A DNA stretch of 64,000 nucleotides from Streptococcus porcinus (GTDB lineage: Bacteria; Bacillota; Bacilli; Lactobacillales; Streptococcaceae). The position numbers and the translations under genes were made by a program. Below are positions 1 to 64,000 of the stretch, in pieces (position 1 is the first letter of the stretch; each line of letters starts with the position of its first letter). Where the stretch lies: the NCBI RefSeq assembly GCF_900475415.1, contig NZ_LS483388.1:139501-203500 (forward strand), in the 5' to 3' direction. The notes beneath the pieces were generated by a model. The model worked only from the letters and a program-made list of their open reading frames with translations, had not been told where the DNA came from and did not search any database.

Positions 1-2
1 CA

Positions 3-524
3 CTCTTTGTCTTCTCACCATGTGGTATTGGTGGCAGTCCTGGCGGTACAGCCTTTGGTTTGAAACAGATATATGGTGATCACGTTCACTGTTTCTTTGC
101 TCAACCAACACATATGCCGTCCATGTTGGTTGGCCTATTAACCAAAGAATACTCTAAGGTTTCTGTGGCTGATTTTGCTATTGATGCGAAAACAAATATG
201 GATGGTTTAGCTGTTCCTAGAACGTCTGGTTTTGTAGCTGAATTGATGCATCATTACTTTAATGGGGGAATTACCATTTCTGAAGAGCACCAAAAACTCT
301 TCTTGACAAAAATGATTGATTTAGAAGACATTCACTTAGAACCGGCAGCTCTAGCGGGTACTATTGGACCAGCAATGCTCTTTGGAACAGAAGAAGGCCG
401 TGCCTATCTGAAAGCTTATGACTTGGAAGACAAGATGCAAAATGCAACCTATATTGCATGGGCGACTGGTGGTAGTATGGTGCCAAAAGCAGATATGGAA
501 GAGTTCTACCAAGAAGGTAAATAA
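3..524 (+). CDS. dsdA: D-serine ammonia-lyase (dehydratase), 3' part only
   Basis: The reading frame is open from the left edge, so the N-terminal two thirds lie outside the window. Visible at once is the PLP-phosphate-binding glycine loop (PCGIGGSPGGTAFG) typical of D-serine dehydratase, followed by GDHVHCFFAQPTH, the DGLAVPRTSGFV segment and LEPAALAG, all in the order known for DsdA. The family deaminates D-serine to pyruvate and ammonia in the cytosol using PLP. The fragment ends normally at a TAA codon and is followed by a strong hairpin, so it is probably the last gene of its transcript. The internal TTG at 60 is not a start. Family assignment is firm; activity depends on the unseen part, including the PLP lysine. 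Confidence 0.9.
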   Translation, partial: LFVFSPCGIGGSPGGTAFGLKQIYGDHVHCFFAQPTHMPSMLVGLLTKEYSKVSVADFAIDAKTNMDGLAVPRTSGFVAELMHHYFNGGITISEEHQKLFLTKMIDLEDIHLEPAALAGTIGPAMLFGTEEGRAYLKAYDLEDKMQNATYIAWATGGSMVPKADMEEFYQEGK

Positions 525-602
525 AGCCATTCTGATGATGTCTCTAGCAGAATTAGCTTTGAAATGGTCTAGCTAAACTAGGGACAAGTAACATAGCATT
601 AG

Positions 603-692
603 GGGAGGCCTATTTCTGGGTGGTAGATGGTTAGTGACTTTTTGTTTCGCTACTAAACTAGCCATCAGGAAATAAGCCTCTCTTTTCTATTT
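603..692 (+). terminator. Long hairpin and T-run between dsdA and the V-ATPase operon
   Basis: An outer stem pairs 603-616 with 669-682 (one internal mismatch plus wobble pairs). An inner stem pairs 628-635 with 657-664. A T-rich tail follows from 683. It probably terminates dsdA. The two-tier stem is longer than a usual terminator, so a leader role for the downstream operon is possible. No clear promoter for the ATPase operon was recognised between here and 768. Confidence 0.6.
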
Positions 693-767
693 ATAAAAAC
701 ATGAGAACAAGGGTGTTTGGTTGGCATGCGGTGACTGTTGTCAGTGCCTATAGATGAGGAGAAGAAC

Positions 768-1080
768 GTGACAAATTCTATCATATCAAAGATGACCTCT
801 ATTGAGCTGGAAGCTAAGGCCATTTATGAAGATTATGAAACTAAAAAATTAGCACATGCTATCCAGTTTAAAGATAAGTTGGAAGCCTTAAGGCTGAGTT
901 ATGACCTAGAGACACAAAAACAAGTAGAAGATTTAAAAGAGGCTCTGGCTAAGGAATTGGCTCAAGAAGAAGCAGCCACTTTAGCAAGGCAACAAGCACA
1001 AGAAAGAGCTATTGAGCTTTTTTTGGCTGATCAAAAAGAGCACTTGGTTGATCAGATTGTGGACAGGGTGGTAGAAAAAT

Positions 1081-1091
<11 letters not shown>
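768..1091 (+). CDS. ntpF: V-type ATPase peripheral-stalk subunit (NtpF/subunit G-H family)
   Basis: First gene of the V-ATPase operon. The 107-residue product is a highly charged continuous helix rich in E, K, A and Q (residues about 10-95), as expected for the small stalk subunit that forms a coiled coil with NtpE and braces V1 to V0. The upstream TTG at 738 has no ribosome site. GTG at 768 sits 7 nt after GAGGAG and gives a length close to Enterococcus hirae NtpF (about 105 residues), so it was chosen. It overlaps ntpI by 11 bases, implying coupled translation. Identification rests on position and coiled-coil character more than on conserved motifs. Confidence 0.8.
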
Positions 1092-3562
<2,471 letters not shown>

Positions 3563-3625
3563 GCTTGTGTGTTATTTAGGACAAGTCAGGCTGAGGCTGC
3601 TTAGTGTGTTTGAAGGGAGGATTGT

Positions 3626-4210
3626 ATGAGTGATATTGAACAACTAAAAGCCACTATTCTTGAACAAGCTCACCAAGATAGCCAAAGGAAATTTAGGGTG
3701 GCTATTGAGGAATTGGAACGAGAATTCGAGTTAGATAGAGAAGCTATGCGAACAGAAAAAGAAGCTTATCGCACAGAACAATTGAGAGAGATTAAAAGTC
3801 ATTTTCAAGTCCGCAGTCAAGAGGGTAGAAATCAGGAAAAGCAGGCTAGTTTATCTTTTAAACAAAAGGTTTTAGGTGACTTATTTGCAAGAGCTTTACA
3901 AAAGATGGAAGCTTTTACCAGTGAGCAAGAGCTTTCCTTTTTGAAGGCTGTCCTTATGCAATTTCCCAATCAAAAGATTAGTGTTCAATTGGGAGAAACA
4001 ACAGCTCAAAAATTGAACCAGCAAGTCTTAGCCAATTGTAAGGATACATTCCCAGAGGTAAGCTTTCGGTCTGAGCTGATTGAAAATGAGTCAGGCTTTG
4101 TCTTATCCTTAGGGCAGATTGATTACAATTACCTTTATAAAGAATTGGTAGCTGCTTTATATAGAGACGAAAGTGCGCAGTTTTCAAAGCTTATTTTTAA
4201 TAGTCACTAG
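3626..4210 (+). CDS. ntpE: V-type ATPase peripheral-stalk subunit E
   Basis: A 194-residue protein with a long charged helix (about residues 1-90) and a mixed alpha/beta C-terminal domain, the architecture of subunit E. It pairs with NtpF to make the peripheral stalk and caps the top of the catalytic A3B3 head. It starts 63 bases after ntpK, with a GGGAGG ribosome site 6 nt before the ATG, and is 8 bases from ntpC. Sequence conservation in this family is low, so the call leans on length, helix content and its fixed place between K and C. Confidence 0.88.
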   Translation: MSDIEQLKATILEQAHQDSQRKFRVAIEELEREFELDREAMRTEKEAYRTEQLREIKSHFQVRSQEGRNQEKQASLSFKQKVLGDLFARALQKMEAFTSEQELSFLKAVLMQFPNQKISVQLGETTAQKLNQQVLANCKDTFPEVSFRSELIENESGFVLSLGQIDYNYLYKELVAALYRDESAQFSKLIFNSH

Positions 4211-4218
4211 GGGGTCTT

Positions 4219-5229
4219 ATGGATCACGATCAATTTTCACAACTTAATACAAGTATCAGTGTTAAAGAAAAAGACTTCATCTCTGAACAAGAATTCACGA
4301 TGCTCCTCAATGCAAAAAATAAAGAGGAACTGAGTCTCTTGTTACAAAAAACACCCTATTCTATAAACATTACTGATTTAGATAATTTAGACACTGTTGA
4401 GAAGGTATTAATGAAAGAGTTGGAAAAGACTTTTAAGTGGGTCTCTGCTGAGTGTCCAGTTCCTGAGATTGTGGACTTGTTTATCCTGCCCTACCTTTAC
4501 CACAATGTCAAAGTTCTTCTCAAAGCAAAGGCTAGTCAAAAGAATTTAGATCATTTATTGATTCCTTTTGGCGGAACTTCTTTACCAGCTTTGCAGCATC
4601 TTGTGAGGACTTTAAAGTCTGATTATTTTCCTGCTTATTTTGAGGAGGAAATCCAGTCTATTTGGGAAGAGTATGTTGATTATGGGGATAGTCGGGTAAT
4701 TGAAATTGGGGCTGATTTAGCTTATTTTAAACACCTGCGGCGAATTGCAGAGCAGTTAGATGACCCCGTTTTTGATAAGGCAGTGGATATTCTAACAGAC
4801 TCCTATAATGTGCTGACGCTGATGCGTGCAAGAAACTTGAACAAGTCAGATGGCTTCATTAAACAATTATTAACAGAACAATCAAGCTTAACCTACCAAG
4901 AGCTTACTTGCGGCCCTATTTATCAGACCTTAAGTAGTTGGTATAACCAATTACTCCCAGAGAATTATTCAAGTAGGCTAGCTAATTATGAGCAAAAAAT
5001 AGCTAAGGGGGAGCTAAGCATTAGGGAATTGGAAGAATTAGTTGATCTTTTAATCTTTTATCTCTTTGATGATAGTAAATTTACTTGCCAAGGCCCTTAT
5101 CCAGTAGCTCGTTTTCTTTTAACAAAGTTATTTGAAATCAAGAACTTACGGTTAATCTTATCAGCCAAGGTAAATCAGCTACCGCTTGATTTGGTAAAAG
5201 AAAGGTTGAGACCCTTTTATGAATACTAA
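4219..5229 (+). CDS. ntpC: V-type ATPase subunit C (rotor-ring socket)
   Basis: A 336-residue, mainly helical soluble protein matching the V-type/archaeal subunit C (d) family in size and composition. This funnel-shaped subunit sits on the NtpK ring and receives the central shaft (NtpD/NtpG). The helical repeats around residues 95-330 include LYHNVKVLLKAKA and LMRARNLNKSD. It starts directly after an AGGGGGT ribosome site that overlaps the ntpE stop, and it overlaps ntpG by 11 bases. The tight packing points to one polycistronic message. Confidence 0.9.
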   Translation: MDHDQFSQLNTSISVKEKDFISEQEFTMLLNAKNKEELSLLLQKTPYSINITDLDNLDTVEKVLMKELEKTFKWVSAECPVPEIVDLFILPYLYHNVKVLLKAKASQKNLDHLLIPFGGTSLPALQHLVRTLKSDYFPAYFEEEIQSIWEEYVDYGDSRVIEIGADLAYFKHLRRIAEQLDDPVFDKAVDILTDSYNVLTLMRARNLNKSDGFIKQLLTEQSSLTYQELTCGPIYQTLSSWYNQLLPENYSSRLANYEQKIAKGELSIRELEELVDLLIFYLFDDSKFTCQGPYPVARFLLTKLFEIKNLRLILSAKVNQLPLDLVKERLRPFYEY

Positions 5230-5539
5230 AACCTATAAAATTGCTGTTGTGGGAAATCGGGATCTAATTCTACCATTTCATATGATTGGTTTTCAGACTT
5301 TCCCTGTTATTGAAGCACAAGAGGCAACTAATACTTTACGTCAGTTAGCAAAGGCTAACTTTGGCATCATTTATGTAACAGAAGACATTGCACAGCTTAT
5401 CCCAGAGACAATAGCGCGTTATGATAAAGAACTGATGCCAGCCATTATTTTACTTCCAAGTTATAAGCACAAAGAAAGAATTGCGTTAAATCGGCTTCAG
5501 GAGCGTGTTGAAAGAGCTGTTGGGCAGAATATCTTATGA
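5219..5539 (+). CDS. ntpG: V-type ATPase subunit F (NtpG, central stalk)
   Basis: A 106-residue protein with the Rossmann-like start [19 protein letters not shown] and the segment [15 protein letters not shown], both characteristic of V-type subunit F. It binds the D subunit to form the central rotor axle and stimulates ATPase activity in the E. hirae enzyme. The start ATG lies within the last codons of ntpC. The stop falls before the weakly supported upstream start of the ntpA frame. Confidence 0.92.
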
Positions 5540-5583
5540 GGTTTTGGATAGGATCCCAAGTAAATAGTAAAAAGGAGAAAAAG

Positions 5584-7359
5584 TTGAGCCAAGGAAAAAT
5601 TATAAAAGTTTCAGGCCCTCTAGTGGTTGCATCGGGCATGGCAGAAGCTAATATTCAAGATATCTGTCGGGTAGGTAAGCTTGGACTTATCGGTGAAATT
5701 ATTGAAATGCGAAAAGATCATGCTTCGATCCAAGTCTATGAAGAAACGTCAGGGGTTGGTCCCGATGAACCTGTAGTGACGACCGGCGAACCCTTATCTG
5801 TAGAATTGGGTCCGGGTTTGTTGGCTGAGATGTTTGATGGCATTCAAAGGCCTTTGGAACGGTACCAAAAGACTACCCAGAGTGACTTTTTATTGCGAGG
5901 TATTCATATTCCGAGTTTGGATAGGACACGCTTATGGACTTTTGTGGCGACTGTGGAACTTGGCGGTCAGCTTGTGGCTGGTGATATTGTGGGCTACGTT
6001 CAAGAAACAAAGGTTATTGAGCATCGGATTATGCTTCCTCCTCATGTTTCAGGGGAGCTGATTGCTATTCAATCTGGAGATTTTAGTGTTGACGATATTG
6101 TTTATCAGATTAAGCAAGATGATGGCACTATTTACCAAGGGACTTTAATGCAAAAATGGCCGGTAAGAAAAAATAGGCCGACCAAACAAAAACTCATTCC
6201 GAAGGAACCTTTGGTTACGGGGCAGCGCGTTATTGATACTTTCTTTCCTGTGACTAAAGGCGGCGCAGCGGCAGTTCCTGGACCTTTTGGTGCGGGAAAA
6301 ACAGTTGTTCAGCACCAAATAGCCAAATTTGCGAATGTTGATATTGTTATTTATGTTGGCTGTGGTGAACGTGGCAATGAAATGACGGATGTTTTGAATG
6401 AATTCCCTGAGTTAATTGATCCTACGACAGGTCAGTCAATTATGGAACGAACAGTCTTAATTGCCAATACTTCTAATATGCCAGTAGCAGCTCGCGAAGC
6501 CTCTATTTACACTGGTATCACGATTGCAGAGTATTTCCGCGATATGGGCTATTCAGTTGCCATCATGGCTGATTCTACTTCTAGATGGGCAGAAGCTTTG
6601 CGGGAGATATCAGGTCGGTTAGAGGAGATGCCTGGAGATGAAGGATATCCTGCCTATCTTGGAAGCCGAATTGCGGAATACTATGAACGTGCAGGTCGTT
6701 TTAAACTCCTAGGAAGCGATGCGCGTGAAGGGTCAATTACGGCTATTGGGGCGGTATCACCTCCTGGTGGTGATATTTCAGAGCCGGTCACTCAAAACAC
6801 TCTTAGAATTGTGAAAGTTTTTTGGGGCTTAGATGCTCCATTAGCGCAGAGAAGGCATTTCCCAGCCATTAACTGGTTGACATCGTATTCACTTTATAAG
6901 GACGAGGTTGGACGCTATATCTGTCAACATCAAGAAGCAGACTGGCCACAAAAAGTCAGAGAAGCTATGGCAATCCTCCAAGAGGAATCACGTTTGGAAG
7001 AAATTGTTCGACTGGTGGGTATGGATTCCTTATCTGAGCAGGATCGTTTAACCTTAGCTATTGCGAGACAAATTCGCGAAGATTATTTGCAACAAAATGC
7101 TTTTGATGTAGCTGATACCTTTAGTTCTTTTAGTAAGCAAGCTGCCATGCTTAGCAATATTTTGCTCTTTAAAGAAGAAGCCAGCAAAGCGTTGCAATTA
7201 GGGGCTTATTTTTCAGAAATTATGGAGGGAACAATTGACCTTCGTGATCGGATGGCAAGGAGCAAGTTTATTCTAGAGGAAAACATTAAGCAGATAGAGG
7301 AGATAGGCCTTGAGATGAAGGCATCCATACAAGCGATTTTAGAGAAAGGAGGTGTCTGA
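5584..7359 (+). CDS. ntpA: V-type ATPase catalytic subunit A
   Basis: A 591-residue catalytic subunit. It has an N-terminal beta-barrel, the non-homologous insertion typical of A subunits (about residues 110-200), then Walker A GPFGAGKT near residue 235 and the catalytic-glutamate segment [13 protein letters not shown]. The frame opens at 5536, but TTG at 5584 has AAGGAG 6 nt upstream and gives [13 protein letters not shown], matching the family N-terminus and the length of E. hirae NtpA (593). Three copies alternate with NtpB. It hydrolyses ATP to drive Na+ export, or could run in reverse. Confidence 0.96.
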
Positions 7360-7360
7360 G

Positions 7361-8743
7361 ATGGAGCAAATCAAAGAATATCGGACGGTTTGTGAAGTGG
7401 TTGGTCCTTTAATGATTGTTGATCAGGTTTCTGGTGTCCACTATAATGAGTTGGTGGAAATCACGATGCAAAATGGCGATAAGCGTCAAGGTCAAGTTTT
7501 AGAAGTTCATCATGACAAGGCTGTCGTTCAGCTTTTTGAGGGTTCTAGTGGGATTAATTTGGCCAAATCAAAAGTACGTTTCACCGGACACCCCTTAGAG
7601 CTTGCTGTTTCTGAAGATATGGTTGGGAGAGTATTTGATGGCATGGGAAGACCGCTTGACGGCGGTCCAGAATTAATAGCCGAAAAGTTCTTGGATATTG
7701 ATGGTCAAGCTATCAATCCAATTTCGCGTGACTATCCGGATGAGTTTATCCAGACTGGAATTTCAGCTATTGATCACCTAAATACTTTGGTCCGTGGGCA
7801 AAAATTACCTGTTTTCTCGGGTTCTGGGCTACCCCACAATGAATTAGCCGCGCAAATTGCGCGCCAAGCAACTGTTCTAGGTGATGATGGGAAGTTTGCA
7901 GTGGTCTTTGCAGCTATTGGAATCACCTTCGAAGAAGCTGAATTTTTTATGGAAGATCTTCGAAAAACAGGTGCTATCAGCCGCTCTGTCCTCTTTATTA
8001 ATTTGGCAAATGACCCTGCTATTGAGAGAATTGCAACTCCTCGGATTGCTTTAACAACAGCGGAATATTTGGCCTATGAAAAGGGCATGCACGTGTTAGT
8101 GATTATGACAGATATGACAAATTATTGTGAAGCCTTGAGAGAAATCTCGGCAGCAAGAAGAGAAGTTCCAGGTCGGCGAGGTTATCCAGGTTATCTTTAT
8201 ACTAATTTGTCAACCTTATATGAGCGGGCTGGTCGTTTAGTGGGAAAAGCAGGTTCGGTCACACAAATCCCTATTTTGACTATGCCTGAAGACGACATTA
8301 CCCATCCAATTCCAGATTTGACAGGCTATATTACCGAAGGTCAGATTATTCTTTCACATGCGCTTTATAACAGTGGTTTGGAACCACCCATTGATATTTT
8401 GCCCTCTTTATCCCGTCTAAAGGATAAAGGTTCCGGAGAAGGAAAGACAAGGATAGACCATGCTGCAACCATGAATCAACTTTTTGCAGCTTACGCGCAA
8501 GGTAAGCAAGCAAAAGAATTGGCTATTGTGCTTGGAGAATCGGCTTTATCAGAAACTGATAAATTATATGTTACCTTTACCAACCAATTTGAAGAAAGAT
8601 ACATTAATCAAGGGTTCGCTCAAAATCGTTCCATTGAAGAAAGTCTCAACTTGGGCTGGGAACTCCTCTCCATCTTGCCAAGAACAGAATTGAAACGGAT
8701 TAAAGCTGAGATGATTGACCACTACTTAGGAAAAGTTGATTAG
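7361..8743 (+). CDS. ntpB: V-type ATPase regulatory subunit B
   Basis: A 460-residue non-catalytic nucleotide-binding partner of NtpA. It has the V-type B features [19 protein letters not shown] (a degenerate P-loop without the Walker lysine) and [17 protein letters not shown]. The chosen ATG at 7361 follows AAAGGAGGTG by about 7 nt. A GTG at 7352 would lie inside that ribosome site. It starts one base after the ntpA stop. Full length, with no disruptions. Confidence 0.96.
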
Positions 8744-8802
8744 CTTAACCTCAGCTGTGGTTGATTGAGCCTATGCTATCTTAAAGAAAGGTTTATTATG
8801 AG

Positions 8803-9426
8803 ATGTCAAGATTAAATGTTAAACCCACACGAATGGAACTCAATTCGTTGAAAAAACGGTTAAGGACTGCTAAAAGGGGCCATAAACTTTTAAAAGATAA
8901 GCGCGATGAACTCATGCATCATTTTGTTGATTTAATACGCGAGAATGATAAGCTCAGGCGTCAGGTTGAAGAGTGTTTAATTGAGAACATGCAAACCTTT
9001 GTTTTGGCAAAGTCACTTGAAAATAGTGCTGTCGTTGAAGAATTGTTTTCCATTCCTATCCATGACCTCTCACTTTATATCGAAGTGGATAATATTATGA
9101 GTGTCCGTGTTCCTAAATATCACATTCAGGAAGAGCAAGATAGTGGAGAGGCTAATTTTTCATATAGTTTTTTGGCATCAAACAGTGAGATGGATCAAAC
9201 CATTCAGAATATGGAAAACCTTTTGCAGCCGATGCTAAGATTGGCAGAAGTTGAAAAACAGTGTCAGTTGATGGCTGATGATATTGAAAAAACACGTCGT
9301 CGTGTCAATGGTTTAGAACATGCTATTATCCCTCAACTGATAGAAACTATTCATTATATTGAATTAAAACTTGAAGAAGCTGAAAGATCCCACTTAGTTC
9401 GTATTATGAAGGTTAACAAACCTTAA
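8803..9426 (+). CDS. ntpD: V-type ATPase central-shaft subunit D
   Basis: A 207-residue protein of two long antiparallel helices (about 10-75 and 135-200). Its N-terminus begins [17 protein letters not shown], the conserved start of V/A-type D subunits. This is the rotor shaft that turns inside the A3B3 head. It is the last gene of the operon and is followed by a bidirectional terminator. E. hirae carries ntpH and ntpJ downstream; here neither is present and the next gene is on the other strand. Confidence 0.95.
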
Positions 9427-9475
9427 AGATTTGCTAGATAGATAACTTAGAAGCTGTGTGCAATTTCTTATGAAC

Positions 9476-9516
9476 AAAAAAGTATCCACCATAATGAAAT
9501 TGGATGGATACTTTTT
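9476..9516. terminator. Bidirectional terminator between ntpD and pflC
   Basis: A perfect 11-bp stem (AAAAAGTATCC at 9477-9487 with GGATACTTTTT at 9506-9516) with an 18-base loop. It has A-runs and T-runs on both strands, so it serves the convergent ntpD and activase genes. Confidence 0.85.
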
Positions 9517-9521
9517 GACTG

Positions 9522-10295
9522 TTAAAAATAGCAATGAATCTGATGTTGAAGAAAAACTTGGCGATAATCTTCTAAATCTTCCGGATGATAGGCAGGTACG
9601 TCAGTCATTTGGTAGTCTCGTCCGAGGAGTTTGTATTTATTTTCGCCGAATTGATGGAAAGGTAATAATTGGACTTCACTGATTTCTAGTTGATTAAAAA
9701 GTTCTGAGAAGGCTTTAGCATCTTCTAAAGAATCATTAAAATTGGGGATGACAGGGATGCGTAGGACAATCTCTTTGCCCATTGCGAAGGCATAATGAAT
9801 GTTTTTGATAATCAGGTCATTGGTGACACCTGTCATTTTGCGATGCCTTACTTGGTTATAGTGCTTTAAGTCTGTATAGATGAAATCTACATACTGTATC
9901 AGATCAATAAATTGTTCATGTTTAGCATAAGCTGTTGTTTCAATGGCAGTATGGAGGCTTTTTTCTTTGGCAGCTTTGAGGATAGCCTTGGCGAAATCAT
10001 ATTGAGCAAAAATTTCACCACCAGATAAAGTTAAGCCACCGCCAGATTCTTCGTAAAAATCGAGATCTTTTAAAACGTCCTCGATGACCATATCAACTGT
10101 TTTAAGTTCCCCAACGGTCTCATAAGTTTGTCCGTCTGCTTTAAGCATCTGCTCGGGTTGTTTTTTTTGTGATTCTGGATTAGCACACCAGGGACAACGC
10201 AGGGGGCAACCTTTTAAAAAGACAGTTGTCCGAATACCCGGACCATCGTGGATACTAAAATGCTGAATATTAAAGACAATGCCTGATTCTGTCAT
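9522..10295 (-). CDS. pflC: Glycyl radical enzyme activase (radical SAM), PflA/PflC family
   Basis: A 257-residue radical SAM protein. The motif CPLRCPWC gives the CxxxCxxC triad for the SAM-binding 4Fe-4S cluster. The N-terminal FSIHDGPGIRTTVFLKG is a signature of glycyl radical activases, and GGGLTLSGGE follows for SAM binding. The role is to place a radical on the glycine of the glycyl radical enzyme encoded at 14645. It is shorter than activases with an added ferredoxin-like insert (about 300 residues), so it resembles the PflA-size class. It is divergent from the DeoR gene and shares its 125-base intergenic region. Confidence 0.9.
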   Translation of the reverse strand: MTESGIVFNIQHFSIHDGPGIRTTVFLKGCPLRCPWCANPESQKKQPEQMLKADGQTYETVGELKTVDMVIEDVLKDLDFYEESGGGLTLSGGEIFAQYDFAKAILKAAKEKSLHTAIETTAYAKHEQFIDLIQYVDFIYTDLKHYNQVRHRKMTGVTNDLIIKNIHYAFAMGKEIVLRIPVIPNFNDSLEDAKAFSELFNQLEISEVQLLPFHQFGENKYKLLGRDYQMTDVPAYHPEDLEDYRQVFLQHQIHCYF

Positions 10296-10374
10296 AGTTC
10301 AAAATCCTTTCCTAGTAATCTAATGATAGCAAATAAACGTAAATAAATCAATTACGTTCGTAAGCAGATTTATT

Positions 10375-10403
10375 TTTTCATTTCCTAAGAAACCTGATAT
10401 AAT
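10375..10403 (+). promoter_or_regulatory. Extended -10 promoter of the DeoR-family regulator
   Basis: TTTTCA (10375-10380), 17-bp spacer, TATAAT (10398-10403) preceded by TG-A, an extended -10. The start codon at 10421 is 17 bases beyond. Upstream, CGTAA and TTACG form a spaced inverted repeat (about 10337-10356) that could be an operator. Confidence 0.65.
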
Positions 10404-10420
10404 AGATGTTGAGGTGAATA

Positions 10421-11164
10421 ATGAACAGATTAGAGAAAATCATTCAATTGGTTTCGGACCATAAACGTATTGATGTTAACAGTTTATCAAAACATTTAGG
10501 AGTTTCGAAAGTAACCGTTCGAAAGGATCTAGATAAACTAGAGAGTAAAGGACTTTTACATCGAGAACATGGTTACGCCGTCTTAAATAGTGGTGATAAC
10601 TTAAATGTACGCTTGTCCTATAATTACAATATCAAACGGAAAATCGCAGAAAAAGCGGCCGAATTGGTTCAAGACAATGATACGATTATGATTGAATCGG
10701 GTTCAACTTGTGCATTATTAGCAGAGGTTCTTTGTCAGACTAAACGTAACATCAAAATCATTACCAATTCTTGTTTCATTGCTAATTTTCTAAGGCAATA
10801 TGATTCTTGTCAGATTATTCTATTAGGTGGCAATTATCAGCCTAATTCTGAGGTAACGGTCGGACCTTTACTTAAACAGATGGTTGATCTTTTCCATGTT
10901 GATCGGGTTTTTGCAGGAACGGATGGCTTTAGCCCTAAAATCGGTTTTATGTGTAAAGACATGATGCGTTGTGAAAGTGTACAATATATGGCGGATGCGG
11001 CGGAAGAAACGATTATTCTGACTGATTCTAGTAAGTTTTTAAAAGCTAGTCTGGTTCAACAGCTTAGCCTTGACCGGGTGGGGCGTGTCATTACTGATCA
11101 AAACCTTGATAAAGAGAGTCAACAACTGCTAAACTCCTTTGGGATTGTTTTAGACTATGTCTGA
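10421..11164 (+). CDS. DeoR-family transcriptional regulator
   Basis: A 247-residue protein with an N-terminal winged helix-turn-helix (residues about 5-55, with KHLGVSKVTVRKDLDKLESKG being the DeoR recognition region) and a C-terminal sugar-phosphate sensing domain with the family segments ESGSTCALLAE and TNSCFIANFL. DeoR proteins usually repress sugar genes and release DNA on binding a phosphorylated sugar. It is followed after 14 bases by the SorC gene, so the two regulators are probably co-transcribed. Its own target is unclear. Confidence 0.88.
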   Translation: MNRLEKIIQLVSDHKRIDVNSLSKHLGVSKVTVRKDLDKLESKGLLHREHGYAVLNSGDNLNVRLSYNYNIKRKIAEKAAELVQDNDTIMIESGSTCALLAEVLCQTKRNIKIITNSCFIANFLRQYDSCQIILLGGNYQPNSEVTVGPLLKQMVDLFHVDRVFAGTDGFSPKIGFMCKDMMRCESVQYMADAAEETIILTDSSKFLKASLVQQLSLDRVGRVITDQNLDKESQQLLNSFGIVLDYV

Positions 11165-11178
11165 TGGTGTAGGTGTCT

Positions 11179-12162
11179 ATGATGAGAGAAGAAAAGCGGC
11201 GCATGCTGGCTAAGCTAGCTTACTTATTTTATGTTGAGGGCAAAAGCCAGACACAGATTGCTGAGGAGACAGGAATTTATCGCACAACTGTTAGTCGTAT
11301 GCTGGCAAAGGCGAAAAAAGAAGGTATTGTTCGTATCGAGATTGCTGACTATGATACGCATCTGTTTGGTTTAGAAGAGTATGTTCGGCAAAAATATGGT
11401 TTGGAAAAAATTGATATTGTGCCAAACGATCCAGAGGATAGTCTAGCTAATACTCACAGTAAGGTTGCAAGAACAGCAGCTGAAGTTTTGCGTAATACGG
11501 TTAGAGATGGGGATAAAATTGGGATTGCTTGGGGAGCAACCTTGTCCAGTGTAATTGATGAGCTGGACCCTAAATCCATGACGGGTGTCTCTGTTTGTCC
11601 GCTTGCAGGTGGTCCTAGTCATATTAATGTCCAATTCCATGTTAATACCTTAGTTTACCGGCTGGCTAGAATTTTTCAAGGGAAGAGTACTTTTATTAAT
11701 GCTATGGCTGTGCAGGAGAATAAAGACCTTACTAATGGGATCTTACAGTCTAAATATTTTGAAAGTTTATTAGAAAGCTGGAATCAACTTGATTTAGCCA
11801 TAGTGGGGATTGGTGGCGAAGCGCATAGTGGGGAAAAAAGTCAGTGGCTTGATTTGTTAACCATTGCCGATTTTGAACAGTTAAAAAAGGAAGAGGCGGT
11901 AGGTGAAGTTTGTTGCCGCTTCTTTGATCAGTACGGTAATCCTGTTTATATAGGTTTACAAGAACGAACCATCGGTATTTCACTCAAGCAATTGGAACAG
12001 GTACCAAAAACGTTAGCAGTTGCAAGGGGAGCTTATAAAGCAAAGGCTATCTTGGCAGCACTGAAGGCAGGTTTTATTAACTATTTAGTGACAGATAAAG
12101 ATACTTTGATGCGTGTGTTAGAGTTAGATGATGATCTTGAAAACGTCAAACACTTTTGCTAA
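11179..12162 (+). CDS. SorC/DeoR-type sugar-binding transcriptional regulator
   Basis: A 327- to 329-residue regulator. It has a helix-turn-helix in residues about 15-50 (GKSQTQIAEETGIYRTTVSR) and a SorC sugar-phosphate-binding domain (RDGDKIGIAWGATLSS, AVARGAYKAKAILAAL). Proteins of this family bind phosphosugars and often activate their operons. Possible starts are GTG 11173 and ATG 11179 or 11182; AGGTG at 11171 favours the ATGs. It stands directly before the PTS/glycyl radical operon, whose two promoter regions share a palindrome that is the best candidate for its operator. Confidence 0.88.
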   Translation: MMREEKRRMLAKLAYLFYVEGKSQTQIAEETGIYRTTVSRMLAKAKKEGIVRIEIADYDTHLFGLEEYVRQKYGLEKIDIVPNDPEDSLANTHSKVARTAAEVLRNTVRDGDKIGIAWGATLSSVIDELDPKSMTGVSVCPLAGGPSHINVQFHVNTLVYRLARIFQGKSTFINAMAVQENKDLTNGILQSKYFESLLESWNQLDLAIVGIGGEAHSGEKSQWLDLLTIADFEQLKKEEAVGEVCCRFFDQYGNPVYIGLQERTIGISLKQLEQVPKTLAVARGAYKAKAILAALKAGFINYLVTDKDTLMRVLELDDDLENVKHFC

Positions 12163-12175
12163 AGGAATAAATGTT

Positions 12176-12205
12176 AAGTCTTGATGCTAATCAGGGCTTT
12201 TTTTT
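12176..12205 (+). terminator. Terminator after the SorC-family gene
   Basis: Stem AAGTCTTGAT (12176-12185) pairs with ATCAGGGCTT (12190-12199) through two wobble pairs, loop GCTA, then a run of T. It ends the regulator transcript before the PTS promoter. Confidence 0.75.
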
Positions 12206-12300
12206 GCGCAAAAGACTAGTTGATTTCTATTATTGGTTTCTGTCTTAGCATCTATTTGTTTAGGCACATAGTGAGGGTGTAAGTGATAAATAGTTAGTTG

Positions 12301-12320
12301 TTTGCACAAATGTGCACAAA
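12301..12320. promoter_or_regulatory. Palindromic operator upstream of the PTS genes
   Basis: TTTGCACAAATGTGCACAAA contains TGCAC-N4-GTGCA. The same core with longer arms recurs at 14517 before the glycyl radical enzyme gene and was not noticed elsewhere in the window. It lies about 22 bp upstream of the -35 at 12343, a position typical for an activator. The nearby SorC protein is the likeliest ligand; this is inference. Confidence 0.65.
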
Positions 12321-12342
12321 TAAAAAGATGGCACGATAGGCA

Positions 12343-12370
12343 TTGACCCTGATGGCAAAAATGCTAGAAT
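12343..12370 (+). promoter_or_regulatory. Promoter of the PTS operon
   Basis: TTGACC (12343-12348), 16-bp spacer, TAGAAT (12365-12370) preceded by TG-C (extended -10). A cre-like site begins 17 bases downstream, inside the leader. The leader to the IIA start at 12462 is about 85 bases. Confidence 0.65.
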
Positions 12371-12386
12371 AAAATTATAGGCGAAA

Positions 12387-12400
12387 GGAAAACGGTTACA
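12387..12400. promoter_or_regulatory. Candidate catabolite-responsive element (cre)
   Basis: GGAAAACGGTTACA matches the consensus TGWAANCGNTNWCA at 13 of 14 positions (first base differs). It lies just downstream of the probable transcription start, where CcpA binding would block transcription when glucose is present. Confidence 0.6.
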
Positions 12401-12461
12401 ATTGCAACTGTGAAACTTTCAAAAGAAAGCTATAACAAAGTAAAATAAGGAGATGAAAGAA

Positions 12462-12782
12462 ATGGAATTAATCGTACCTGATCAAATTATCATGGGTTTA
12501 ATTTTAAATGCTGGAGATGCCAAGCAGCATATCTATCAGGCTTTGAAGTTTGCAAAATCTAAGGACTATGAAAATAGTGAACGTGAAATGGCGCTTGCTG
12601 ACAATGCTCTATTAGAAGCACATAATTTGCAGACCCAGTTTTTAGCTCAGGAGGCGAGCGGGAATAAATCAGATATATCGGCTTTATTTGTCCATTCACA
12701 AGATCACTTGATGACAACCATTACTGAAATTAATTTGATTAAAGAAATTATTGATCTTCGTAAAGAATTAGCAACTAAGTAG
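12462..12782 (+). CDS. PTS lactose/cellobiose-family IIA component
   Basis: A 106-residue all-helical IIA of the lactose/cellobiose family, with VHSQDHLMTT containing the phospho-accepting histidine of the HxQDHLM motif. It passes phosphate from HPr to the IIB protein encoded next. The frame starts at 12453, but that ATG abuts AAGGAG; ATG 12462 has 9-nt spacing and begins MELIVPDQ. The family name reflects ancestry only. With the downstream enzymes the transported compound may be 1,5-anhydroglucitol or another polyol-like sugar. Confidence 0.9.
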   Translation: MELIVPDQIIMGLILNAGDAKQHIYQALKFAKSKDYENSEREMALADNALLEAHNLQTQFLAQEASGNKSDISALFVHSQDHLMTTITEINLIKEIIDLRKELATK

Positions 12783-12809
12783 ATTTAGAAATAACTAAAG
12801 GAGACAAAG

Positions 12810-13118
12810 ATGATGAAAATTGGTTTATTTTGTGCAGCAGGTTTTTCTACAGGGATGCTGGTTAACAATATGAAAGTAGCAGCTGAAAAAAGAGGAATAG
12901 AATGCCAGATAGAGGCTTATTCTCAAGGGAAATTGGCAGATTATGCTCCTCAGATTGATGTCGCTCTCTTAGGTCCTCAAGTTTCTTATACTTTAGAAAG
13001 CTCAGAAGCTATCTGTCAAGAACATGGTATTCCAATTGCAGTCATCCCGATGGCTGATTACGGGATGTTGGATGGTGAAAAAGTGCTTGACCTAGCCTTA
13101 GGTCTCGTTAAAGGATAG
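12810..13118 (+). CDS. PTS lactose/cellobiose-family IIB component
   Basis: A 102-residue IIB with the phosphocysteine loop LFCAAGFSTGML (Cys8) of the lactose/cellobiose family. It accepts phosphate from IIA and delivers it to the sugar bound to IIC. It starts 27 bases after the IIA gene behind AAAGGAGAC (ATG at 12810 or 12813) and lies 9 bases from the IIC gene. Confidence 0.9.
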   Translation: MMKIGLFCAAGFSTGMLVNNMKVAAEKRGIECQIEAYSQGKLADYAPQIDVALLGPQVSYTLESSEAICQEHGIPIAVIPMADYGMLDGEKVLDLALGLVKG

Positions 13119-13127
13119 GAGTCCAAG

Positions 13128-14429
13128 ATGGCCAAGATAAATACACAAAAAATCATTGCACCGATCATGACTTTTGTTAATATGAAAGGGATTATTGCTC
13201 TCAAAGATGGGATGCTTGCTATCTTGCCCTTAACAGTGGTCGGGAGTCTCTTTTTAATTGCTGGTCAGATACCATTTCAAGGTGTTAATGAAGCTATCGC
13301 AAAGGTTTTTGGTGAGAACTGGACAGAGCCATTCATGCAAGTTTACTCCGGTACTTTTGCTATTATGGGTTTGATTTCTTGTTTTGCTATTGCCTATTCC
13401 TACGCTAAAAATGCTGGTGTTGAACCCCTTCCTGCAGGTGTTCTATCATTATCTGCCTTCTTTATCTTATTAAGATCTTCCTATATTCCAGTAAAAGGAG
13501 AAGCTATCGCAGATGCCATTAGTAAGGTCTGGTTTGGTGGTCAAGGGATCATTGGATCCATTCTTATTGGGCTAGTTGTTGGCGCTATCTACACGGAATT
13601 TATCCGTCGGCATATAGTGATAAAAATGCCCCCGCAAGTGCCACAAGCTATTGCTAAGCAGTTTGAAGCAATGATTCCAGCTTTTGTTATTTTTACTTTG
13701 TCAATGATCGTCTATCTTATTGCAAAAGCTGTTACTGGCGGTGGAACGTTTATTGAGATGATTTACTCAGTGATACAAGTTCCTCTACAAGGACTAACAG
13801 GCTCCCTTTATGGTGCGATTGGTATTGCCTTCTTTATTTCATTCTTGTGGTGGTTTGGAGTACATGGGCAATCAGTAGTTAACGGAATCGTTACAGCCTT
13901 GCTGTTGTCGAATTTAGATGCTAATAAAGCCTTGCTTGCTGCCGACAAACTGACTTTAGAGAATGGCGCGCACATTGTGACTCAGCAATTTTTGGATTCT
14001 TTCCTAATTCTCTCAGGTTCAGGGATTACTTGTGGTTTAGTTATTGCGATGATAGTTGCTTCAAAATCAAAGCAGTATAAGGCTCTAGGTAAGGTGGCGG
14101 CATTTCCAGCACTTTTTAATGTAAATGAACCAGTGGTATTTGGCTTTCCAATTGTCATGAACCCAGTCATGTTTTTACCTTTTGTTCTGGTTCCTGTTTT
14201 GGCAGCACTACTTGTCTACGGTTCCATCTCAATCGGCTTTATGCAACCTTTTTCTGGAGTCACACTTCCTTGGTCGACTCCGGCGATTATCTCTGGCTTT
14301 ATGGTAGGTGGTTGGCAAGGGGCTCTTATCCAAATTCTTATTTTGATCTTGTCAACTATCATTTATTTCCCATTCTTTAAGGTTCAAGATAAAATTGCTT
14401 ATCAAAATGAATTATCCGCTGAGAATTAA
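13128..14429 (+). CDS. PTS lactose/cellobiose-family IIC permease
   Basis: A 433-residue polytopic membrane protein with about ten hydrophobic segments. It carries the IIC signature regions DGMLAILPLTVVGSLFLIAG, WWFGVHGQSVVNGIV and PALFNVNEPVVFGFPIV. The NEPV(V/I)FG segment is a substrate-site hallmark of this IIC family. It forms the sugar channel that couples uptake to phosphorylation by IIB. It is followed by a terminator, so the enzyme genes downstream use a second regulated promoter. Confidence 0.92.
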   Translation: MAKINTQKIIAPIMTFVNMKGIIALKDGMLAILPLTVVGSLFLIAGQIPFQGVNEAIAKVFGENWTEPFMQVYSGTFAIMGLISCFAIAYSYAKNAGVEPLPAGVLSLSAFFILLRSSYIPVKGEAIADAISKVWFGGQGIIGSILIGLVVGAIYTEFIRRHIVIKMPPQVPQAIAKQFEAMIPAFVIFTLSMIVYLIAKAVTGGGTFIEMIYSVIQVPLQGLTGSLYGAIGIAFFISFLWWFGVHGQSVVNGIVTALLLSNLDANKALLAADKLTLENGAHIVTQQFLDSFLILSGSGITCGLVIAMIVASKSKQYKALGKVAAFPALFNVNEPVVFGFPIVMNPVMFLPFVLVPVLAALLVYGSISIGFMQPFSGVTLPWSTPAIISGFMVGGWQGALIQILILILSTIIYFPFFKVQDKIAYQNELSAEN

Positions 14430-14461
14430 AACAAGTAAAAAGTTCCTTCATCTTTCTTAAG

Positions 14462-14490
14462 CCATCTCATTTTTAGAGATGGTTTTTTTT
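14462..14490 (+). terminator. Terminator after the IIC gene
   Basis: Stem CCATCTC (14462-14468) and GAGATGG (14476-14482), 7-base loop, then eight T. It separates the PTS transcript from the enzyme genes. Confidence 0.85.
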
Positions 14491-14516
14491 AAAATAAGGG
14501 ATGCGTCAGAAGGTAT

Positions 14517-14538
14517 ATTTTGCACAATCGTGCAAAAT
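14517..14538. promoter_or_regulatory. Perfect palindromic operator upstream of the glycyl radical enzyme
   Basis: ATTTTGCAC-AATC-GTGCAAAAT: 9-bp perfect arms around a 4-bp centre, the same TGCAC-N4-GTGCA core as at 12301. It is about 105 bases before the start codon. No strong -35 lies downstream, only weak -10-like TATGAT/TACTAT at 14587-14597, consistent with a promoter that needs an activator. Confidence 0.7.
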
Positions 14539-14644
14539 AAAATGAATCAATTCTCTTATCATTGGAGGCTTCAAAAGTCCTCTGAATATGATACTATAGT
14601 TACGAAGGAAAGTTTTTTTATTACGAAAGAAAAAGGAGAGGCAT

Positions 14645-17062
14645 ATGACTGACTTGAAACAATCTTATTTTGGTACACTTACTGATAGAATGAATAACTA
14701 TCGTGAAGCCGTTTTGACAAAAAAACCTTATATTGATGCTGAGCGTGCTATTCTTGTAACAGAAAGCTATCAAAAGCACATGGATAAACCTGCAAATCTT
14801 AAACGAGCTTACATGTTACAAAATATTTTGGAAAATATGTCTATCTATATTGAAGATGACAGTTTAATTGCAGGGAACCAGGCTTCCTCTAATAAAGATG
14901 CACCAATTTTCCCAGAATATACCTTAGATTTTGTGATTAAAGAATTAGATCTTTTTGAAAAACGAGACGGAGATGTCTTTTATATCACAGAAGAAACTAA
15001 GGAACAACTAAGGGCTATTGCTCCTTTCTGGGAAAATAATAATTTACGGGCACGAGCTGGTGTCCTTCTCCCGAAAGAAGTTGATGTTTATATGGAAACA
15101 GGCTTCTTTGGTATGGAAGGAAAGATGAATTCTGGGGATGCACACTTGGCAGTTAACTACCAAAAACTGCTTGAAGAAGGCTTAATCGGTTTTGAAAAAC
15201 GGGCCCGTGATGCTAAAGCTGCACTTGATTTGACCGTTCCAGAGAACATTTTTAAGTATCATTTTTACGACTCCGTCTTTATCGTCATTGATGCTGTTAA
15301 AACTTATGCAAAACGGTATGCTGACTTAGCACGTCATTTGGCCCAAAAAGCCGATGATGTCAGAAAAGAAGAACTTCTTGAAATCGCTAGGATTTGTGAT
15401 AAGGTGCCCTATCAGCCAGCAGAAACATTTGCTGAAGCGGTTCAATCTGTTTGGTTTATTCAATGTATCCTTCAAATTGAGTCTAATGGACACTCTTTAT
15501 CTTATGGCCGTTTTGACCAGTATATGTATCCCTATGTTAAAGCGGACTTGGAAGCGGGGCGTGAAACAGAGGCTTCTATTGTGGAACGCTTGACTAATCT
15601 TTGGATCAAGACTTTAACGATTAACAAAGTTCGTAGCCAGTCTCATACTTTCTCGTCAGCAGGTAGTCCTCTTTATCAAAATGTTACTATCGGTGGTCAA
15701 ACAAGAGATAAAAAGGATGCCGTTAACCCACTTTCTTATATGGTATTGCGCAGTGTTGCCCAGACAAAACTTCCACAACCGAACCTGACGGTTCGTTATC
15801 ATAAAGGATTAGACAAAAACTTTATGAATGACTGTATTGAAGTCATGAAGCTCGGTTTTGGAATGCCGGCCTTCAATAATGATGAAATTATCATTCCGTC
15901 CTTTATCAAAAAAGGTGTCTTGGAAGCAGATGCTTATGACTATTCTGCGATTGGCTGTGTTGAAACAGCAGTGCCAGGTAAGTGGGGATACCGTTGTACA
16001 GGGATGAGTTATATTAATTTCCCTAAAATTTTGCTTATTACCATGAATGATGGGATTGATCCATCATCTGGCAAACGATTTGCTAAGGGGCATGGACATT
16101 TTAAAGAGATGACTTCTTACAAAGAGTTGAAAGAGGCATTCGATGAAACGTTAAGGGAAATCACTCGTATGAGTGTCATTGTTGAGAATGCTATTGATCT
16201 CGGATTAGAATCAGAAGTGCCAGATATTCTTTGTTCAGCCTTAACAGATGATTGTATTGGCCGTGGTAAGACTTTGAAAGAAGGCGGAGCCGTTTATGAT
16301 TTTATCTCTGGCTTGCAAGTTGGTATCGCCAATCTGTCCGACTCCCTAGCGGCGCTGAAAAAATTAGTCTTCGAAGAAAACAAGTTAAGCACAGAAGAAT
16401 TGTGGCATGCTTTGGAAACTGACTTTGCTGGTGACCGAGGAGAAGAAATCCGACAAATGCTTATCAATGATGCACCAAAATATGGTAATGATGATGACTA
16501 TGCTGATCAGCTTGTTGTTGAAGCCTATGATACTTACATTGATGAAATCGCTAAATACCCTAATACACGATATAATCGTGGTCCAATTGGAGGTATTCGT
16601 TACTCAGGTACCTCATCTATTTCTGCTAACGTTGGTCAAGGTAAAGGCACCCTTGCAACACCGGATGGTAGACATGCCGGTACCCCTTTAGCAGAAGGAT
16701 GCTCCCCAGAGCACAGCATGGACAAGAAAGGCCCAACTTCTGTTCTTAAATCAGTTTCAAAATTACCGACAGAAGAAATTGTAGGTGGGGTTCTCTTAAA
16801 TCAAAAAGTAAATCCTCAAACTTTGGCCAAAGAAGAGGATAAAATGAAATTAGAGGCGCTTTTAAGAACATTCTTCAATCGTCTTCATGGCTACCACATT
16901 CAATACAATGTTGTCTCACGCGAGACCTTGATTGATGCTCAAAAAAATCCAGAAAAACACCGTGATTTGATTGTTCGTGTAGCAGGTTATTCAGCCTTCT
17001 TTAACGTTTTATCAAAAGCAACGCAAGATGACATTATAGAAAGAACAGAACACACACTATAG
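14645..17062 (+). CDS. pflD: Glycyl radical enzyme; likely 1,5-anhydroglucitol-6-phosphate lyase, not a true pyruvate-formate lyase
   Basis: An 805-residue glycyl radical enzyme. The thiyl-radical cysteine is Cys438 in [12 protein letters not shown], followed by Glu440, the C-x-E arrangement of the lyase/dehydratase branch. Pyruvate-formate lyase has a Cys-Cys pair, which is absent. The glycyl radical loop RVAGYSAFF places the radical at Gly781. Such genes are often labelled formate acetyltransferase 2. The neighbours (sugar PTS, FSA-type aldolase, GldA) match a reported pathway in which this enzyme opens 1,5-anhydroglucitol-6-phosphate to 1-deoxyfructose-6-phosphate; I cite that from memory. 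It is oxygen-sensitive and needs the activase encoded at 9522. The aldolase gene starts 14 bases after its stop. Confidence 0.85.
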
Positions 17063-17076
17063 GAGTAAACAAAACA

Positions 17077-17745
17077 ATGGAATATATGTTAGACACTTTA
17101 AACTTAGATGAGATAAGAAAGTGGAGCCGGATTTTACCACTGGCTGGAGTCACATCAAACCCAACAATTGCTAAAAAAGAAGGGGCTATTGATTTCTTTG
17201 AACGTATCCGAGAGGTGAGAGCTATCATTGGCGATAAGGCTTCTATTCATGTTCAGGTTGTGGCTCAAGATTATGATGGCATTTTGAAGGATGCAGAAGA
17301 AATCCGAAAACAGTGCGGTGACTCCATATATATTAAGGTTCCGGTAACTACAGAAGGTTTAGCGGCCATTAAAACTTTAAAGGCAAAAGGTTATCTTATT
17401 ACGGCAACTGCTATTTACACGACCTTTCAAGGACTTTTGGCAATAGCAGCTGGGGCCGACTATCTAGCCCCTTACTATAATCGTATGGAAAATCTTAATA
17501 TTGACCCTGCAGTTGTGATTAGACAGCTTGCGGAAGCTATTGACCGTGATTTCTCAGAAAGCAAAATTTTAGCAGCTAGTTTTAAAAATGTAGGTCAGAT
17601 TAATCAAGCCTTTTCTCAAGGAGCCCAAGCCGTTACAGCTGGTCCAGACGTCTTTGAAGCTGGCTTTGCGATGCCATCAATTCAAAAAGCAGTTGATGAT
17701 TTTAGTAAAGATTGGGTTGATAACTACGGCAAGGAAATAATTTAA
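17077..17745 (+). CDS. Fructose-6-phosphate aldolase/transaldolase-like protein (FSA/MipB/TalC family)
   Basis: A 222-residue TIM-barrel of the short transaldolase family. The N-terminus has [13 protein letters not shown], and the Schiff-base lysine is Lys87 in SIYIKVPVT. Members cleave fructose-6-phosphate-like ketoses without a cofactor. Here the likely substrate is 1-deoxyfructose-6-phosphate, giving glyceraldehyde-3-phosphate and hydroxyacetone. That is inferred from the gene order glycyl radical enzyme, aldolase, GldA. It is too short for a classical pentose-phosphate transaldolase (about 320 residues). It follows the glycyl radical enzyme gene by 14 bases and is surely in the same transcript. 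Confidence 0.88.
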
Positions 17746-17817
17746 GTCATAGCTGATATGAGAATTAGTCTAGATAAAAACTTAAACAATGCTATTAAAT
17801 AGAAACGAGGACTTATC

Positions 17818-18912
17818 ATGAAAATTTTTGCGAGCCCATCACGTTATATCCAAGGAAAAAATGCTCTCTTTGAAAATCATAAAGTTATTCTAAAGCTTGG
17901 AACTAAACCAATATTACTTTGCGACGATACTGTTTATCAGATTATTGGTAAGGATTTTGAAGACTATCTCCATAGACAAGGCATACTAGCAGACCGTGTC
18001 CATTTTAATGGTGAAGCATCTGACAATGAAATTAAACGTGTTGTTGCAATCGCTAAGGAACAAAATAATGATTTAATCATTGGATTGGGCGGAGGTAAAA
18101 CTATTGATAGTGCCAAAGCTATCTCAGATGAGTTAGGTGTTCCTGTTGTTATTGCACCGACTGTAGCTTCCACAGATGCTCCGACGTCTGCCTTATCAGT
18201 TATCTATACGGATGAGGGGGCTTTTGAAAAATACATTTTTTATGCTAAGAATCCTGACTTAGTCATTGTTGATACACAAGTTATCTGCCAAGCTCCAAAA
18301 AGACTTTTGGCCTCTGGTATTGCAGATGGTCTAGCAACTTGGGTTGAAGCGAGAGCGGTTTTACAAAAAAATGGTGAGACAATGGCTGGAGGCCATCAGT
18401 CCTTAGCAGGTATTGCGATTGCCAAAGCTTGTGAAGAAACGCTCTTTGCCGATGGATTAGAAGCGATGGCTAGTTGTGAGCAAAAAATAGTGACCAAAGC
18501 CTTGGACAATGTTGTAGAAGCAAATACTTTACTCAGTGGCTTAGGGTTTGAAAGTGCCGGTCTAGCTGCCGCTCACGCTATTCACAATGGCTTTACAGCA
18601 TTAGAAGGGGATATTCATCATTTGACTCACGGTGAAAAAGTTGCTTATGGCACTTTGACCCAGCTCTTCTTAGAAAATCGTCCTAAAGAGGAGATTAATA
18701 AGTACATTTATTTCTACCAAGCGATTGGTATGCCGACAAGTCTAAAAGAATTGCATTTAGACAATGCTAGCTATGAAGACCTCTTGAAAGTTGGTCAACA
18801 AGCAACAATAGCTGGTGAAACAATCCATCAAATGCCATTTGTTATCACGGCAGAAGATGTCGCCGCTGCCCTTCTTGCAGTGGATGCCTATGTCAAAAAT
18901 CTTACTCGCTAG
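17818..18912 (+). CDS. gldA: Glycerol dehydrogenase family protein (GldA)
   Basis: A 364-residue iron/zinc-type dehydrogenase of the GldA group. The NAD-binding GLGGGKTIDSAKA is near residues 90-103. Metal ligands are seen in the DAPTSALSVIY region, in AAHAIHNGFT and in HLTHGEKVAYG. GldA oxidises glycerol to dihydroxyacetone but also reduces hydroxyacetone to 1,2-propanediol. In this operon the reductive role would regenerate NAD+ during anaerobic growth on the PTS substrate. It lies 72 bases after the aldolase gene with a CGAGGA ribosome site and is the last gene of the cluster. Confidence 0.92.
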   Translation: MKIFASPSRYIQGKNALFENHKVILKLGTKPILLCDDTVYQIIGKDFEDYLHRQGILADRVHFNGEASDNEIKRVVAIAKEQNNDLIIGLGGGKTIDSAKAISDELGVPVVIAPTVASTDAPTSALSVIYTDEGAFEKYIFYAKNPDLVIVDTQVICQAPKRLLASGIADGLATWVEARAVLQKNGETMAGGHQSLAGIAIAKACEETLFADGLEAMASCEQKIVTKALDNVVEANTLLSGLGFESAGLAAAHAIHNGFTALEGDIHHLTHGEKVAYGTLTQLFLENRPKEEINKYIYFYQAIGMPTSLKELHLDNASYEDLLKVGQQATIAGETIHQMPFVITAEDVAAALLAVDAYVKNLTR

Positions 18913-18956
18913 TTGATAAATCATAACATTAAGACAGAAAAAATAACCCTGGAACT

Positions 18957-18997
18957 GCACCCCAAAAGTTAGAGACAAACTCTAACTTTTGGGGTGC
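18957..18997. repeat. Perfect 18-bp inverted repeat, possible IS-end remnant acting as a terminator
   Basis: GCACCCCAAAAGTTAGAG (18957-18974) and its exact complement (18980-18997) flank a 5-base loop, followed by TATTTTT. It works as a terminator for the gldA operon. The arm also resembles terminal repeats of IS3-family elements, preceded here by GGAACT, so it may be two IS ends left after loss of the body. That resemblance is from memory. Confidence 0.7.
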
Positions 18998-19023
18998 TAT
19001 TTTTATGAAATTGACTTATGAAT

Positions 19024-19056
19024 GGTCATATTCAGGTCATAATTCTGTTTTATACT
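19024..19056 (+). promoter_or_regulatory. HssR-type direct repeat and promoter of hrtBA
   Basis: GGTCATATTCA (19024-19034) is followed at an 11-bp period by GGTCATAATTC (19035-19045). The Staphylococcus aureus HssR box is a direct GTTCATATT repeat with the same 11-bp period. TATACT at 19051-19056 is a good -10, and the repeat occupies the -35 zone, as expected for activation by a response regulator. Confidence 0.75.
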
Positions 19057-19084
19057 TTCCTTATTAGAAAAAGGAGTAATATGT

Positions 19085-20173
19085 ATGAAAGTAGCATGGA
19101 AAGAACTGACTTATCAGCCTAAGAAATACCTTTTAATTGAATTTTTAATTGTGATTATGATTTTTATGGTAGTTTTTTTGACGGGTTTAACCAATGGTTT
19201 GGGTCGTGCTGTTAGTGCTCAGATTGAAAACTATGGCAAGATTAATTATTTACTATCAGAGGACTCAGAGGATATCATTAGCTTCTCGCATTTTTCTGAC
19301 CAGACTTTAAAAGAGATAAAGAACCAAACCAGTCAGAAGGTAGCGGGGATGGCTATTCAGAGAGCTAGTCTCAAAAAGAGTTCAAATTCAGATACGATTG
19401 ATGTTACTTATTTTGTTGTCGAGGATAGTTCTTTGGTTAACCCTGAAGTTGTGTCAGGACATAAGCTATCAACAAGCAAAGATCAGGTTGTCCTCGATCA
19501 GTCCTTTAAGTCTCACGGGATTAAGCTAGGTGATAAGATTCTTGATAGTAGCAGTAAGCATTCACTTGAAGTGGTTGGCTTTGCTAAAGATGCTATGTAC
19601 GGCCACAGCGCAGTTGCCTTTATGAGACCTCAAACGTTTGCAAGTCTTAAAAAAGAAAGCATGCCTGGTTACAAATGGCAACCACAAGCCTTTGTCTCTC
19701 AAGAGAAATTCAACACAAAAGATCTTCCTAAAGAGGTGACTCAATTGGGACAAAAGGATCTTATTGAGAAAATTCCTGGTTATCAAGCAGAGCATTTGAC
19801 TTTAACCATGATTACCTGGGTTTTACTAGTAGCTTCTTCAGCAATCCTTGGTGTTTTCTTTTATATTTTAACCTTGCAAAAATTAAAACAGTTTGGAGTT
19901 CTCAAAGCGATTGGGATGTCTATGAGTCAAATTTCTTTGATTCAGATGGGGCAAATTACCATGCTTTCGCTTTTAGGTGTTGGTATTGGCCTTGGATTAG
20001 CAACTGGTCTGGCACAAGTCTTACCAGCTAGTATGCCTTTTTATCTGAAATGGGACCATGTCTTGCTAGTAGCGATAAGCTTTATCCTTATTTCGATGAT
20101 TTGTGGGGCTCTATCCTTGTTGAAAGTTAGAAAAGTTGATCCTTTGGAAGTTATTGGTGGAAATGGAGAGTAA
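19085..20173 (+). CDS. hrtB: Haem efflux ABC transporter permease (HrtB-like)
   Basis: A 362-residue MacB/FtsX-type permease. One helix (about 12-35) is followed by a large extracellular domain and then three helices (about 240-350), ending LSLLKVRKVDPLEVIGG. In HrtBA, the permease dimer with HrtA removes haem from the membrane. ATG 19085 has AAGGAG 7 nt upstream; an overlapping ATG at 19081 is in another frame. The next gene starts one base after its stop. Assignment to haem rather than another substrate rests on the HssRS pair that follows and the HssR-like box in front. Confidence 0.82.
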   Translation: MKVAWKELTYQPKKYLLIEFLIVIMIFMVVFLTGLTNGLGRAVSAQIENYGKINYLLSEDSEDIISFSHFSDQTLKEIKNQTSQKVAGMAIQRASLKKSSNSDTIDVTYFVVEDSSLVNPEVVSGHKLSTSKDQVVLDQSFKSHGIKLGDKILDSSSKHSLEVVGFAKDAMYGHSAVAFMRPQTFASLKKESMPGYKWQPQAFVSQEKFNTKDLPKEVTQLGQKDLIEKIPGYQAEHLTLTMITWVLLVASSAILGVFFYILTLQKLKQFGVLKAIGMSMSQISLIQMGQITMLSLLGVGIGLGLATGLAQVLPASMPFYLKWDHVLLVAISFILISMICGALSLLKVRKVDPLEVIGGNGE

Positions 20174-20174
20174 G

Positions 20175-20852
20175 ATGGCATTATTAGAATTAGAACATAT
20201 CACTAAAAGTTTTCAAGATGGGGATGGTCGTCGCACCATTCTAAATGATCTTAGCTTAAATATTCAACAGAATGAATTTGTAGCTATTTTAGGGCCCTCA
20301 GGGTCAGGGAAATCAACCCTTCTGTCTATTGCGGGGCTCCTTTTATCAGCTGATTCTGGTACTATTACGATTGCTGGTCAAGATTTGTCCCATTTGAAGC
20401 AACAGCAATGGACTAAAAAGCGTCAAGAATTACTAGGTTTTATTTTTCAGGATCATCAGCTTTTGCCCTTTATGTCAATTAAAGATCAACTGTTAATGGT
20501 AGCTAAGATGAAGGGCGGTCAGGACAAGAAAGAAATGATGGCAGAAGTTACTCGTCTTCTTGAAGAATTAGATATTCTTAACTGTCAAGATAAATACCCT
20601 AGCCATATGTCGGGGGGGCAAAAGCAGAGGGCTGCTATTGCGCGAGCTTTTATTGGGAATCCTAAGCTCATCCTAGCTGATGAACCAACAGCAAGTTTAG
20701 ATCCCAAAAGGGGACAAGATATTGCTAGACTTATCCAAGAAGAAGTGAAAAGCAAGCAGAAAGCTGCGCTGATGGTAACTCATGACCACGCTATTTTAGA
20801 TTTAGTTGACAAGGTATATGAGCTCAAAAATGGCCAGTTAGTCCGAGCTTAA
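20175..20852 (+). CDS. hrtA: Haem efflux ABC transporter ATPase (HrtA-like)
   Basis: A 225-residue ABC ATPase of the MacB/LolD type. It has Walker A GPSGSGKST, a Q-loop in FIFQDHQLLP, signature MSGGQKQRAAIARA, Walker B LILADEPTA and the switch histidine in VTHDH. It powers HrtB. The frame is open from 20136, but that part lies inside hrtB; ATG 20175 with GGAGAG upstream gives the normal N-terminus MALLELEHITKSF. It is followed by a separate extended -10 promoter for the regulators. Confidence 0.88.
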   Translation: MALLELEHITKSFQDGDGRRTILNDLSLNIQQNEFVAILGPSGSGKSTLLSIAGLLLSADSGTITIAGQDLSHLKQQQWTKKRQELLGFIFQDHQLLPFMSIKDQLLMVAKMKGGQDKKEMMAEVTRLLEELDILNCQDKYPSHMSGGQKQRAAIARAFIGNPKLILADEPTASLDPKRGQDIARLIQEEVKSKQKAALMVTHDHAILDLVDKVYELKNGQLVRA

Positions 20853-20864
20853 GTTTTTTAGATG

Positions 20865-20873
20865 TGATATAAT
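20865..20873 (+). promoter_or_regulatory. Extended -10 promoter of the HssRS genes
   Basis: TG-A-TATAAT (20865-20873) with no clear -35, 21 bases before the HssR start. It would supply the sensor pair when the hrtBA promoter is silent. Confidence 0.6.
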
Positions 20874-20893
20874 TGGGGAGCAAGGAGGGGGTC

Positions 20894-21583
20894 ATGTTTG
20901 CCATTTTAGTTGCTGAAGACGATCGATCACTCAATAAAATTATCACGACTAAGCTTAAGCAGAATCATTTCACTGTTTATCCTGTTTTTAATGGTCAGGA
21001 AGCTTTAGATGTCATGGAAGAACATAAGGTTGATTTGGTCATTACGGATATTATGATGCCTATTTTGGACGGCTATGGGTTATTAAAGCTGTTAAGGGAA
21101 ACTGGTGATAAGACGCCAGTCTTAATGATTACAGCCAAGTCACAATTTGAGTCCCTAGAAGAAGCTTTTCGCTTGGAGGTCGATGACTATTTGGTCAAGC
21201 CGATTCGGTTGCCAGAATTACTCTTACGAGTTCAAGCCTTGCTTCGACGAGCAGGTTTAGAAGCAGAACAAAAATTGGTCTTTGCCCATACACAATTGGA
21301 CTATACTCAGTTAACCATGACTGACCTAACAAAGAAAACGTCTATCCAATTACCACCCAAGGAGTTTTATTTGCTCTATAAACTTTTGAGTCGGCCAGAA
21401 AAAGTGTTTACGCGGCTTGATTTATTAGATGATATTTGGGGAATGGAAGACGACAAAGATGAACGACTGGTAGATGCTTGTGTGAAAAGGCTTCGGCAAA
21501 AATGCAAGGGAAATCCTGACTTTGATATTCTAGCAGTTCGTGGGCTTGGTTATAAAGGGAGACTTATAAATGGCAAAAGCTAA
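20894..21583 (+). CDS. hssR: Response regulator, OmpR family (HssR-like)
   Basis: A 229-residue regulator. The receiver domain (about 1-115) has the phospho-aspartate in LVITDIMMP and the conserved lysine in DYLVKPI. The C-terminal winged helix includes LPPKEFYLLYKLLSRPEKVFT and AVRGLGYKG. ATG 20894 follows AAGGAGGGG; the frame open from 20873 includes promoter sequence. It overlaps the kinase gene by 14 bases. With the downstream kinase and the upstream efflux pump, it is the likely activator of hrtBA in response to haem. Confidence 0.82.
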   Translation: MFAILVAEDDRSLNKIITTKLKQNHFTVYPVFNGQEALDVMEEHKVDLVITDIMMPILDGYGLLKLLRETGDKTPVLMITAKSQFESLEEAFRLEVDDYLVKPIRLPELLLRVQALLRRAGLEAEQKLVFAHTQLDYTQLTMTDLTKKTSIQLPPKEFYLLYKLLSRPEKVFTRLDLLDDIWGMEDDKDERLVDACVKRLRQKCKGNPDFDILAVRGLGYKGRLINGKS

Positions 21584-22628
21584 ACAATTACAGTGGTCTT
21601 TACGGTCTTATTTCGTTGTTTTATTTATTGGGATTCTCTTTATAACTTGTCTGTCGGGTCTTCTTGTCGTTTATGCTCTAAGAACTGGTTTACAACTTGA
21701 AGGGCACTTGCTTTTTTGGATTACGATTTATACCGGTGTTATTCTCATACTTGGTAGCTTCATTATGTGGCAGGGGTCGATTCATCTAACACGTCCTATC
21801 CAAGATTTGAATCAGGCTGTTAAAGCAGTAGCTCAAGGGAATTTCGATTATCAGATCGTCCGTAAAACCTATCCTAAGGATACCGCTCCATATCATAACG
21901 AAATTGATCAGCTGTCTCAAAACGTTAATCAGATGGCCCAAGATTTGAAGAATTTGGCGCAGCTGCGTCAAGATTTTATTTCAAACGTTTCCCATGAGTT
22001 GAAAACGCCAGTGGCTTCTTTGGTGGGATTGAGTGATTTGCTTGCTGACTCTGATTTGAATAGGGAAGATCAGGCTGAGCTCTTAGCATTGATGCAGTCT
22101 GAAACCTTAAGACTGAGTCGACTTTGTGATGATATTTTGAATTTATCACGCTTAGATCGTCAAGACCAGCTTCGCATTGAAAAAGTTAGAGTAGATGAAC
22201 AAATTAGGCATAGCCTTATTCTGTTAAAAGAAAAGTGGAAAGATAAAGAGATCCAAATTGATTTTCAGGCACTTCCTTTAGTGTGGGGAACGGACCCTGA
22301 TTTAAGTATGCAAATTTGGCTTAACTTACTCGATAATGCTATTAAATACTCCGGAATACAAGTTAATCTGACAATTATCATGAAAGCAGACCACAAAGGC
22401 CTCTCTCTTACTTTCCAAGATAAGGGGATAGGTATTGCTCCTGACAAATTACGGTATATTTTTGATCAGTTTTATCAAGTCGACCAATCTCATAGTCAAG
22501 AAGGAAATGGACTCGGCTTAGCTATTGTTAAACGTATTGTGACCTTACTTAAGGGTCAATTAGAAGTATTCAGTCAAGAAGGTGAAGGAACGCAAGTCAT
22601 ACTTTTTCTGCCAAAACTAGTTGACTAA
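21570..22628 (+). CDS. hssS: Sensor histidine kinase (HssS-like)
   Basis: A 352-residue membrane kinase. There are two close hydrophobic segments (about 13-36 and 45-67) with only a very short external loop, then HAMP (about 67-125). The phospho-histidine is in NVSHELKTPVASL, with N-box LLDNAIKYS and G-boxes DKGIGI and GNGLGLAI. S. aureus HssS has a larger extracellular sensor, so sensing here would have to occur in or near the membrane. It ends at a bidirectional terminator shared with the convergent PgpA-like gene. Confidence 0.8.
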   Translation: MAKAKQLQWSLRSYFVVLFIGILFITCLSGLLVVYALRTGLQLEGHLLFWITIYTGVILILGSFIMWQGSIHLTRPIQDLNQAVKAVAQGNFDYQIVRKTYPKDTAPYHNEIDQLSQNVNQMAQDLKNLAQLRQDFISNVSHELKTPVASLVGLSDLLADSDLNREDQAELLALMQSETLRLSRLCDDILNLSRLDRQDQLRIEKVRVDEQIRHSLILLKEKWKDKEIQIDFQALPLVWGTDPDLSMQIWLNLLDNAIKYSGIQVNLTIIMKADHKGLSLTFQDKGIGIAPDKLRYIFDQFYQVDQSHSQEGNGLGLAIVKRIVTLLKGQLEVFSQEGEGTQVILFLPKLVD

Positions 22629-22629
22629 A

Positions 22630-22666
22630 AAAAACCCTTAACTTAGAAACTAAGTTAAGGGTTTTT
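22630..22666. terminator. Bidirectional terminator
   Basis: A 17-bp perfect stem (AAAAACCCTTAACTTAG at 22630-22646, complement at 22650-22666) with a 3-base loop and T-runs on both strands, between convergent genes. Confidence 0.92.
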
Positions 22667-22674
22667 ACACGTCG

Positions 22675-23184
22675 CTATTGCTGGTTAGCAATGGCACTTT
22701 TGTCGGGATCATTATGAGCGATACGACTTGCTGCCGCTGCGGCAATAGCACATACAATATCATCTAAAAAGGTGTGACACGATTTGCCGTCTTTAACGTT
22801 TAAACGAGCAATGATACCTGGTTTTGTTTTGTCTAAATAACCGTAGTTTGTAAAGCCGATTGAACCATAAAGGTTCACGATAGACAAGGCCAAGATTTCG
22901 TCGATACCATAGAGACCTTCGTCCGTGTTAAGAATGTCAAGTAGGGGCTGACTTAACACATGTTGTTCAGCTAATTTATCCAGTTCAACGCCTGTAATAA
23001 TGGCGTTTTGCACCTCACGTTTTTTTAATACAGCTGAAACGTTTTCTAAACATTCGTCAATAGTTAGATTTGGGATATATTTATTTTGCAAGGACATAAC
23101 CAATTCTGCTATATCTTCAAGCATAACTCCACGTGTGGTTAAGAGTTGAGAAGCTACTTCTTTTAATTGTGTATCACTTTTCAT
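22675..23184 (-). CDS. Phosphatidylglycerophosphatase A family protein (YutG-like)
   Basis: A 169-residue protein of the PgpA/YutG family, recognised by NTDEGLYGIDEILALSIVNLY, GSIGFTNYGYLDK and the C-terminal HTFLDDIVCAIAAAAASRI. PgpA removes phosphate from phosphatidylglycerophosphate to give phosphatidylglycerol. In Firmicutes YutG proteins the exact role is less settled. No transmembrane helix is evident. Its ribosome site (AGGAGAT) and a divergent intergenic region precede it. Single-gene unit. Confidence 0.8.
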   Translation of the reverse strand: MKSDTQLKEVASQLLTTRGVMLEDIAELVMSLQNKYIPNLTIDECLENVSAVLKKREVQNAIITGVELDKLAEQHVLSQPLLDILNTDEGLYGIDEILALSIVNLYGSIGFTNYGYLDKTKPGIIARLNVKDGKSCHTFLDDIVCAIAAAAASRIAHNDPDKSAIANQQ

Positions 23185-23490
23185 TGCAAATCTCCTATCT
23201 TTTTTCTATTATAACATAGCAGTCGCATGTTACTACTTTTACCTCTTTTGTACAGTTGTGTCTCCAAAAGGTTAAAACAAAAAAAGTTAGGCTAAAAAAG
23301 ACACAAATATAGCAATATAAGCTATAATAGAGTATTGTAGGAAGGAACTCTAACTGTCAGAAGAGGTAATAAAAATGACCTTTAGCATAGCCTGACTTTT
23401 AAAAGTTGATTGCCTAAAAAAATGATATTTTAAAAGCTTAAAAAATTTGATATATCTGTGTAGAATGGACAACATGAGGTAAAAAATTGT
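23185..23490. other. Intergenic region between the PgpA-like gene and the XRE regulator
   Basis: AT-rich, about 300 bases. TATAAT at 23324-23329 could be a plus-strand -10. TG-TG-TAGAAT at 23457-23466 is an extended -10 for the XRE gene at 23491. A six-codon frame (23375-23395) after AGAGG sits between them and is probably chance. Nothing else is recognisable. Confidence 0.5.
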
Positions 23491-23832
23491 ATGGAAAATA
23501 AAGTTTTGCAGGAGTATATTTCAAAGAGAATACGACTGCTACGATTGAATAAAGGTTTAACCCAGGAACAACTGGAAGAAAAAGCTGATCTTGGGACCAA
23601 TTACGTTTATAAATTGGAAAACCAATCCACTAACGTAAAAGTCAAAACTTTAGAAAAGGTAATGAAAGCACTAGAAGTTGATTTTGAAGAATTTTTTGAT
23701 ATTAGTCTGGTTGAAAAAAATGAAGATTTATCTGAGTTATTAGTGCAAATCAAAGAACTTTCCTCAGGTCAACAAGATAGAGTAATCAAGGCCCTATCTA
23801 CTTTAGTTGGAGAAATAAAAGGCGAGAAATAA
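23491..23832 (+). CDS. XRE-family transcriptional regulator
   Basis: A 113-residue protein with an N-terminal Cro/CI helix-turn-helix (residues about 8-65, with LNKGLTQEQLEEKADLGTNY and YKLENQSTNVKVKTLEKV) and a helical C-terminal tail. No ligand domain is seen. Small proteins like this occur in streptococcal chromosomes and in mobile elements, but no phage or integrative-element genes flank it. The ATG follows TGAGGT weakly. A terminator follows immediately, so it is monocistronic. Targets unknown. Confidence 0.8.
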   Translation: MENKVLQEYISKRIRLLRLNKGLTQEQLEEKADLGTNYVYKLENQSTNVKVKTLEKVMKALEVDFEEFFDISLVEKNEDLSELLVQIKELSSGQQDRVIKALSTLVGEIKGEK

Positions 23833-23852
23833 ATCTCAGTCACAATAAATAT

Positions 23853-23881
23853 ACCATGAGAAATCATGGTTTTTATTTATT
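23853..23881 (+). terminator. Terminator after the XRE gene
   Basis: Stem ACCATGA (23853-23859) and TCATGGT (23864-23870), GAAA tetraloop, then a T-rich tail. The flanking AATAAAT/ATTTATT extends the pairing. Confidence 0.8.
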
Positions 23882-23968
23882 CCTTTAAGACGGAAAAACT
23901 TTAATATTCAGAAAACAACATTTAGTTACCTAGTTATGGTAAAATAGAAAAAAAGATAGGAGAGAGTT

Positions 23969-24238
23969 ATGGAAAAATTTTGTCAGTCCTGTGCCATGCC
24001 TTTAATGCCAAAAAAGAGAGATCTCCGTGGCCATAATGCTGATGCAACAAAGTCAGATGAGTATTGTTACCTTTGCTATCTGAATGGGCAATTTACAGAA
24101 CCTCATATTACCTTTGAGCAAATGGTTGCTAAAGGTAAAGCAGGGATTCAATCAAGCCCAGGAAATCGCTTGGTTAAGTGGTTAGTAATGACAACCTATC
24201 CTATTATGCTGAAAAAAACGAAAAGGTGGCGTCGGTAG
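23969..24238 (+). CDS. Putative zinc-ribbon protein
   Basis: An 89-residue protein with CQSCAMP at residues 5-11 and CYLCYLNGQ about 26 residues later, giving four cysteines in two CxxC pairs, a zinc-ribbon pattern common in Firmicutes. The C-terminal part is basic (KKTKRWRR). The start follows TAGGAGAG. TATGGTAAAAT upstream (about 23935) may be its -10. No function is established for this family. It stands alone between two terminators. Confidence 0.75.
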   Translation: MEKFCQSCAMPLMPKKRDLRGHNADATKSDEYCYLCYLNGQFTEPHITFEQMVAKGKAGIQSSPGNRLVKWLVMTTYPIMLKKTKRWRR

Positions 24239-24316
24239 TCACATACCTTAACATTCCTGCTAGGCAGATTCTTTAATAATAATTCTAGGTCAGGAGCCGC
24301 TCCATTCATAGTGAAA

Positions 24317-24347
24317 AAAACAAGTTCCCATAGTGGGAACTTGTTTT
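24317..24347. terminator. Bidirectional terminator
   Basis: A 14-bp perfect stem (AAAACAAGTTCCCA at 24317-24330, complement at 24334-24347) with loop TAG, directly after the stop of the minus-strand methyltransferase gene. Confidence 0.9.
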
Positions 24348-24348
24348 C

Positions 24349-25170
24349 TTAAAGTTTTTTTGCTATTAAAATATCAGCTGCTATAGTAATTTCTCGGATA
24401 GATTCCATTTCAATCTGCTTGGTATCAACATTAAAAAATAGTGGGGTCATTTGAGTAAAGTCACTTAAATCTTTTTGGTTAATAGGGTAGGTGTGGCTAT
24501 GATGACTGATTGCATAATCAGGAAAAGCCTGGGCGAAATGCGTGATAACACTTTGGTTAGAATAGTCTTTAGAAGAGATTTGACTAGCAGCAACCTGACG
24601 TAGTTCTTTAAGGTGGTCACTAGCTGTCACTACTTTGATAATTTTTCCTGTGGGTTTTAAGACTCTTTGAAATTCTTGGTAATGGGCAGGAGAAAAGACA
24701 TCTAGTATGATGTCTACGCTTTGGTCTGCCAAGGGTAATTTGGCTAAGTCACCGACGAACCAAGTGACGCGATTTAGGAGATCTTTTTTGGCTGCCAATA
24801 GGATAGACTCTTTAGAAAGATCGAAAGCTAAGATTTGATGATTAGGCGTCTGTGCTAGTGCACGTGAATAATAGCCCTCCCCACAAGCAACATCCAAAAT
24901 GGTAGTATTTTTATCTGGCTGTAAATAGCTACTTATAGCTTCTAAAATATGGCGATAATAGCCTGCCTCTAAAATATGGCTACGCCTGATGAAAGATTCC
25001 TTATTGTAGTGGGCATCTTTTTTGGCATTGAGTAGGAGATTGGCATAGCCTTGTTTAGCCAAATCAAAGGTGTGCCTTTTAGGACAGATAAGACTGCGAC
25101 CGGCTAGTTGGAAGCCGTTATGACAAATTGGGCAAATGAAGAGGTCTACGGTCTGAGAAAAAGCGAGCAT
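24349..25170 (-). CDS. rlmA: 23S rRNA (guanine-N1)-methyltransferase, RlmA family
   Basis: A 273-residue SAM methyltransferase. The N-terminal zinc site is formed by CPICHNGF and ICPKRHTFDLA (three cysteines and a histidine), which is diagnostic of RlmA/TlrB enzymes. The SAM site is ILDVACGEGYYSRAL near residue 95. In Gram-positives the RlmA(II) member methylates G748 of 23S rRNA and affects sensitivity to tylosin and telithromycin. The start has AAAGGAAAAA upstream. It is a single-gene unit. Assignment to G748 rather than G745 comes from taxonomy. Confidence 0.88.
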   Translation of the reverse strand: MLAFSQTVDLFICPICHNGFQLAGRSLICPKRHTFDLAKQGYANLLLNAKKDAHYNKESFIRRSHILEAGYYRHILEAISSYLQPDKNTTILDVACGEGYYSRALAQTPNHQILAFDLSKESILLAAKKDLLNRVTWFVGDLAKLPLADQSVDIILDVFSPAHYQEFQRVLKPTGKIIKVVTASDHLKELRQVAASQISSKDYSNQSVITHFAQAFPDYAISHHSHTYPINQKDLSDFTQMTPLFFNVDTKQIEMESIREITIAADILIAKKL

Positions 25171-25517
25171 AGTTTTTCCTTTCTGCTTGAATGAAGCTGA
25201 CTCTATTATACACTAATTCATACTTGTAGGAAGCTATAGACTATAAGCAGCCTAATAAGGTTACTGGCTATAAAATTATAGGGCTTGAACCACAAAAATA
25301 ATTGAGTTTCTTTCTTGTGATAGTGCTATCTGCCTTCTTGACAAGCCTTTATCAGGATAATTTTTCTACCCTGTTTTGAAATTAACTAAGTCATTTTATA
25401 TAATGAAAATAATTTTAGAGACCATAGTCAGCCTTACTAGATTAATGTGGAAGTAGGATGGCTTCATTTTAGTAAGCGTTTTCTATATAATGATAATAGC
25501 ATCTGATAGGAGGACCG
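25171..25517. promoter_or_regulatory. Regulatory region upstream of galactitol-type PTS operon 1
   Basis: Two similar TATAAT-containing stretches (25399-25404 and 25486-25491) could be alternative -10 elements. AGTAAGCGTTTTCT at 25471-25484 matches the cre consensus at 12 of 14 positions and abuts the second -10, so CcpA binding would block the promoter. The ribosome site AGGAGG lies before 25518. The left part holds nothing recognisable beyond the start region of the minus-strand methyltransferase. Confidence 0.5.
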
Positions 25518-27458
25518 ATGAACAATAGACAAAAAGATTTAGCTATAACCCTATTGGAACAAAATAGTTTTATGAGTGCTGCTCAATTAGCAAAGACTCA
25601 TCAGGTTTCTAGTAAGACCATCTATTCAGATTTAAAAGAGCTTCAAGACCTCTTTTTAACTAATGACCTCTTTTTAACTAAAGTTCCTAGGCATGGGATT
25701 CTTGTAGAAGGTGAAGGGGCTCATAAGGCTAAATTACTTGCAAGTTTAAGAAGTCAAAATGAATTAAGTATCAATTATAAGGATTATTCAGAACGCGAAG
25801 CACGTTACCTTTACAAACTAATTTTGGAGGCCGATAAACAGTCTGTTTTAGATTTAGCCTTATCCTTTTTCTTGAGTGAAACTTCTGTTAGACGGGACTT
25901 GGAAAAACTAGAACACTATTTACGTGAAAATAAGTTGCTTTTATCTAAGCAAATGGGGGATGTTCAGATTAAGGGGAGTGAGAAAGATATTCGTCATTTT
26001 TATCGTACTTATCTTATTTCTAACTTTCAGTTGATGTCTCCTCAGGGAGATATCCCAAAGACTCTTTCTTCGATTTTTCCTATAGAGCAGGTGACTGACA
26101 TTTGTGACATGATTGCCAAATCTACGGCTTTATATGCTTTCTCAATTCCTAGTCATTTGGAAATCTATCTCATTTTAGATCTTTTGATTGCAAGTAATCG
26201 GATTAGACGACAACATTGTTTAAAGGAAGCAAGTATTGAGGAAGATTTGAAGTGCCTTGAAGTCTACCCTTTAGCAAGTGACTTGTTGAGTCAGGCTTTG
26301 TCCATACCAGTTGAGAGGTTGCCAGATAAGGATATTAAAGATATTTGTTTAACCATTTTATCACTAGGCTATGTCACTATCCCAGATGATAAGCATGAAT
26401 TTCATATTTTAACTAAACACTTAATTCAGAAGGTTAGTGAACTGTCTGGTATTGATTTCCAAGCTGATCAGTACCTTTATGAAAAAATTGCCAACCATAT
26501 GCGACCGATGATTTACCGCTTAAAAAATGGTATTCGTTTAGAAAATCAGACCACTGAAGAAATTAAAAAGCGTTACTCGATACTCTTCAACATTGTATGG
26601 TTAGCTACTAAGACACTGGCAGATAATTATCAGATTGCCTTTTTAGATTCGGAAATTGCTTTTTTGACAATTTATTTCCAAATTGCTGTTGAAAAAATTG
26701 AAAAGCCCTTATTAATCTATGTTATTTGTCCCCATGGTTTAGCCACTTCTGAACTCATTATCAATGCACTTAAACGGGTGATTTCTCCCTATGACTATCT
26801 CAAAAAGATAGATTATACCCAGATCACAAATCATGAAGCCAAAAAAGCAGATATGATTATTAGTTCGGTGGAATTGAGCCATGTTAAGGAACCCTACATA
26901 TTAGTTAGTCCTGTTCTTAGTCAATTGGAGATGGAAAAAATACGAGATGTGTATTACTCCATGGTCAATGGAAATCGAAAGACCCTTTCTGTTATCAATA
27001 ATCATGATGTTGTGAATCAGTCGCTTATCTCAGATTTAATAGGGGAGCGTATCTATTTACATCAAGATTGCCAATCATTAGAAGAGTGTATTCAATATCT
27101 TGTGGAACATAACGATACTAACGATAATCACACGTCAGCATACAAGAAATCTATCATGCAACGAGAGGCCTTAGGAAGCACCAGTGTCTATACTGGAATT
27201 GCCCTACCACATGCCAGTCCAGATACCGTTGAAGTATCACAATTAAGCCTTCTAACCCTAAATGCCCCGATTCAATGGGGGACTAATCAAGTTAGGGTAA
27301 TTATGCTAATTGCTATTAAAGGTGGAGAAGAAGAAGTCTACAAAGATGCACTTATCCATATTTATTCGAAAATTGACAATCAGAATTTTATTAAAAAGCT
27401 GGCAGAAGCTAATACTAAGAATGAGTTTATGCGTGTATTATTAGGAAAGGAAAGTTAA
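25518..27458 (+). CDS. PRD-domain transcriptional regulator (MtlR/BglG-type) with EIIB and EIIA domains
   Basis: A 646-residue multidomain regulator. Two N-terminal helix-turn-helix regions (SAAQLAKTHQVSSKTIYSDL and SETSVRRDLEKLEHYL) come first, then two PTS regulation domains (about 190-400). A galactitol-type EIIB-like segment follows (YVICPHGLATSELI), then a C-terminal EIIA domain with GIALPHASP. Such proteins activate PTS operons when phosphorylation by HPr and dephosphorylation by their own EIIA/EIIB signal that substrate is present. The EIIA gene starts 3 bases after its stop, so regulator and transporter share one transcript. Confidence 0.92.
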   Translation: MNNRQKDLAITLLEQNSFMSAAQLAKTHQVSSKTIYSDLKELQDLFLTNDLFLTKVPRHGILVEGEGAHKAKLLASLRSQNELSINYKDYSEREARYLYKLILEADKQSVLDLALSFFLSETSVRRDLEKLEHYLRENKLLLSKQMGDVQIKGSEKDIRHFYRTYLISNFQLMSPQGDIPKTLSSIFPIEQVTDICDMIAKSTALYAFSIPSHLEIYLILDLLIASNRIRRQHCLKEASIEEDLKCLEVYPLASDLLSQALSIPVERLPDKDIKDICLTILSLGYVTIPDDKHEFHILTKHLIQKVSELSGIDFQADQYLYEKIANHMRPMIYRLKNGIRLENQTTEEIKKRYSILFNIVWLATKTLADNYQIAFLDSEIAFLTIYFQIAVEKIEKPLLIYVICPHGLATSELIINALKRVISPYDYLKKIDYTQITNHEAKKADMIISSVELSHVKEPYILVSPVLSQLEMEKIRDVYYSMVNGNRKTLSVINNHDVVNQSLISDLIGERIYLHQDCQSLEECIQYLVEHNDTNDNHTSAYKKSIMQREALGSTSVYTGIALPHASPDTVEVSQLSLLTLNAPIQWGTNQVRVIMLIAIKGGEEEVYKDALIHIYSKIDNQNFIKKLAEANTKNEFMRVLLGKES

Positions 27459-27461
27459 AGG

Positions 27462-27920
27462 ATGAATGAAAATTTAATATTTTTACAGGTTTCAGGTATA
27501 GAAACGGCAGAAGAAGCTTTGACGTATCTGGGAAACCGTCTTCGAGAACAGCAATTTGTTAAAGACACATTTGTTTCTGCAATCATTGAGCGCGAAAATA
27601 TTTTTCCAACGGGTTTGCAATTTGAAGGCTACGGAGTGGCTTTACCCCACACGGATGCCAAACATGTCACTCAAACGCAAGTAGCAGTAATGACCTTAGA
27701 AAAGCCAGTTACCTTTACTCAGATGGCAAGCAAAGATCAGGAAGTTGCTGTTCAGTTAATCGTCATGTTGGCAATCAAAGAGGCTCATTCTCAGTTAGAA
27801 ATGTTACAAACTTTGATGGGGGTGTTACAAGATAGAGACTTAGTTCAGGATATTTTAGCTTGTCGTGCTAACCAGCAAGATCAAGTATTAGAATTGTTAT
27901 CATCACATAATATATTATAG
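27462..27920 (+). CDS. PTS galactitol/fructose-family IIA component
   Basis: A 152-residue IIA of the fructose/mannitol/Ntr fold, with the phospho-histidine in GVALPHTDAKHV and the preceding REN-FPTGLQF segment typical of galactitol-type IIA proteins. It transfers phosphate from HPr to the IIB encoded at 29267. It is separated from the IIC gene by 9 bases containing AGGAGG. Confidence 0.9.
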   Translation: MNENLIFLQVSGIETAEEALTYLGNRLREQQFVKDTFVSAIIERENIFPTGLQFEGYGVALPHTDAKHVTQTQVAVMTLEKPVTFTQMASKDQEVAVQLIVMLAIKEAHSQLEMLQTLMGVLQDRDLVQDILACRANQQDQVLELLSSHNIL

Positions 27921-27929
27921 GAGGCTATC

Positions 27930-29264
27930 ATGTTTGATATCTTACAAAAGTTTATTGATTTAGGCGCAATTGTCGTTCTCCCTATCTTAATCTTCATCTT
28001 CGGGCTTCTATTAGGGACTCCAGCTCGTAAAGCTTTTAATGCAGGTGTTACAGTTGGGATTGGTTTTGTTGGTTTGAACTTAGTTGTTGAACTTCTGTCA
28101 GGAAGTTTGGGTAAAGCTGCTCAAGCAATGGTGGAACGTTTTGGTTTACAATTAACAACGCTTGACGTTGGCTGGCCGGCAGCAGCAGCTATTTCTTACG
28201 GGACACTATTAGGAAGTTTAGCCATTCCGGTTGGAATAGCAGTCAATATTTTGCTTTTATTTATAGGCTGGACAAAAACCTTGATGGTTGATATGTGGAA
28301 TTTTTGGCATGCGGCCTTTGTAGCATCTTTAGTTTATGCAGTGACTCATGATTTTGCTTTAGGTCTCTATGCTATGATTGCTTATCAGGTGATGATTTAT
28401 CTGCTAGCAGATATTATTGCACCAGCGATTAAGAAATTTTATGGCTTTCCAAATATAACCTTCCCCCACGGGACCTCAGCGCCGGGTTTTCTTGTGGCTA
28501 TCCCTTTAAATTGGATTTTTGATCGCATCCCTGGCTTTAACAAAATTCAAGCTGACCCTGATACCATTCAAAAGAAATTTGGAATTTTTGGCGAAAGTAC
28601 TGTTATGGGCTTAATTATTGGGTTAGTGATTGGTATATTAGCAGGTTACGACCTTCAAGGAATTTCTCAATTAGCGGTGAAAACAGCTGCTGTTATGCTC
28701 TTAATGCCTCGTATGGTCTCTATTTTAATGGAAGGCTTGTCACCTATCTCAGAAGCAGCTAATAGTTTTGTACAAAAACGTTTCCCTGGTCGGGAAGTCA
28801 ACATCGGAATGGATTCAGCCTTATCAGTAGGTCATCCCGCGGTTCTTTCAAGTTCTTTAATTCTTGTTCCAATTACAATCTTACTTGCTGTTATTCTACC
28901 TGGTAATAAAACTTTACCATTTGGGGATCTAGCTACTATTCCATTTGTTGTTTGTTTAATGGCCGCTGTTTTTAGAGGTAATATTATCCGAACTGTTATT
29001 GGTGGTTCATTGTATATGATTTCTATTTTATATATTACATCTTGGGCAGCACCTCTTGTAACAGCTTCTGCAAAAGCTGCTAAGTTTAATCTTGATGGAC
29101 ATTCTAGTATTACGGCCATGGCAGAGGGAGGACTTTGGCCAACAGGTCTCTTCATTTTTGCGGCTAATCATTTACCATGGCTAATTATTAGTCTTATCTT
29201 ATTAGCTTCCTTAGCGGGACTATTTTACGTCAATAAAGTTACTAAAGAAACAAAAGAGGTTTAA
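27930..29264 (+). CDS. PTS galactitol-family IIC permease (system 1)
   Basis: A 444-residue membrane protein of the galactitol IIC (GatC) family, with about ten hydrophobic segments. Conserved regions include GVTVGIGFVGLNLVVELL, LDVGWPAAAA, MEGLSPISEAA and NIGMDSALSVGHPAV. The family carries pentitols and hexitols as well as galactitol, so the substrate cannot be read from this protein. It is clearly paralogous to the IIC at 41778. The order here is IIA, IIC, IIB. Confidence 0.93.
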   Translation: MFDILQKFIDLGAIVVLPILIFIFGLLLGTPARKAFNAGVTVGIGFVGLNLVVELLSGSLGKAAQAMVERFGLQLTTLDVGWPAAAAISYGTLLGSLAIPVGIAVNILLLFIGWTKTLMVDMWNFWHAAFVASLVYAVTHDFALGLYAMIAYQVMIYLLADIIAPAIKKFYGFPNITFPHGTSAPGFLVAIPLNWIFDRIPGFNKIQADPDTIQKKFGIFGESTVMGLIIGLVIGILAGYDLQGISQLAVKTAAVMLLMPRMVSILMEGLSPISEAANSFVQKRFPGREVNIGMDSALSVGHPAVLSSSLILVPITILLAVILPGNKTLPFGDLATIPFVVCLMAAVFRGNIIRTVIGGSLYMISILYITSWAAPLVTASAKAAKFNLDGHSSITAMAEGGLWPTGLFIFAANHLPWLIISLILLASLAGLFYVNKVTKETKEV

Positions 29265-29266
29265 TT

Positions 29267-29551
29267 ATGAAAAAATTATTAGTTATGTGTGGCTCTGGTA
29301 TTGCGACATCAACAGTTGTTATGGGAAAAGTCAAAACCTGGCTAGAAGAAAATGGATATGACAAAGATGTTAAGCTTTATCAATCTAAAATTGCTGAAGA
29401 AGTTAATCACATTGATGATTATGATATTGTTATTTCAACAACGGTTGTCCCAGAGAGTGTTCAAGATAAGGTGATTATGGGATTGCCTTTGTTAACGGGA
29501 ATTGGTGCAGATGCTCTGTGGGAAGAGGTTAAAAAAGAAATCGAGGCATAA
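29267..29551 (+). CDS. PTS galactitol-family IIB component (system 1)
   Basis: A 94-residue IIB with the phosphocysteine loop VMCGSGIATSTVV (Cys8), characteristic of galactitol-type IIB proteins. It starts 2 bases after the IIC stop. The aldolase gene starts one base after its own stop. It phosphorylates the incoming sugar or polyol. Confidence 0.92.
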   Translation: MKKLLVMCGSGIATSTVVMGKVKTWLEENGYDKDVKLYQSKIAEEVNHIDDYDIVISTTVVPESVQDKVIMGLPLLTGIGADALWEEVKKEIEA

Positions 29552-29552
29552 G

Positions 29553-30413
29553 ATGAAAGTAAGCATGTTATCTCTCTTAAAAGAGGCGCAAAAGCAACAT
29601 TTTGCGGTTCCAGCCATGAACTTCATTGACTTTTCAAGTGCAAAGGCATATCTAGAAGCTAGTCAAGAAAAGGGACTGCCTCTTATCCTTGCTTTTGCTC
29701 AGACTCACAATAATTGGCTGGCTTTAGAGGATGCGGCTATGATAGGACGGTATATCCAAGAAAAAGCCAGTACGCCTATAGTTCTACATTTAGATCACGG
29801 TCAAGATTTGGACTTTATTAAAAGAGCTATTAATTTAGGATTTAATTCCGTGATGATTGATGCTTCCATGCAAACCTTTGATGACAATGTCAGTCTGACA
29901 AGAGAAGTGGTTAACTATGCTCATGCTAGGGGTGTTGACGTCGAAGCTGAAATAGGTTTTGTAGGAGCTAATGAAAATTTGGAAAACCATCAGGTTATAG
30001 AGTCCATATATACAAGTTTAGAGGATGCACAAACATTCTATCAAAAGACGCATGTTGACAGTTTAGCTATCTCTATTGGAACCGCTCATGGCATTTATAA
30101 TGGAACCCCTGAAATTAATTTTGAAAGGTTAGCACAAATTTCTAGTCAACTTCCTATTCCTCTTGTTTTACATGGAGGTTCCTCTTCAGGTGATGCTAAC
30201 TTGAAGAGGTGCGCGCGTGAAGGCATTGCCAAAATCAATATTTTTTCCGATGTTATTACTGCGGCATTTGCCTATCAACAAAAGCATCAAGTTAAAGACT
30301 ATCCAAACCTACAACAAGGAATGCAAAGGGCAATGAAAGAAGTCCTACTCCATTATTATGATGTTTTTGAAACCAAGGAGGTTTTGAGTGATGAAAGCAA
30401 GTGTCAATCCTAA
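29553..30413 (+). CDS. Class II ketose-bisphosphate aldolase (Fba/GatY/KbaY family)
   Basis: A 286-residue zinc-dependent aldolase. LHLDHGQDLDFI holds the catalytic aspartate and a zinc histidine, VEAEIGFVG a further conserved segment, and VLHGGSSSGD the phosphate-binding loop. The frame is open from 29502, but ATG 29553 directly follows the IIB stop and gives the normal N-terminus KVSMLSLLKEAQKQ. It probably cleaves a phosphorylated ketose to dihydroxyacetone phosphate and an aldehyde. It is not the housekeeping glycolytic enzyme, because it sits inside a PTS operon. Fructose, tagatose or shorter sugars are all possible substrates. Confidence 0.88.
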   Translation: MKVSMLSLLKEAQKQHFAVPAMNFIDFSSAKAYLEASQEKGLPLILAFAQTHNNWLALEDAAMIGRYIQEKASTPIVLHLDHGQDLDFIKRAINLGFNSVMIDASMQTFDDNVSLTREVVNYAHARGVDVEAEIGFVGANENLENHQVIESIYTSLEDAQTFYQKTHVDSLAISIGTAHGIYNGTPEINFERLAQISSQLPIPLVLHGGSSSGDANLKRCAREGIAKINIFSDVITAAFAYQQKHQVKDYPNLQQGMQRAMKEVLLHYYDVFETKEVLSDESKCQS

Positions 30414-31077
30414 TTTTTTCGTCTTTAATCCCAAATCTTATCTTTATGGACAGGAACTTTTGGAGCTCGCATTAATAGCAGATCAATTAGCAGATAAAGA
30501 TGTCAGTATTTTTGTAACAGCACCATATACAGATTTGGGCCAGTTGGTTGAGCATACAGAGAATATCATTGTCACAGCTCAGCATTTAGATGGTATCTCT
30601 CCAGGGAGAGGTATGGGAGCTGTTTTGCCGGACGCCTTAGTACAGGTTGGTGTCAAAGCGGTTTTCTTAAATCATGCGGAACACCCTATGACTTTGAGCC
30701 AACTTAGCAGAGCTTTAACTATTTGCCAAAAAAAGGAGATTGTCTCTATTGTTTGTGCAGACTCTGTTGAAGAAGCTCGTGCGATAGCAGTCTTAAAACC
30801 AGATATAATCTTGTGTGAACCAACAGAACTCATTGGAACGGGAAAAACAAGTGGTAACGACTATATTGAAGAAACAAATAAAGCCATTAAGGAGCTTCAT
30901 CCAGAATGTTTGGTTATGCAGGCGGCAGGCATCAGTAGTGCTGGAGATGTTTACCAAACCATATTAGCAGGTGCGGACGGGACAGGTTGTACGAGTGGGA
31001 TTGTTAAAGCTGACAATCCAAAACAGATGTTAATTGATATGGTTAAAGCTGTCAAAACAGCAATTCAAGAAAGGTAG
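30391..31077 (+). CDS. Triosephosphate isomerase homologue, archaeal-type short form
   Basis: A 228-residue TIM barrel. Catalytic residues can be placed: lysine in NPKSY, histidine in FLNHAEHPM and glutamate in CEPTELIGTG, with phosphate-loop segments QAAGISSAGD and GADGTGCTSG. The short length and the NHAE and EPTELIGTG motifs are like archaeal TIMs rather than the usual 250-residue bacterial enzyme. It overlaps the aldolase gene by 23 bases; GTG 30388 is an alternative start behind AAGGAGG. It could isomerise dihydroxyacetone phosphate from the aldolase, or a four-carbon phosphate as in erythritol-type pathways. Confidence 0.85.
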   Translation: MKASVNPNFFVFNPKSYLYGQELLELALIADQLADKDVSIFVTAPYTDLGQLVEHTENIIVTAQHLDGISPGRGMGAVLPDALVQVGVKAVFLNHAEHPMTLSQLSRALTICQKKEIVSIVCADSVEEARAIAVLKPDIILCEPTELIGTGKTSGNDYIEETNKAIKELHPECLVMQAAGISSAGDVYQTILAGADGTGCTSGIVKADNPKQMLIDMVKAVKTAIQER

Positions 31078-31084
31078 GCGAAAA

Positions 31085-31606
31085 ATGACGGTTTATCAAT
31101 CTCAATTTAGTCTTAATACTCATGCACAGCGAGATTCTTATTTTGATGTGACCTCCCAAGTGAGAACAGTTCTAGCAGAAAGTCATATTCAAAATGGAAT
31201 GGTCTATGTGACGACACCACATACAACTTGTGCGATTTTCTTTGAGGAATGGACGCATGATAGTGATACGAATGGAGATGATTTTCTTAATTTAGACTTA
31301 TCAAAAGCCTTAGAGAGAATTTTTCCTCCCCACACTTCTTCAGAAACCTATCATTATCCTGGGGAAGCCCATTATCGCGCTGTTGAATCCTGGCCCAATC
31401 CGGAACAATGGCTACCAGGGGGAGATCGTAGAGCATTATGGAATGCTGATGCCCATCTTAAAGCTAGCCTGATTGGAGCAAGTGAGATGGTTCCGGTAAG
31501 GAAAAACAGCTTAGCCATCGGTAAAACGGGATACATTTATTTTGTTGACTTTGATCGAACACGCGAAAGAGAACGGCGTGTTCAGGTAACCATCATTGGT
31601 GATTAA
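31085..31606 (+). CDS. yjbQ: YjbQ/UPF0047 family protein
   Basis: A 173-residue protein of the YjbQ family, recognised by the conserved VTTPHTTCAIFFEE and the GDRRALWNAD and KTGYIYFVDFDR regions; histidines and an acidic patch suggest a metal site. E. coli YjbQ has weak thiamine-phosphate synthase activity in vitro, but the true function is unsettled. ATG 31085 follows AGG just after the TIM gene; the frame open from 31034 overlaps it without support. Being last in a sugar PTS operon suggests it acts on a phosphorylated intermediate. Confidence 0.85.
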   Translation: MTVYQSQFSLNTHAQRDSYFDVTSQVRTVLAESHIQNGMVYVTTPHTTCAIFFEEWTHDSDTNGDDFLNLDLSKALERIFPPHTSSETYHYPGEAHYRAVESWPNPEQWLPGGDRRALWNADAHLKASLIGASEMVPVRKNSLAIGKTGYIYFVDFDRTRERERRVQVTIIGD

Positions 31607-31635
31607 AAAGTAGATTGGTCTTCCATCTACTTTTT
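31605..31635 (+). terminator. Terminator of galactitol-type PTS operon 1
   Basis: An 11-bp perfect stem AAAAAGTAGAT (31605-31615) with ATCTACTTTTT (31625-31635), 9-base loop, overlapping the stop codon of the YjbQ gene. Confidence 0.88.
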
Positions 31636-31673
31636 CTTTGTGTTATGATATGAAAAAGCAATTGGAGGTCACT

Positions 31674-32699
31674 ATGATTAAAACAGTTGGAATTGTTAGT
31701 CTTTCAAGTGGTATTCTAGGGGAAAAGTTAGTTAAGCATGAGTTGGATCTTGGTCTTAAACGTCTTAAAGATTATGGATTAGAAGTTAAGTTCTTGCCTA
31801 ATGCTTTAAAAGGCTTGGATTATCTTAAGAAACATCCCAAAGGGCGTGCAGACGACCTTATCCAAGCTTTTAAAGATGAAGACATTGATTTGATTCTTTG
31901 CGCTATTGGTGGAGATGATACTTACCGTCTCTTGCCTTATTTGTTTGCTAATCAGGAACTAGAACAGGTGGTGAAACAAAAAGTATTTCTGGGTTTTTCT
32001 GATACGACAATCAATCATCTGATGCTTCATAAAGTTGGTATCAAAACTTTTTATGGACAATCCTTTCTTGCGGATATTTGTGAACTAGACAAGGAAATGT
32101 TACCTTATACAGAGCATTATTTTAGAGAGCTTTTACAAACAGGAAGGATTTCAGAGATTCGACCAAGTCACACTTGGTATGAGGAGAGAAATGACTTTAG
32201 TAACAATGCCCTAGGTACGCAACGAATTGCTCACACGAATTTAGGCTTTGAATTGCTCAAAGGAAAGTCAAAATTTTCCGGTGAGATATTAGGAGGCTGC
32301 TTAGAGTCTCTTTATGACATCTTTGACAATAGCCGCTATAAGGATAGTGCGGAGCTGTGCAAAAGGTATCAGCTCTTTCCTTCTCTAGAAGAGTGGCGGG
32401 GAAAGATTCTCTTTCTCGAAACTAGTGAAGAAAAACCTAGTCCTAAACAGCATCGTCAGATGTTAGAAAAACTAAAAGAGACAGGAATTTTTAGTGTTAT
32501 TAATGGCTTATTGGTTGGTAAACCTCAGGACGAGTGTCACTATGAAGCCTATAAAGAAAATCTGTTAGAAATTATCGATATAGAGATTCCAATAGTCTAC
32601 AATCTCAATATAGGACACGCTACCCCACGTGCTATTTTGCCATTTGGTTATATAGCTGATATTGATGTAGAAGAGCAAATTATTAGATTTAGATACTAA
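31674..32699 (+). CDS. S66-family peptidase (LD-carboxypeptidase/MccF-like)
   Basis: A 341-residue serine peptidase of family S66. The nucleophile-elbow region is ILCAIGGDDTYRLLPYL, where MccF-like members have GGDDS/T; the usual nucleophile serine may lie in FLGFSDTTINHLM. C-terminal NIGHATPRAILPFG contains the conserved histidine of the charge relay. Family members trim LD-peptides of peptidoglycan or detoxify microcin C-like compounds. ATG 31674 has GGAGG 5 nt upstream. Single-gene unit between two terminators. Self-immunity versus wall recycling cannot be settled here. Confidence 0.85.
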   Translation: MIKTVGIVSLSSGILGEKLVKHELDLGLKRLKDYGLEVKFLPNALKGLDYLKKHPKGRADDLIQAFKDEDIDLILCAIGGDDTYRLLPYLFANQELEQVVKQKVFLGFSDTTINHLMLHKVGIKTFYGQSFLADICELDKEMLPYTEHYFRELLQTGRISEIRPSHTWYEERNDFSNNALGTQRIAHTNLGFELLKGKSKFSGEILGGCLESLYDIFDNSRYKDSAELCKRYQLFPSLEEWRGKILFLETSEEKPSPKQHRQMLEKLKETGIFSVINGLLVGKPQDECHYEAYKENLLEIIDIEIPIVYNLNIGHATPRAILPFGYIADIDVEEQIIRFRY

Positions 32700-32721
32700 A
32701 AAAGCCCAGGCGGGCTTTTTT
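32698..32721. terminator. Bidirectional terminator
   Basis: AAAAAAGCCC (32698-32707), loop AGGC, GGGCTTTTTT (32712-32721), at the convergent ends of the S66 peptidase and anti-sigma genes. Confidence 0.9.
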
Positions 32722-33671
32722 TACTTGGTATCTAATTTGTAATACTCTTGATTTTCGATGCTAGCACCAATGCTTGAGGCATATATCCATTTTTGTTCAT
32801 TGAGAGCTTTAAAATCTTCTGACTTTCCTGTTAGAATCATGCCAGAAAAAGTGAGTTGGTCGCTACTTTTAACTTTTTTGGATTTTTTAAAGTATTTTTT
32901 CAAGTCCGAATAGATATCAATCCGGCCAATAGAGATTTTAGATCCGTTTTGATAGACTTTCTTCACATTTTGAAGAAAAAGGTGGGGTGATTCTAAATTT
33001 TCAGGATTAGTCCCAAATTGGTAAGCAGTTGACCACTGCGAAGTGTCTAGTTTGGTGTAAGTTCCAATCCAAAACCAATTTTGTTTGATTGTCTTAGGAA
33101 TCTTCTTTTTAATTTCTTGATAGGTATATGGTCTGTCAAAGGTTATGGCTACTTCAATAAGCCGATTGTTTATTTTACTCACTTGTTTAAGATCTTGACT
33201 TGGATTTGTTTTGATATCACTTTTAGTAAAGCGAACATGTGTATTGTAAAATTGTGGAATTTTTTGTCGGGTTCCTCGGTCATAGAGACCATTTTTGGAT
33301 GAGAAAGCATCTCCTGGCGCAGAGTCATAGGTTCCTGTTAAATTATAATAAGCTTCATAGGGAGAGTAAGGGACCGGTATGCCAGCTAAATCTTTAAAGC
33401 GATCGGCATGAATTTTACCAGTGAATTGACCACTTGGAAAATAGTAAAGACTATCGTAAGAAATATTTGGATAGGCGATTTGTGCTAATTGTTCATAGTC
33501 TTCATAAATTTTTTGCCCATTCTTAGCTGTCAAACTGCTCAGCCCTTTAAAAGATAGGGCTAAGGCAAGCAGACAAGCTAAGAGACTGAAAAGGCTGGTT
33601 TTTAGGAAGGTCGTTCTTCGGCGTTTTTTGGCTAGTTTAGCTAAAGGGTCATTTGTTTTTAAGGTGGTCAT
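32721..33671 (-). CDS. Anti-sigma factor (Sigma_reg_N/Sigma_reg_C type)
   Basis: A 316-residue single-pass membrane protein. A short basic cytosolic N-terminus (KLAKKRRRTTF) comes before one transmembrane helix (about 25-45) and a large extracellular domain. It resembles the sigma-factor regulator family with N- and C-terminal sigma_reg domains. It starts within the 3' end of the sigma gene (23-base overlap) behind AAAGGAT, which fits a sigma/anti-sigma pair made in balanced amounts. The expected role is to hold the sigma factor at the membrane until an envelope signal arrives. Stimulus and regulon are unknown. Confidence 0.8.
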   Translation of the reverse strand: MTTLKTNDPLAKLAKKRRRTTFLKTSLFSLLACLLALALSFKGLSSLTAKNGQKIYEDYEQLAQIAYPNISYDSLYYFPSGQFTGKIHADRFKDLAGIPVPYSPYEAYYNLTGTYDSAPGDAFSSKNGLYDRGTRQKIPQFYNTHVRFTKSDIKTNPSQDLKQVSKINNRLIEVAITFDRPYTYQEIKKKIPKTIKQNWFWIGTYTKLDTSQWSTAYQFGTNPENLESPHLFLQNVKKVYQNGSKISIGRIDIYSDLKKYFKKSKKVKSSDQLTFSGMILTGKSEDFKALNEQKWIYASSIGASIENQEYYKLDTK

Positions 33672-34125
33672 TTGAATATCCTTTCATTTGTAATTGTTTT
33701 CTGAGAAGGTGTCGTGTCCGCATTAATCGGATTTTAATATTGCTTTGGGAATAACCTGTAATAGTTGCTATTTCTTTAACTGAAAATCCCTGAAAATAGT
33801 AGAGATCTAAAAGTAGTCGTGATTTTTGGCTGAGCTGACTGATGGCTTCATACAAGTCATCATAATTTTCCAAGTCGTAGAGTGTGACTGCTTGTTGGGA
33901 AAAGAAGTCTCTTTGAAGTAAATCATAGTAGCGTTTATCGCGCCGATAAAGATCAATGTAGCGACGTATGGCTGTGCGGTACATCCAAGCTCGGATTTTC
34001 TCCAAAGGTATAGAATAATTACATTCAAGCATTTGAAGGAAAACATCTTGAGTAACATCTTGAGCACGGTGGGGTGAAATCCCAGAATTGACCAAATAGG
34101 TGATAATTTCTTGAGCGTAATCCAT
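33649..34125 (-). CDS. RNA polymerase sigma factor, ECF-like sigma-70 family
   Basis: A sigma factor of at least 158 residues. Region 2 spans the QDVTQDVFLQML helix and AWMYRTAIRRYIDLYRRDKRY; region 4 has FSVKEIATITGYSQSNIKIR. Regions 1 and 3 are missing, as in ECF sigmas. The coordinates use the first ATG, but AAGGAGG (complement of 34164-34170) lies 38 bases away from it and exactly 8 bases before an in-frame ATT at 34155. Starting there would add IELDAYEKEL to the protein, so ATT initiation is a real possibility. It is co-transcribed with the anti-sigma gene. CPBP-type proteases lie divergently next door. Confidence 0.85.
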   Translation of the reverse strand: MDYAQEIITYLVNSGISPHRAQDVTQDVFLQMLECNYSIPLEKIRAWMYRTAIRRYIDLYRRDKRYYDLLQRDFFSQQAVTLYDLENYDDLYEAISQLSQKSRLLLDLYYFQGFSVKEIATITGYSQSNIKIRLMRTRHLLRKQLQMKGYSNDHLKNK

Positions 34126-34321
34126 TAGCTCTTTCTCATAAGCATCTAATTCAATAACAATATCCTCCTTACATCACCTTTTTTCTATTCACTAGTATAA
34201 CGAATGAAAGTAATGGATGGTTACATTTTATCAAAACTATTTTAAAAGGGGATTGAATAGCATTGTCAATCTTATATTATTAATTTATAATGAAAATAAG
34301 TTTAGAATTAAGGAGATGGAC

Positions 34322-35269
34322 ATGATTAAAAAACACATTTTAGAAGTCCAAACGGAGCGTTATCAAAAACTACCCACTTGGCTGATGATTCTAGTGGCCT
34401 GTGCGATGGTTTATGCTTTCTTTATTGTAGGGAGTCTCGTTGCAGAAGCGTTTTTGAAAATGGTGATGACTTTGGCTATGTTACTGACTTCAGAAGTTAA
34501 AACTGATATTGAAACTTTTTATCAAAATCCCTTAATAGAATTAGCCATCTTTCCTTTTATCAGCTTAAGTCTGTTTGCTTGGGTTAAGTGGTATGAAAAA
34601 AGGCCTATTAAAAGTCTTGGATTCTTTAAAGGCCAAGTTTTTATCGAAATAGCTAAAGGTTGGCTTATAGGAACCGTGCTGTTGTCTATAACCCTTGCTT
34701 TAAGTTGTCTATTAGGGGGACTGGAGTTCCATTCATTTGGTTTTTCTTTTAAGACACTAGAATTCTTAGTTTTTAGTATTCCATTGTGGCTTCTTCAAAG
34801 CGGAACAGAAGAGCTATTAACACGAGGTTGGCTATTACCCATTCTTGCAAAGAGGACACATTTGGTGATCGCAATAATTGTCTCAAGTAGTCTGTTTGGG
34901 ATTATGCATTTGGGTAATGATAATATTAACGTTTATTCGGTACTCAGTATTATTGTGGTAGGCATTTTCCTTGCTTTATACATGCTTAAGACTGATAATA
35001 TTTGGGGTGTAGCTGGGATTCATGGTGCTTGGAATTTCACTCAGGGTAATATCTTTGGGATTTCTGTTAGTGGTACCGAAGCAGGGCCATCGCTTATGTA
35101 TTTTGGTCAAAAAGCGGGAGCCCCTGATTGGATTTCGGGTGGGGCTTTTGGAATAGAGGGGAGTTTTCTAGCTACTCTTGTTCTCCTAGTTGCTACTGTC
35201 TACATGGCTTGGCAATTAATCCAAGAAAAAAAGAGCTCAAACTCTGAGATTTCTTTGGAAAATAGCTGA
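34322..35269 (+). CDS. CPBP-family intramembrane metalloprotease
   Basis: A 315-residue polytopic membrane protein with about eight hydrophobic segments. The CPBP motifs are SGTEELLTRGWLLP (glutamate pair, then Arg), GIMHLGND and AGIHGAWNFTQGN (metal-binding histidines). The frame opens at 34217, but AAGGAG lies 6 nt before ATG 34322. Bacterial members are linked to bacteriocin self-immunity or surface-protein maturation. It is divergent from the sigma/anti-sigma pair, and cleavage of the anti-sigma factor is a tempting but unproven idea. A terminator follows. Confidence 0.85.
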   Translation: MIKKHILEVQTERYQKLPTWLMILVACAMVYAFFIVGSLVAEAFLKMVMTLAMLLTSEVKTDIETFYQNPLIELAIFPFISLSLFAWVKWYEKRPIKSLGFFKGQVFIEIAKGWLIGTVLLSITLALSCLLGGLEFHSFGFSFKTLEFLVFSIPLWLLQSGTEELLTRGWLLPILAKRTHLVIAIIVSSSLFGIMHLGNDNINVYSVLSIIVVGIFLALYMLKTDNIWGVAGIHGAWNFTQGNIFGISVSGTEAGPSLMYFGQKAGAPDWISGGAFGIEGSFLATLVLLVATVYMAWQLIQEKKSSNSEISLENS

Positions 35270-35280
35270 GCAAACACTTT

Positions 35281-35301
35281 AAGCCCGTAAGGGCTTTTTT
35301 T
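35281..35301 (+). terminator. Terminator after the CPBP gene
   Basis: Stem AAGCCC (35281-35286), loop GTAA, GGGCTT (35291-35296), then T-run. Confidence 0.88.
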
Positions 35302-35302
35302 G

Positions 35303-35322
35303 ATGACATTTGTCATATGACA
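35303..35322. promoter_or_regulatory. Overlapping palindromes upstream of the ABC/two-component operon
   Basis: ATGACA-TT-TGTCAT (35303-35316) overlaps the perfect palindrome TGTCATATGACA (35311-35322); another ATGAC follows at 35325. This gives several helically phased half-sites about 80 bases before the ATPase gene. They may bind the NarL-type regulator encoded at the end of the operon. The exact promoter is unclear (candidate -10 TACTAT at 35336). Confidence 0.45.
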
Positions 35323-35402
35323 TCATGACTTTTTGTACTATATTCCTTGGAGTAATTCCCTTATAGTTAAACTATCAAAAGGATGTAGGAAAGAAGGCAA
35401 GT

Positions 35403-36281
35403 ATGATTAACGTCGAAAAAATCACTAAAGTGATTAAGGGTAAAGACACTTTAAAGAATATTTCTTTTAAGGTTGAAGAAGGCGAATGTGTCGCCTTAAT
35501 CGGGCCAAATGGAGCAGGTAAGTCAACACTGATTGGGACCATGTTGGGTGATAAGAAAATCAATCAGGGCAAGATTAGCATTCAATCAAAGAATCCTAAG
35601 GACCCTGTTGTGAAAGAAAAAATTGCTGTCTTACAACAAGATAATACCATTCCTAATAATCTTAAGGTAAAAGAGCTAATTGCCTTCTTTAAAGATATTG
35701 CGACTAATCCTTTATCTCTTCAAGAAATTGATGCTTTACTTGGCTTTGATGAGCAACAAAAAAACCTTCTTGCTGAAAAGCTATCTGGTGGGCAAAGAAG
35801 GTTACTATCATTTGTGCTCATTCTGATTGGTCAAGCAGATATTCTCTTCTTAGATGAACCAACAGCAGGCATGGATACGTCAACCCGCAAACGCTTTTGG
35901 GAAATCATTGCTGATTTAAAAGGACAGGGAAAGACTATCTTTTACACCAGTCATTATATTGAAGAAGTGGAACATACTGCTGAACGGATTTTAATTTTAC
36001 ATCAAGGAAAATTATTGAAGGATACCAGTCCTTATGCTTTGGGCAATGAGGAAATGGAGAAAGAAATTACCTTGCCACGCAAATATGAGCATTTACTCGA
36101 GCCTTCACCATTGATTGATCAACTTACCCTCAAAAAAGAAAGTTTGCAGTTTAGAACTAAGGATATAGCTCAGCTATGGCCCAAATTAGAAGTGGCAGGA
36201 GTTAGTATCCAAGAAATTCAAATTCAAAATAAGTCGCTTCTAGATAGTTTATTTGCACAAACACAAGGAGAAAGAGAATGA
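35403..36281 (+). CDS. ABC transporter ATP-binding protein
   Basis: A 292-residue ABC-2-type ATPase. It has Walker A GPNGAGKST, Q-loop VLQQDNTIP, signature KLSGGQRRLLSF, Walker B ILFLDEPTAGMD and switch histidine in YTSHY. The C-terminal 80 residues form an accessory domain, as in drug or bacteriocin exporters of the CcmA/NatA type. The permease ATG overlaps its stop (ATGA). With the permease, kinase and regulator it forms a four-gene unit like those that sense and export membrane-active compounds. The substrate is not known. Confidence 0.9.
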   Translation: MINVEKITKVIKGKDTLKNISFKVEEGECVALIGPNGAGKSTLIGTMLGDKKINQGKISIQSKNPKDPVVKEKIAVLQQDNTIPNNLKVKELIAFFKDIATNPLSLQEIDALLGFDEQQKNLLAEKLSGGQRRLLSFVLILIGQADILFLDEPTAGMDTSTRKRFWEIIADLKGQGKTIFYTSHYIEEVEHTAERILILHQGKLLKDTSPYALGNEEMEKEITLPRKYEHLLEPSPLIDQLTLKKESLQFRTKDIAQLWPKLEVAGVSIQEIQIQNKSLLDSLFAQTQGERE

Positions 36282-37012
36282 AAGCATTATTAAAAATTGA
36301 GTGGATTAAGTTATGGCGTGAGTGGCCAACCTTCATTTTAGCTATTGGTATGCCGGTCGGCTTCTTCTTATTCTACTCAGGAATGACCATGTCACCTGAT
36401 CCTAAACTTCAAAAAGAATTTATCCAATCTTATATGTTGACCATGACCGCATTTTCCATGTCTAGTTTCGGCTTTTTTTCATTTCCTTCTATGTTATTTG
36501 AGGATCGAAAGAATCACTGGTTACTTTATTTGGAACATGCCAATGTTAATATGTTGCAATACTATCTATCGAAAATTGTTAGAGTTTATATTAGTTTTAC
36601 CTGTTCCATTCTAGCCACGTTTATGATTGCAAAAATGTTCAGAGGTGTTGAGATGTCTTTGGAACAATGGCTTGGTTCAACTATTTTACTTCTCATTTCA
36701 GGCTTGGTCTTTTTAGCCATGGGACTCTTGATTGCTCAGATTCCTTCCCCTCAATTGATGTCCATTGTTGGGAATGTTGTTTTTCTATTGTTAGCCATCA
36801 TTGGGGGGTCATGGATGCCTATTTCCGTTTTTCCTAAATGGATGCAATACATCTCTAAGTTGACACCAACTTACCATGTCAATCAGATGGTTACAAAATT
36901 TGCAGAAAAGACTCAATTGAAATGGCAGTCCTTGCTTATTGTCTTTGCCTATGCCATAATAATGATGATAATAGCGCTAGTAATTAAACAAAGGAGAGAA
37001 GTATCGGTATGA
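36278..37012 (+). CDS. ABC-2 type transporter permease
   Basis: A 244-residue integral membrane protein with six hydrophobic segments (about 18-38, 52-75, 100-120, 135-160, 165-187, 218-238), the ABC-2 permease layout. The motif PTYHVNQMVTKF lies before the last helix. It overlaps both neighbours by 4 bases, so translation is coupled with the ATPase upstream and the kinase downstream. Confidence 0.88.
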   Translation: MKALLKIEWIKLWREWPTFILAIGMPVGFFLFYSGMTMSPDPKLQKEFIQSYMLTMTAFSMSSFGFFSFPSMLFEDRKNHWLLYLEHANVNMLQYYLSKIVRVYISFTCSILATFMIAKMFRGVEMSLEQWLGSTILLLISGLVFLAMGLLIAQIPSPQLMSIVGNVVFLLLAIIGGSWMPISVFPKWMQYISKLTPTYHVNQMVTKFAEKTQLKWQSLLIVFAYAIIMMIIALVIKQRREVSV

Positions 37013-38094
37013 TTTTAAAATGGCAGTGGGAACATCCTCTCTATTATGTCTCCTTAGTTTTCATGATATTCCCATTTGGTGGTATCTTCTTTTTTGGATA
37101 CCCTTTGTGGACATTGCCATTTTCTCTCTTATTTTTATTTGCTTATCTTTTTATTGTTCACGAAAAGAAGGGCTGGCTGACTAACCTTTTTTGGGTTTAC
37201 ATGCTAATCTATATTACCTACATGTCCTTATTTATCAACAGTGGCATGATTTGGTTATTCTTTTATCTAAATAACCTCTTTGTTTATCGTTTACGAGACA
37301 ATTTTAAAAGTTTCCGTTTTTTTTCTTATGTTGCAGCCACACTAATTGTAGTTTTATATGTTTTTCTAAAAGGATATGACGTCACAACCCAAGTTCTAGC
37401 CCTGGTCGCGCCAATTCTCAACTTTTCTATACTTATTTTCTGGACTCTGGAACGTAAACGTGAAGAAGCCAATGAAGTCCTTATGGAGAAAAATAGATCC
37501 ATTAATTTGCTTTTGGCTGAGAATGAGCGTAATCGCATCAGTCAAGATTTACACGATACCTTAGGTCACGTCTTTGTTATGCTGACGGTCAAGGCTGATT
37601 TAATCCAAACGCTTTTGGATCATGGTGAAATTGCCAAGGCGCAAAAGGAAGTAGTTGACTTACAGAAAATTACTAAAAATGCGACTAAAGATGTCAGACA
37701 AATGGTGGAAAGTCTCAAGGACCATAAAATTAGCCAAGAATTGGTAGTCATTTCTAATATGTTAGAATTAGCGGGAATCAATCTCCAAATAAAAGGTGAC
37801 AAAGTGGCGGAGTCATTTCCTATAGACATACAAAACAAACTAAGTATGATGCTCAGAGAATTAATTAATAATCTTATGAAACATAGTCAAGCTAAAAAAT
37901 GCCAGCTTGTCTTCAGTCGAACTGAAAAAACCTATACTCTCAATTATCAAGATGATGGTATTGGTTTTTCAGACATTAATGGTCGAGAATTACATAGTAT
38001 TAAAGACCGTTTGGTTCCTTTGAGGGGACAGCTAGCGATAAGTTCAGTCAAAAATCCAACTCAAATAAGCATTATAATCCCTTCAAAGGAGTAA
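37009..38094 (+). CDS. Sensor histidine kinase, DesK/LiaS-like (HisKA_3)
   Basis: A 361-residue kinase with five to six N-terminal transmembrane segments (to about residue 145) and no large external domain, like thermosensor DesK. A short coiled coil then leads into the HisKA_3 dimerisation helix, with the phospho-histidine in RISQDLHDTLGH. The HATPase domain has LRELINNLMKHSQA and YQDDGIGF. It overlaps the permease gene by 4 bases. It probably senses membrane state or the transporter itself. Confidence 0.88.
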   Translation: MILKWQWEHPLYYVSLVFMIFPFGGIFFFGYPLWTLPFSLLFLFAYLFIVHEKKGWLTNLFWVYMLIYITYMSLFINSGMIWLFFYLNNLFVYRLRDNFKSFRFFSYVAATLIVVLYVFLKGYDVTTQVLALVAPILNFSILIFWTLERKREEANEVLMEKNRSINLLLAENERNRISQDLHDTLGHVFVMLTVKADLIQTLLDHGEIAKAQKEVVDLQKITKNATKDVRQMVESLKDHKISQELVVISNMLELAGINLQIKGDKVAESFPIDIQNKLSMMLRELINNLMKHSQAKKCQLVFSRTEKTYTLNYQDDGIGFSDINGRELHSIKDRLVPLRGQLAISSVKNPTQISIIIPSKE

Positions 38095-38097
38095 AAG

Positions 38098-38694
38098 ATG
38101 AAATTATTAGTTGCTGATGATCAATCCATGTTACGAGATGCTCTCTGTCAGCTCCTCACTTATCAATCAGGTGTTGATGCCGTCTTCCAAGCAGAAAATG
38201 GTCAAAAGGCTATTGATTTACTGAAGCAAGAAGCCATTGACGTGGCTATTCTTGATATCGAAATGCCCGAAAAATCAGGCTTAGATGTTTTAGAGTGGGT
38301 TCGGGAACATCAAGAGCTTAAAGTTATTATTGTGACAACTTTCAAGAGGAAAGGCTACTTTCAGCGAGCTTTAGCTGCCCATGTTGACGGATATGTTCTG
38401 AAAGACCGTTCCATTTCAGAATTGATGCAAACCATCCACAGCGTTCTAGAAGGACGCAAAGAATACTCGCCAGAACTAATTGAGGAAGTTACCTTTTCGA
38501 CTAACCCTCTAAGTCCTAGAGAACAAGAGGTAATGAGTCTAGTAGTACAAGGTGCTTCTAACCACGAAATTGCTCAAAAACTCTTTTTATCAAACGGCAC
38601 CGTTCGCAATTATTTAACTTGTGTCTTTACCAAACTCAACGCTAACAACCGAACTGAGGCCGCCAAAATCGTACAAGAAAAAGGATGGATTTAG
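38098..38694 (+). CDS. Response regulator, NarL/LuxR family (DesR-like)
   Basis: A 198-residue regulator. The receiver domain (1 to about 120) has the phospho-aspartate in [13 protein letters not shown]; the C-terminal LuxR helix-turn-helix has [20 protein letters not shown] and [10 protein letters not shown]. It starts 3 bases after the kinase stop and is the last gene of the unit. The palindromes before 35403 are its likeliest binding site, giving autoregulation. Confidence 0.9.
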
Positions 38695-38695
38695 G

Positions 38696-38743
38696 TAAAA
38701 TATAAAAGGTGATATCTGAAGAGGTATCGCCTTTTATATTTTA
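38696..38743. terminator. Terminator after the response regulator
   Basis: A 19-bp stem with one wobble (38696-38714 with 38725-38743), 10-base loop, T-rich end. Confidence 0.88.
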
Positions 38744-38915
38744 TGCTTCACTGTTTCAAAGATTAAGGCGGCAAGTGTCAAGCTTGATGAGATGGGTTTT
38801 AAAGTATTTTTTTCGGTTCATCACATTTAAAGTGTTGTTTCAAACATAAATTGTGTTGAATGGAGATTTTTTTTTTATTGGTAGGTACTATATCATAGAT
38901 TTAGGAGGAAAAATA

Positions 38916-40964
38916 ATGATCGATCGAAAACAAAGTGTACTCCAACAATTAATTTTATATCATACTTCAAATGAGGAAGAGTTGGCTAAACAATTACAAA
39001 TAACAATTCGTCAATTGAATTATGTTATTACTCAAATTAACGAAGATCTTGAGGGCTTAGGATACCCCAAAATTTTAAAAAACAACGGAAATTATCTTAT
39101 TGACCCTCAGTCAAAAAAAGTACTCTCGAATAATTTCAAGTTAAGAGAGTTAATGATTGATAGTCCAGCTAGAGTTAACATTATTTTATTGCTCATACTC
39201 AGTAAGGAAAGTTATATTTCTTTAGATCATTTTGCGTATATTTTTACACTTAGCAAAAATACGGTATTAAATGAATTGAAAAGATGTAGAACACTTTTAT
39301 CCGAATATGAATTAACTTTGGTATATTCTCGTCGTAATGGTTATGAAATTAAGGGAGCTGAATGGAATCAACGAAGCCTGCTTCATCAAATTATTATTGA
39401 TTTAAATCAGTATTTTGGGAATGAATTTATCCTTCACTTATTAAGCGATTTAACAGATGACTTGGAAAAAATTAGTAATACTCTACATCAGATTGAGGAG
39501 ATGCTAGACATTGTCTATACTGACGAAGATTATTTTCAATTAGTTCCATTCATGACAATTATCCGTCAAAGGATAAGAAGAGGGTTAACAATTGAAGAAT
39601 TTGATTCAAAAGAAATTTCTGAAATTGCCACTACTCAGGAATATCAGTCTTTAATGTATTCTGAAACTTTTCCAAAAGTTTCAAAAAGTGAGTATGTTTA
39701 TTTTGCCATTCATTTGTTAAGCTCAAAGGTTGCAACGATTCCACAGCTTAATAAAGAAGAATTACAGGACTTATCAAATGCTTTAAGAGATTTCATTGAG
39801 ATATTTGAGTCGCAAGCGATGGTTATCTTTAATGATAAAAGTGAACTTTTAGAAAAACTGTTTAGTCACTTTAAGCCAGCTTATTACCGGATCAAATATC
39901 ATTTAACATTTGAAAATGTTATGTATGAGCAAATCATCTCGAAATATAGAGTTCTACATAATTTTGTAAAACGGTCGGTTTCACCATTAGAAACATATTT
40001 TAAAACAAGTTTACCAGATAAAGAAATAGCCTATATCACTTTGTTTGTTGGCGGCCACTTATTGGAAAAAGGTGAAAGTAGACATGAAGAACGAAATAAG
40101 AAAGCAGTAATTGTTTGTCCAAATGGTATTTCGTTTTCGAAACTAATGGAAGAGGACTTGAGAAGCCTATTTCCAGAGATCATTTTTTATCCAACCATAT
40201 CGATTCGAGAATATAAAGGATTTATTTTACCACATGAACTTGTCTTCTCACCTGTCCCTATTGATACTGAAAAAGAATTATTTTTAGTCAATACTCTTTC
40301 GCTAGATGAAGATAAAATTCAGTTACGTCATCATGTGATTAGTAAACTATTTCATCTTGATATGCCAAGTATTAATGTGACTGACTTAGTCAGTCTCATT
40401 AAAAATTATGCAACTATCAATTCAGAAAAGGACCTTACAGAAGCAATTCATCGCTATTTATTGATACATAATGATACTAAAGGTTCTTCAAAGAGTCATC
40501 AAACACATGGTTTAAGTTTGTCCGCAATGCTAGAGGAAAGCAGTATTCAGATAATCGACTATCGGATTAATTGGAATGATGCTCTGAAACTGGTTTGTCA
40601 CCCTTTGATTCTTGATAAAAAAATCACCGATGATTATGCGAGAGCACTACAGGAAGAATATAAAGAAAAACCAATTCATATCATGTTAAAATCCAAATTA
40701 CTATTACCACATTTGGATCCGTACATTTACCAACAGAAATTAGGATTTAGTTTATTAGTTTTGAAAGATGGTATTTTGTATAACGATCAGATGATTCATT
40801 TCATTTTACTAATGACAACTCCAGATAAAACAAGTCACTTACCATTTTTACTAGAGTTACGAGATTTAGTTGCTAAAGAAAATTTTTCTGATTTATTATT
40901 AGAAGCTAATTCTGCAGATGATATCATCAAACAAATAAAATATATGGAAAAACATAAGGAGTAA
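38916..40964 (+). CDS. PRD-domain transcriptional regulator of galactitol-type PTS operon 2
   Basis: A 682-residue regulator of the MtlR/BglG class. It has N-terminal helix-turn-helix regions (ELAKQLQITIRQLNYVITQI and FTLSKNTVLNELKRC), two PRDs (about 180-400), a EIIB-like part with VIVCPNGISFSKLMEE and a C-terminal EIIA-like domain with LLPHLDPY. The frame opens at 38853, but AGGAGG precedes ATG 38916 by 7 nt. It is more AT-rich than operon 1 and not a close copy of the regulator at 25518. The EIIA gene starts 2 bases after its stop. It likely activates its own operon. Confidence 0.9.
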   Translation: MIDRKQSVLQQLILYHTSNEEELAKQLQITIRQLNYVITQINEDLEGLGYPKILKNNGNYLIDPQSKKVLSNNFKLRELMIDSPARVNIILLLILSKESYISLDHFAYIFTLSKNTVLNELKRCRTLLSEYELTLVYSRRNGYEIKGAEWNQRSLLHQIIIDLNQYFGNEFILHLLSDLTDDLEKISNTLHQIEEMLDIVYTDEDYFQLVPFMTIIRQRIRRGLTIEEFDSKEISEIATTQEYQSLMYSETFPKVSKSEYVYFAIHLLSSKVATIPQLNKEELQDLSNALRDFIEIFESQAMVIFNDKSELLEKLFSHFKPAYYRIKYHLTFENVMYEQIISKYRVLHNFVKRSVSPLETYFKTSLPDKEIAYITLFVGGHLLEKGESRHEERNKKAVIVCPNGISFSKLMEEDLRSLFPEIIFYPTISIREYKGFILPHELVFSPVPIDTEKELFLVNTLSLDEDKIQLRHHVISKLFHLDMPSINVTDLVSLIKNYATINSEKDLTEAIHRYLLIHNDTKGSSKSHQTHGLSLSAMLEESSIQIIDYRINWNDALKLVCHPLILDKKITDDYARALQEEYKEKPIHIMLKSKLLLPHLDPYIYQQKLGFSLLVLKDGILYNDQMIHFILLMTTPDKTSHLPFLLELRDLVAKENFSDLLLEANSADDIIKQIKYMEKHKE

Positions 40965-40966
40965 TA

Positions 40967-41449
40967 ATGATTTCACAATATATCGAAAAGAATTTAATTC
41001 TATTAGATGATGATAGTCTAGACCGTCAAGAGCTATTTCAAAAAGTAGCTTTAAAATTGACGAAAAAAGGATATGTCAAAGAAGGATTCAAAGAATTTTT
41101 AAATAATCGGGAAGATGACTATCCAACTGGACTTGAGCTTGGATATTCAAATGTGGCCATCCCGCATGGTGACCCTAGTTTTGTAAACCACCCCTTTATT
41201 ATGGTTGTAAGATTAAAAGAATCCATAATCATGAATAGAATGGATGATCCTGAAGTTTCAATCCCAGTAAAAATGTTATTTATTTTAGGATTAAATAGTG
41301 GAGAAAATCATTTGTTGATTTTGAAAACATTAATGAAAAAAATTCAGAATGAAGCGTTTATCAATGAAATCTTAAATGCTAGTTCGGAAGAAGGAATCAT
41401 ATCATTATTAAGTGAGAAAACGGAAGGAAAAGAACATGAAAAAAATTAA
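40967..41449 (+). CDS. PTS galactitol/fructose-family IIA component (system 2)
   Basis: A 160-residue IIA with the phospho-histidine in NVAIPHGDPSFV and the upstream DDYPTGLELGY segment typical of galactitol-type IIA. It delivers phosphate to the IIB encoded next, whose gene it overlaps by 14 bases. The order in this operon is IIA, IIB, IIC, unlike system 1. Confidence 0.9.
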   Translation: MISQYIEKNLILLDDDSLDRQELFQKVALKLTKKGYVKEGFKEFLNNREDDYPTGLELGYSNVAIPHGDPSFVNHPFIMVVRLKESIIMNRMDDPEVSIPVKMLFILGLNSGENHLLILKTLMKKIQNEAFINEILNASSEEGIISLLSEKTEGKEHEKN

Positions 41450-41744
41450 TATTTTAGTAGCTTGTGGAAGTGGTATTGCAACATCAACCTTAGCAGCGGA
41501 TGAAGTGAAGTCTGTCTGTCAGGAATATGGAATTGATAACTATCAAATTATTAAATCTTCAATGCAGGAACTACAATCGGCAGCGAAAGAAGCTGATGTT
41601 ATCTTAACAACCAGCGTTTATCGTGGAACTCTATCAAAACCATATTTAAGTGTTTCATCATTTATCACAGGTATTAATGAAGAAAAGACGCGTGCAAAAC
41701 TTGGAGAACTTTTACAAGAAGTTACACAAAGTAATAATGGTTAA
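41436..41744 (+). CDS. PTS galactitol-family IIB component (system 2)
   Basis: A 102-residue IIB with phosphocysteine loop LVACGSGIATSTLA (Cys10). ATG 41436 follows GGAAGG; the frame open from 41412 is inside the IIA gene. It phosphorylates the substrate of the IIC encoded at 41778. Confidence 0.92.
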   Translation: MKKINILVACGSGIATSTLAADEVKSVCQEYGIDNYQIIKSSMQELQSAAKEADVILTTSVYRGTLSKPYLSVSSFITGINEEKTRAKLGELLQEVTQSNNG

Positions 41745-41777
41745 TTGAGTTCACTTCAAATAGTTTAGGAGACAAAA

Positions 41778-43034
41778 ATGGAAACCTTACAAGCAATAAT
41801 GAAAACAATTACGAGTATGGGTGCATCTGCTATCCTACCTCTAGTAATTTTTATCTTAGGATTAGTATTTCGTATGAAAGTTACTGCCGCTATTAAAGCA
41901 GGTATTACTGTTGGTATTGGATTTATTGGACTAGGTTTAGTCGTCGAATTGTTAAGTAAATCCTTACAACCAGCTATTGATTATTATTCAAAAATGGGCT
42001 CAGGGTTTACGATTATGGACCTTGGCTGGCCAGCTGTTGGAGCGGCGGCTTGGGTAGCTCCATTTGCTGGTTTAGTCATTCCAATCGGCTTAGTCCTTAA
42101 CATTCTACTTGTAAGATTAAAATGGACTAAGACGCTAAACGTAGATATTTGGAATTATATGCATTTCCTAGTTCCAGGTGCCTTAGCATATTTCATTTTT
42201 GATAATTTCTTATTGGGCTTAGTTGTATCAGTAGTTTTATCATTATTAGCACTGATTGTCGGAGATAAAATTGCACCGATGTGGCAAGAGTATTATGGTC
42301 TGGAAGATACAACTTGTACAACGTTGATTCATACAGCTTGGACGTTACCATTTGTCCTTCTTGTCAATCGAATTATTGATGTCATTCCTGGGTTAAACAC
42401 ATGGGATATTAGTTTAGAAAAATTACAAAAACGCTTAGGATTAATGGGTGATCCTGCTATCATTGGAGTTATTGTCGGTATCATTTTAGGAGTTTTAACA
42501 AAACAACCTATTACAGCGATTGTCCCAATGGCTATGGGAATAGCAGCCGTTCAAGTTTTATTACCAAAAGTAGTTGGTATTTTAATGGAAGGCTTATCAC
42601 CAATCGGAAAAGCAGCTAAAACAATTATGATGAAACAAATGGGTGAAGATTCTGAACTAAATATTGGGATGGACTGTGCATTGGCATTAGGAGATCCAGC
42701 AACTGTCACAGTTACAGTAATCACCATTCCATTGACAATGTTAGCAGCGCTTGTTTTACCAGGCGTTAGAACTTTTCCAATTGGAATTTTGACATCAATT
42801 ATCTATATGACAACAATGACAGTAATGGCAAGTAAAGGAAATGTCATTCGTTCAATTATTTCAACCTTGCTATTTTCAATAGTTGTTATGTACTTAGGAG
42901 CATACGTCGCTCCAGGTGCTACCGAGTTTCTAAAAGGTGCAGGAGTTAAATTATCAAGTCAAGGTACAGATTTTGTATTGACAGGACCATGGGAAATTTT
43001 AACCTATTGGATTAAGACATTAGTAGCTGGATAA
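41778..43034 (+). CDS. PTS galactitol-family IIC permease (system 2)
   Basis: A 418-residue GatC-family permease with about ten membrane segments. It shares GITVGIGFIGLGLVVELL, MDLGWPAVGAAAW, MEGLSPIGKAAKT and NIGMDCALALGDPA with the IIC at 27930 but lacks its extra C-terminal stretch. Galactitol-family IIC proteins in Firmicutes also carry arabitol, ribitol and xylitol. The downstream enzymes suggest a hexitol or rare hexose here. AGGAGA precedes the ATG. Confidence 0.92.
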   Translation: METLQAIMKTITSMGASAILPLVIFILGLVFRMKVTAAIKAGITVGIGFIGLGLVVELLSKSLQPAIDYYSKMGSGFTIMDLGWPAVGAAAWVAPFAGLVIPIGLVLNILLVRLKWTKTLNVDIWNYMHFLVPGALAYFIFDNFLLGLVVSVVLSLLALIVGDKIAPMWQEYYGLEDTTCTTLIHTAWTLPFVLLVNRIIDVIPGLNTWDISLEKLQKRLGLMGDPAIIGVIVGIILGVLTKQPITAIVPMAMGIAAVQVLLPKVVGILMEGLSPIGKAAKTIMMKQMGEDSELNIGMDCALALGDPATVTVTVITIPLTMLAALVLPGVRTFPIGILTSIIYMTTMTVMASKGNVIRSIISTLLFSIVVMYLGAYVAPGATEFLKGAGVKLSSQGTDFVLTGPWEILTYWIKTLVAG

Positions 43035-43069
43035 GCGAATTTCAGTTTAAGATTATAAGGAGATAGTGT

Positions 43070-43714
43070 ATGAGTCAAATATTACCTTCCATTTTTGGAG
43101 CAGATTTATTACATTTACAAAAAGAAATAGATTTTTTAGAATCTAGAAATACTCAAATTCTACACGTGGACTTAATGGATGGCAACTTTGTCAACAATAT
43201 TGCATTTGGACCAAATCAAATCAAGGCTATGAAAGAAGCATCTGTTATGATTTTTGATGTTCATATGATGTTAAAAGAACCAGAAAAACATATTGACGAT
43301 GTGATTGATACAGGTGCTGAAATGATTTCGGTACATTATGAATCAACACCTCATGTTCATTCAGTCATTCAAAAAATTAAAAAAGCGGGAAGAAAAGCTG
43401 GAGTTGTTATTAATCCAGGGACACCTGAGACCGTTCTGACTTATTTATTAGATGACATTGACTATATTTTAATTATGACTATCAATCCAGGTCAACCAGG
43501 TCAAAGCTTTATCACTAAGAGTATTGACAAAATTAAAGCGACGAAACAACTGATTGGTAGTCGTCCTATCCAGATTGAAGTTGATGGTGGCGTTAATAAG
43601 GAAATTGCAAAAGAGTGTAAAGAAGCTGGAGCGGATCTAATTGTTGTTGGAGGCGCATTGTTTTCTGATAATCGGGAAGCTAGCTATTCAGAATTAAAAC
43701 AAGCAATTATTTAA
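43070..43714 (+). CDS. Ribulose-phosphate/allulose-6-phosphate 3-epimerase family protein
   Basis: A 214-residue TIM barrel of the RPE family. It has ILPSIFGADLLHL, metal-site LHVDLMDGNFV, DVHMMLKEP, MTINPGQPGQSFI and IEVDGGVNKE. The general reaction inverts C3 of a ketose phosphate through a metal-bound enediolate. MTINPGQPGQ differs from the usual VNPGFGGQ of housekeeping Rpe, and such variants include E. coli AlsE (D-allulose-6-phosphate to fructose-6-phosphate). Its place in a PTS operon favours a catabolic role. The exact substrate is inferred. Confidence 0.85.
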   Translation: MSQILPSIFGADLLHLQKEIDFLESRNTQILHVDLMDGNFVNNIAFGPNQIKAMKEASVMIFDVHMMLKEPEKHIDDVIDTGAEMISVHYESTPHVHSVIQKIKKAGRKAGVVINPGTPETVLTYLLDDIDYILIMTINPGQPGQSFITKSIDKIKATKQLIGSRPIQIEVDGGVNKEIAKECKEAGADLIVVGGALFSDNREASYSELKQAII

Positions 43715-43733
43715 AGTAAAATAGGAGATAAAT

Positions 43734-44486
43734 ATGAGTAATGTAGAAGGACAAGTTGTTGTTGTAACTGGAGCAGGTCATGGTATCGGGAAAGCTATTG
43801 CAGAAAAATTTGCGAAAGCTGGTGTCCATCCGGTTATTGTCGATTACAACGTTGAAAACGGACAAAGTACTGCAGATGAAATTACAAAAAAAATTACAAA
43901 AGCATTATTTGTACAAGCTGATGTTTCGGATTTAAATGCTATGGAAAAAGTTCGTGAAGCAACATTTGAAACGTTTGGAAGAGTTGATATTTTAATTTTA
44001 AATGCTGGAATTGCTGTAGCCAATAAAATGGATAAGATTTCAACATCTGAATGGCAAAAACATTTAGATATTAATTTAAGTGGACTATTTAATACAGTGA
44101 AAGTTTTCTATAATGATTTCTTAACTAATAAAGGGTCAATTGTGTACATCAGTTCAGGCTCAGCTTTAAGTGGAACTGGTGGCGGCGTTTCTTATCCAGC
44201 AAGTAAAGCAGGAGGAGAAGGCTTGATGCGTGGCCTTGCCAAAGAATTAGGACCAAAAGGGGTCAATGTTAATATTATTGCTCCTCGTCTGATTGACACT
44301 GGCGAAATGATGCGTGTTAATTATCCAACTGAAGAGAGTCTAAAAGCTGTTCTAGAAAAAATTCCTGTAAGACGGTATGGAACAGTAACTGATGTGGCGA
44401 ACTTGGCATACTTTTTAGCAGATCCAGAAAATTCTTATATTCAAGGGCAAACAATTTTATTAGATGGTGGTAGAACAATAGCTTAG
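43734..44486 (+). CDS. Short-chain dehydrogenase/reductase (polyol-phosphate dehydrogenase candidate)
   Basis: A 250-residue classical SDR. NAD-binding VTGAGHGIGKAIAEKF is at the N-terminus, LNAG is in the core, the catalytic serine is in IVYISSGSAL, and YPASK is the YxxxK motif. The C-terminal GQTILLDGG is usual. In this operon it would oxidise the PTS-formed polyol phosphate to a ketose phosphate or reduce a related keto compound. It starts 20 bases after the epimerase gene behind AGGAGA. Confidence 0.88.
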   Translation: MSNVEGQVVVVTGAGHGIGKAIAEKFAKAGVHPVIVDYNVENGQSTADEITKKITKALFVQADVSDLNAMEKVREATFETFGRVDILILNAGIAVANKMDKISTSEWQKHLDINLSGLFNTVKVFYNDFLTNKGSIVYISSGSALSGTGGGVSYPASKAGGEGLMRGLAKELGPKGVNVNIIAPRLIDTGEMMRVNYPTEESLKAVLEKIPVRRYGTVTDVANLAYFLADPENSYIQGQTILLDGGRTIA

Positions 44487-44495
44487 GAGTGAAAT

Positions 44496-45050
44496 ATGTC
44501 ATTAACGAATAATATCCAACAGATTCTAAAAGAATTAGAAGAGAATTCTAAAAAACTATCAGATAATCAAGCAAGTCTTGTTCTTAAAAATATTTTAAAG
44601 GCAAAACATATTTTCTTAGCGGGAGCTGGACGTTCAGGTTTGGCAGTTAAAGGCTTTGCCAACCGCCTGCTTCACTTGGGATTTGATGTTAGTATAGTGG
44701 GCGAAATCTCCTCCCCTCACTCTCATGAAGGTGATATGGTTATCATTTGTTCAGGATCTGGAGAAACACCAAGTTTAAAGGGTTTAGCTGAGAAAGCAAA
44801 AAAAGGCGGATTATCAATTTCCCTTATTACAATGGCAGAAAACTCATCCATTGGAAACTTAGCAGATAGTAAAATCATTTTGCCAGGACGAATTAAAACA
44901 GATTCTGAAGGAGAACAGTCTATTCAACCCATGGGCTCAGCATTTGAACAAATGGCATTCATTTTATTTGATGCGTTAGTATTAGATTTAATGACTGAGT
45001 TGCAAGAAACATCTGAAACGATGTTTGCAAGGCATGCTGATTTTGAATAG
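44496..45050 (+). CDS. hxlB: 6-phospho-3-hexuloisomerase family protein (HxlB-like SIS domain)
   Basis: A 184-residue SIS-domain isomerase. It shows FLAGAGRSGLAVKGFANRL, the ligand loop ICSGSGETPSL, QPMGSAFEQM and the family C-terminus MFARHADFE, which separates HxlB from other SIS proteins. HxlB interconverts D-arabino-3-hexulose-6-phosphate and fructose-6-phosphate. The partner synthase HxlA of the formaldehyde-fixing ribulose monophosphate route is not in this operon, so a sugar-catabolic role is more likely. Last gene before a strong terminator. Confidence 0.88.
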   Translation: MSLTNNIQQILKELEENSKKLSDNQASLVLKNILKAKHIFLAGAGRSGLAVKGFANRLLHLGFDVSIVGEISSPHSHEGDMVIICSGSGETPSLKGLAEKAKKGGLSISLITMAENSSIGNLADSKIILPGRIKTDSEGEQSIQPMGSAFEQMAFILFDALVLDLMTELQETSETMFARHADFE

Positions 45051-45080
45051 AATTCATAGAAAAAACTTCTCTAATTCAAT

Positions 45081-45122
45081 ATAAAATAACCCCAGAAGAC
45101 ATATCTTCTGGGGTTATTTTAT
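45081..45122. terminator. Terminator of galactitol-type PTS operon 2
   Basis: A 19-bp perfect stem (45081-45099 with 45104-45122), loop CATA, T-rich ends on both strands. The 143 bases to the next stop codon show nothing else. Confidence 0.92.
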
Positions 45123-45265
45123 AGATCGTTTATCGCAATAATAGTTCTTTGTTAATGTAGCGGGTATATGAAAAGCTAAGTTCTGTAGAGTATCAGATTA
45201 ATACTCACTTTTTTGATGTTTCTTGTGAGTTTGTTACAGATTATTGTTTCGTGTTTAAACCGGTA

Positions 45266-46027
45266 TTAAACATCACTATTTTCAAAAATGACTATGGCAA
45301 GAGTCAAGCTAATCAACATAATTGCAATAATTAACAGGGCGGGCTGGAACCAGTCTTGAATCTTGTAATGTCCACTTAGCATTTGGCTTTGTTTCTGAAT
45401 CAGTAACATGGGATTCCAATTCTTCGTAGCTTTGAAAAAACCAGAGATAAAAAAGGTTACAATGGTCATAAGGCAAGCTATTAATAGGCCTGCAGTTTTA
45501 CGGAAGAGAGCGGAATAAAGGAGGATAAGACTAATCAGCATCAGTCCAAATAACCAGGAAGCACCATAGGCCAAAAGCTTATCCTTCCCCTGATTATTAA
45601 AGTAATAGAGAGTGTAAGCGTACTGAGTAAGAGAACCTAAACTATAGGTTAAAGTCCAAAGCCCAGCTATCATAGTAAATTTTGCAAGGATTATAGCCTT
45701 TTTGCTGAGTCCTTTGGTTATTAAATTAATTAATGTGCCTCTGGTAAATTCTTGGGTTAGCGTTCCACTAAAGAGAAAGACTAAAAGAATGAGTCCGAGT
45801 TGATTGACCTGCTTAAAATATTGGGTATAGGAATCAAGGTAAGTGGGATCAGGAATAGCTTTCTGAAGGTTTTTGGGTAAAATTTCAGCCATGATATCTG
45901 GCATCAAAAGCGCAGTCAAAGGGCCTAACAGTCCAAAAATAACGGAGATTAAGAGGAGAGCGAGAGTTTTATGGCTGCGACTATTTTCCAGCCATTCCTT
46001 TTTTAGCATGAGTGCAAAGCCTGTCAT
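45266..46027 (-). CDS. ABC-2 type transporter permease
   Basis: A 253-residue membrane protein with about six hydrophobic segments. An initial MLKKEWLENSRSHKTLALLL is typical of ABC-2 permeases, and GTLTQEFTRGTLINLITKGL lies between helices 2 and 3. It is the last gene of a four-gene minus-strand operon and overlaps the ATPase gene by 4 bases. Substrate unknown; peptide or bacteriocin defence is common for this layout. Confidence 0.85.
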   Translation of the reverse strand: MTGFALMLKKEWLENSRSHKTLALLLISVIFGLLGPLTALLMPDIMAEILPKNLQKAIPDPTYLDSYTQYFKQVNQLGLILLVFLFSGTLTQEFTRGTLINLITKGLSKKAIILAKFTMIAGLWTLTYSLGSLTQYAYTLYYFNNQGKDKLLAYGASWLFGLMLISLILLYSALFRKTAGLLIACLMTIVTFFISGFFKATKNWNPMLLIQKQSQMLSGHYKIQDWFQPALLIIAIMLISLTLAIVIFENSDV

Positions 46028-46926
46028 TTGATCACCTCCAAATAGAGGTTTTCTAAGCTATCGTCTAGTAGTTCAATAAAAGAAGGTGTGATTGCCTGTT
46101 TTACTAAATAGCTGTAAAAGGTTCTTAGGGCTTGTTCTTTGTTCACACTTTTAGATAATGCTAAGCAAATCTTGTAGTCTTGGTCTCTCTTTTCAATGGG
46201 GAATCGCAGAGCTAAGACCTTAGCTTCTTCTTCTGAAAGTTTGACTAAGATACTCAGTTGATTCTTACTGGCAGGGGCGTTCACTCGTAACTCTTCCAAG
46301 TTATGGATACCTGCTTTTGTTAGAACTAATACTTGGTCACAGATTTTTTCCACATCTGATAAGATATGAGTCGAAAAAATGACTGTTTTTTGTCCTCGTA
46401 GGTGAGAGATGATATTGAGAATATCTTGGCGTCCTTTGGGGTCCAAAGCCGAAGTCGGTTCATCACAAATTAGAATTTTAGGATTGTGAATAAGGGCTTG
46501 AGCTAATCCTAGTCGTTGTTTCATGCCTCGTGAATAGGTACTGATGCGCTGTTCATTACCAGCTAAACCCACCTGTTTTAAAAGGTTGTCAATGGGTAGA
46601 CTAGCCTGATTTTGTGCTAGTCCTGTACAAAGTTGTAAGTACTCCCTTGCGGTCATGTAATCATAAAATTCAGGAACATCAGGCAAATAACCAATTTCTT
46701 GGTTACTTTTTGTTTTACCAAAAGTTACTGGTTTTCCTAAGACTGAAATTTGGCCACTGTCACTTTTTAGAAGACCAAGAATCATCTTAATTGTTGTTGT
46801 TTTTCCAGCACCATTTGGTCCGACGAAGCCATAAATCATATTTTCGTCCAAATGGAGCCCTACTCTATCCAGGATAAGTTTGTCACCAAATGATTTGGAA
46901 AGATTTTGAAAGCTGATTGCAGTCAT
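46024..46926 (-). CDS. ABC transporter ATP-binding protein
   Basis: A 300-residue ATPase with Walker A GPNGAGKTT, signature YSRGMKQRLGLAQ, Walker B ILICDEPTSALDPKG and H-loop FSTHIL. A C-terminal domain of about 85 residues is typical of CcmA/BcrA-type exporters. It overlaps both the small membrane-protein gene upstream and the permease gene downstream by 4 bases. Confidence 0.9.
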   Translation of the reverse strand: MTAISFQNLSKSFGDKLILDRVGLHLDENMIYGFVGPNGAGKTTTIKMILGLLKSDSGQISVLGKPVTFGKTKSNQEIGYLPDVPEFYDYMTAREYLQLCTGLAQNQASLPIDNLLKQVGLAGNEQRISTYSRGMKQRLGLAQALIHNPKILICDEPTSALDPKGRQDILNIISHLRGQKTVIFSTHILSDVEKICDQVLVLTKAGIHNLEELRVNAPASKNQLSILVKLSEEEAKVLALRFPIEKRDQDYKICLALSKSVNKEQALRTFYSYLVKQAITPSFIELLDDSLENLYLEVIK

Positions 46927-47129
46927 CTGTTTTTCCCTTCTAGACTAAGGAAAGCAATAGGTCCAAAGAGGTTAATAAATATGATAATCAGAACCCATGT
47001 AGGTTTAGACAGGTATCTTGTCCGATTTAGTTTTCGTAATTTTAGTAAAGCGATAAGGATTAATAAGATTTGTAAAAGGATAAGTGGGATAAAAAAGGGT
47101 AGAAATTGACTTGGAATATTAGTATTCAT
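46923..47129 (-). CDS. Small membrane protein, PLDc_N (phospholipase D-nuclease N-terminal) family
   Basis: A 68-residue protein with two transmembrane helices (about 9-28 and 44-62) joined by a basic loop, and the W-(I/V)-IIIFIN-x-FGPIAF pattern of the PLDc_N family. Such proteins often accompany ABC exporter genes and are thought to be accessory or immunity factors, with no defined biochemistry. It overlaps the regulator gene by 11 bases and the ATPase gene by 4. Confidence 0.8.
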   Translation of the reverse strand: MNTNIPSQFLPFFIPLILLQILLILIALLKLRKLNRTRYLSKPTWVLIIIFINLFGPIAFLSLEGKNR

Positions 47130-48198
47130 GAGAAGCCTCCTTTTCTAATGCTTCTAATTCTGCTAGTAGGACCTTAAATTGGCTATTTTGGCTTACTGCT
47201 TGTAAATTGGGGCTGTAGCATAAGGCAATCACTCGTTGAATAAGGGTTTGGGAACTTGTTGGTGGTTGAATGCCCGTGGGTAGTTCCTGTAGCCAAGGAT
47301 CAATGGCATCAAAAAAGCTGTCGCCATGTAGTTCAAATTGAGTGATTAAATTTTTGGTTGCTTGTACTAGTTGGTTTAAGTATAAAATGGCTCGTTTAGC
47401 ATCAATACTAGCGAAATGGCATGCTAGACCGAAATAGCAAGAAATAGCTGTGTTTGGATGGAGGTTGACCAAATCAAAGAGAGTTATCAATTGCTCAAGG
47501 CGAGAGTAGATGGATTCTTGCTTTTCTGTGCTTTCGTAGGCAGCGAGGCTTAAGAGATACTGGCATATCAAGAGAAGTTGCTGATACATTTCTACTTGTA
47601 AGACTTGCTTAGCTTGATCGGTTTGACCTTTGGCTGCGAAGCTATTGGCCAAAAACAATTCTTCACCAAGCTTATAGGGACGATTTTGGTAAATCCTGAT
47701 AATTTCATCATACTTTTTTTGTTGGAAAAGGATGACCACTTTTAGCATCATGGCAGATTGGAGATCAGATTCAACGGTCGTTTTACTAATAATGCGGTTA
47801 AGCATTTCCAGCGACCATACCTTGGTGTCAAGTTTGTTGGGATTACTTAGTACCAGTTGCACTAGCATCAGAAGTGTTTTGAAATCATTAATGTAATGTT
47901 TAGAAAGTTCTTCGATCTCTTGAAAAAATTCTAGCTCCTCAGTCTGATTTATTTTCTCTTTTAACTGATTAAAGAGTTCAGTCCTTTCAAAATCTGTTAA
48001 TGTTTTTTGAAAACCAACCAGGTCGTCTAGAGTCATATCAAAGAGTTTAGCTAGTAAAATTAAATAATCAATATCAGGTTTAGCTTGGTTGTTCTCCCAT
48101 TTGGAGATGGTTGCCTTGGTTAAATGTAAATAATCACTTAATTTTTCCTGTGTCATGCCCAAGCGAGTGCGTTCTAAGAAAATAGTATCACCAATCAT
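47119..48198 (-). CDS. XRE-family regulator with C-terminal helical (TPR-like) domain
   Basis: A 359-residue protein. The N-terminal helix-turn-helix (RTRLGMTQEKLSDYLHLTKA, TISKWENNQAKPD) is followed by about 280 residues of helical repeats. This is the architecture of streptococcal regulators that bind short peptides or act on adjacent ABC genes. The frame opens at 48255, but AGGAG sits 7 nt before ATG 48198. It leads the exporter operon and probably controls it through the inverted repeat over its promoter. Confidence 0.85.
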   Translation of the reverse strand: MIGDTIFLERTRLGMTQEKLSDYLHLTKATISKWENNQAKPDIDYLILLAKLFDMTLDDLVGFQKTLTDFERTELFNQLKEKINQTEELEFFQEIEELSKHYINDFKTLLMLVQLVLSNPNKLDTKVWSLEMLNRIISKTTVESDLQSAMMLKVVILFQQKKYDEIIRIYQNRPYKLGEELFLANSFAAKGQTDQAKQVLQVEMYQQLLLICQYLLSLAAYESTEKQESIYSRLEQLITLFDLVNLHPNTAISCYFGLACHFASIDAKRAILYLNQLVQATKNLITQFELHGDSFFDAIDPWLQELPTGIQPPTSSQTLIQRVIALCYSPNLQAVSQNSQFKVLLAELEALEKEASHEY

Positions 48199-48221
48199 TG
48201 TCTTACTCCTTTCATTCTCAT

Positions 48222-48270
48222 TATAAAGTTTCCTATAACAAAAATAAAGTTCCAATAAAGAAACTTTATA
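48222..48270. promoter_or_regulatory. Inverted repeat over the promoter of the XRE-ABC operon
   Basis: TATAAAGTTTC (48222-48232) and its exact complement GAAACTTTATA (48260-48270) are separated by 27 bases, with a further AAAGTTCC half-like site at 48247. The minus-strand -10 TATAAT (48225-48220) lies in one arm. This layout suggests autoregulation by the XRE protein. Confidence 0.55.
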
Positions 48271-48311
48271 GAGGTACCATTTCCGTCTTGGAAACTGACT
48301 TTACGGACATA

Positions 48312-48345
48312 AAAAAAGCAAAGACTTAGGAATCATTGCTTTTTT
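48312..48345 (-). terminator. Terminator after the acetyltransferase gene
   Basis: A 10-bp stem AAAAAAGCAA (48312-48321) with TTGCTTTTTT (48336-48345), 14-base loop, 21 bases beyond the stop of the minus-strand gene at 48366. Confidence 0.82.
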
Positions 48346-48365
48346 ATCTGTATTATCTTAATTTT

Positions 48366-48830
48366 TTAGAGATCTTTTTTCAATAAGCGCATCTTACGAT
48401 TGAAGATGTCTGTGACAAACCTTTGGAAGATGAAGCCAGTTTTTTCATAAAGTCCAGTATGCTCTGTTACAACGTATAACTGCTCACACTTGTTTTTTCT
48501 TGCTACATGTAAAATATTGTTAATAAGCTGATAACTTATTCCCTGTCCACGGTATTTAGGAGTAACATAAATTGTTGACACGAAAGGCCCAAAAGGATAA
48601 TCGGTTTTGTCTAAAATATCTGTTTCGAGATAGGCTCCAAAGCCTATTAATTGGTCGTCAAGAGTCGTTAGGACAATAATCTCATCATAGCTGGCAAGAT
48701 TATTATCTTTTACTCTTTGAGCGAGGTGGGGGCCAGCTTTCCATTCAATAGATTGGATTAATTCTATTAAAAATTGGGGATAGTCTTCAGTTGGACTGAT
48801 ATGATAAGTGTTTATTTTAGAACTAGTCAT
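48366..48830 (-). CDS. GNAT-family N-acetyltransferase
   Basis: A 154-residue GNAT protein. Acetyl-CoA-binding motif A is seen as IYVTPKYRGQGISYQLIN, with LYVVTEHTGLYEKTGFIFQ in motif B. The acceptor substrate cannot be told. It overlaps the isochorismatase-fold gene by one base (TAATG-type junction), so the two are co-translated. No resistance determinant is implied. Confidence 0.82.
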   Translation of the reverse strand: MTSSKINTYHISPTEDYPQFLIELIQSIEWKAGPHLAQRVKDNNLASYDEIIVLTTLDDQLIGFGAYLETDILDKTDYPFGPFVSTIYVTPKYRGQGISYQLINNILHVARKNKCEQLYVVTEHTGLYEKTGFIFQRFVTDIFNRKMRLLKKDL

Positions 48831-49420
48831 TACTTACCTCCTATTAGAGATAAAAATTCTGTTGTCGTAAGGACCTGTCCCATAGTTGGGAAGAGGTTCT
48901 TTATTGGGAATTCATGCATATCTCTCGTTGCAGCTCCCATAGCATCCGTTATAAAAAATTGATTATAGGCGTATTGATAGGCATCACGTGCCGTTGAATC
49001 AACAGCGGCATGTGTGGAAATACCACATAAAACAAGGTTTTCAATTCCACGTCGTCTTAACTGCAGGTCTAGATCAGTTCCAAAGAAAGCACTAAAACCG
49101 CGTTTATTAACGATATAATCAGCATTGGTCACCTCGAAATCATCAGCAAAGTCTGAAAAATCCGGTGCTTGGTCATCTCCTGGGAGTTGCTTCATGGCAT
49201 TGGGCTTGAGTTTATCTTTACCATCAAGAAACTGAACCCTGACAAAAGCAATAAAAGCTTTCTTTTGCCGAAAATAGTGGACTAATTGCTTGGCATTGTG
49301 GATGATTTCTGTAGTGGAAAAAGGAAGTGTTGGCATCTCTAAAATTCCTTTTTGAAGGTCAATGACCACTAATGCCGTCTTATTAAGATCAAAAGTTTTT
49401 TCCACGATTCCTACCTCCAA
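48830..49420 (-). CDS. Isochorismatase-fold hydrolase homologue lacking the catalytic cysteine
   Basis: A 196-residue protein of the isochorismatase/nicotinamidase fold. The aspartate (VVIDLQKGIL) and the lysine (IVNKRGFSAF) of the usual triad are present. At the nucleophile position the sequence is LCGISTHAAVDSTARDA, where cysteine hydrolases have TxxCV; here the residue is alanine. It is therefore unlikely to be a nicotinamidase-type amidase. It may act like the cysteine-free isochorismatases or on another small molecule. It starts behind GAGGTAGG and is followed directly by the acetyltransferase gene. Confidence 0.82.
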   Translation of the reverse strand: MEVGIVEKTFDLNKTALVVIDLQKGILEMPTLPFSTTEIIHNAKQLVHYFRQKKAFIAFVRVQFLDGKDKLKPNAMKQLPGDDQAPDFSDFADDFEVTNADYIVNKRGFSAFFGTDLDLQLRRRGIENLVLCGISTHAAVDSTARDAYQYAYNQFFITDAMGAATRDMHEFPIKNLFPTMGQVLTTTEFLSLIGGK

Positions 49421-49504
49421 GTGTCATATACTACCAGAGATGAGTTTATTTTCTCCTGTAGCAAAGCCTTCATTAGGCTTCCTTTTGGAGAAGAGTGTGG
49501 TAGA

Positions 49505-50803
49505 TTACTTTGCAAAAGCTTGACTCGCTTTGCTATTTTCAAAACTAAGTGAGTCCTTACCGTTAGCAATAACATCACCGTCTAGTGCAACGAGGTTAAG
49601 GAGACCTTCTTCTTCCATTGCTACTGTGATAACATCTTCACCATTTGTAATGATATTACCTTTGATAATTAATTCCTCAACTTGACCACCATCCTTAATA
49701 GATAGCGCGTAAGCAGGTAAGTCAACATTGACACCTTTCACTAAAGACTGACCGACACTTCCATGAGTAATAACGTCACCTTCTATTACAAGTTTACCAA
49801 CTTTTTTAGAAATTTGGATACCAACTGCTCCATCACCAAAGGTATGGAGATTTGTGAAATGCCCTTCTTTTAAGGTACCATCGTATTGGTTATAAGCGCG
49901 TGCTCCTAAACCATAAGTAGAAATACCTTTTTCAGCTTTAAAATAGTTAACAGTGCCAAAGTTGACGAAACCAACTCCTGACGGTCCATATGAAATGACA
50001 TCTTCGTTGACTGTCCATTCCTCGACGGTTCCCCAAGCATCAAGAACCATATCGTTAACACCATAAGTTACGACTTTACCATTTTGAATTAATTTTTCAA
50101 CGGTAACTCCATACACAACAAAGATAGCTCCAGTTATAAAGTCAGAAACGCCTTGAGGAAGAAGACCAGTAGAATAGATAGCTCCTAGTTCTAAATGAGG
50201 AACTTTAACTTGTCCTCCTTGATCATTGAAGCCAGAAATAAAGACTCCGGAACCAACTGCAGGATGTCCTTCTGAACCAACAGAGAGGCCAGTAATATTA
50301 GCGGTGACTAAACTATCTTGATTGGGATTGAAGTTGTACAGAGTAAAGGCACCTTGAAGCACATTTACTCCATATTTCTGAGGCTGTTCTAAGTAAGTTC
50401 TTGTATCAGAACTATTGATGTGTACATTTTCAACCTTAACATCGGCTGTCATGGTTGGATTTCTAAAAATTAAAGAGATTTGTCCGTCAAGTTCAAGATT
50501 TTTTAAACTAACTTGACCAAAATCTTGTTCATACTGTTGAGGTGCCACTAAAATTGCTTTTTTATCTTGCATAGTGACGATAGACAGATCTTCAATAGCT
50601 GTTGTTCCATTTATAATAAAGCCATCAGAGTGTGAGAAGAACAGAGAAGGGAGTATTCCGTCTTCTTGGGGAAGCCCTTTTAAGGTAGTACCAGCTGGAA
50701 GGGAAATTGGAAACGAAAAAGTCATGCTACGGCTAATGTGAATAACTTTAGCCTTACTGTTGATGGCTTTCATAAATTCACTTGTATTTGATACTGTAAT
50801 CAT
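49505..50803 (-). CDS. Predicted right-handed beta-helix protein, cytosolic, function unknown
   Basis: A 432-residue protein without a signal peptide, transmembrane helix or wall-anchor signal. After an N-terminal segment like pectate-lyase-fold starts (ISLPAGTTLKGLPQEDG), it consists of repeated strands with a G-(x)-V/I-x-x-YG pattern at about 20-25-residue spacing, such as VISYGPSGVGFVNFG, ISTYGLGARAYNQYDG and VITHGSVGQSLVKG. This is what a parallel beta-helix looks like. I do not recognise a catalytic site. Its promoter carries a perfect palindrome, so it is probably tightly regulated. Monocistronic. Confidence 0.7.
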   Translation of the reverse strand: MITVSNTSEFMKAINSKAKVIHISRSMTFSFPISLPAGTTLKGLPQEDGILPSLFFSHSDGFIINGTTAIEDLSIVTMQDKKAILVAPQQYEQDFGQVSLKNLELDGQISLIFRNPTMTADVKVENVHINSSDTRTYLEQPQKYGVNVLQGAFTLYNFNPNQDSLVTANITGLSVGSEGHPAVGSGVFISGFNDQGGQVKVPHLELGAIYSTGLLPQGVSDFITGAIFVVYGVTVEKLIQNGKVVTYGVNDMVLDAWGTVEEWTVNEDVISYGPSGVGFVNFGTVNYFKAEKGISTYGLGARAYNQYDGTLKEGHFTNLHTFGDGAVGIQISKKVGKLVIEGDVITHGSVGQSLVKGVNVDLPAYALSIKDGGQVEELIIKGNIITNGEDVITVAMEEEGLLNLVALDGDVIANGKDSLSFENSKASQAFAK

Positions 50804-50840
50804 TTTGTCTACCTCATTTCTTTTTATGATTCACAAGTTT

Positions 50841-50869
50841 ATTTTATTACTATATAGTAATAACTTCAA
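50841..50869 (-). promoter_or_regulatory. Promoter with internal palindrome for the beta-helix gene
   Basis: On the minus strand TTGAAG (50869-50864), 17-bp spacer, TAAAAT (50846-50841). The spacer is largely the palindrome ATTACTATATAGTAAT (50846-50861). A repressor bound there would sit between -35 and -10. Confidence 0.6.
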
Positions 50870-51339
50870 GTGGAATGTTTAAAAAATTTTTTAAGAAATA
50901 TTTCTGTAGCTCCACTAACATACATTAGGCAGCCCCCTCTTTTAGAATATTATTAATAAATCTTTTGCTTAAGGGGATAGAGCATTTCATATGTTAGGTG
51001 AAGGAGTGTTTGTTGGCACTTAATCAAAAAACGTTCCTCTGGTAAGGTTACTTAGCTCTATTTGTGTATTATATGGTTATCTGAAGTCACTACTAGTATT
51101 TTGTAGTTACATTGTAAATGAAATCCAAAACTTCAACAAGTAAAAACATTAAAAAGTGAAAAAGTTAATGAGCTTATTTAATATATATCGAAAAGAACCA
51201 TCATATGATGGTTCTTTTCTGCTAGCTCCACAAGGATAGTTTTTTGCATTTGTTTATGAAAATATAGCGACAGTCGGTTATGATATGTCTTAATGAAAAG
51301 GGGAGAGTTGAGATGCACTAGTCAGATAAAAAAGTGAGA
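50870..51339. other. Gene-free stretch with one orphan palindrome
   Basis: About 470 bases with no convincing reading frame; only very short frames occur. It holds the 28-bp perfect palindrome at 51191 and, near 50907 and 51224, two copies of TAGCTCCAC. A short plus-strand RNA ending at the palindrome is conceivable, but no good promoter was found. Confidence 0.4.
51191..51218. terminator. 28-bp perfect palindrome, probable terminator
   Basis: AAAAGAACCATCAT joined directly to its complement ATGATGGTTCTTTT. It lies about 120 bases downstream of the secreted-protein gene on the minus strand and is its likeliest terminator. It would also work on the plus strand, where no gene is apparent. Confidence 0.6.
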
Positions 51340-51948
51340 TTAATCAGCTTTCATTCCTTTTTGAGCATAGTAAGCCATTAAAATATCTTTTGTAATGCCA
51401 TGCTTTTTGTAAATAGTATCAGCTTTTTTTGTCAATGATTCTAACTTGTTTTGTTGACTACTTGTTAGTTTATTGAAGTTATCATATTTTTTATCTAGAT
51501 CATGTTGGTGTTTATAGTAATTTTTGAAATAGCTAGTTAACTTATTTTTCTCGGTTTTACTTAGCTTAGATTTAGCTACTAAACCGAGTGCTTCTTTTTC
51601 AGAATGCCATCTTTTATCTCCAAGTTGGTTATAAAATTTTTCTAAAACAACTTGGTGCTTTTCATTTAGCTGGCTAATCTTCTTAGTAAGGGATAGCTCA
51701 TCTGAACTTAGTTTAGCAGTCCGAATATTATCAATTATTTTTTGAATTTTATCCATTTTAGCATAGATAGGTTCGGCTTCCTTATCTGCGTCAGCCAGTT
51801 TTTTCTCAACATTTGTCATATTGACTTTAAGAGACGTTGAGTGTGTTGTATCATCAGCATAACTTTTAGTCTGGTAGGTACCAGCAAAAGCTGTGAGAGA
51901 GAGTAGTGTGATAACGGATAAGGATTTGAATTGTTTTAGGTTAATCAT
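51340..51948 (-). CDS. Small secreted helical protein, unknown function
   Basis: A 202-residue protein with a signal peptide (basic start, hydrophobic core SVITLLSLTAFAGTY, likely cleavage after KSYA). The mature part is highly charged, lysine-rich and helical with heptad-like spacing. It contains LTSSQQNKLESL and LSKTEKNKLTSYF, loosely recalling the LTxxQ motifs of periplasmic Spy/CpxP proteins, though that may be coincidence. No anchor motif is present, so it is probably released or wall-bound by charge. It lies 87 bases after the kinase gene of a two-component system and may be its target or accessory. Confidence 0.65.
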   Translation of the reverse strand: MINLKQFKSLSVITLLSLTAFAGTYQTKSYADDTTHSTSLKVNMTNVEKKLADADKEAEPIYAKMDKIQKIIDNIRTAKLSSDELSLTKKISQLNEKHQVVLEKFYNQLGDKRWHSEKEALGLVAKSKLSKTEKNKLTSYFKNYYKHQHDLDKKYDNFNKLTSSQQNKLESLTKKADTIYKKHGITKDILMAYYAQKGMKAD

Positions 51949-52035
51949 ATAAGTGACCTTCTTTCATTTTGTTAAGTACTTTATGTTATAAGTATAACTG
52001 AAGGTCATTAATAATTCTTCGAAATTTTGAGGAAA

Positions 52036-53418
52036 TCATGTGGCAAAAGTGTGGTAATCGAAGTTAAGAATAAATCGGGTTTTATTTTCCTTGCTTATAA
52101 CTAGAACCTCTCCTTGGTGTTGATTCATAATTTCCTTAACCATTGCTAGGCCAATACCTGTCTGGCCTTTGTCGCCTTTATAAAATCTTTCGAAGATATG
52201 TGGAAGATCTTGACTGGCAATAGCAGGTCCATCATTTTCAATAGTAACTTGATTAGTCTGTAAAGTGATACTAATGCTACTTTTAGCATAACGTAATGCA
52301 TTGCTTACAATGTTAGTTATGGCCTTTTGAATTAGTTCCTCTGACCCCTCAACAGCACAATGCTGATTGATGTGATAAGTTAATTTTATACCTTTTTGCT
52401 GAGCAATTGGTTTAAAATAGGCAACACAGTTAGTAAGGATATCATCTAGTACAATAGTTTCTTTTTGAATATTAGCATTCCCATCAATACGAGATAGGAG
52501 CATAATATCATCTACCAATTGTTTCATTTTTTGACTTTCGTTCAAAATGATATCATAAGCTAGTGATTCTTGGATAATTCCTTCTCTCATTCCTTCTGTA
52601 TAACCTTGAATAGACATTAAAGGGGTACGTAGTTCATGAGATACATTTTGGAAGAAGGTTAGTTGGCTAGCTTCTGCTTGTCGGATGCGTTTGGTCATTT
52701 CTTGACTTTCTTTAAGTAAGGGATCAAAGTCGGAAAAGACAATGTGCTTATTCTCGCTATTGACAGTCTCTTTGTCTCGCCACAAATTGGAAATATAGGT
52801 TTGAACAGACTGGATAGATTCTTTAATGCCGAAAAAGGTTTTTCCCATGATAAAAAGCATAATAAGAAATAAAAGAGTTAGGCTCAGGATTAAATAATAG
52901 TTAATTTGATTAATAAGGTTTTGTGTATAGGTAATATCCGCAAAGTTAATGACATGGTAGGTGCGATCTTGTTTGGTACCAGTTTTACTAATTAGGCCAT
53001 CCTCAAAAATTCCTTGATAGTCGTCTGCCATTACATAATAGGTTTTTTTCTTAATGGGTATAAAGACGCCTCTTTGTCGATTGGAGATTATATGATGCTG
53101 TTTCATGTAGTGAAAGATCTGCAAGCTTTCTTTTTTCTTGGTTTCATTGGCATATTTTAAGTGATTGTTATCATCGTAAATCGCATAGTAAGCCCAAATA
53201 AAAACACTATCTTGATCTTTTGAGAGATTATCAGGAATGGGTTTATGAGTATTAATGCTATCCAGAATGGTAAAATTGCTTTTCATAGTATTTCTGGTCA
53301 TGCTATGAACATAATCTTTTGCCACATAGTTGAGTGAAATGTAAATGACACAGAAACCTAAAAAAAGCATCACACTATTGATGATAAACATATGATTGAT
53401 AAGATTTTTTCGCTTCAT
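52036..53418 (-). CDS. Sensor histidine kinase (HisKA type)
   Basis: A 460-residue kinase. Two transmembrane helices (about 10-32 and 175-197) flank an extracellular sensor domain of about 140 residues. The phospho-histidine is in NVSHELRTPLMSIQG, the N-box in ITNIVSNALRYA and the G2 box in GQTGIGLAMVKEI. The start overlaps the regulator stop by 4 bases (ATGA). The ligand is unknown. The domain layout is that of classical envelope-stress or peptide-sensing kinases. Confidence 0.9.
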   Translation of the reverse strand: MKRKNLINHMFIINSVMLFLGFCVIYISLNYVAKDYVHSMTRNTMKSNFTILDSINTHKPIPDNLSKDQDSVFIWAYYAIYDDNNHLKYANETKKKESLQIFHYMKQHHIISNRQRGVFIPIKKKTYYVMADDYQGIFEDGLISKTGTKQDRTYHVINFADITYTQNLINQINYYLILSLTLLFLIMLFIMGKTFFGIKESIQSVQTYISNLWRDKETVNSENKHIVFSDFDPLLKESQEMTKRIRQAEASQLTFFQNVSHELRTPLMSIQGYTEGMREGIIQESLAYDIILNESQKMKQLVDDIMLLSRIDGNANIQKETIVLDDILTNCVAYFKPIAQQKGIKLTYHINQHCAVEGSEELIQKAITNIVSNALRYAKSSISITLQTNQVTIENDGPAIASQDLPHIFERFYKGDKGQTGIGLAMVKEIMNQHQGEVLVISKENKTRFILNFDYHTFAT

Positions 53419-54104
53419 GATTCCTTTTCACCTAATTTGAAACCATATCCCCAAATGGTTTCAAGAGCGACCTTACTATGGTATTGATTTAATTTTTTGC
53501 GCAAACGCTTAACTGTATCATCAACAGCTCGGCTTTCAATGTCTTCGAAACCCCAGATACGGTTAAGTAGTTCTTCACGTGAAAAGGCAGTTTCAGGCTT
53601 TTCAATAAGGACCAAAAGTAAATCAAATTCTGTTTTTGTTAAAGGAATCTCATGTTCGAAAAGAGTTGCTAAGCGCTTTTCAGAGTCAAGAGTGAGTTCT
53701 CTATAGGTAAAGGCTGACTTTTTATCTGAGCCAAAATCATGTGAACGCTTTAAAAGTGACTTGACATGAAGACTTAACTTGATGGGTGAAAATGGTTTTG
53801 TAAAATAGTCATCTGTTCCCAAATTAAAGGCAGTAATAAAGTCTGCATCTGAGTCGCGTGCAGTTAACATAATAATAGGAAGATGTTGATCATAGCTTCT
53901 GATGAGCTTCATAACCTCAAGGCCATCTGTTCCAGGCATCATAATATCCAAAATGATAAGATCTGGTTTTTTAATGAGGAATTCTTGGTAGAGGAGATCT
54001 CCATTTTCAAAAGCCTTTACAAGAAAGCCATCATGTTCTAAGAATGGAGTCAGCAGATCACGAATATTTTTCTCGTCGTCTGCTAGGTAAATGAGTTGAG
54101 TCAT
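53415..54104 (-). CDS. Response regulator, OmpR/PhoB family
   Basis: A 229-residue regulator. The receiver has the phospho-aspartate in LIILDIMMPGTDG and the conserved lysine in DYFTKPFSP; the winged helix has LTKTEFDLLLVLIEKPETAFS and TIWGYGFKLG. It is first in the operon with its kinase. The likely regulon includes its own operon and perhaps the secreted protein at 51340. Confidence 0.92.
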   Translation of the reverse strand: MTQLIYLADDEKNIRDLLTPFLEHDGFLVKAFENGDLLYQEFLIKKPDLIILDIMMPGTDGLEVMKLIRSYDQHLPIIMLTARDSDADFITAFNLGTDDYFTKPFSPIKLSLHVKSLLKRSHDFGSDKKSAFTYRELTLDSEKRLATLFEHEIPLTKTEFDLLLVLIEKPETAFSREELLNRIWGFEDIESRAVDDTVKRLRKKLNQYHSKVALETIWGYGFKLGEKES

Positions 54105-54257
54105 TTTTTAGTTCACTTCCTTTTTATCTCGGTGTGTAGTTAATAGTTATTCACCACCTCAAATATAACAAAAATTTTCTTTTTTGGCTTTAGAAATGTT
54201 AGGCAAATCTGTGGCAATATATTACTAATATATTTTTTGATGATTTGCTTGGTGGAT

Positions 54258-54291
54258 ATAAAAACCTTTAGCAATTGTACGGCTAAAGGTT
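54258..54291 (-). terminator. Terminator of the minus-strand CPBP gene
   Basis: Stem AACCTTTAGC (54263-54272) with GCTAAAGGTT (54282-54291). Read on the minus strand it ends in TTTTTATAT. It lies 47 bases beyond the stop codon at 54338. Confidence 0.75.
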
Positions 54292-54337
54292 GGGGGAATT
54301 AGTAGATAGTGGTGAAATAGAAGAATAAGAAAAAATA

Positions 54338-55033
54338 TTAGCTAAAGAGATAAGTTAGTATTGATAAACCAAAAATATCGGCAAGCGCGTGACTTATAAA
54401 GAAGGGGAGTAAATTTTGAGGTTTTACTTTACGATATATGATAAAAAAGAGAATTCCTAAAATTAGACTAATTCCAACTGCACCAGTAATCCCTTGGTAG
54501 GTATGGAAGCTAAATCGAATAAGTAAGGAATAGAGGAAGGCCCATTTAGTGGCCTCAGGTTTAACGGCTAAACAAAGGCCTAAGAAGAAGAACTCCTCAT
54601 AAAAACCATTTAACATAGAATAGAGAATGAGTGATATATCAAACTGTGGCCAAGTAGCAAGGACAGAAGGTGATAGGATTTTGGGAATATTATAAGTAAT
54701 GATATTAAAAATATCCATACTAAGCGCAATAAGAATAAATAATCCCAATGCTTGAAGAAGAACAAAAGGTTTAAAATAAATTCTTTTTTTGAAATAGTTG
54801 AAGTCAAAGTGTCGCCATTTTAGATAAAGAAAAGCTAACAGTAGCCAAATACTTTGCATAGCTAAGCCCTTATAATTATCAAAGCTTGAAAAAGTTAAAT
54901 TTTGCTCGAGGCTAATAGTCTGATTTTGGAGAGCTAGATACTTCAGGGTAGACTTAATCATTCCTTCTCCAAATAAGATAATGGTGAGACAGAGAAGATC
55001 GAACCATCTCAGAAAACGTTGTTTTTCTTGCAT
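54338..55033 (-). CDS. CPBP-family intramembrane protease homologue
   Basis: A 231-residue membrane protein with about six hydrophobic segments. The glutamate motif is LNGFYEEFFFLGLCL, which lacks the arginine of EExxxR. Further possible ligands are FSFHTYQG and the C-terminal SHALADIFG. This fits the CPBP (CAAX protease/bacteriocin immunity) family with a divergent active site. It is monocistronic and near the secreted transglutaminase gene. Confidence 0.75.
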   Translation of the reverse strand: MQEKQRFLRWFDLLCLTIILFGEGMIKSTLKYLALQNQTISLEQNLTFSSFDNYKGLAMQSIWLLLAFLYLKWRHFDFNYFKKRIYFKPFVLLQALGLFILIALSMDIFNIITYNIPKILSPSVLATWPQFDISLILYSMLNGFYEEFFFLGLCLAVKPEATKWAFLYSLLIRFSFHTYQGITGAVGISLILGILFFIIYRKVKPQNLLPFFISHALADIFGLSILTYLFS

Positions 55034-55335
55034 AATGAATCCTTTCTTTTTACAAATAAATAATCTAAATCATTGTAGTACGACTATAATGATTTTTTAC
55101 TTAGTTCTGTTAAAATATACTACTATACTCTTCAAAAGACAATCTAATAAGAAAACGTATTGTTTTTTAACTATAGCACTAAAAGAACAGTCTAAGTCAG
55201 ATTCCCCTAAAACAAGTGGGTAAGTCCACTATGGGGTAGACCTTTTTACGTGTAGACAAAGTTCCATATGATTTAAAAGGAATCCTCACAGTAAGAAGAG
55301 GTGTATGGAATAAATGAGGCATATGATAAAATCGT

Positions 55336-55437
55336 ATGAAACATATTAAGCATATCATAGAATTGTTAGGAATAAAAGACTACCATGTTAAGATTTTATT
55401 TGTTTTTAAATGCCAATACCAGACAAATACCTGTTAA
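55336..55437 (+). pseudogene. Possible ISL3-family transposase remnant
   Basis: Only the first 33 codons survive before a stop, with the pattern HI-x-x-LLGIKD seen at the start of ISL3 transposases. No terminal repeats or further transposase blocks were found, so this is tentative. Confidence 0.25.
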
Positions 55438-55643
55438 GCTGAATTATTCAGTCTCTTTATAGAAAAAATTGTAAAGTATAACATTCAAACTAGTCTAAAA
55501 GTCTTATCTGGACTATCTGGTTTTCTAATAATCTTGCGCCAATACTAGGTTAGAAGAGCCATAAAAATAGTGAGCGCCATGTTTTGGATTTTTGAAACTT
55601 CAGAATCGTTAAATAGAAGCTCTTATCACCCTAAATAGAACAA

Positions 55644-55674
55644 AAAAGAGGAGACAGATAATGTCTCCTCTTTT
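55644..55674 (-). terminator. Terminator of the transglutaminase-like gene
   Basis: A 13-bp perfect stem AAAAGAGGAGACA (55644-55656) and its complement (55662-55674), 5-base loop, immediately after the minus-strand stop. Confidence 0.9.
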
Positions 55675-55676
55675 AC

Positions 55677-57257
55677 TTAGTTACCTGCATTCTTTGTTTC
55701 TGTTAGATATTTTTTATAATCTTCGCTATTTTCAAAATTCGTAGCAGAATCCTTATCTAACTGCCAGAAAAACGAGAGAACAGATTTCATAGAATTCTGA
55801 ATCTGGTTATAGTCTTCTTGGGTAAGTTGAGAACTAGTTTGAAGTTTTGCAATGTCTGCTGTTGCAGTATTTAAGAGAGAGGTTAGGGATGCCTTTTGAG
55901 AAGATGATTCCATTACTTGTTTTAAATTTTGATAAATTTGTGTAAGAGAACCTTTACGATTGTTATCGACAATTACTGGTGCGACGTAGGCTACATAATT
56001 TGAAGGGACTAATGATTTATCTTTATTAATCAATAATAAGTCTGCTGTCGGTTGTTTTTGAGCCCATTCTTCAAAAACCTTATCAATTTTCATATAGTTT
56101 TTGTCGAAAGCTATTTGTTCATCGTTAACATCAACTATATTATAGCTATCTTCGCCAATAGAGTAAAAGTGATTTTCGCTATAAATAGTAGAGCGAGAAG
56201 CTTTATCATTAATAAAACCAGTACCGTCAATAGTGTGCCATTTACCGTTATAGTAAGCGCGAGCTGTAGCATGGTCTACACCTTGTGCATTTTTTCCAAC
56301 AACAACGTAGGCTGGAATTCCTAACATATTAAAAGCACGAGCTGCTGTAGTACTAAAACCAACACACATAGCTTTCTTACGTTCAGTAATTGAAAACAAA
56401 TCAGAGCCAAGATAGTAGTTGACATCTGATATATTACTTACAGCGTTGTTAGCTGCGATCCAATCATAGATAGTGTGGTTAGCAACATACATAACAAACG
56501 CTTTAACTTTGTCTCGGTCATTTGTTTGAACTTTAGCTGTTGATTCAGTTATCAAGTTATGGATTAAGTTATCATTGGCAGTAAAGCGTTCCTTGGTAAT
56601 ATTTATGTTTTCGTTTTTATTAAAACGAATATAGTCTTCATAATATTTATTATCAACCGTCAAGCCATGAGAGTAGATTGTAAAGCCATCAACCTTTGCT
56701 AAAGTATTTTCTGCGGTTCCAAGCCCTGCAGCGTTAAGTAATTGACGTTTATTGGAATCCAATCCGATTTCAAATAGCGCATGAATTCTCTGTCTTTGCG
56801 CATTAGGTTGATCACCGGCGAATTTCACCTCTCTCATCTGCTCATCATACTTTTCTTTACTAGGAACAATAACGTCTCCTTTGTTCATGATAAAGATATG
56901 AGGAACATCATATTTCTTATGGCTAGCATGGTCATTAACAAGAATAAAGTCATGCTCAGTTGCTAAATTATTTAGTTCATTTATGCGGATGCCTGACCTA
57001 TAATAATTATTCATGCCCAGCTTGAAAACGTGAAACTGCTGGTTTTCTGAAATTTCTTCCTTTAATTTTTTTGAAAACTCCTGAAAATCCACTGCTTTTA
57101 TTTGTCTAGCTTCTGGATGTAATTGTCCCGAGTTACTATTTTCTCTCGCAAGAACAGCTGGCTGTGCTACATTCAATGATAATAATGCAAGGGTTGAAGT
57201 TGATACAGCGAGGCCTAAATAAAGCAAGCGCTTACAATTATATTTAAATGGTTTCAT
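55677..57257 (-). CDS. Secreted transglutaminase-like (cysteine) protein
   Basis: A 526-residue exported protein. The signal peptide covers about residues 1-37 (hydrophobic core LGLAVSTSTLALLSLNV, cleavage near AVLA). The transglutaminase core supplies a Cys-His-Asp triad: Cys298 in KKAMCVGFSTTAARA, His329 in GVDHATARAYY and Asp344 in WHTIDGTG. The flanking domains are unrecognised, and the C-terminal 100 residues are helical. No LPXTG motif or membrane anchor is present, so it is probably released. Such folds act as crosslinkers or proteases; which applies here is open. The promoter region carries a striking repeat array. Confidence 0.85.
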   Translation of the reverse strand: MKPFKYNCKRLLYLGLAVSTSTLALLSLNVAQPAVLARENSNSGQLHPEARQIKAVDFQEFSKKLKEEISENQQFHVFKLGMNNYYRSGIRINELNNLATEHDFILVNDHASHKKYDVPHIFIMNKGDVIVPSKEKYDEQMREVKFAGDQPNAQRQRIHALFEIGLDSNKRQLLNAAGLGTAENTLAKVDGFTIYSHGLTVDNKYYEDYIRFNKNENINITKERFTANDNLIHNLITESTAKVQTNDRDKVKAFVMYVANHTIYDWIAANNAVSNISDVNYYLGSDLFSITERKKAMCVGFSTTAARAFNMLGIPAYVVVGKNAQGVDHATARAYYNGKWHTIDGTGFINDKASRSTIYSENHFYSIGEDSYNIVDVNDEQIAFDKNYMKIDKVFEEWAQKQPTADLLLINKDKSLVPSNYVAYVAPVIVDNNRKGSLTQIYQNLKQVMESSSQKASLTSLLNTATADIAKLQTSSQLTQEDYNQIQNSMKSVLSFFWQLDKDSATNFENSEDYKKYLTETKNAGN

Positions 57258-57301
57258 ATTTCCTCCTTATATTATATTAATTAGTTGTAGTCACTAGAAG
57301 A

Positions 57302-57421
57302 CTATCTTAAGGGGCACTTATTTTGCAACTTAATTTGGATACTTGTCACTATCTTTCCACTTAGGGGTCTCTATTCTTTGACTATTTTCTGAAGGGGTGC
57401 TATTTTCCCTACTCTTTTTAG
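57302..57421. repeat. Imperfect repeat array upstream of the transglutaminase gene
   Basis: Three related units read ACTAT-C/T-TT..AAGGGG..CTTATTTT (from 57301), ACTATCTTTCC..TTAGGGG..CTATTCTTTG (from 57348) and ACTATTTTCTGAAGGGG..CTATTTTCC (from 57381). CTAT-C/T-TT-type half-sites start at 57349, 57371, 57382 and 57400, the first three at spacings of 22 and 11 bases. The array is 45-165 bases before the minus-strand start at 57257, the right place for a multi-site regulator. Confidence 0.55.
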
Positions 57422-57684
57422 ACCTTGAACCACTTTAAGTATCATGCTAATAGTTGTATTAGTGTTCTAAATCAAGTCACTATTATTTTATCATATATTA
57501 TTAAGAAAAGATAATAATAGAATAAGGTATTTCAGCTGTTGGTTTAATCTTTTTTTAAACATGTAGACAAAAAAATGATTTTATTGTATTATTGGAGAGG
57601 TACAAAGAATGGTTTTTAGCCTTAACAGTGGTTTAGGTACTATTCTATTGTCCCATTTCATTAATAAAGTGAGAAAGGAAACAT
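57422..57684. promoter_or_regulatory. Intergenic region and promoter of the PrsW gene
   Basis: TAGACA (57564-57569), 17-bp spacer, TATTAT (57587-57592) is the best plus-strand promoter, giving a leader of about 85 bases to the ATG at 57685 with AGAAAGGA as ribosome site. The rest of the divergent region towards the transglutaminase gene is AT-rich and shows only the repeat array. Confidence 0.5.
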
Positions 57685-58521
57685 ATGAAAACATTTTTAC
57701 AAACACATAAGCATTCTTTGGGAATCTTAGTGGGTCTTATACTAAGCTTCTACGGTGCTCTATTACATTTTCAAAGTTTTGGGAAACCAGAAAATCACTT
57801 GGATAAGTACCCTCTGTTTTTTGGGACGATTTTGCTGATTGGGCTTTATGCCCTACCTTTAATTGCTTTTATTCGCTATTTAACAAAACGTTTTGAGGTT
57901 AACTCACAAGTTGTTGTCCTAAGCTGGTTAGCTGGGATTTTTGCGGCAATCTCTTTATCAATGAATTTTCATCTTTTAATTGGTTATATCATTCGTACTT
58001 TCCTTCATCCTAGTGAAGCGTTTATAGCTTTTTGGGGAGCATCAATATCTGCACCGTTGGCGGAAGAGTTTGGAAAAGGGTTAGTTGCGCTATTAGTACT
58101 CTTTATTTGTCGTAAGTTTGATGTTAAAACGGCATTAGTGAGCGGTATGATTGTTGGTCTAGGATTTCAAATGCTAGAGGACTGTATCTATACTTTCCAA
58201 GAGATTTTTGTATCAGGAAAATCCCCATTTCCTATGTTGATTGAGCGAATTGTGTGGGCTAGTTGTACACACTGGTTATTTACAGCATTATTTGTTGTGG
58301 GATTTGTCATTCTTCTAGGTAAATGTGATGGATTTAGTAAGAGTAAAGGTTTGTTTTGGATGTCGGCTGCGATGTTTGTTCACTTCTTGTTTAACATTCC
58401 AATGAATTCTGAGATTTATGATGTTGCAACGGCTACCTTGAGTGGAAGTCTTTATCTATTGCTATTGAAATCAATTATAGACACAGAAAATCTTTCGATG
58501 AATGCCTCAAGCGTAGAATAA
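57685..58521 (+). CDS. PrsW-family intramembrane metalloprotease
   Basis: A 278-residue polytopic protein with about eight helices. The PrsW family motifs are SAPLAEEFGKGLVALLV (glutamate pair and lysine), LEDCIYTFQE, ASCTHWLFTALF and FVHFLFNIPMNS, which together provide glutamate and histidine metal ligands. In Bacillus, PrsW performs the first cleavage of anti-sigma RsiW. A sigma/anti-sigma pair exists at 32721-34155 in this window, but it is far away and no link is shown. Monocistronic, with a strong terminator. Confidence 0.85.
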   Translation: MKTFLQTHKHSLGILVGLILSFYGALLHFQSFGKPENHLDKYPLFFGTILLIGLYALPLIAFIRYLTKRFEVNSQVVVLSWLAGIFAAISLSMNFHLLIGYIIRTFLHPSEAFIAFWGASISAPLAEEFGKGLVALLVLFICRKFDVKTALVSGMIVGLGFQMLEDCIYTFQEIFVSGKSPFPMLIERIVWASCTHWLFTALFVVGFVILLGKCDGFSKSKGLFWMSAAMFVHFLFNIPMNSEIYDVATATLSGSLYLLLLKSIIDTENLSMNASSVE

Positions 58522-58563
58522 AGATTATATCCTAATAAGGATAAAGCTAAATTCCAATATTAT

Positions 58564-58609
58564 AAAAGGTCATTAAGTAGTAGCAGTTGCTACTACTTAA
58601 TGACCTTTT
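58564..58609. terminator. Bidirectional terminator
   Basis: A 22-bp perfect stem (58564-58585 with 58588-58609), 2-base loop, T-runs on both strands, between the convergent PrsW and CPBP genes. Confidence 0.92.
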
Positions 58610-58674
58610 TCTATTTTTACATTTTAAAGTTTATTCTAAACCAAATTTTAACCAATATCCTATTTCTTACTATA

Positions 58675-59388
58675 CTAAGAGGCACTCCGTAATTTACTGA
58701 ATTTTAGCAAAAGTATAATTGAGATAACTATCTCTAACACAGAAATTGAGAAAATAAGAATTAGAGCAAAAGGGAAGTCAGCGATGCTATTACTTAGTAT
58801 CAGATAGTCCCATAGTGAATGGAATATAATAGGGAAGATAATATTTTTAGTATCTATGTAGATACACCCTAAGAACAAACCCATAATAAAGGTTGATAGC
58901 ATCTGATTAAGAACATCTGAGAAGGTGACCCCTCCAAGAATATTGAGCAGATGCAATAGTGAAAAGAAGATGCTCGAAAGAATAATAGCCTTAACAGGGC
59001 TAAATTTCTTTTCCAAAGAGCCTAATAATAAACCTCTAAACATGCCTTCTTCAGCAATACCAATTAAGGTAACATCAACGAGAAGAATTAAAAAATGACT
59101 TGTTAGAGAAAAATTTTTTGCAAAAGAAAGGATACTTAAACCTAAAATGGGTAAAAAGGCGAGAATAAAGAAGATGTAACTCGGTTGATTGGTGGTTGAA
59201 AGGATGACATGTTTTTTATTCTTAATCCCAAAAAATAAGACCAAAAGAGCAAGTAAGGTCATAAAGGGTAAAAATGTCTTGCTAAAATGAGATGAGTCAT
59301 AGGATGTGTTAAGAAACTCTTTGCAATAAAAAAGTCCAAACCCCATAAGACAGAAGTAAAAGGCTAAAATTGAGTAATATTTTTTCAT
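58675..59388 (-). CDS. CPBP-family intramembrane metalloprotease
   Basis: A 237-residue membrane protein with about seven helices. It has an intact CPBP motif IAEEGMFRGLLLG (EExxxR), a histidine in SLLHLLNILGG and the final FHSLWDYL. Unlike the protein at 54338, all expected metal ligands are in place. Its role may be processing of membrane proteins or bacteriocin immunity. Single gene between a terminator and a divergent region. Confidence 0.85.
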   Translation of the reverse strand: MKKYYSILAFYFCLMGFGLFYCKEFLNTSYDSSHFSKTFLPFMTLLALLVLFFGIKNKKHVILSTTNQPSYIFFILAFLPILGLSILSFAKNFSLTSHFLILLVDVTLIGIAEEGMFRGLLLGSLEKKFSPVKAIILSSIFFSLLHLLNILGGVTFSDVLNQMLSTFIMGLFLGCIYIDTKNIIFPIIFHSLWDYLILSNSIADFPFALILIFSISVLEIVISIILLLKFSKLRSAS

Positions 59389-59535
59389 TGAAAAACTCCT
59401 CTCTATAATCCACTTAGGTGGCGAATGTTATTTCTTCAATTATATCAACTTAGTCCAAACTATTCAAACAGTGATTGGATTTTAAGAATGAAATGAGCAC
59501 GAGAGCTGTTTTTCATTGAGAGATAAGATGTAATA

Positions 59536-59544
59536 TGATATACT
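59536..59544 (+). promoter_or_regulatory. Extended -10 promoter of the GST-like gene
   Basis: TG-A-TATACT (59536-59544) with no clear -35, 34 bases before the ATG, which is served by AAGGAGG. Confidence 0.5.
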
Positions 59545-59577
59545 ACTAACTAGTAATACAAACCAAGGAGGTTCAAT

Positions 59578-60534
59578 ATGGGGTTACTAGTTGATGGTAA
59601 TTGGCAAGATAAATGGTATGACACAAAATCAACAGGAGGCCATTTTGTTAGAAGTCAAACACAGTTTCGTAATTGGATTACTAACGACGGCAGCCTAGGA
59701 CCGACAGGTGACAAAGGTTTTAAAGCAGAGTCAGGACGTTACCATTTATATGTTTCTCTAGCTTGCCCTTGGGCTAGTCGTACTTTAATGATGCGTAAGC
59801 TTAAAGGATTAGAAGACCATATCTCGTTATCAATTGTAAACCCTTATATGTTAGAGCATGGGTGGACATTTGATGATTATCCTGGCGTTATTTTTGATCC
59901 TGAGTTCGGTAGTACTTATCTATATGAGCTTTACCTAAAAGCTGATCCTCACTATAGTGGTCGTGTGACAGTACCGGTTCTGTGGGATAAAAAAACTAAG
60001 ACTATTGTAAATAATGAATCCGAAGACATTATTCGAATCTTTAACCATGCTTTCGATGATATTACTGGTAATAGAGATGACTATTATCCAGAAGATTTAC
60101 AAGATAAGATTAATGAAGTCAATGATTTTGTTTACCGCAATATTAATAATGGGGTTTATAAGGTTGGCTTTGCTACAAAACAAGAGGTTTATGACAAAGA
60201 GGTTCAGAAACTTTTCCAAGCCCTTGGAAAAGTTGAGCAAGACTTGGAAGGTCATGACTGGTTAGTTGGAAATCAAATGACAGAGGCCGATATTAGATTA
60301 TTTACAACATTAGTGAGGTTTGATTCTGTCTACTATGGCCATTTTAAATGTAATCTAAATCGTCTGGTTGATTATCCAAATCTTTGGAATTATACAAAAA
60401 GAATTTACAACCTAGATGGCATCGAAAGTACAGTTAATATGGATCATATTAAAACACACTATTATGGTAGTCATAAAACAATCAATCCTAACGGAATCAT
60501 TCCAAAGGGACCAATGATTGACTGGAGCTTATAG
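59578..60534 (+). CDS. Glutathione S-transferase family protein (glutathionyl-hydroquinone reductase-like, YqjG type)
   Basis: A 318-residue protein of the Xi-class GST/ECM4 family. The catalytic cysteine is in YVSLACPWASRTLMMR near residue 64. WDKKTKTIVNNESEDIIRIF forms the glutathione site, and the C-terminal helical domain has VGNQMTEADIRLFTTLVRFD. The enzymes reduce glutathionylated hydroquinones. Streptococci of this group import or make glutathione, so the reaction is plausible. Its own promoter and terminator make it monocistronic. Confidence 0.88.
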   Translation: MGLLVDGNWQDKWYDTKSTGGHFVRSQTQFRNWITNDGSLGPTGDKGFKAESGRYHLYVSLACPWASRTLMMRKLKGLEDHISLSIVNPYMLEHGWTFDDYPGVIFDPEFGSTYLYELYLKADPHYSGRVTVPVLWDKKTKTIVNNESEDIIRIFNHAFDDITGNRDDYYPEDLQDKINEVNDFVYRNINNGVYKVGFATKQEVYDKEVQKLFQALGKVEQDLEGHDWLVGNQMTEADIRLFTTLVRFDSVYYGHFKCNLNRLVDYPNLWNYTKRIYNLDGIESTVNMDHIKTHYYGSHKTINPNGIIPKGPMIDWSL

Positions 60535-60552
60535 CAACAGAATCAACAGACT

Positions 60553-60588
60553 AAAAAGAACCATTCCAGATCAGGACGGGTTCTTTTT
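60553..60588 (+). terminator. Terminator after the GST-like gene
   Basis: AAAAAGAACC (60553-60562) pairs with GGGTTCTTTTT (from 60578) around a 15-base loop, followed by more T. Confidence 0.8.
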
Positions 60589-60627
60589 TTGTGAAAAAGC
60601 ATCAAATTAAGACAGATAGTGAGTACA

Positions 60628-62109
60628 TTAAAAAGAATTTTTTCGAGATTTTAATAGTGACTTTTTAATTTTAATAGCTCGTTCAGCCATTTTTTGAATT
60701 TTAATCGTTGAGTTATTTTGAAAAATAGTGCCATTAATTAAAGCCCCATGTGCAAACAAAGTCGGTAGTACGCCATATTTTGGGGAAAGTATCTGTGATG
60801 TTTCTGGTAGAATTGATAAACCTCCAAAAGTATCAATTTGACAGAGCTTGCTTTCAATTAGATTTTGAAGCAGGGGACTTGCATTTTGAAGATTGCCTTC
60901 CACTAAATGATAGCCGGTAGCGTTTATGGCAGTTTTTACACGAGTTTCCACTTTTTCTTCGCTTTTTAAAACCAAGTCTTCTTCAAGGCTAACAATGTCG
61001 CTAATGTTTTGGGCCACCGTCAGTCTCTTTTCTTTAACAGCTTCTAAAAGTACACGTGCAGACTCTTCTGGCATAGGATTACGTAAATTGATAATAGCCT
61101 TACCGTAAGTTTTTTGAAAAGCTTCGCGATCAGCAGTAGGCATTAGTGGCCACAGGTCTGTAAAGCAGTCTGTCACTCTAGACGCTAATTGTTGCAAGGC
61201 GTAGAGCTGTTCTGGGTAGCTTAGAGATAGTTGAATTCCCTCAATGCCAACTGCCAAGAATTGCTCTTCCACTTGTTCCCAGTCTGAAAATCCAAGATTT
61301 TGTAGTTCACCTAAAAAGAGTTTTTCAAATTGAGCCAAATCAAAGCTGGGCTTTACTTCTTTTAAGACTTTATCTAGAAACTGTTCTGTGAAAAATTGCC
61401 ACTTAATAGATGGACCTTTGATAATTCTTACTGTTGGAAAGTAATTGGAGCGAGAAAAAGCTATTATTGAAGCTGAGCTCTTTAGGAGTAGCCATTTGAT
61501 AACATCAACTGCAGCTAGTCCTGTTCCGATGACGCTAATTACTGGCCTTGCCATTTCTTCTAAGGATAAGTTCAAACTTTTAAGTGGATAGGGGTTGGCG
61601 ATATAGTTGGGCTCACCTTGTAGTTTATAGGGATCTAAGACAGGTAGTTGGCCACAAGCTAGGTGGATCTCTGTGAAGAGGTGAGGAAATGTTTGGCCGT
61701 TGACCACTAGTTGCCATTCATGGCTATCAGGAAAGTAGGAAACATGATCCACTTTGTGGTAAACGCGGGTAATAGGAAGTTTTTTCATTAGAATCTCAGC
61801 TCTATCAGACATATACTGACCATAGAGTGAACGAGAGACGTAGGGATGATTGGTGTCTAATTTATTTTTTGTTAGCCATTTGACGAAGTCATCCATGTGG
61901 CGGTAATCAAAAGAAATATCATCTATGGAAGAGTTAATTAGGGCAGAAGTGTCATCTTTTTGGAAAGGGATGCCACACCCAAAGTGCTGAGTGTCATCAA
62001 AGCAAACAAGTTCCAAAGTGGCTAGTTCTTCTTGAGATAAGTGAGAGAAGGCTAACAAAACAGCTAAACCACTAACTCCCATTCCGATGATTGCAATTTT
62101 TTTCTTCAA
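60628..62109 (-). CDS. FAD/NAD(P)-binding protein (flavin monooxygenase/HpnN-like family)
   Basis: A 493-residue protein. The FAD-binding Rossmann motif is IAIIGMGVSGLAVLLAF at residues 5-21. CGIPFQKDDTSALINS matches the FAD-NAD(P)-binding family, VISVIGTGLAAVDVIKWLL is a second dinucleotide site and TAINATGY is the conserved ATG motif. The substrate is unknown; relatives are predicted to oxidise amino acids or other small molecules. It reads away from the divergent surface-protein operon. Confidence 0.82.
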   Translation of the reverse strand: MKKKIAIIGMGVSGLAVLLAFSHLSQEELATLELVCFDDTQHFGCGIPFQKDDTSALINSSIDDISFDYRHMDDFVKWLTKNKLDTNHPYVSRSLYGQYMSDRAEILMKKLPITRVYHKVDHVSYFPDSHEWQLVVNGQTFPHLFTEIHLACGQLPVLDPYKLQGEPNYIANPYPLKSLNLSLEEMARPVISVIGTGLAAVDVIKWLLLKSSASIIAFSRSNYFPTVRIIKGPSIKWQFFTEQFLDKVLKEVKPSFDLAQFEKLFLGELQNLGFSDWEQVEEQFLAVGIEGIQLSLSYPEQLYALQQLASRVTDCFTDLWPLMPTADREAFQKTYGKAIINLRNPMPEESARVLLEAVKEKRLTVAQNISDIVSLEEDLVLKSEEKVETRVKTAINATGYHLVEGNLQNASPLLQNLIESKLCQIDTFGGLSILPETSQILSPKYGVLPTLFAHGALINGTIFQNNSTIKIQKMAERAIKIKKSLLKSRKNSF

Positions 62110-62418
62110 TACTTATTACTCCTTATAATTACCCTATATCATAGCACAAATTTGTTTTCTTAGGGCGTGAAAATATGTTCCTTTAGGACAATAATTTTGT
62201 CTAAAAGCTGTGCGGAGATCAACTAGAAATACCTCTGTGTTCTATTTTTTTGATTAATATGTGAAGTCGTGATTAAAATTCTCTACTTTTAATGAATGGA
62301 TCAAAATAAAAATTAGACAATCTCATTTTTTTAAAATGCGATAGCTTTTAGTTGACAAAGAGAGTACTAGGTGCTATGGTTTTAGTATGGGATACTATGT
62401 GAAAAAAGGGGAAGAGAG
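62110..62418. promoter_or_regulatory. Divergent region and promoter of the surface-protein operon
   Basis: TTGACA (62352-62357), 17-bp spacer, TATGGT (62375-62380) preceded by TG-C gives a strong extended promoter for the coiled-coil/signal-peptidase operon. The expected RNA start near 62387 leaves about 32 bases of leader with AAGGGG at 62406-62411. The remaining left half shows only AT-rich sequence. Confidence 0.65.
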
Positions 62419-62691
62419 ATTAAAGAATTAAAAAAACTGAGCAGAAAAGAGTTGTTGGAACTCCTGTTAGAACAGCAACTTTTAATAGAAAAACAAGAAA
62501 AAGAGCTCAAAGAAATTAAAGATAAATTAAATAATCAAAAAATTAAAATAGAAACTTCAGGAACTCTTGCTGAAGCTTCCTTAAGATTGAGTGGTATTTT
62601 TGAGGCGGCTCAGGAGGCTGCTGATATTTATTTGGAAAATATCAAGCGACAGTCTGATGCAATGAGGACAGATGATGAAAAAAGAATTTGA
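62419..62691 (+). CDS. Small coiled-coil protein next to signal peptidase, apparent ATT start
   Basis: A 90-residue charged helical protein: KELKKLSRKELLELLLEQQ, then a leucine/glutamate/lysine heptad region (about 20-50), then EASLRLSGIFEAAQEAADIY. Similar proteins, often mislabelled as DNA repair proteins, sit beside signal peptidase genes in streptococcal surface loci; homologues as I remember them begin MKELKKLSR-like. No in-frame ATG or GTG exists there. ATT at 62419 lies 7 nt after AAGGGG, while the first ordinary start, TTG at 62452, would remove 11 residues of the conserved block. It overlaps the signal peptidase gene by 20 bases. Confidence 0.7.
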   Translation: MKELKKLSRKELLELLLEQQLLIEKQEKELKEIKDKLNNQKIKIETSGTLAEASLRLSGIFEAAQEAADIYLENIKRQSDAMRTDDEKRI

Positions 62692-63244
62692 TTCAAATGC
62701 TATAGCTAAGGAATTAGACCGTGTAACTTATCAAAAGAGTTTTTTTACTGCTGTCAAAAACACTGTCTATGTTCTGCTGGCGGTTGCTTCAACTGCCATA
62801 TTGATAGCTGTTTTATGGTTGCCAGCGCTACGGATATATGGACATTCAATGAACAAGACATTAGTTGCTGGAGATGTGGTCCTTACGGCTAAAGGTTCTG
62901 ATTTTAAAACGGGAGATGTGATTGCCTTTTACTATAATAATAAAGTAATTGTTAAGCGGGTAATTGCTGAATCTGGGGATTGGGTTAATATTGACTCAAA
63001 AGGTGATGTTTATGTTAATCAAAGAAAACTAAAAGAACCGTATGTTATCCATAAGGCGAAGGGGAATACCAATATAAAATACCCTTACCAAGTTCCAGAC
63101 AAAAAAATTTTTGTCTTAGGCGATAATCGTAAAACTTCTATTGATTCTCGAAATACCTCTTTAGGGGATGTTTCCGAAGAACAGATTGTTGGTAAGATTT
63201 TTCTTAGAATTTGGCCTTTAAATAGGGTTAGTTCCGTTAATTAG
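62672..63244 (+). CDS. lepB: Signal peptidase I
   Basis: A 190-residue type I signal peptidase with one N-terminal membrane helix (about 27-52). The catalytic serine is in YGHSMNKTL, the catalytic lysine in VIVKRVIAESGD, and the box-E motif is GDNRKTSIDSRN. The serine/lysine dyad is intact, unlike some pilus-island SipA homologues. Its place between the coiled-coil gene and a surface-protein gene suggests it serves that protein. ATG 62672 or 62675 follows AGGAC inside the preceding gene. It probably cleaves exported preproteins on the outer face of the membrane. Confidence 0.9.
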   Translation: MMKKEFDSNAIAKELDRVTYQKSFFTAVKNTVYVLLAVASTAILIAVLWLPALRIYGHSMNKTLVAGDVVLTAKGSDFKTGDVIAFYYNNKVIVKRVIAESGDWVNIDSKGDVYVNQRKLKEPYVIHKAKGNTNIKYPYQVPDKKIFVLGDNRKTSIDSRNTSLGDVSEEQIVGKIFLRIWPLNRVSSVN

Positions 63245-63265
63245 TATTAGAAGGGGAGAGAGATA

Positions 63266-64000
63266 ATGCTAAAAAGATGGCGACTGTTGATAATGGGGTT
63301 GGTAACGCGCAACAAACAAAGAAAATACTCAAGGATAGTTAGTTGGTTGGGGCTACTTGCAACTATTATCTTGACTGTTTGTTTTTTGATTTTACCAGCT
63401 GTTACCGTTGAAGAAAATAAAGCTAGTGCCGTGGGGATTTCTGTTGAGAGTCAGTCAGAAAGTAGTCAAGAAATAAAAAAGACTGATCTTCCATTATCAA
63501 CAAGTAGCAGTCCCACACTTGAGTCATCTAAAGACTCTGAAAAGACTACGACGACTGTGCCAGAAATCCAGTTTCGTGAGACTCCTTTAACCTTTAGAGG
63601 GGCAGGTTATACAATGACTCTAAGTATGACCAAAGAAGCAAAAATACCGATGAATGCCCAGTTACAAGTTGGAGAAGTTACTAGTAACGAAAGTATCTAT
63701 CGTGAATATAAAGAAAAAGCACTTGATCAGGTTGCAAAAAAAGCTGATCAAGTCAAAAACTTTAAGCTTTATGATATTAAGATATTAGCTGAAGGGAAGG
63801 AAATTGAACCAGCCTCTTCAGTTAAGGTTGAGGTGTCTTATGATCAGCCTCTCACAGTTGTTGATGAAGACATGAAAATTGTCCATTTTAAAGAGAATGG
63901 TCAAACAGAAGTGTTAAAATCAAAAGATACCGAAGAAACTAAAAATACGAACAGTGACATTGCTTTTAAAACGACTTCCTTCTCAATTTATGCCATCGTT
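63266..64000 (+). CDS. Surface/adhesin protein, N-terminal part only
   Basis: The frame stays open to the window edge (245 codons). The N-terminus has a basic lead-in with RKYSRIVSWLG, a hydrophobic segment (about 28-48) and a PAVTVEE ending, a variant export signal seen in large LPXTG proteins of streptococci. A serine/threonine-rich linker (about 55-100) follows, and then a domain with LTFRGAGYTMTLSMTKEAK and SSVKVEVSYDQPL that looks like a repeated adhesin module. A wall-anchor motif cannot be seen because the gene is cut. GGGGAG precedes ATG 63266, 21 bases after the signal peptidase stop. Confidence 0.75.
   Translation, partial: MLKRWRLLIMGLVTRNKQRKYSRIVSWLGLLATIILTVCFLILPAVTVEENKASAVGISVESQSESSQEIKKTDLPLSTSSSPTLESSKDSEKTTTTVPEIQFRETPLTFRGAGYTMTLSMTKEAKIPMNAQLQVGEVTSNESIYREYKEKALDQVAKKADQVKNFKLYDIKILAEGKEIEPASSVKVEVSYDQPLTVVDEDMKIVHFKENGQTEVLKSKDTEETKNTNSDIAFKTTSFSIYAIV

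Follow-up and report, generated by a model that had tools for sequence, protein, structure and literature searches.

A predicted, self-regulated gene cluster for anhydroglycolysis of 1,5-anhydroglucitol in Streptococcus porcinus

YbiW of E. coli is a published 1,5-anhydroglucitol-6-phosphate (AG6P) lyase according to excerpts of a 2025 review (PMC12441222), which also describe phosphorylation by a phosphotransferase system (PTS), followed by a radical reaction that opens the 6-phosphate to give 1-deoxyfructose-6-phosphate, two steps of a pathway that a sequence-only reading of the present DNA had proposed. 1,5-Anhydroglucitol (AG) is a sugar alcohol of blood and food. The later steps, catalyzed by an FSA-type aldolase and GldA, reportedly belong to the pathway of Ma et al. 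(2024, JACS, 10.1021/jacs.4c07718). In S. pneumoniae, the available portions of a systematic survey (PMC3302838) give SP0245-SP0253 as pyruvate formate lyase (PFL), linked to mixed-acid fermentation, and Table 1 of that survey gives no substrate or phenotype for the SP0248-9-50 PTS. A partial literature survey, with the original pathway paper outside its scope, met no paper tying a Streptococcus to AG catabolism, and met neither the transporter assignment nor the regulon proposed below. The pathway itself is known; what is added here is the predicted assignment of a Lac-family PTS as its transporter, together with a predicted regulon.

In the window (the whole stretch of S. porcinus DNA analyzed, 64,000 nucleotides), positions 9522-18912 hold nine genes (Table 1), whose families were assigned with NCBIfam and Pfam profiles. 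The anhydroglycolysis gene set (PTS, activase, glycyl radical enzyme (GRE), FSA-type aldolase and GldA) is complete in the cluster; all of these genes, including the three for PTS components IIA, IIB and IIC, lie where the sequence-only reading had placed them, and the profiles agree with their naming. The DeoR- and SorC-family regulators and the operator-like sites are additions to that reading. Neighboring genes that were scanned include those of an ammonium transporter, an M20 peptidase and a lactonase. The cluster is probably a complete, self-regulated operon for anhydroglycolysis of AG, a reading supported by homology, context and regulation, and it most likely allows these streptococci to live on AG without oxygen by way of a radical pathway.

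Table 1. Features of the S. porcinus cluster, with positions in the window.
Feature	Position	Strand	Evidence
Glycyl-radical-enzyme activase (radical SAM, 257 aa, short form)	9522..10295	-	TIGR02494, 289 bits
DeoR-family regulator, in the position of pneumococcal SP0246	10421..11164	+	PF00455, PF08220; gene order as in excerpts of PMC3302838
SorC-family sugar-binding regulator	11173..12162	+	PF04198, 240 bits; orthologs track palindrome
Operator-like palindrome TTTGCACAAATGTGCACA, upstream of IIA	12301..12318	.	Exact match to TTGCACANNNGTGCA
PTS Lac-family EIIA	12453..12782	+	PF02255
PTS Lac-family EIIB	12810..13118	+	PF02302
PTS Lac-family EIIC, predicted AG permease	13128..14429	+	TIGR00410, 369 bits
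Operator-like palindrome TTTGCACAATCGTGCAAA, upstream of GRE	14519..14536	.	GCACN4GTGC
Tandem TTACGAAGGAAAG / TTACGAAAGAAA repeats with a spacing of 21 bp, putative site of the DeoR-type regulator (PflR)	14600..14632	+	Conserved with variation
GRE (805 aa), predicted AG6P lyase, YbiW type; C438, E440, G781	14645..17062	+	PDB, motifs, tree
FSA-type aldolase, Schiff-base K87, predicted 1-deoxyfructose-6-phosphate aldolase	17077..17745	+	NF009299, 412 bits
GldA-type dehydrogenase, predicted to reduce hydroxyacetone to 1,2-propanediol	17818..18912	+	NF006941, 548 bits

In the proposed pathway, the Lac-family PTS would take up AG and phosphorylate it to AG6P. By analogy with YbiW, the activase, with SAM, would place a radical on Gly781 of the GRE, from which it would pass to Cys438, and the GRE would then open the ring of AG6P to give 1-deoxyfructose-6-phosphate. 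The FSA-type aldolase would convert this, via a Schiff base on Lys87, to glyceraldehyde-3-phosphate and hydroxyacetone, and GldA would turn hydroxyacetone into 1,2-propanediol, re-oxidizing the NADH from glyceraldehyde-3-phosphate dehydrogenase, so that pyruvate would be left free for a separate, genuine PFL.

The best PDB matches of the GRE are three YbiW-type chains (893-903 bits), with weaker matches to glycerol dehydratase (607 bits), 9rco (563 bits), diol dehydratase (546 bits) and PflD (489 bits), and it is 52.3% identical to E. coli YbiW versus 38.1% to PflD. Cys438, Glu440 and Gly781 are invariant in alignments of 16 and 20 sequences, but the C-x-E loop and glycyl site are common to other GREs and so are necessary, not specific, for the YbiW type. 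As the sequence-only reading had observed, the C-x-E loop carries a single cysteine and no Cys-Cys pair, where the genome's own PFL has SCISCC. Two motif stretches and an RGP insert are common to the S. porcinus GRE and YbiW, and were not found in the aligned PflD, glycerol dehydratase, Pdu GRE, CutC and PFL; neither QIESNGHS, found partly in glycerol dehydratase, nor RVAGYSA, found in most GREs, was counted as YbiW-specific.

In a tree of 35 rows, YbiW and a 24-row clade with the S. porcinus GRE stand together (100/100, branch 1.98), and glycerol dehydratase, the Pdu-type GRE, CutC and PflD all lie apart from them; a grouping with dehydratases acting on glycerol, choline or other substrates, named beforehand as contrary to the proposal, is absent. 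YbiW sits outside the 24-row clade (92/97) on a long branch (1.66), so the transfer of function spans a real distance, and we know of no characterized member within this clade. A first tree had 46 rows including the genome's own PFL, whose very long branch joined the S. porcinus-clade side of the midpoint root; the rebuilt tree leaves out PFL, L099, L100, L096 and the first L063 GRE, and the long-branch warning for YbiW persists. Among the 81 GREs (loci L015-L094 and L098), 29 entered the first tree and 23 the rebuilt tree, spread across the identity range. The CutC type was rejected by motifs and tree. The grouping with YbiW at 100/100 and the YbiW-specific motifs and insert support the AG-pathway reading, and the S. 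porcinus GRE is predicted to be an AG6P lyase of YbiW type.

The activase is a short form lacking the Cys-rich ferredoxin-like insert, with no cysteine between CxxxCxxC and GGGLTLSGGE, where YbiY has six and PflC four. Among PDB chains, those of FSA match the aldolase best. Its Lys87, earlier proposed as the Schiff-base residue, does align with that of E. coli FsaA and FsaB, as do D6, N28, N135-R136 and the LAASFK stretch, all of which we take to be important in the active site. GldA is 48% identical to the E. coli enzyme, and the genome has no second such match at E <= 0.001.

Among 197 Streptococcus genomes, the GRE was found in 63; three genomes with 34-38% identical GREs were dropped from a set of 66, and the fragments in G035, G128, G131 and G216 were kept. 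Orthologs of IIC (E <= 1e-180) occur in 53 genomes, all 53 GRE-positive (p 3e-38), the aldolase in 62 of the 63 GRE-positive genomes (p 3e-49), and GldA in 54 of the 63 and in 10 GRE-negative genomes (p 1.6e-28), with genes that have an in-frame stop, among them five GldA copies, scored as present. Weighing against the operon reading, ten GRE-positive streptococci are without Lac IIC and nine without GldA. The aldolase was scored at at least 65% identity (63 of the 70 genomes with a match); counted together, all 70 matches comprise 62 GRE-positive and 8 GRE-negative genomes. In the stretch searched around the 81 GRE loci, FSA was found in 45, PTS IIC in 14 and a ROK kinase in 12, and by the queries used 55 had neither PTS nor ROK, many loci being cut by contig ends. 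This count was preferred to one of 92 loci, in which some loci recur.

The palindrome GCACN4GTGC stands before both IIA and the GRE in S. porcinus, and TTGCACANNNGTGCA has two exact matches in the 2.03 Mb chromosome, one being the site upstream of IIA. A like palindrome precedes IIA in 10 of 11 loci, and GCACN4GTGC precedes the GRE in 20 of 80 loci (the remaining one of 81 is cut too close to the GRE start) versus 0.013 per 360 bp in the background. Its occurrence tracks SorC orthologs; eight palindrome-positive loci had no detected SorC, of which six were examined further and L077 and L098 left out. In four other genomes (L110-L113), an FSA gene stands next to SorC, the palindrome lying in the stretch that separates the two, and the GRE lies on another contig with a palindrome of its own; the shared site would thereby tie the unlinked SorC-aldolase pair to the GRE. 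Comparative genomics suggests that SorC senses a sugar phosphate of the pathway and acts at GCACN4GTGC before IIA and the GRE, and that DeoR may act, separately from the palindromes, at the tandem TTACGAAGGAAAG / TTACGAAAGAAA repeats, which are conserved, though variable, in an alignment of the DNA upstream of 12 streptococcal GRE genes. These repeats are a candidate DeoR (PflR) site, in agreement with the PflR sites given in excerpts of PMC3302838.

In S. anginosus KH1, the genes of IIA, IIB, IIC, GRE, FSA and GldA are upregulated 30-146-fold in plasma medium versus artificial saliva (PMC12282319). As a caution, the two media differ in many respects, the plasma medium has glucose added, and the cultures of that paper are given as 10% CO2, with no use of the word anaerobic. 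AG is present in human plasma and saliva (PMC12849494, in excerpt), and AG of plasma may be the inducer of these six genes. In S. anginosus J4206 (L035), the palindrome precedes IIA and the GRE, and none was found before the activase or SorC.

There is a small chance that the GRE acts on 1,5-anhydromannitol-6-phosphate (AM6P), the substrate of PflD, with the pathway otherwise unchanged. The two E. coli enzymes yield the same product (excerpts of PMC12441222), so the aldolase and GldA do not discriminate AG from 1,5-anhydromannitol (AM), but the S. porcinus GRE carries the YbiW motifs, and PflD-type enzymes (59-61% identical to E. coli PflD) are separate in streptococci and accompanied, as in E. 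coli, by a Frw-type PTS (L101, L103, L104). In L101, a Lac-PTS/YbiW-type module and a Frw-PTS/PflD-type module lie side by side with one aldolase and one GldA, and this joining of both modules favors AG over AM for the S. porcinus GRE. The PflD type was rejected for this enzyme, which has none of the motifs TDKGQGH, QYESNASS and TYGLHD and does not group with PflD.

Slim, too, is the chance that the YbiW-type clade of the S. porcinus GRE has come to act on a different anhydrohexitol 6-phosphate or on a related cyclic ether phosphate, a ketose phosphate still being fed to FSA. Such a shift would fit the 52% identity and long branch to YbiW, the Lac-family PTS, of a family otherwise known for beta-glycosides, and the alpha-glucosidase and alpha-galactosidase genes that adjoin the GRE locus of Enterococcus gilvus; against it, the YbiW-specific motifs are retained, and the conserved partner is FSA, which acts on fructose-configured substrates.

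It is very improbable that the GRE is a glycerol or 1,2-propanediol dehydratase paired with GldA, despite its subfamily label (PFL2/glycerol dehydratase, TIGR01774), the adjoining GldA gene and the IESNGHS motif common to glycerol dehydratase. Glycerol dehydratase and the Pdu-type GRE lie apart in the tree and have GxGH and GWHD where S. porcinus has GDAH and YRCTGMS, none of the nine cluster genes encodes a microcompartment protein or an aldehyde dehydrogenase, in contrast to the Pdu GRE locus, and a dehydratase would not explain the sugar PTS and FSA; the B12-independent glycerol/diol dehydratase type was rejected on the separation from 1r8w and the lack of GWHD after the C-x-E loop. That the GRE is a second PFL of mixed-acid fermentation, a label of historic annotation (e.g., pneumococcal SP0251, in excerpts of PMC3302838), has a negligible chance and was rejected, as the adjacent catalytic Cys-Cys pair is lacking, the score on the PFL model is 186.5 (cut-off 994), and a genuine PFL is encoded elsewhere in the same genome (C1:1760359-1761969).

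Returning to the AG pathway, we lean towards a broader view, in which the orphan Lac-PTS (the SP0248-50 counterpart) is dedicated to AG import and belongs to a SorC regulon that responds to the AG pathway. In this view, AG in the blood and secretions of the host would serve as a carbon source for about one third of streptococcal species (63 of 197 genomes carry the GRE), and some species would run parallel AG (Lac-PTS/YbiW-type) and AM (Frw-PTS/PflD-type) branches, with a single aldolase and a single GldA shared by both. A widespread wrong label, that of a second PFL in many streptococci, would be replaced by a specific, testable function, a substrate is proposed for a conserved PTS lacking one in the available portions of the pneumococcal survey (PMC3302838), and the large plasma-induced expression change (PMC12282319) would find a simple reading. 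AG6P is harmful in two inherited forms of neutropenia (PMC12441222, in excerpt), which, with the presence of AG in human plasma and saliva, makes bacterial AG use medically interesting.

Compared with known systems, B12-independent glycerol dehydratase (1r8w) belongs to the same GRE superfamily and shares the C-x-E loop and the IESNGHS motif with the S. porcinus GRE, but has GWHD after the loop where the latter and YbiW have YRCTGMS. The E. coli PflD/PflC/FrwBC/FsaB/GldA cluster (AM6P lyase) follows the same logic, with PTS, GRE, activase, FSA and GldA nearby, but its GRE is 38% identical with different motifs and its PTS is of the Frw rather than the Lac type. E. coli YbiW/YbiY/FsaA resembles S. 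porcinus in its GRE, which is 52% identical and shares the specific motifs and the insert, and in having an activase and an FSA-type aldolase as partners, although YbiY has the Cys-rich insert that the S. porcinus activase lacks; unlike ybiWY-fsaA, which has no adjacent PTS gene, S. porcinus clusters these genes with those of a Lac-family PTS, GldA, DeoR and SorC. S. pneumoniae SP0245-SP0253, with PTS-Lac SP0248-9-50 and PflR, matches the S. porcinus cluster in both gene set and gene order, by its description in excerpts of PMC3302838.

The predicted 1,5-anhydroglucitol (AG) operon (9522-18912) consists of nine genes, whose families agree in profile searches (NCBIfam, Pfam); the genome around the window is a single contig of 2.03 Mb.

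Features of the predicted AG operon and its candidate control sites
Feature	Position	Strand	Basis or remark
Activase, radical-SAM	9522-10295	- (divergent from rest)	family search
DeoR regulator, then SorC regulator		+	family search
PTS IIA, IIB, IIC, lactose/cellobiose (Lac) family		+	family search
Operator-like palindrome TTTGCACAAATGTGCACA	12301		before IIA
Operator-like palindrome TTTGCACAATCGTGCAAA	14519		before GRE
Tandem TTACGAARGAAA-like repeats	14600-14632		conserved with some variation across an alignment of 12 streptococcal stretches
Glycyl radical enzyme (GRE), 805 aa		+	family search
Fructose-6-phosphate-aldolase-type enzyme (FSA), 222 aa		+	family search
GldA-type dehydrogenase, 364 aa		+	family search

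The sequence-only reading assigned this cluster to a radical-mediated AG pathway, and the YbiW-type GRE, the FSA and GldA alignments and the locus context support that assignment at the level of sequence. It had also denied that the GRE is a pyruvate-formate lyase (PFL), correctly: at 186.5 bits the enzyme falls short of the NCBIfam PFL model's cut-off (994), and the Cys-Cys pair of the genome's genuine PFL, encoded elsewhere on the chromosome, is absent. The C-x-E loop contains a single cysteine (Cys438-Val-Glu440), and Gly781 lies within RVAGYSA, both as claimed. The GRE is 52.3% identical to YbiW, the AG 6-phosphate (AG6P) lyase of E. coli, and 38.1% identical to PflD, its 1,5-anhydromannitol 6-phosphate (AM6P) lyase. 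The top three solved-structure chains are of YbiW type (903, 893 and 893 bits; the first is named formate C-acetyltransferase, the others YbiW), followed by glycerol dehydratase (607 bits), 9rco (563), diol dehydratase (546) and PflD (489). Six loops were compared among the window GRE, YbiW, PflD, glycerol dehydratase, 9rco, a Pdu-type GRE, CutC and PFL, and four of them have motifs common to the first two and absent from the other six: GDAH (GxGH in most others), SAGSPLYQN, a further 16-residue motif (where glycerol dehydratase has GWHD and PflD has YGLHD) and an RGP(I/V) insert. The remaining loops, QIESNGHS (partly present in glycerol dehydratase) and RVAGYSA (in most GREs), do not discriminate. 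Rather than clustering with glycerol, choline or other dehydratases, the window GRE groups with YbiW in a 35-row tree (YbiW plus 24 window-clade rows, 100/100, inner branch 1.98), where YbiW has a long branch (1.66) outside the remaining 24 window-clade rows (92/97). An earlier 46-row tree likewise gave a 100/100 split from 14 other GREs, although in it PFL, on a very long branch, joined the window side. YbiW and PflD are described, in excerpts of one report, as cleaving AG6P and AM6P, respectively, to 1-deoxyfructose-6-phosphate after PTS phosphorylation (PMC12441222).

The closest named relative of the window GRE among the matches listed is that of S. bovimastitidis (93%), in which an ORF of 422 aa containing three RidA-like (Ribonuc_L-PSP) stretches (L015:8534-9799) replaces the PTS between SorC and GRE, and sugar ABC transporter genes lie downstream of the aldolase. 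GREs of 34-36% identity occur in nine of the genomes listed (G015, G021, G093, G129, G143, G153, G182, G187 and G204); the one compared, from G204 (locus L105), groups with CutC by loops and tree. The GRE matches of G216 (L106:7472-9866) lie in three pieces in different frames, and this gene appears broken or misassembled. Two activase forms accompany the one GRE family: among 71 sequences, 30, mostly from Lactobacillales, are short (no Cys-rich insert, 0-1 Cys), 18 are long (6 or more Cys), 5 are intermediate and 18 were unparsed.

The proposed FSA-type aldolase with Schiff-base Lys87 was borne out, because the enzyme aligns with FsaA and FsaB across the active site, Lys87 falls at the Schiff-base position, and its best solved-structure matches are FSA enzymes; the genome encodes relatives at 35% and 31%. 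The GldA homologue was also confirmed (48% identical to E. coli GldA), and the genome gave no second GldA match. In the AG pathway, FSA presumably splits 1-deoxyfructose-6-phosphate and GldA presumably reduces hydroxyacetone. Since one glyceraldehyde-3-phosphate yields one NADH and GldA uses one NADH, pyruvate would need a redox-neutral exit, for example through the genome's own PFL. The GldA copies beside the operon in G076, G135, G194, G219 and G015 each contain a single in-frame stop, perhaps a sign that some genomes are losing the reductase step.

A YbiW-type GRE is present in 63 of 197 Streptococcus genomes, counting fragments and leaving out three of 66 matching genomes (only 34-38% identity). 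Across the 197, all 53 genomes with a Lac IIC orthologue (E <= 1e-180) are GRE-positive (p 3e-38), as are 62 of 63 with the aldolase (at least 65% identity; p 3e-49) and 54 of 64 with GldA (E <= 1e-100; 10 GRE-negative; p 1.6e-28), by Fisher tests that ignore relatedness of genomes. Ten of the 63 GRE-positive genomes are without the Lac IIC orthologue and nine without GldA. Within about -9 to +6 kb of 81 GRE loci, FSA was found in 45, PTS IIC in 14 and a ROK-family kinase in 12; no locus has both PTS IIC and kinase (55 have neither by these queries), and thus the 6-phosphate could be supplied either by PTS or by kinase. ROK-family kinases adjoin YbiW-type GREs, with no PTS found, in L038, L049, L053, L056, L057, L065, L078, L082, L085, L086 and L090, accompanied by RbsC-type ABC transporters in L057 and L085, and represent a possible AG kinase route. 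On an Enterococcus gilvus megaplasmid (L098:1-4741), genes for an alpha-galactosidase, an alpha-glucosidase and an aldo/keto reductase adjoin the GRE locus; the glycosidases possibly release AG from glycosides.

Only the sites at 12301 and 14519 match TTGCACANNNGTGCA exactly in the chromosome; allowing one mismatch adds three further places, and a reversed control pattern matches once. Before the GRE, the palindrome GCACN4GTGC occurs in 20 of 80 loci (background 0.013 per 360 bp); 12 of the 15 loci in which SorC was detected have it, versus 8 of the other 65. It also precedes IIA in 10 of 11 loci, while none of 10 activase upstream regions and none of 9 SorC upstream regions contains it. Six of the eight palindrome-positive loci without detected SorC were traced to their genomes, and all six genomes have a SorC orthologue (44-54%), five on another contig and one in the same locus (L029 = L114, the match split over two frames); four palindrome-negative controls gave an orthologue (43%) in one, only a 32% relative in one and none in two. 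In L110-L113, from four of these six genomes, a palindrome and an FSA gene come after SorC; the corresponding GRE loci lie on other contigs and carry a palindrome but no nearby FSA. L114 has SorC, then a palindrome, then the Lac PTS; L109 has SorC with a palindrome and none of the other queried genes. This distribution and the unlinked SorC-FSA pairs suggest that SorC, PTS, GRE and aldolase belong to a single regulon, whether or not their genes are linked. The TTACGAARGAAA-like repeats are a candidate site for DeoR (PflR in pneumococcus), and in excerpts of a survey SP0245, SP0246 and SP0251 are preceded by PflR sites (PMC3302838).

In the S. anginosus KH1 table of loci up 10-fold or more in heat-treated human plasma with glucose versus artificial saliva, as excerpted, IIA rises 33-fold, IIB 49, IIC 30, GRE 146, FSA 104 and GldA 122, and the activase and regulators are absent (PMC12282319). 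Another strain, J4206 (L035), has palindromes before IIA and GRE, i.e. upstream of the same six genes. SP0248-0253 fall together under carolacton in S. pneumoniae, according to part of one study (PMC4939601), and Table 1 of the survey gives no substrate or phenotype for the PTS SP0248-9-50 (PMC3302838). We hypothesize that plasma AG induces these genes.

The AG pathway itself was published in 2024. Added here are a Lac-family PTS predicted to be dedicated to AG, a probable SorC regulon marked by the palindrome and a paired AG/AM locus, none of them encountered in the portions of the literature searched, a scope outside which the 2024 pathway paper lies. The paired locus (L101:637-16721, genome G182) combines a YbiW-type with a PflD-type GRE; the two have separate PTS types and palindromes and share one FSA and GldA. 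Its gene order starts with an activase, DeoR, SorC, Lac IIA-IIB-IIC and the YbiW-type GRE, and continues with another SorC, Frw-type IIA (29% identical to the PtsA end), IIB (59% to FrwB) and IIC (49% to FrwC), a PflD-type GRE (60% identical to E. coli PflD), an activase, FSA and GldA. A palindrome lies ahead of IIA, of the Frw PTS and of each GRE. A Frw-type PTS is likewise found in PflD-type loci L103 and L104, and in L075, with both GRE types, the PflD-type GRE is followed about 2 kb downstream by a FrwC-like gene; the stretch retrieved for L115 has a PflD-type GRE with SorC and FSA and contains no Frw gene. Transporter type and GRE type are thus matched in the loci covered (the PflD-like GRE of G065 aside), and the two branches converge on a single aldolase and GldA. 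By analogy with E. coli, this pairing is what the YbiW and PflD assignments would predict if the Lac PTS and YbiW-type GRE serve AG, and the Frw PTS and PflD-type GRE serve 1,5-anhydromannitol (AM).
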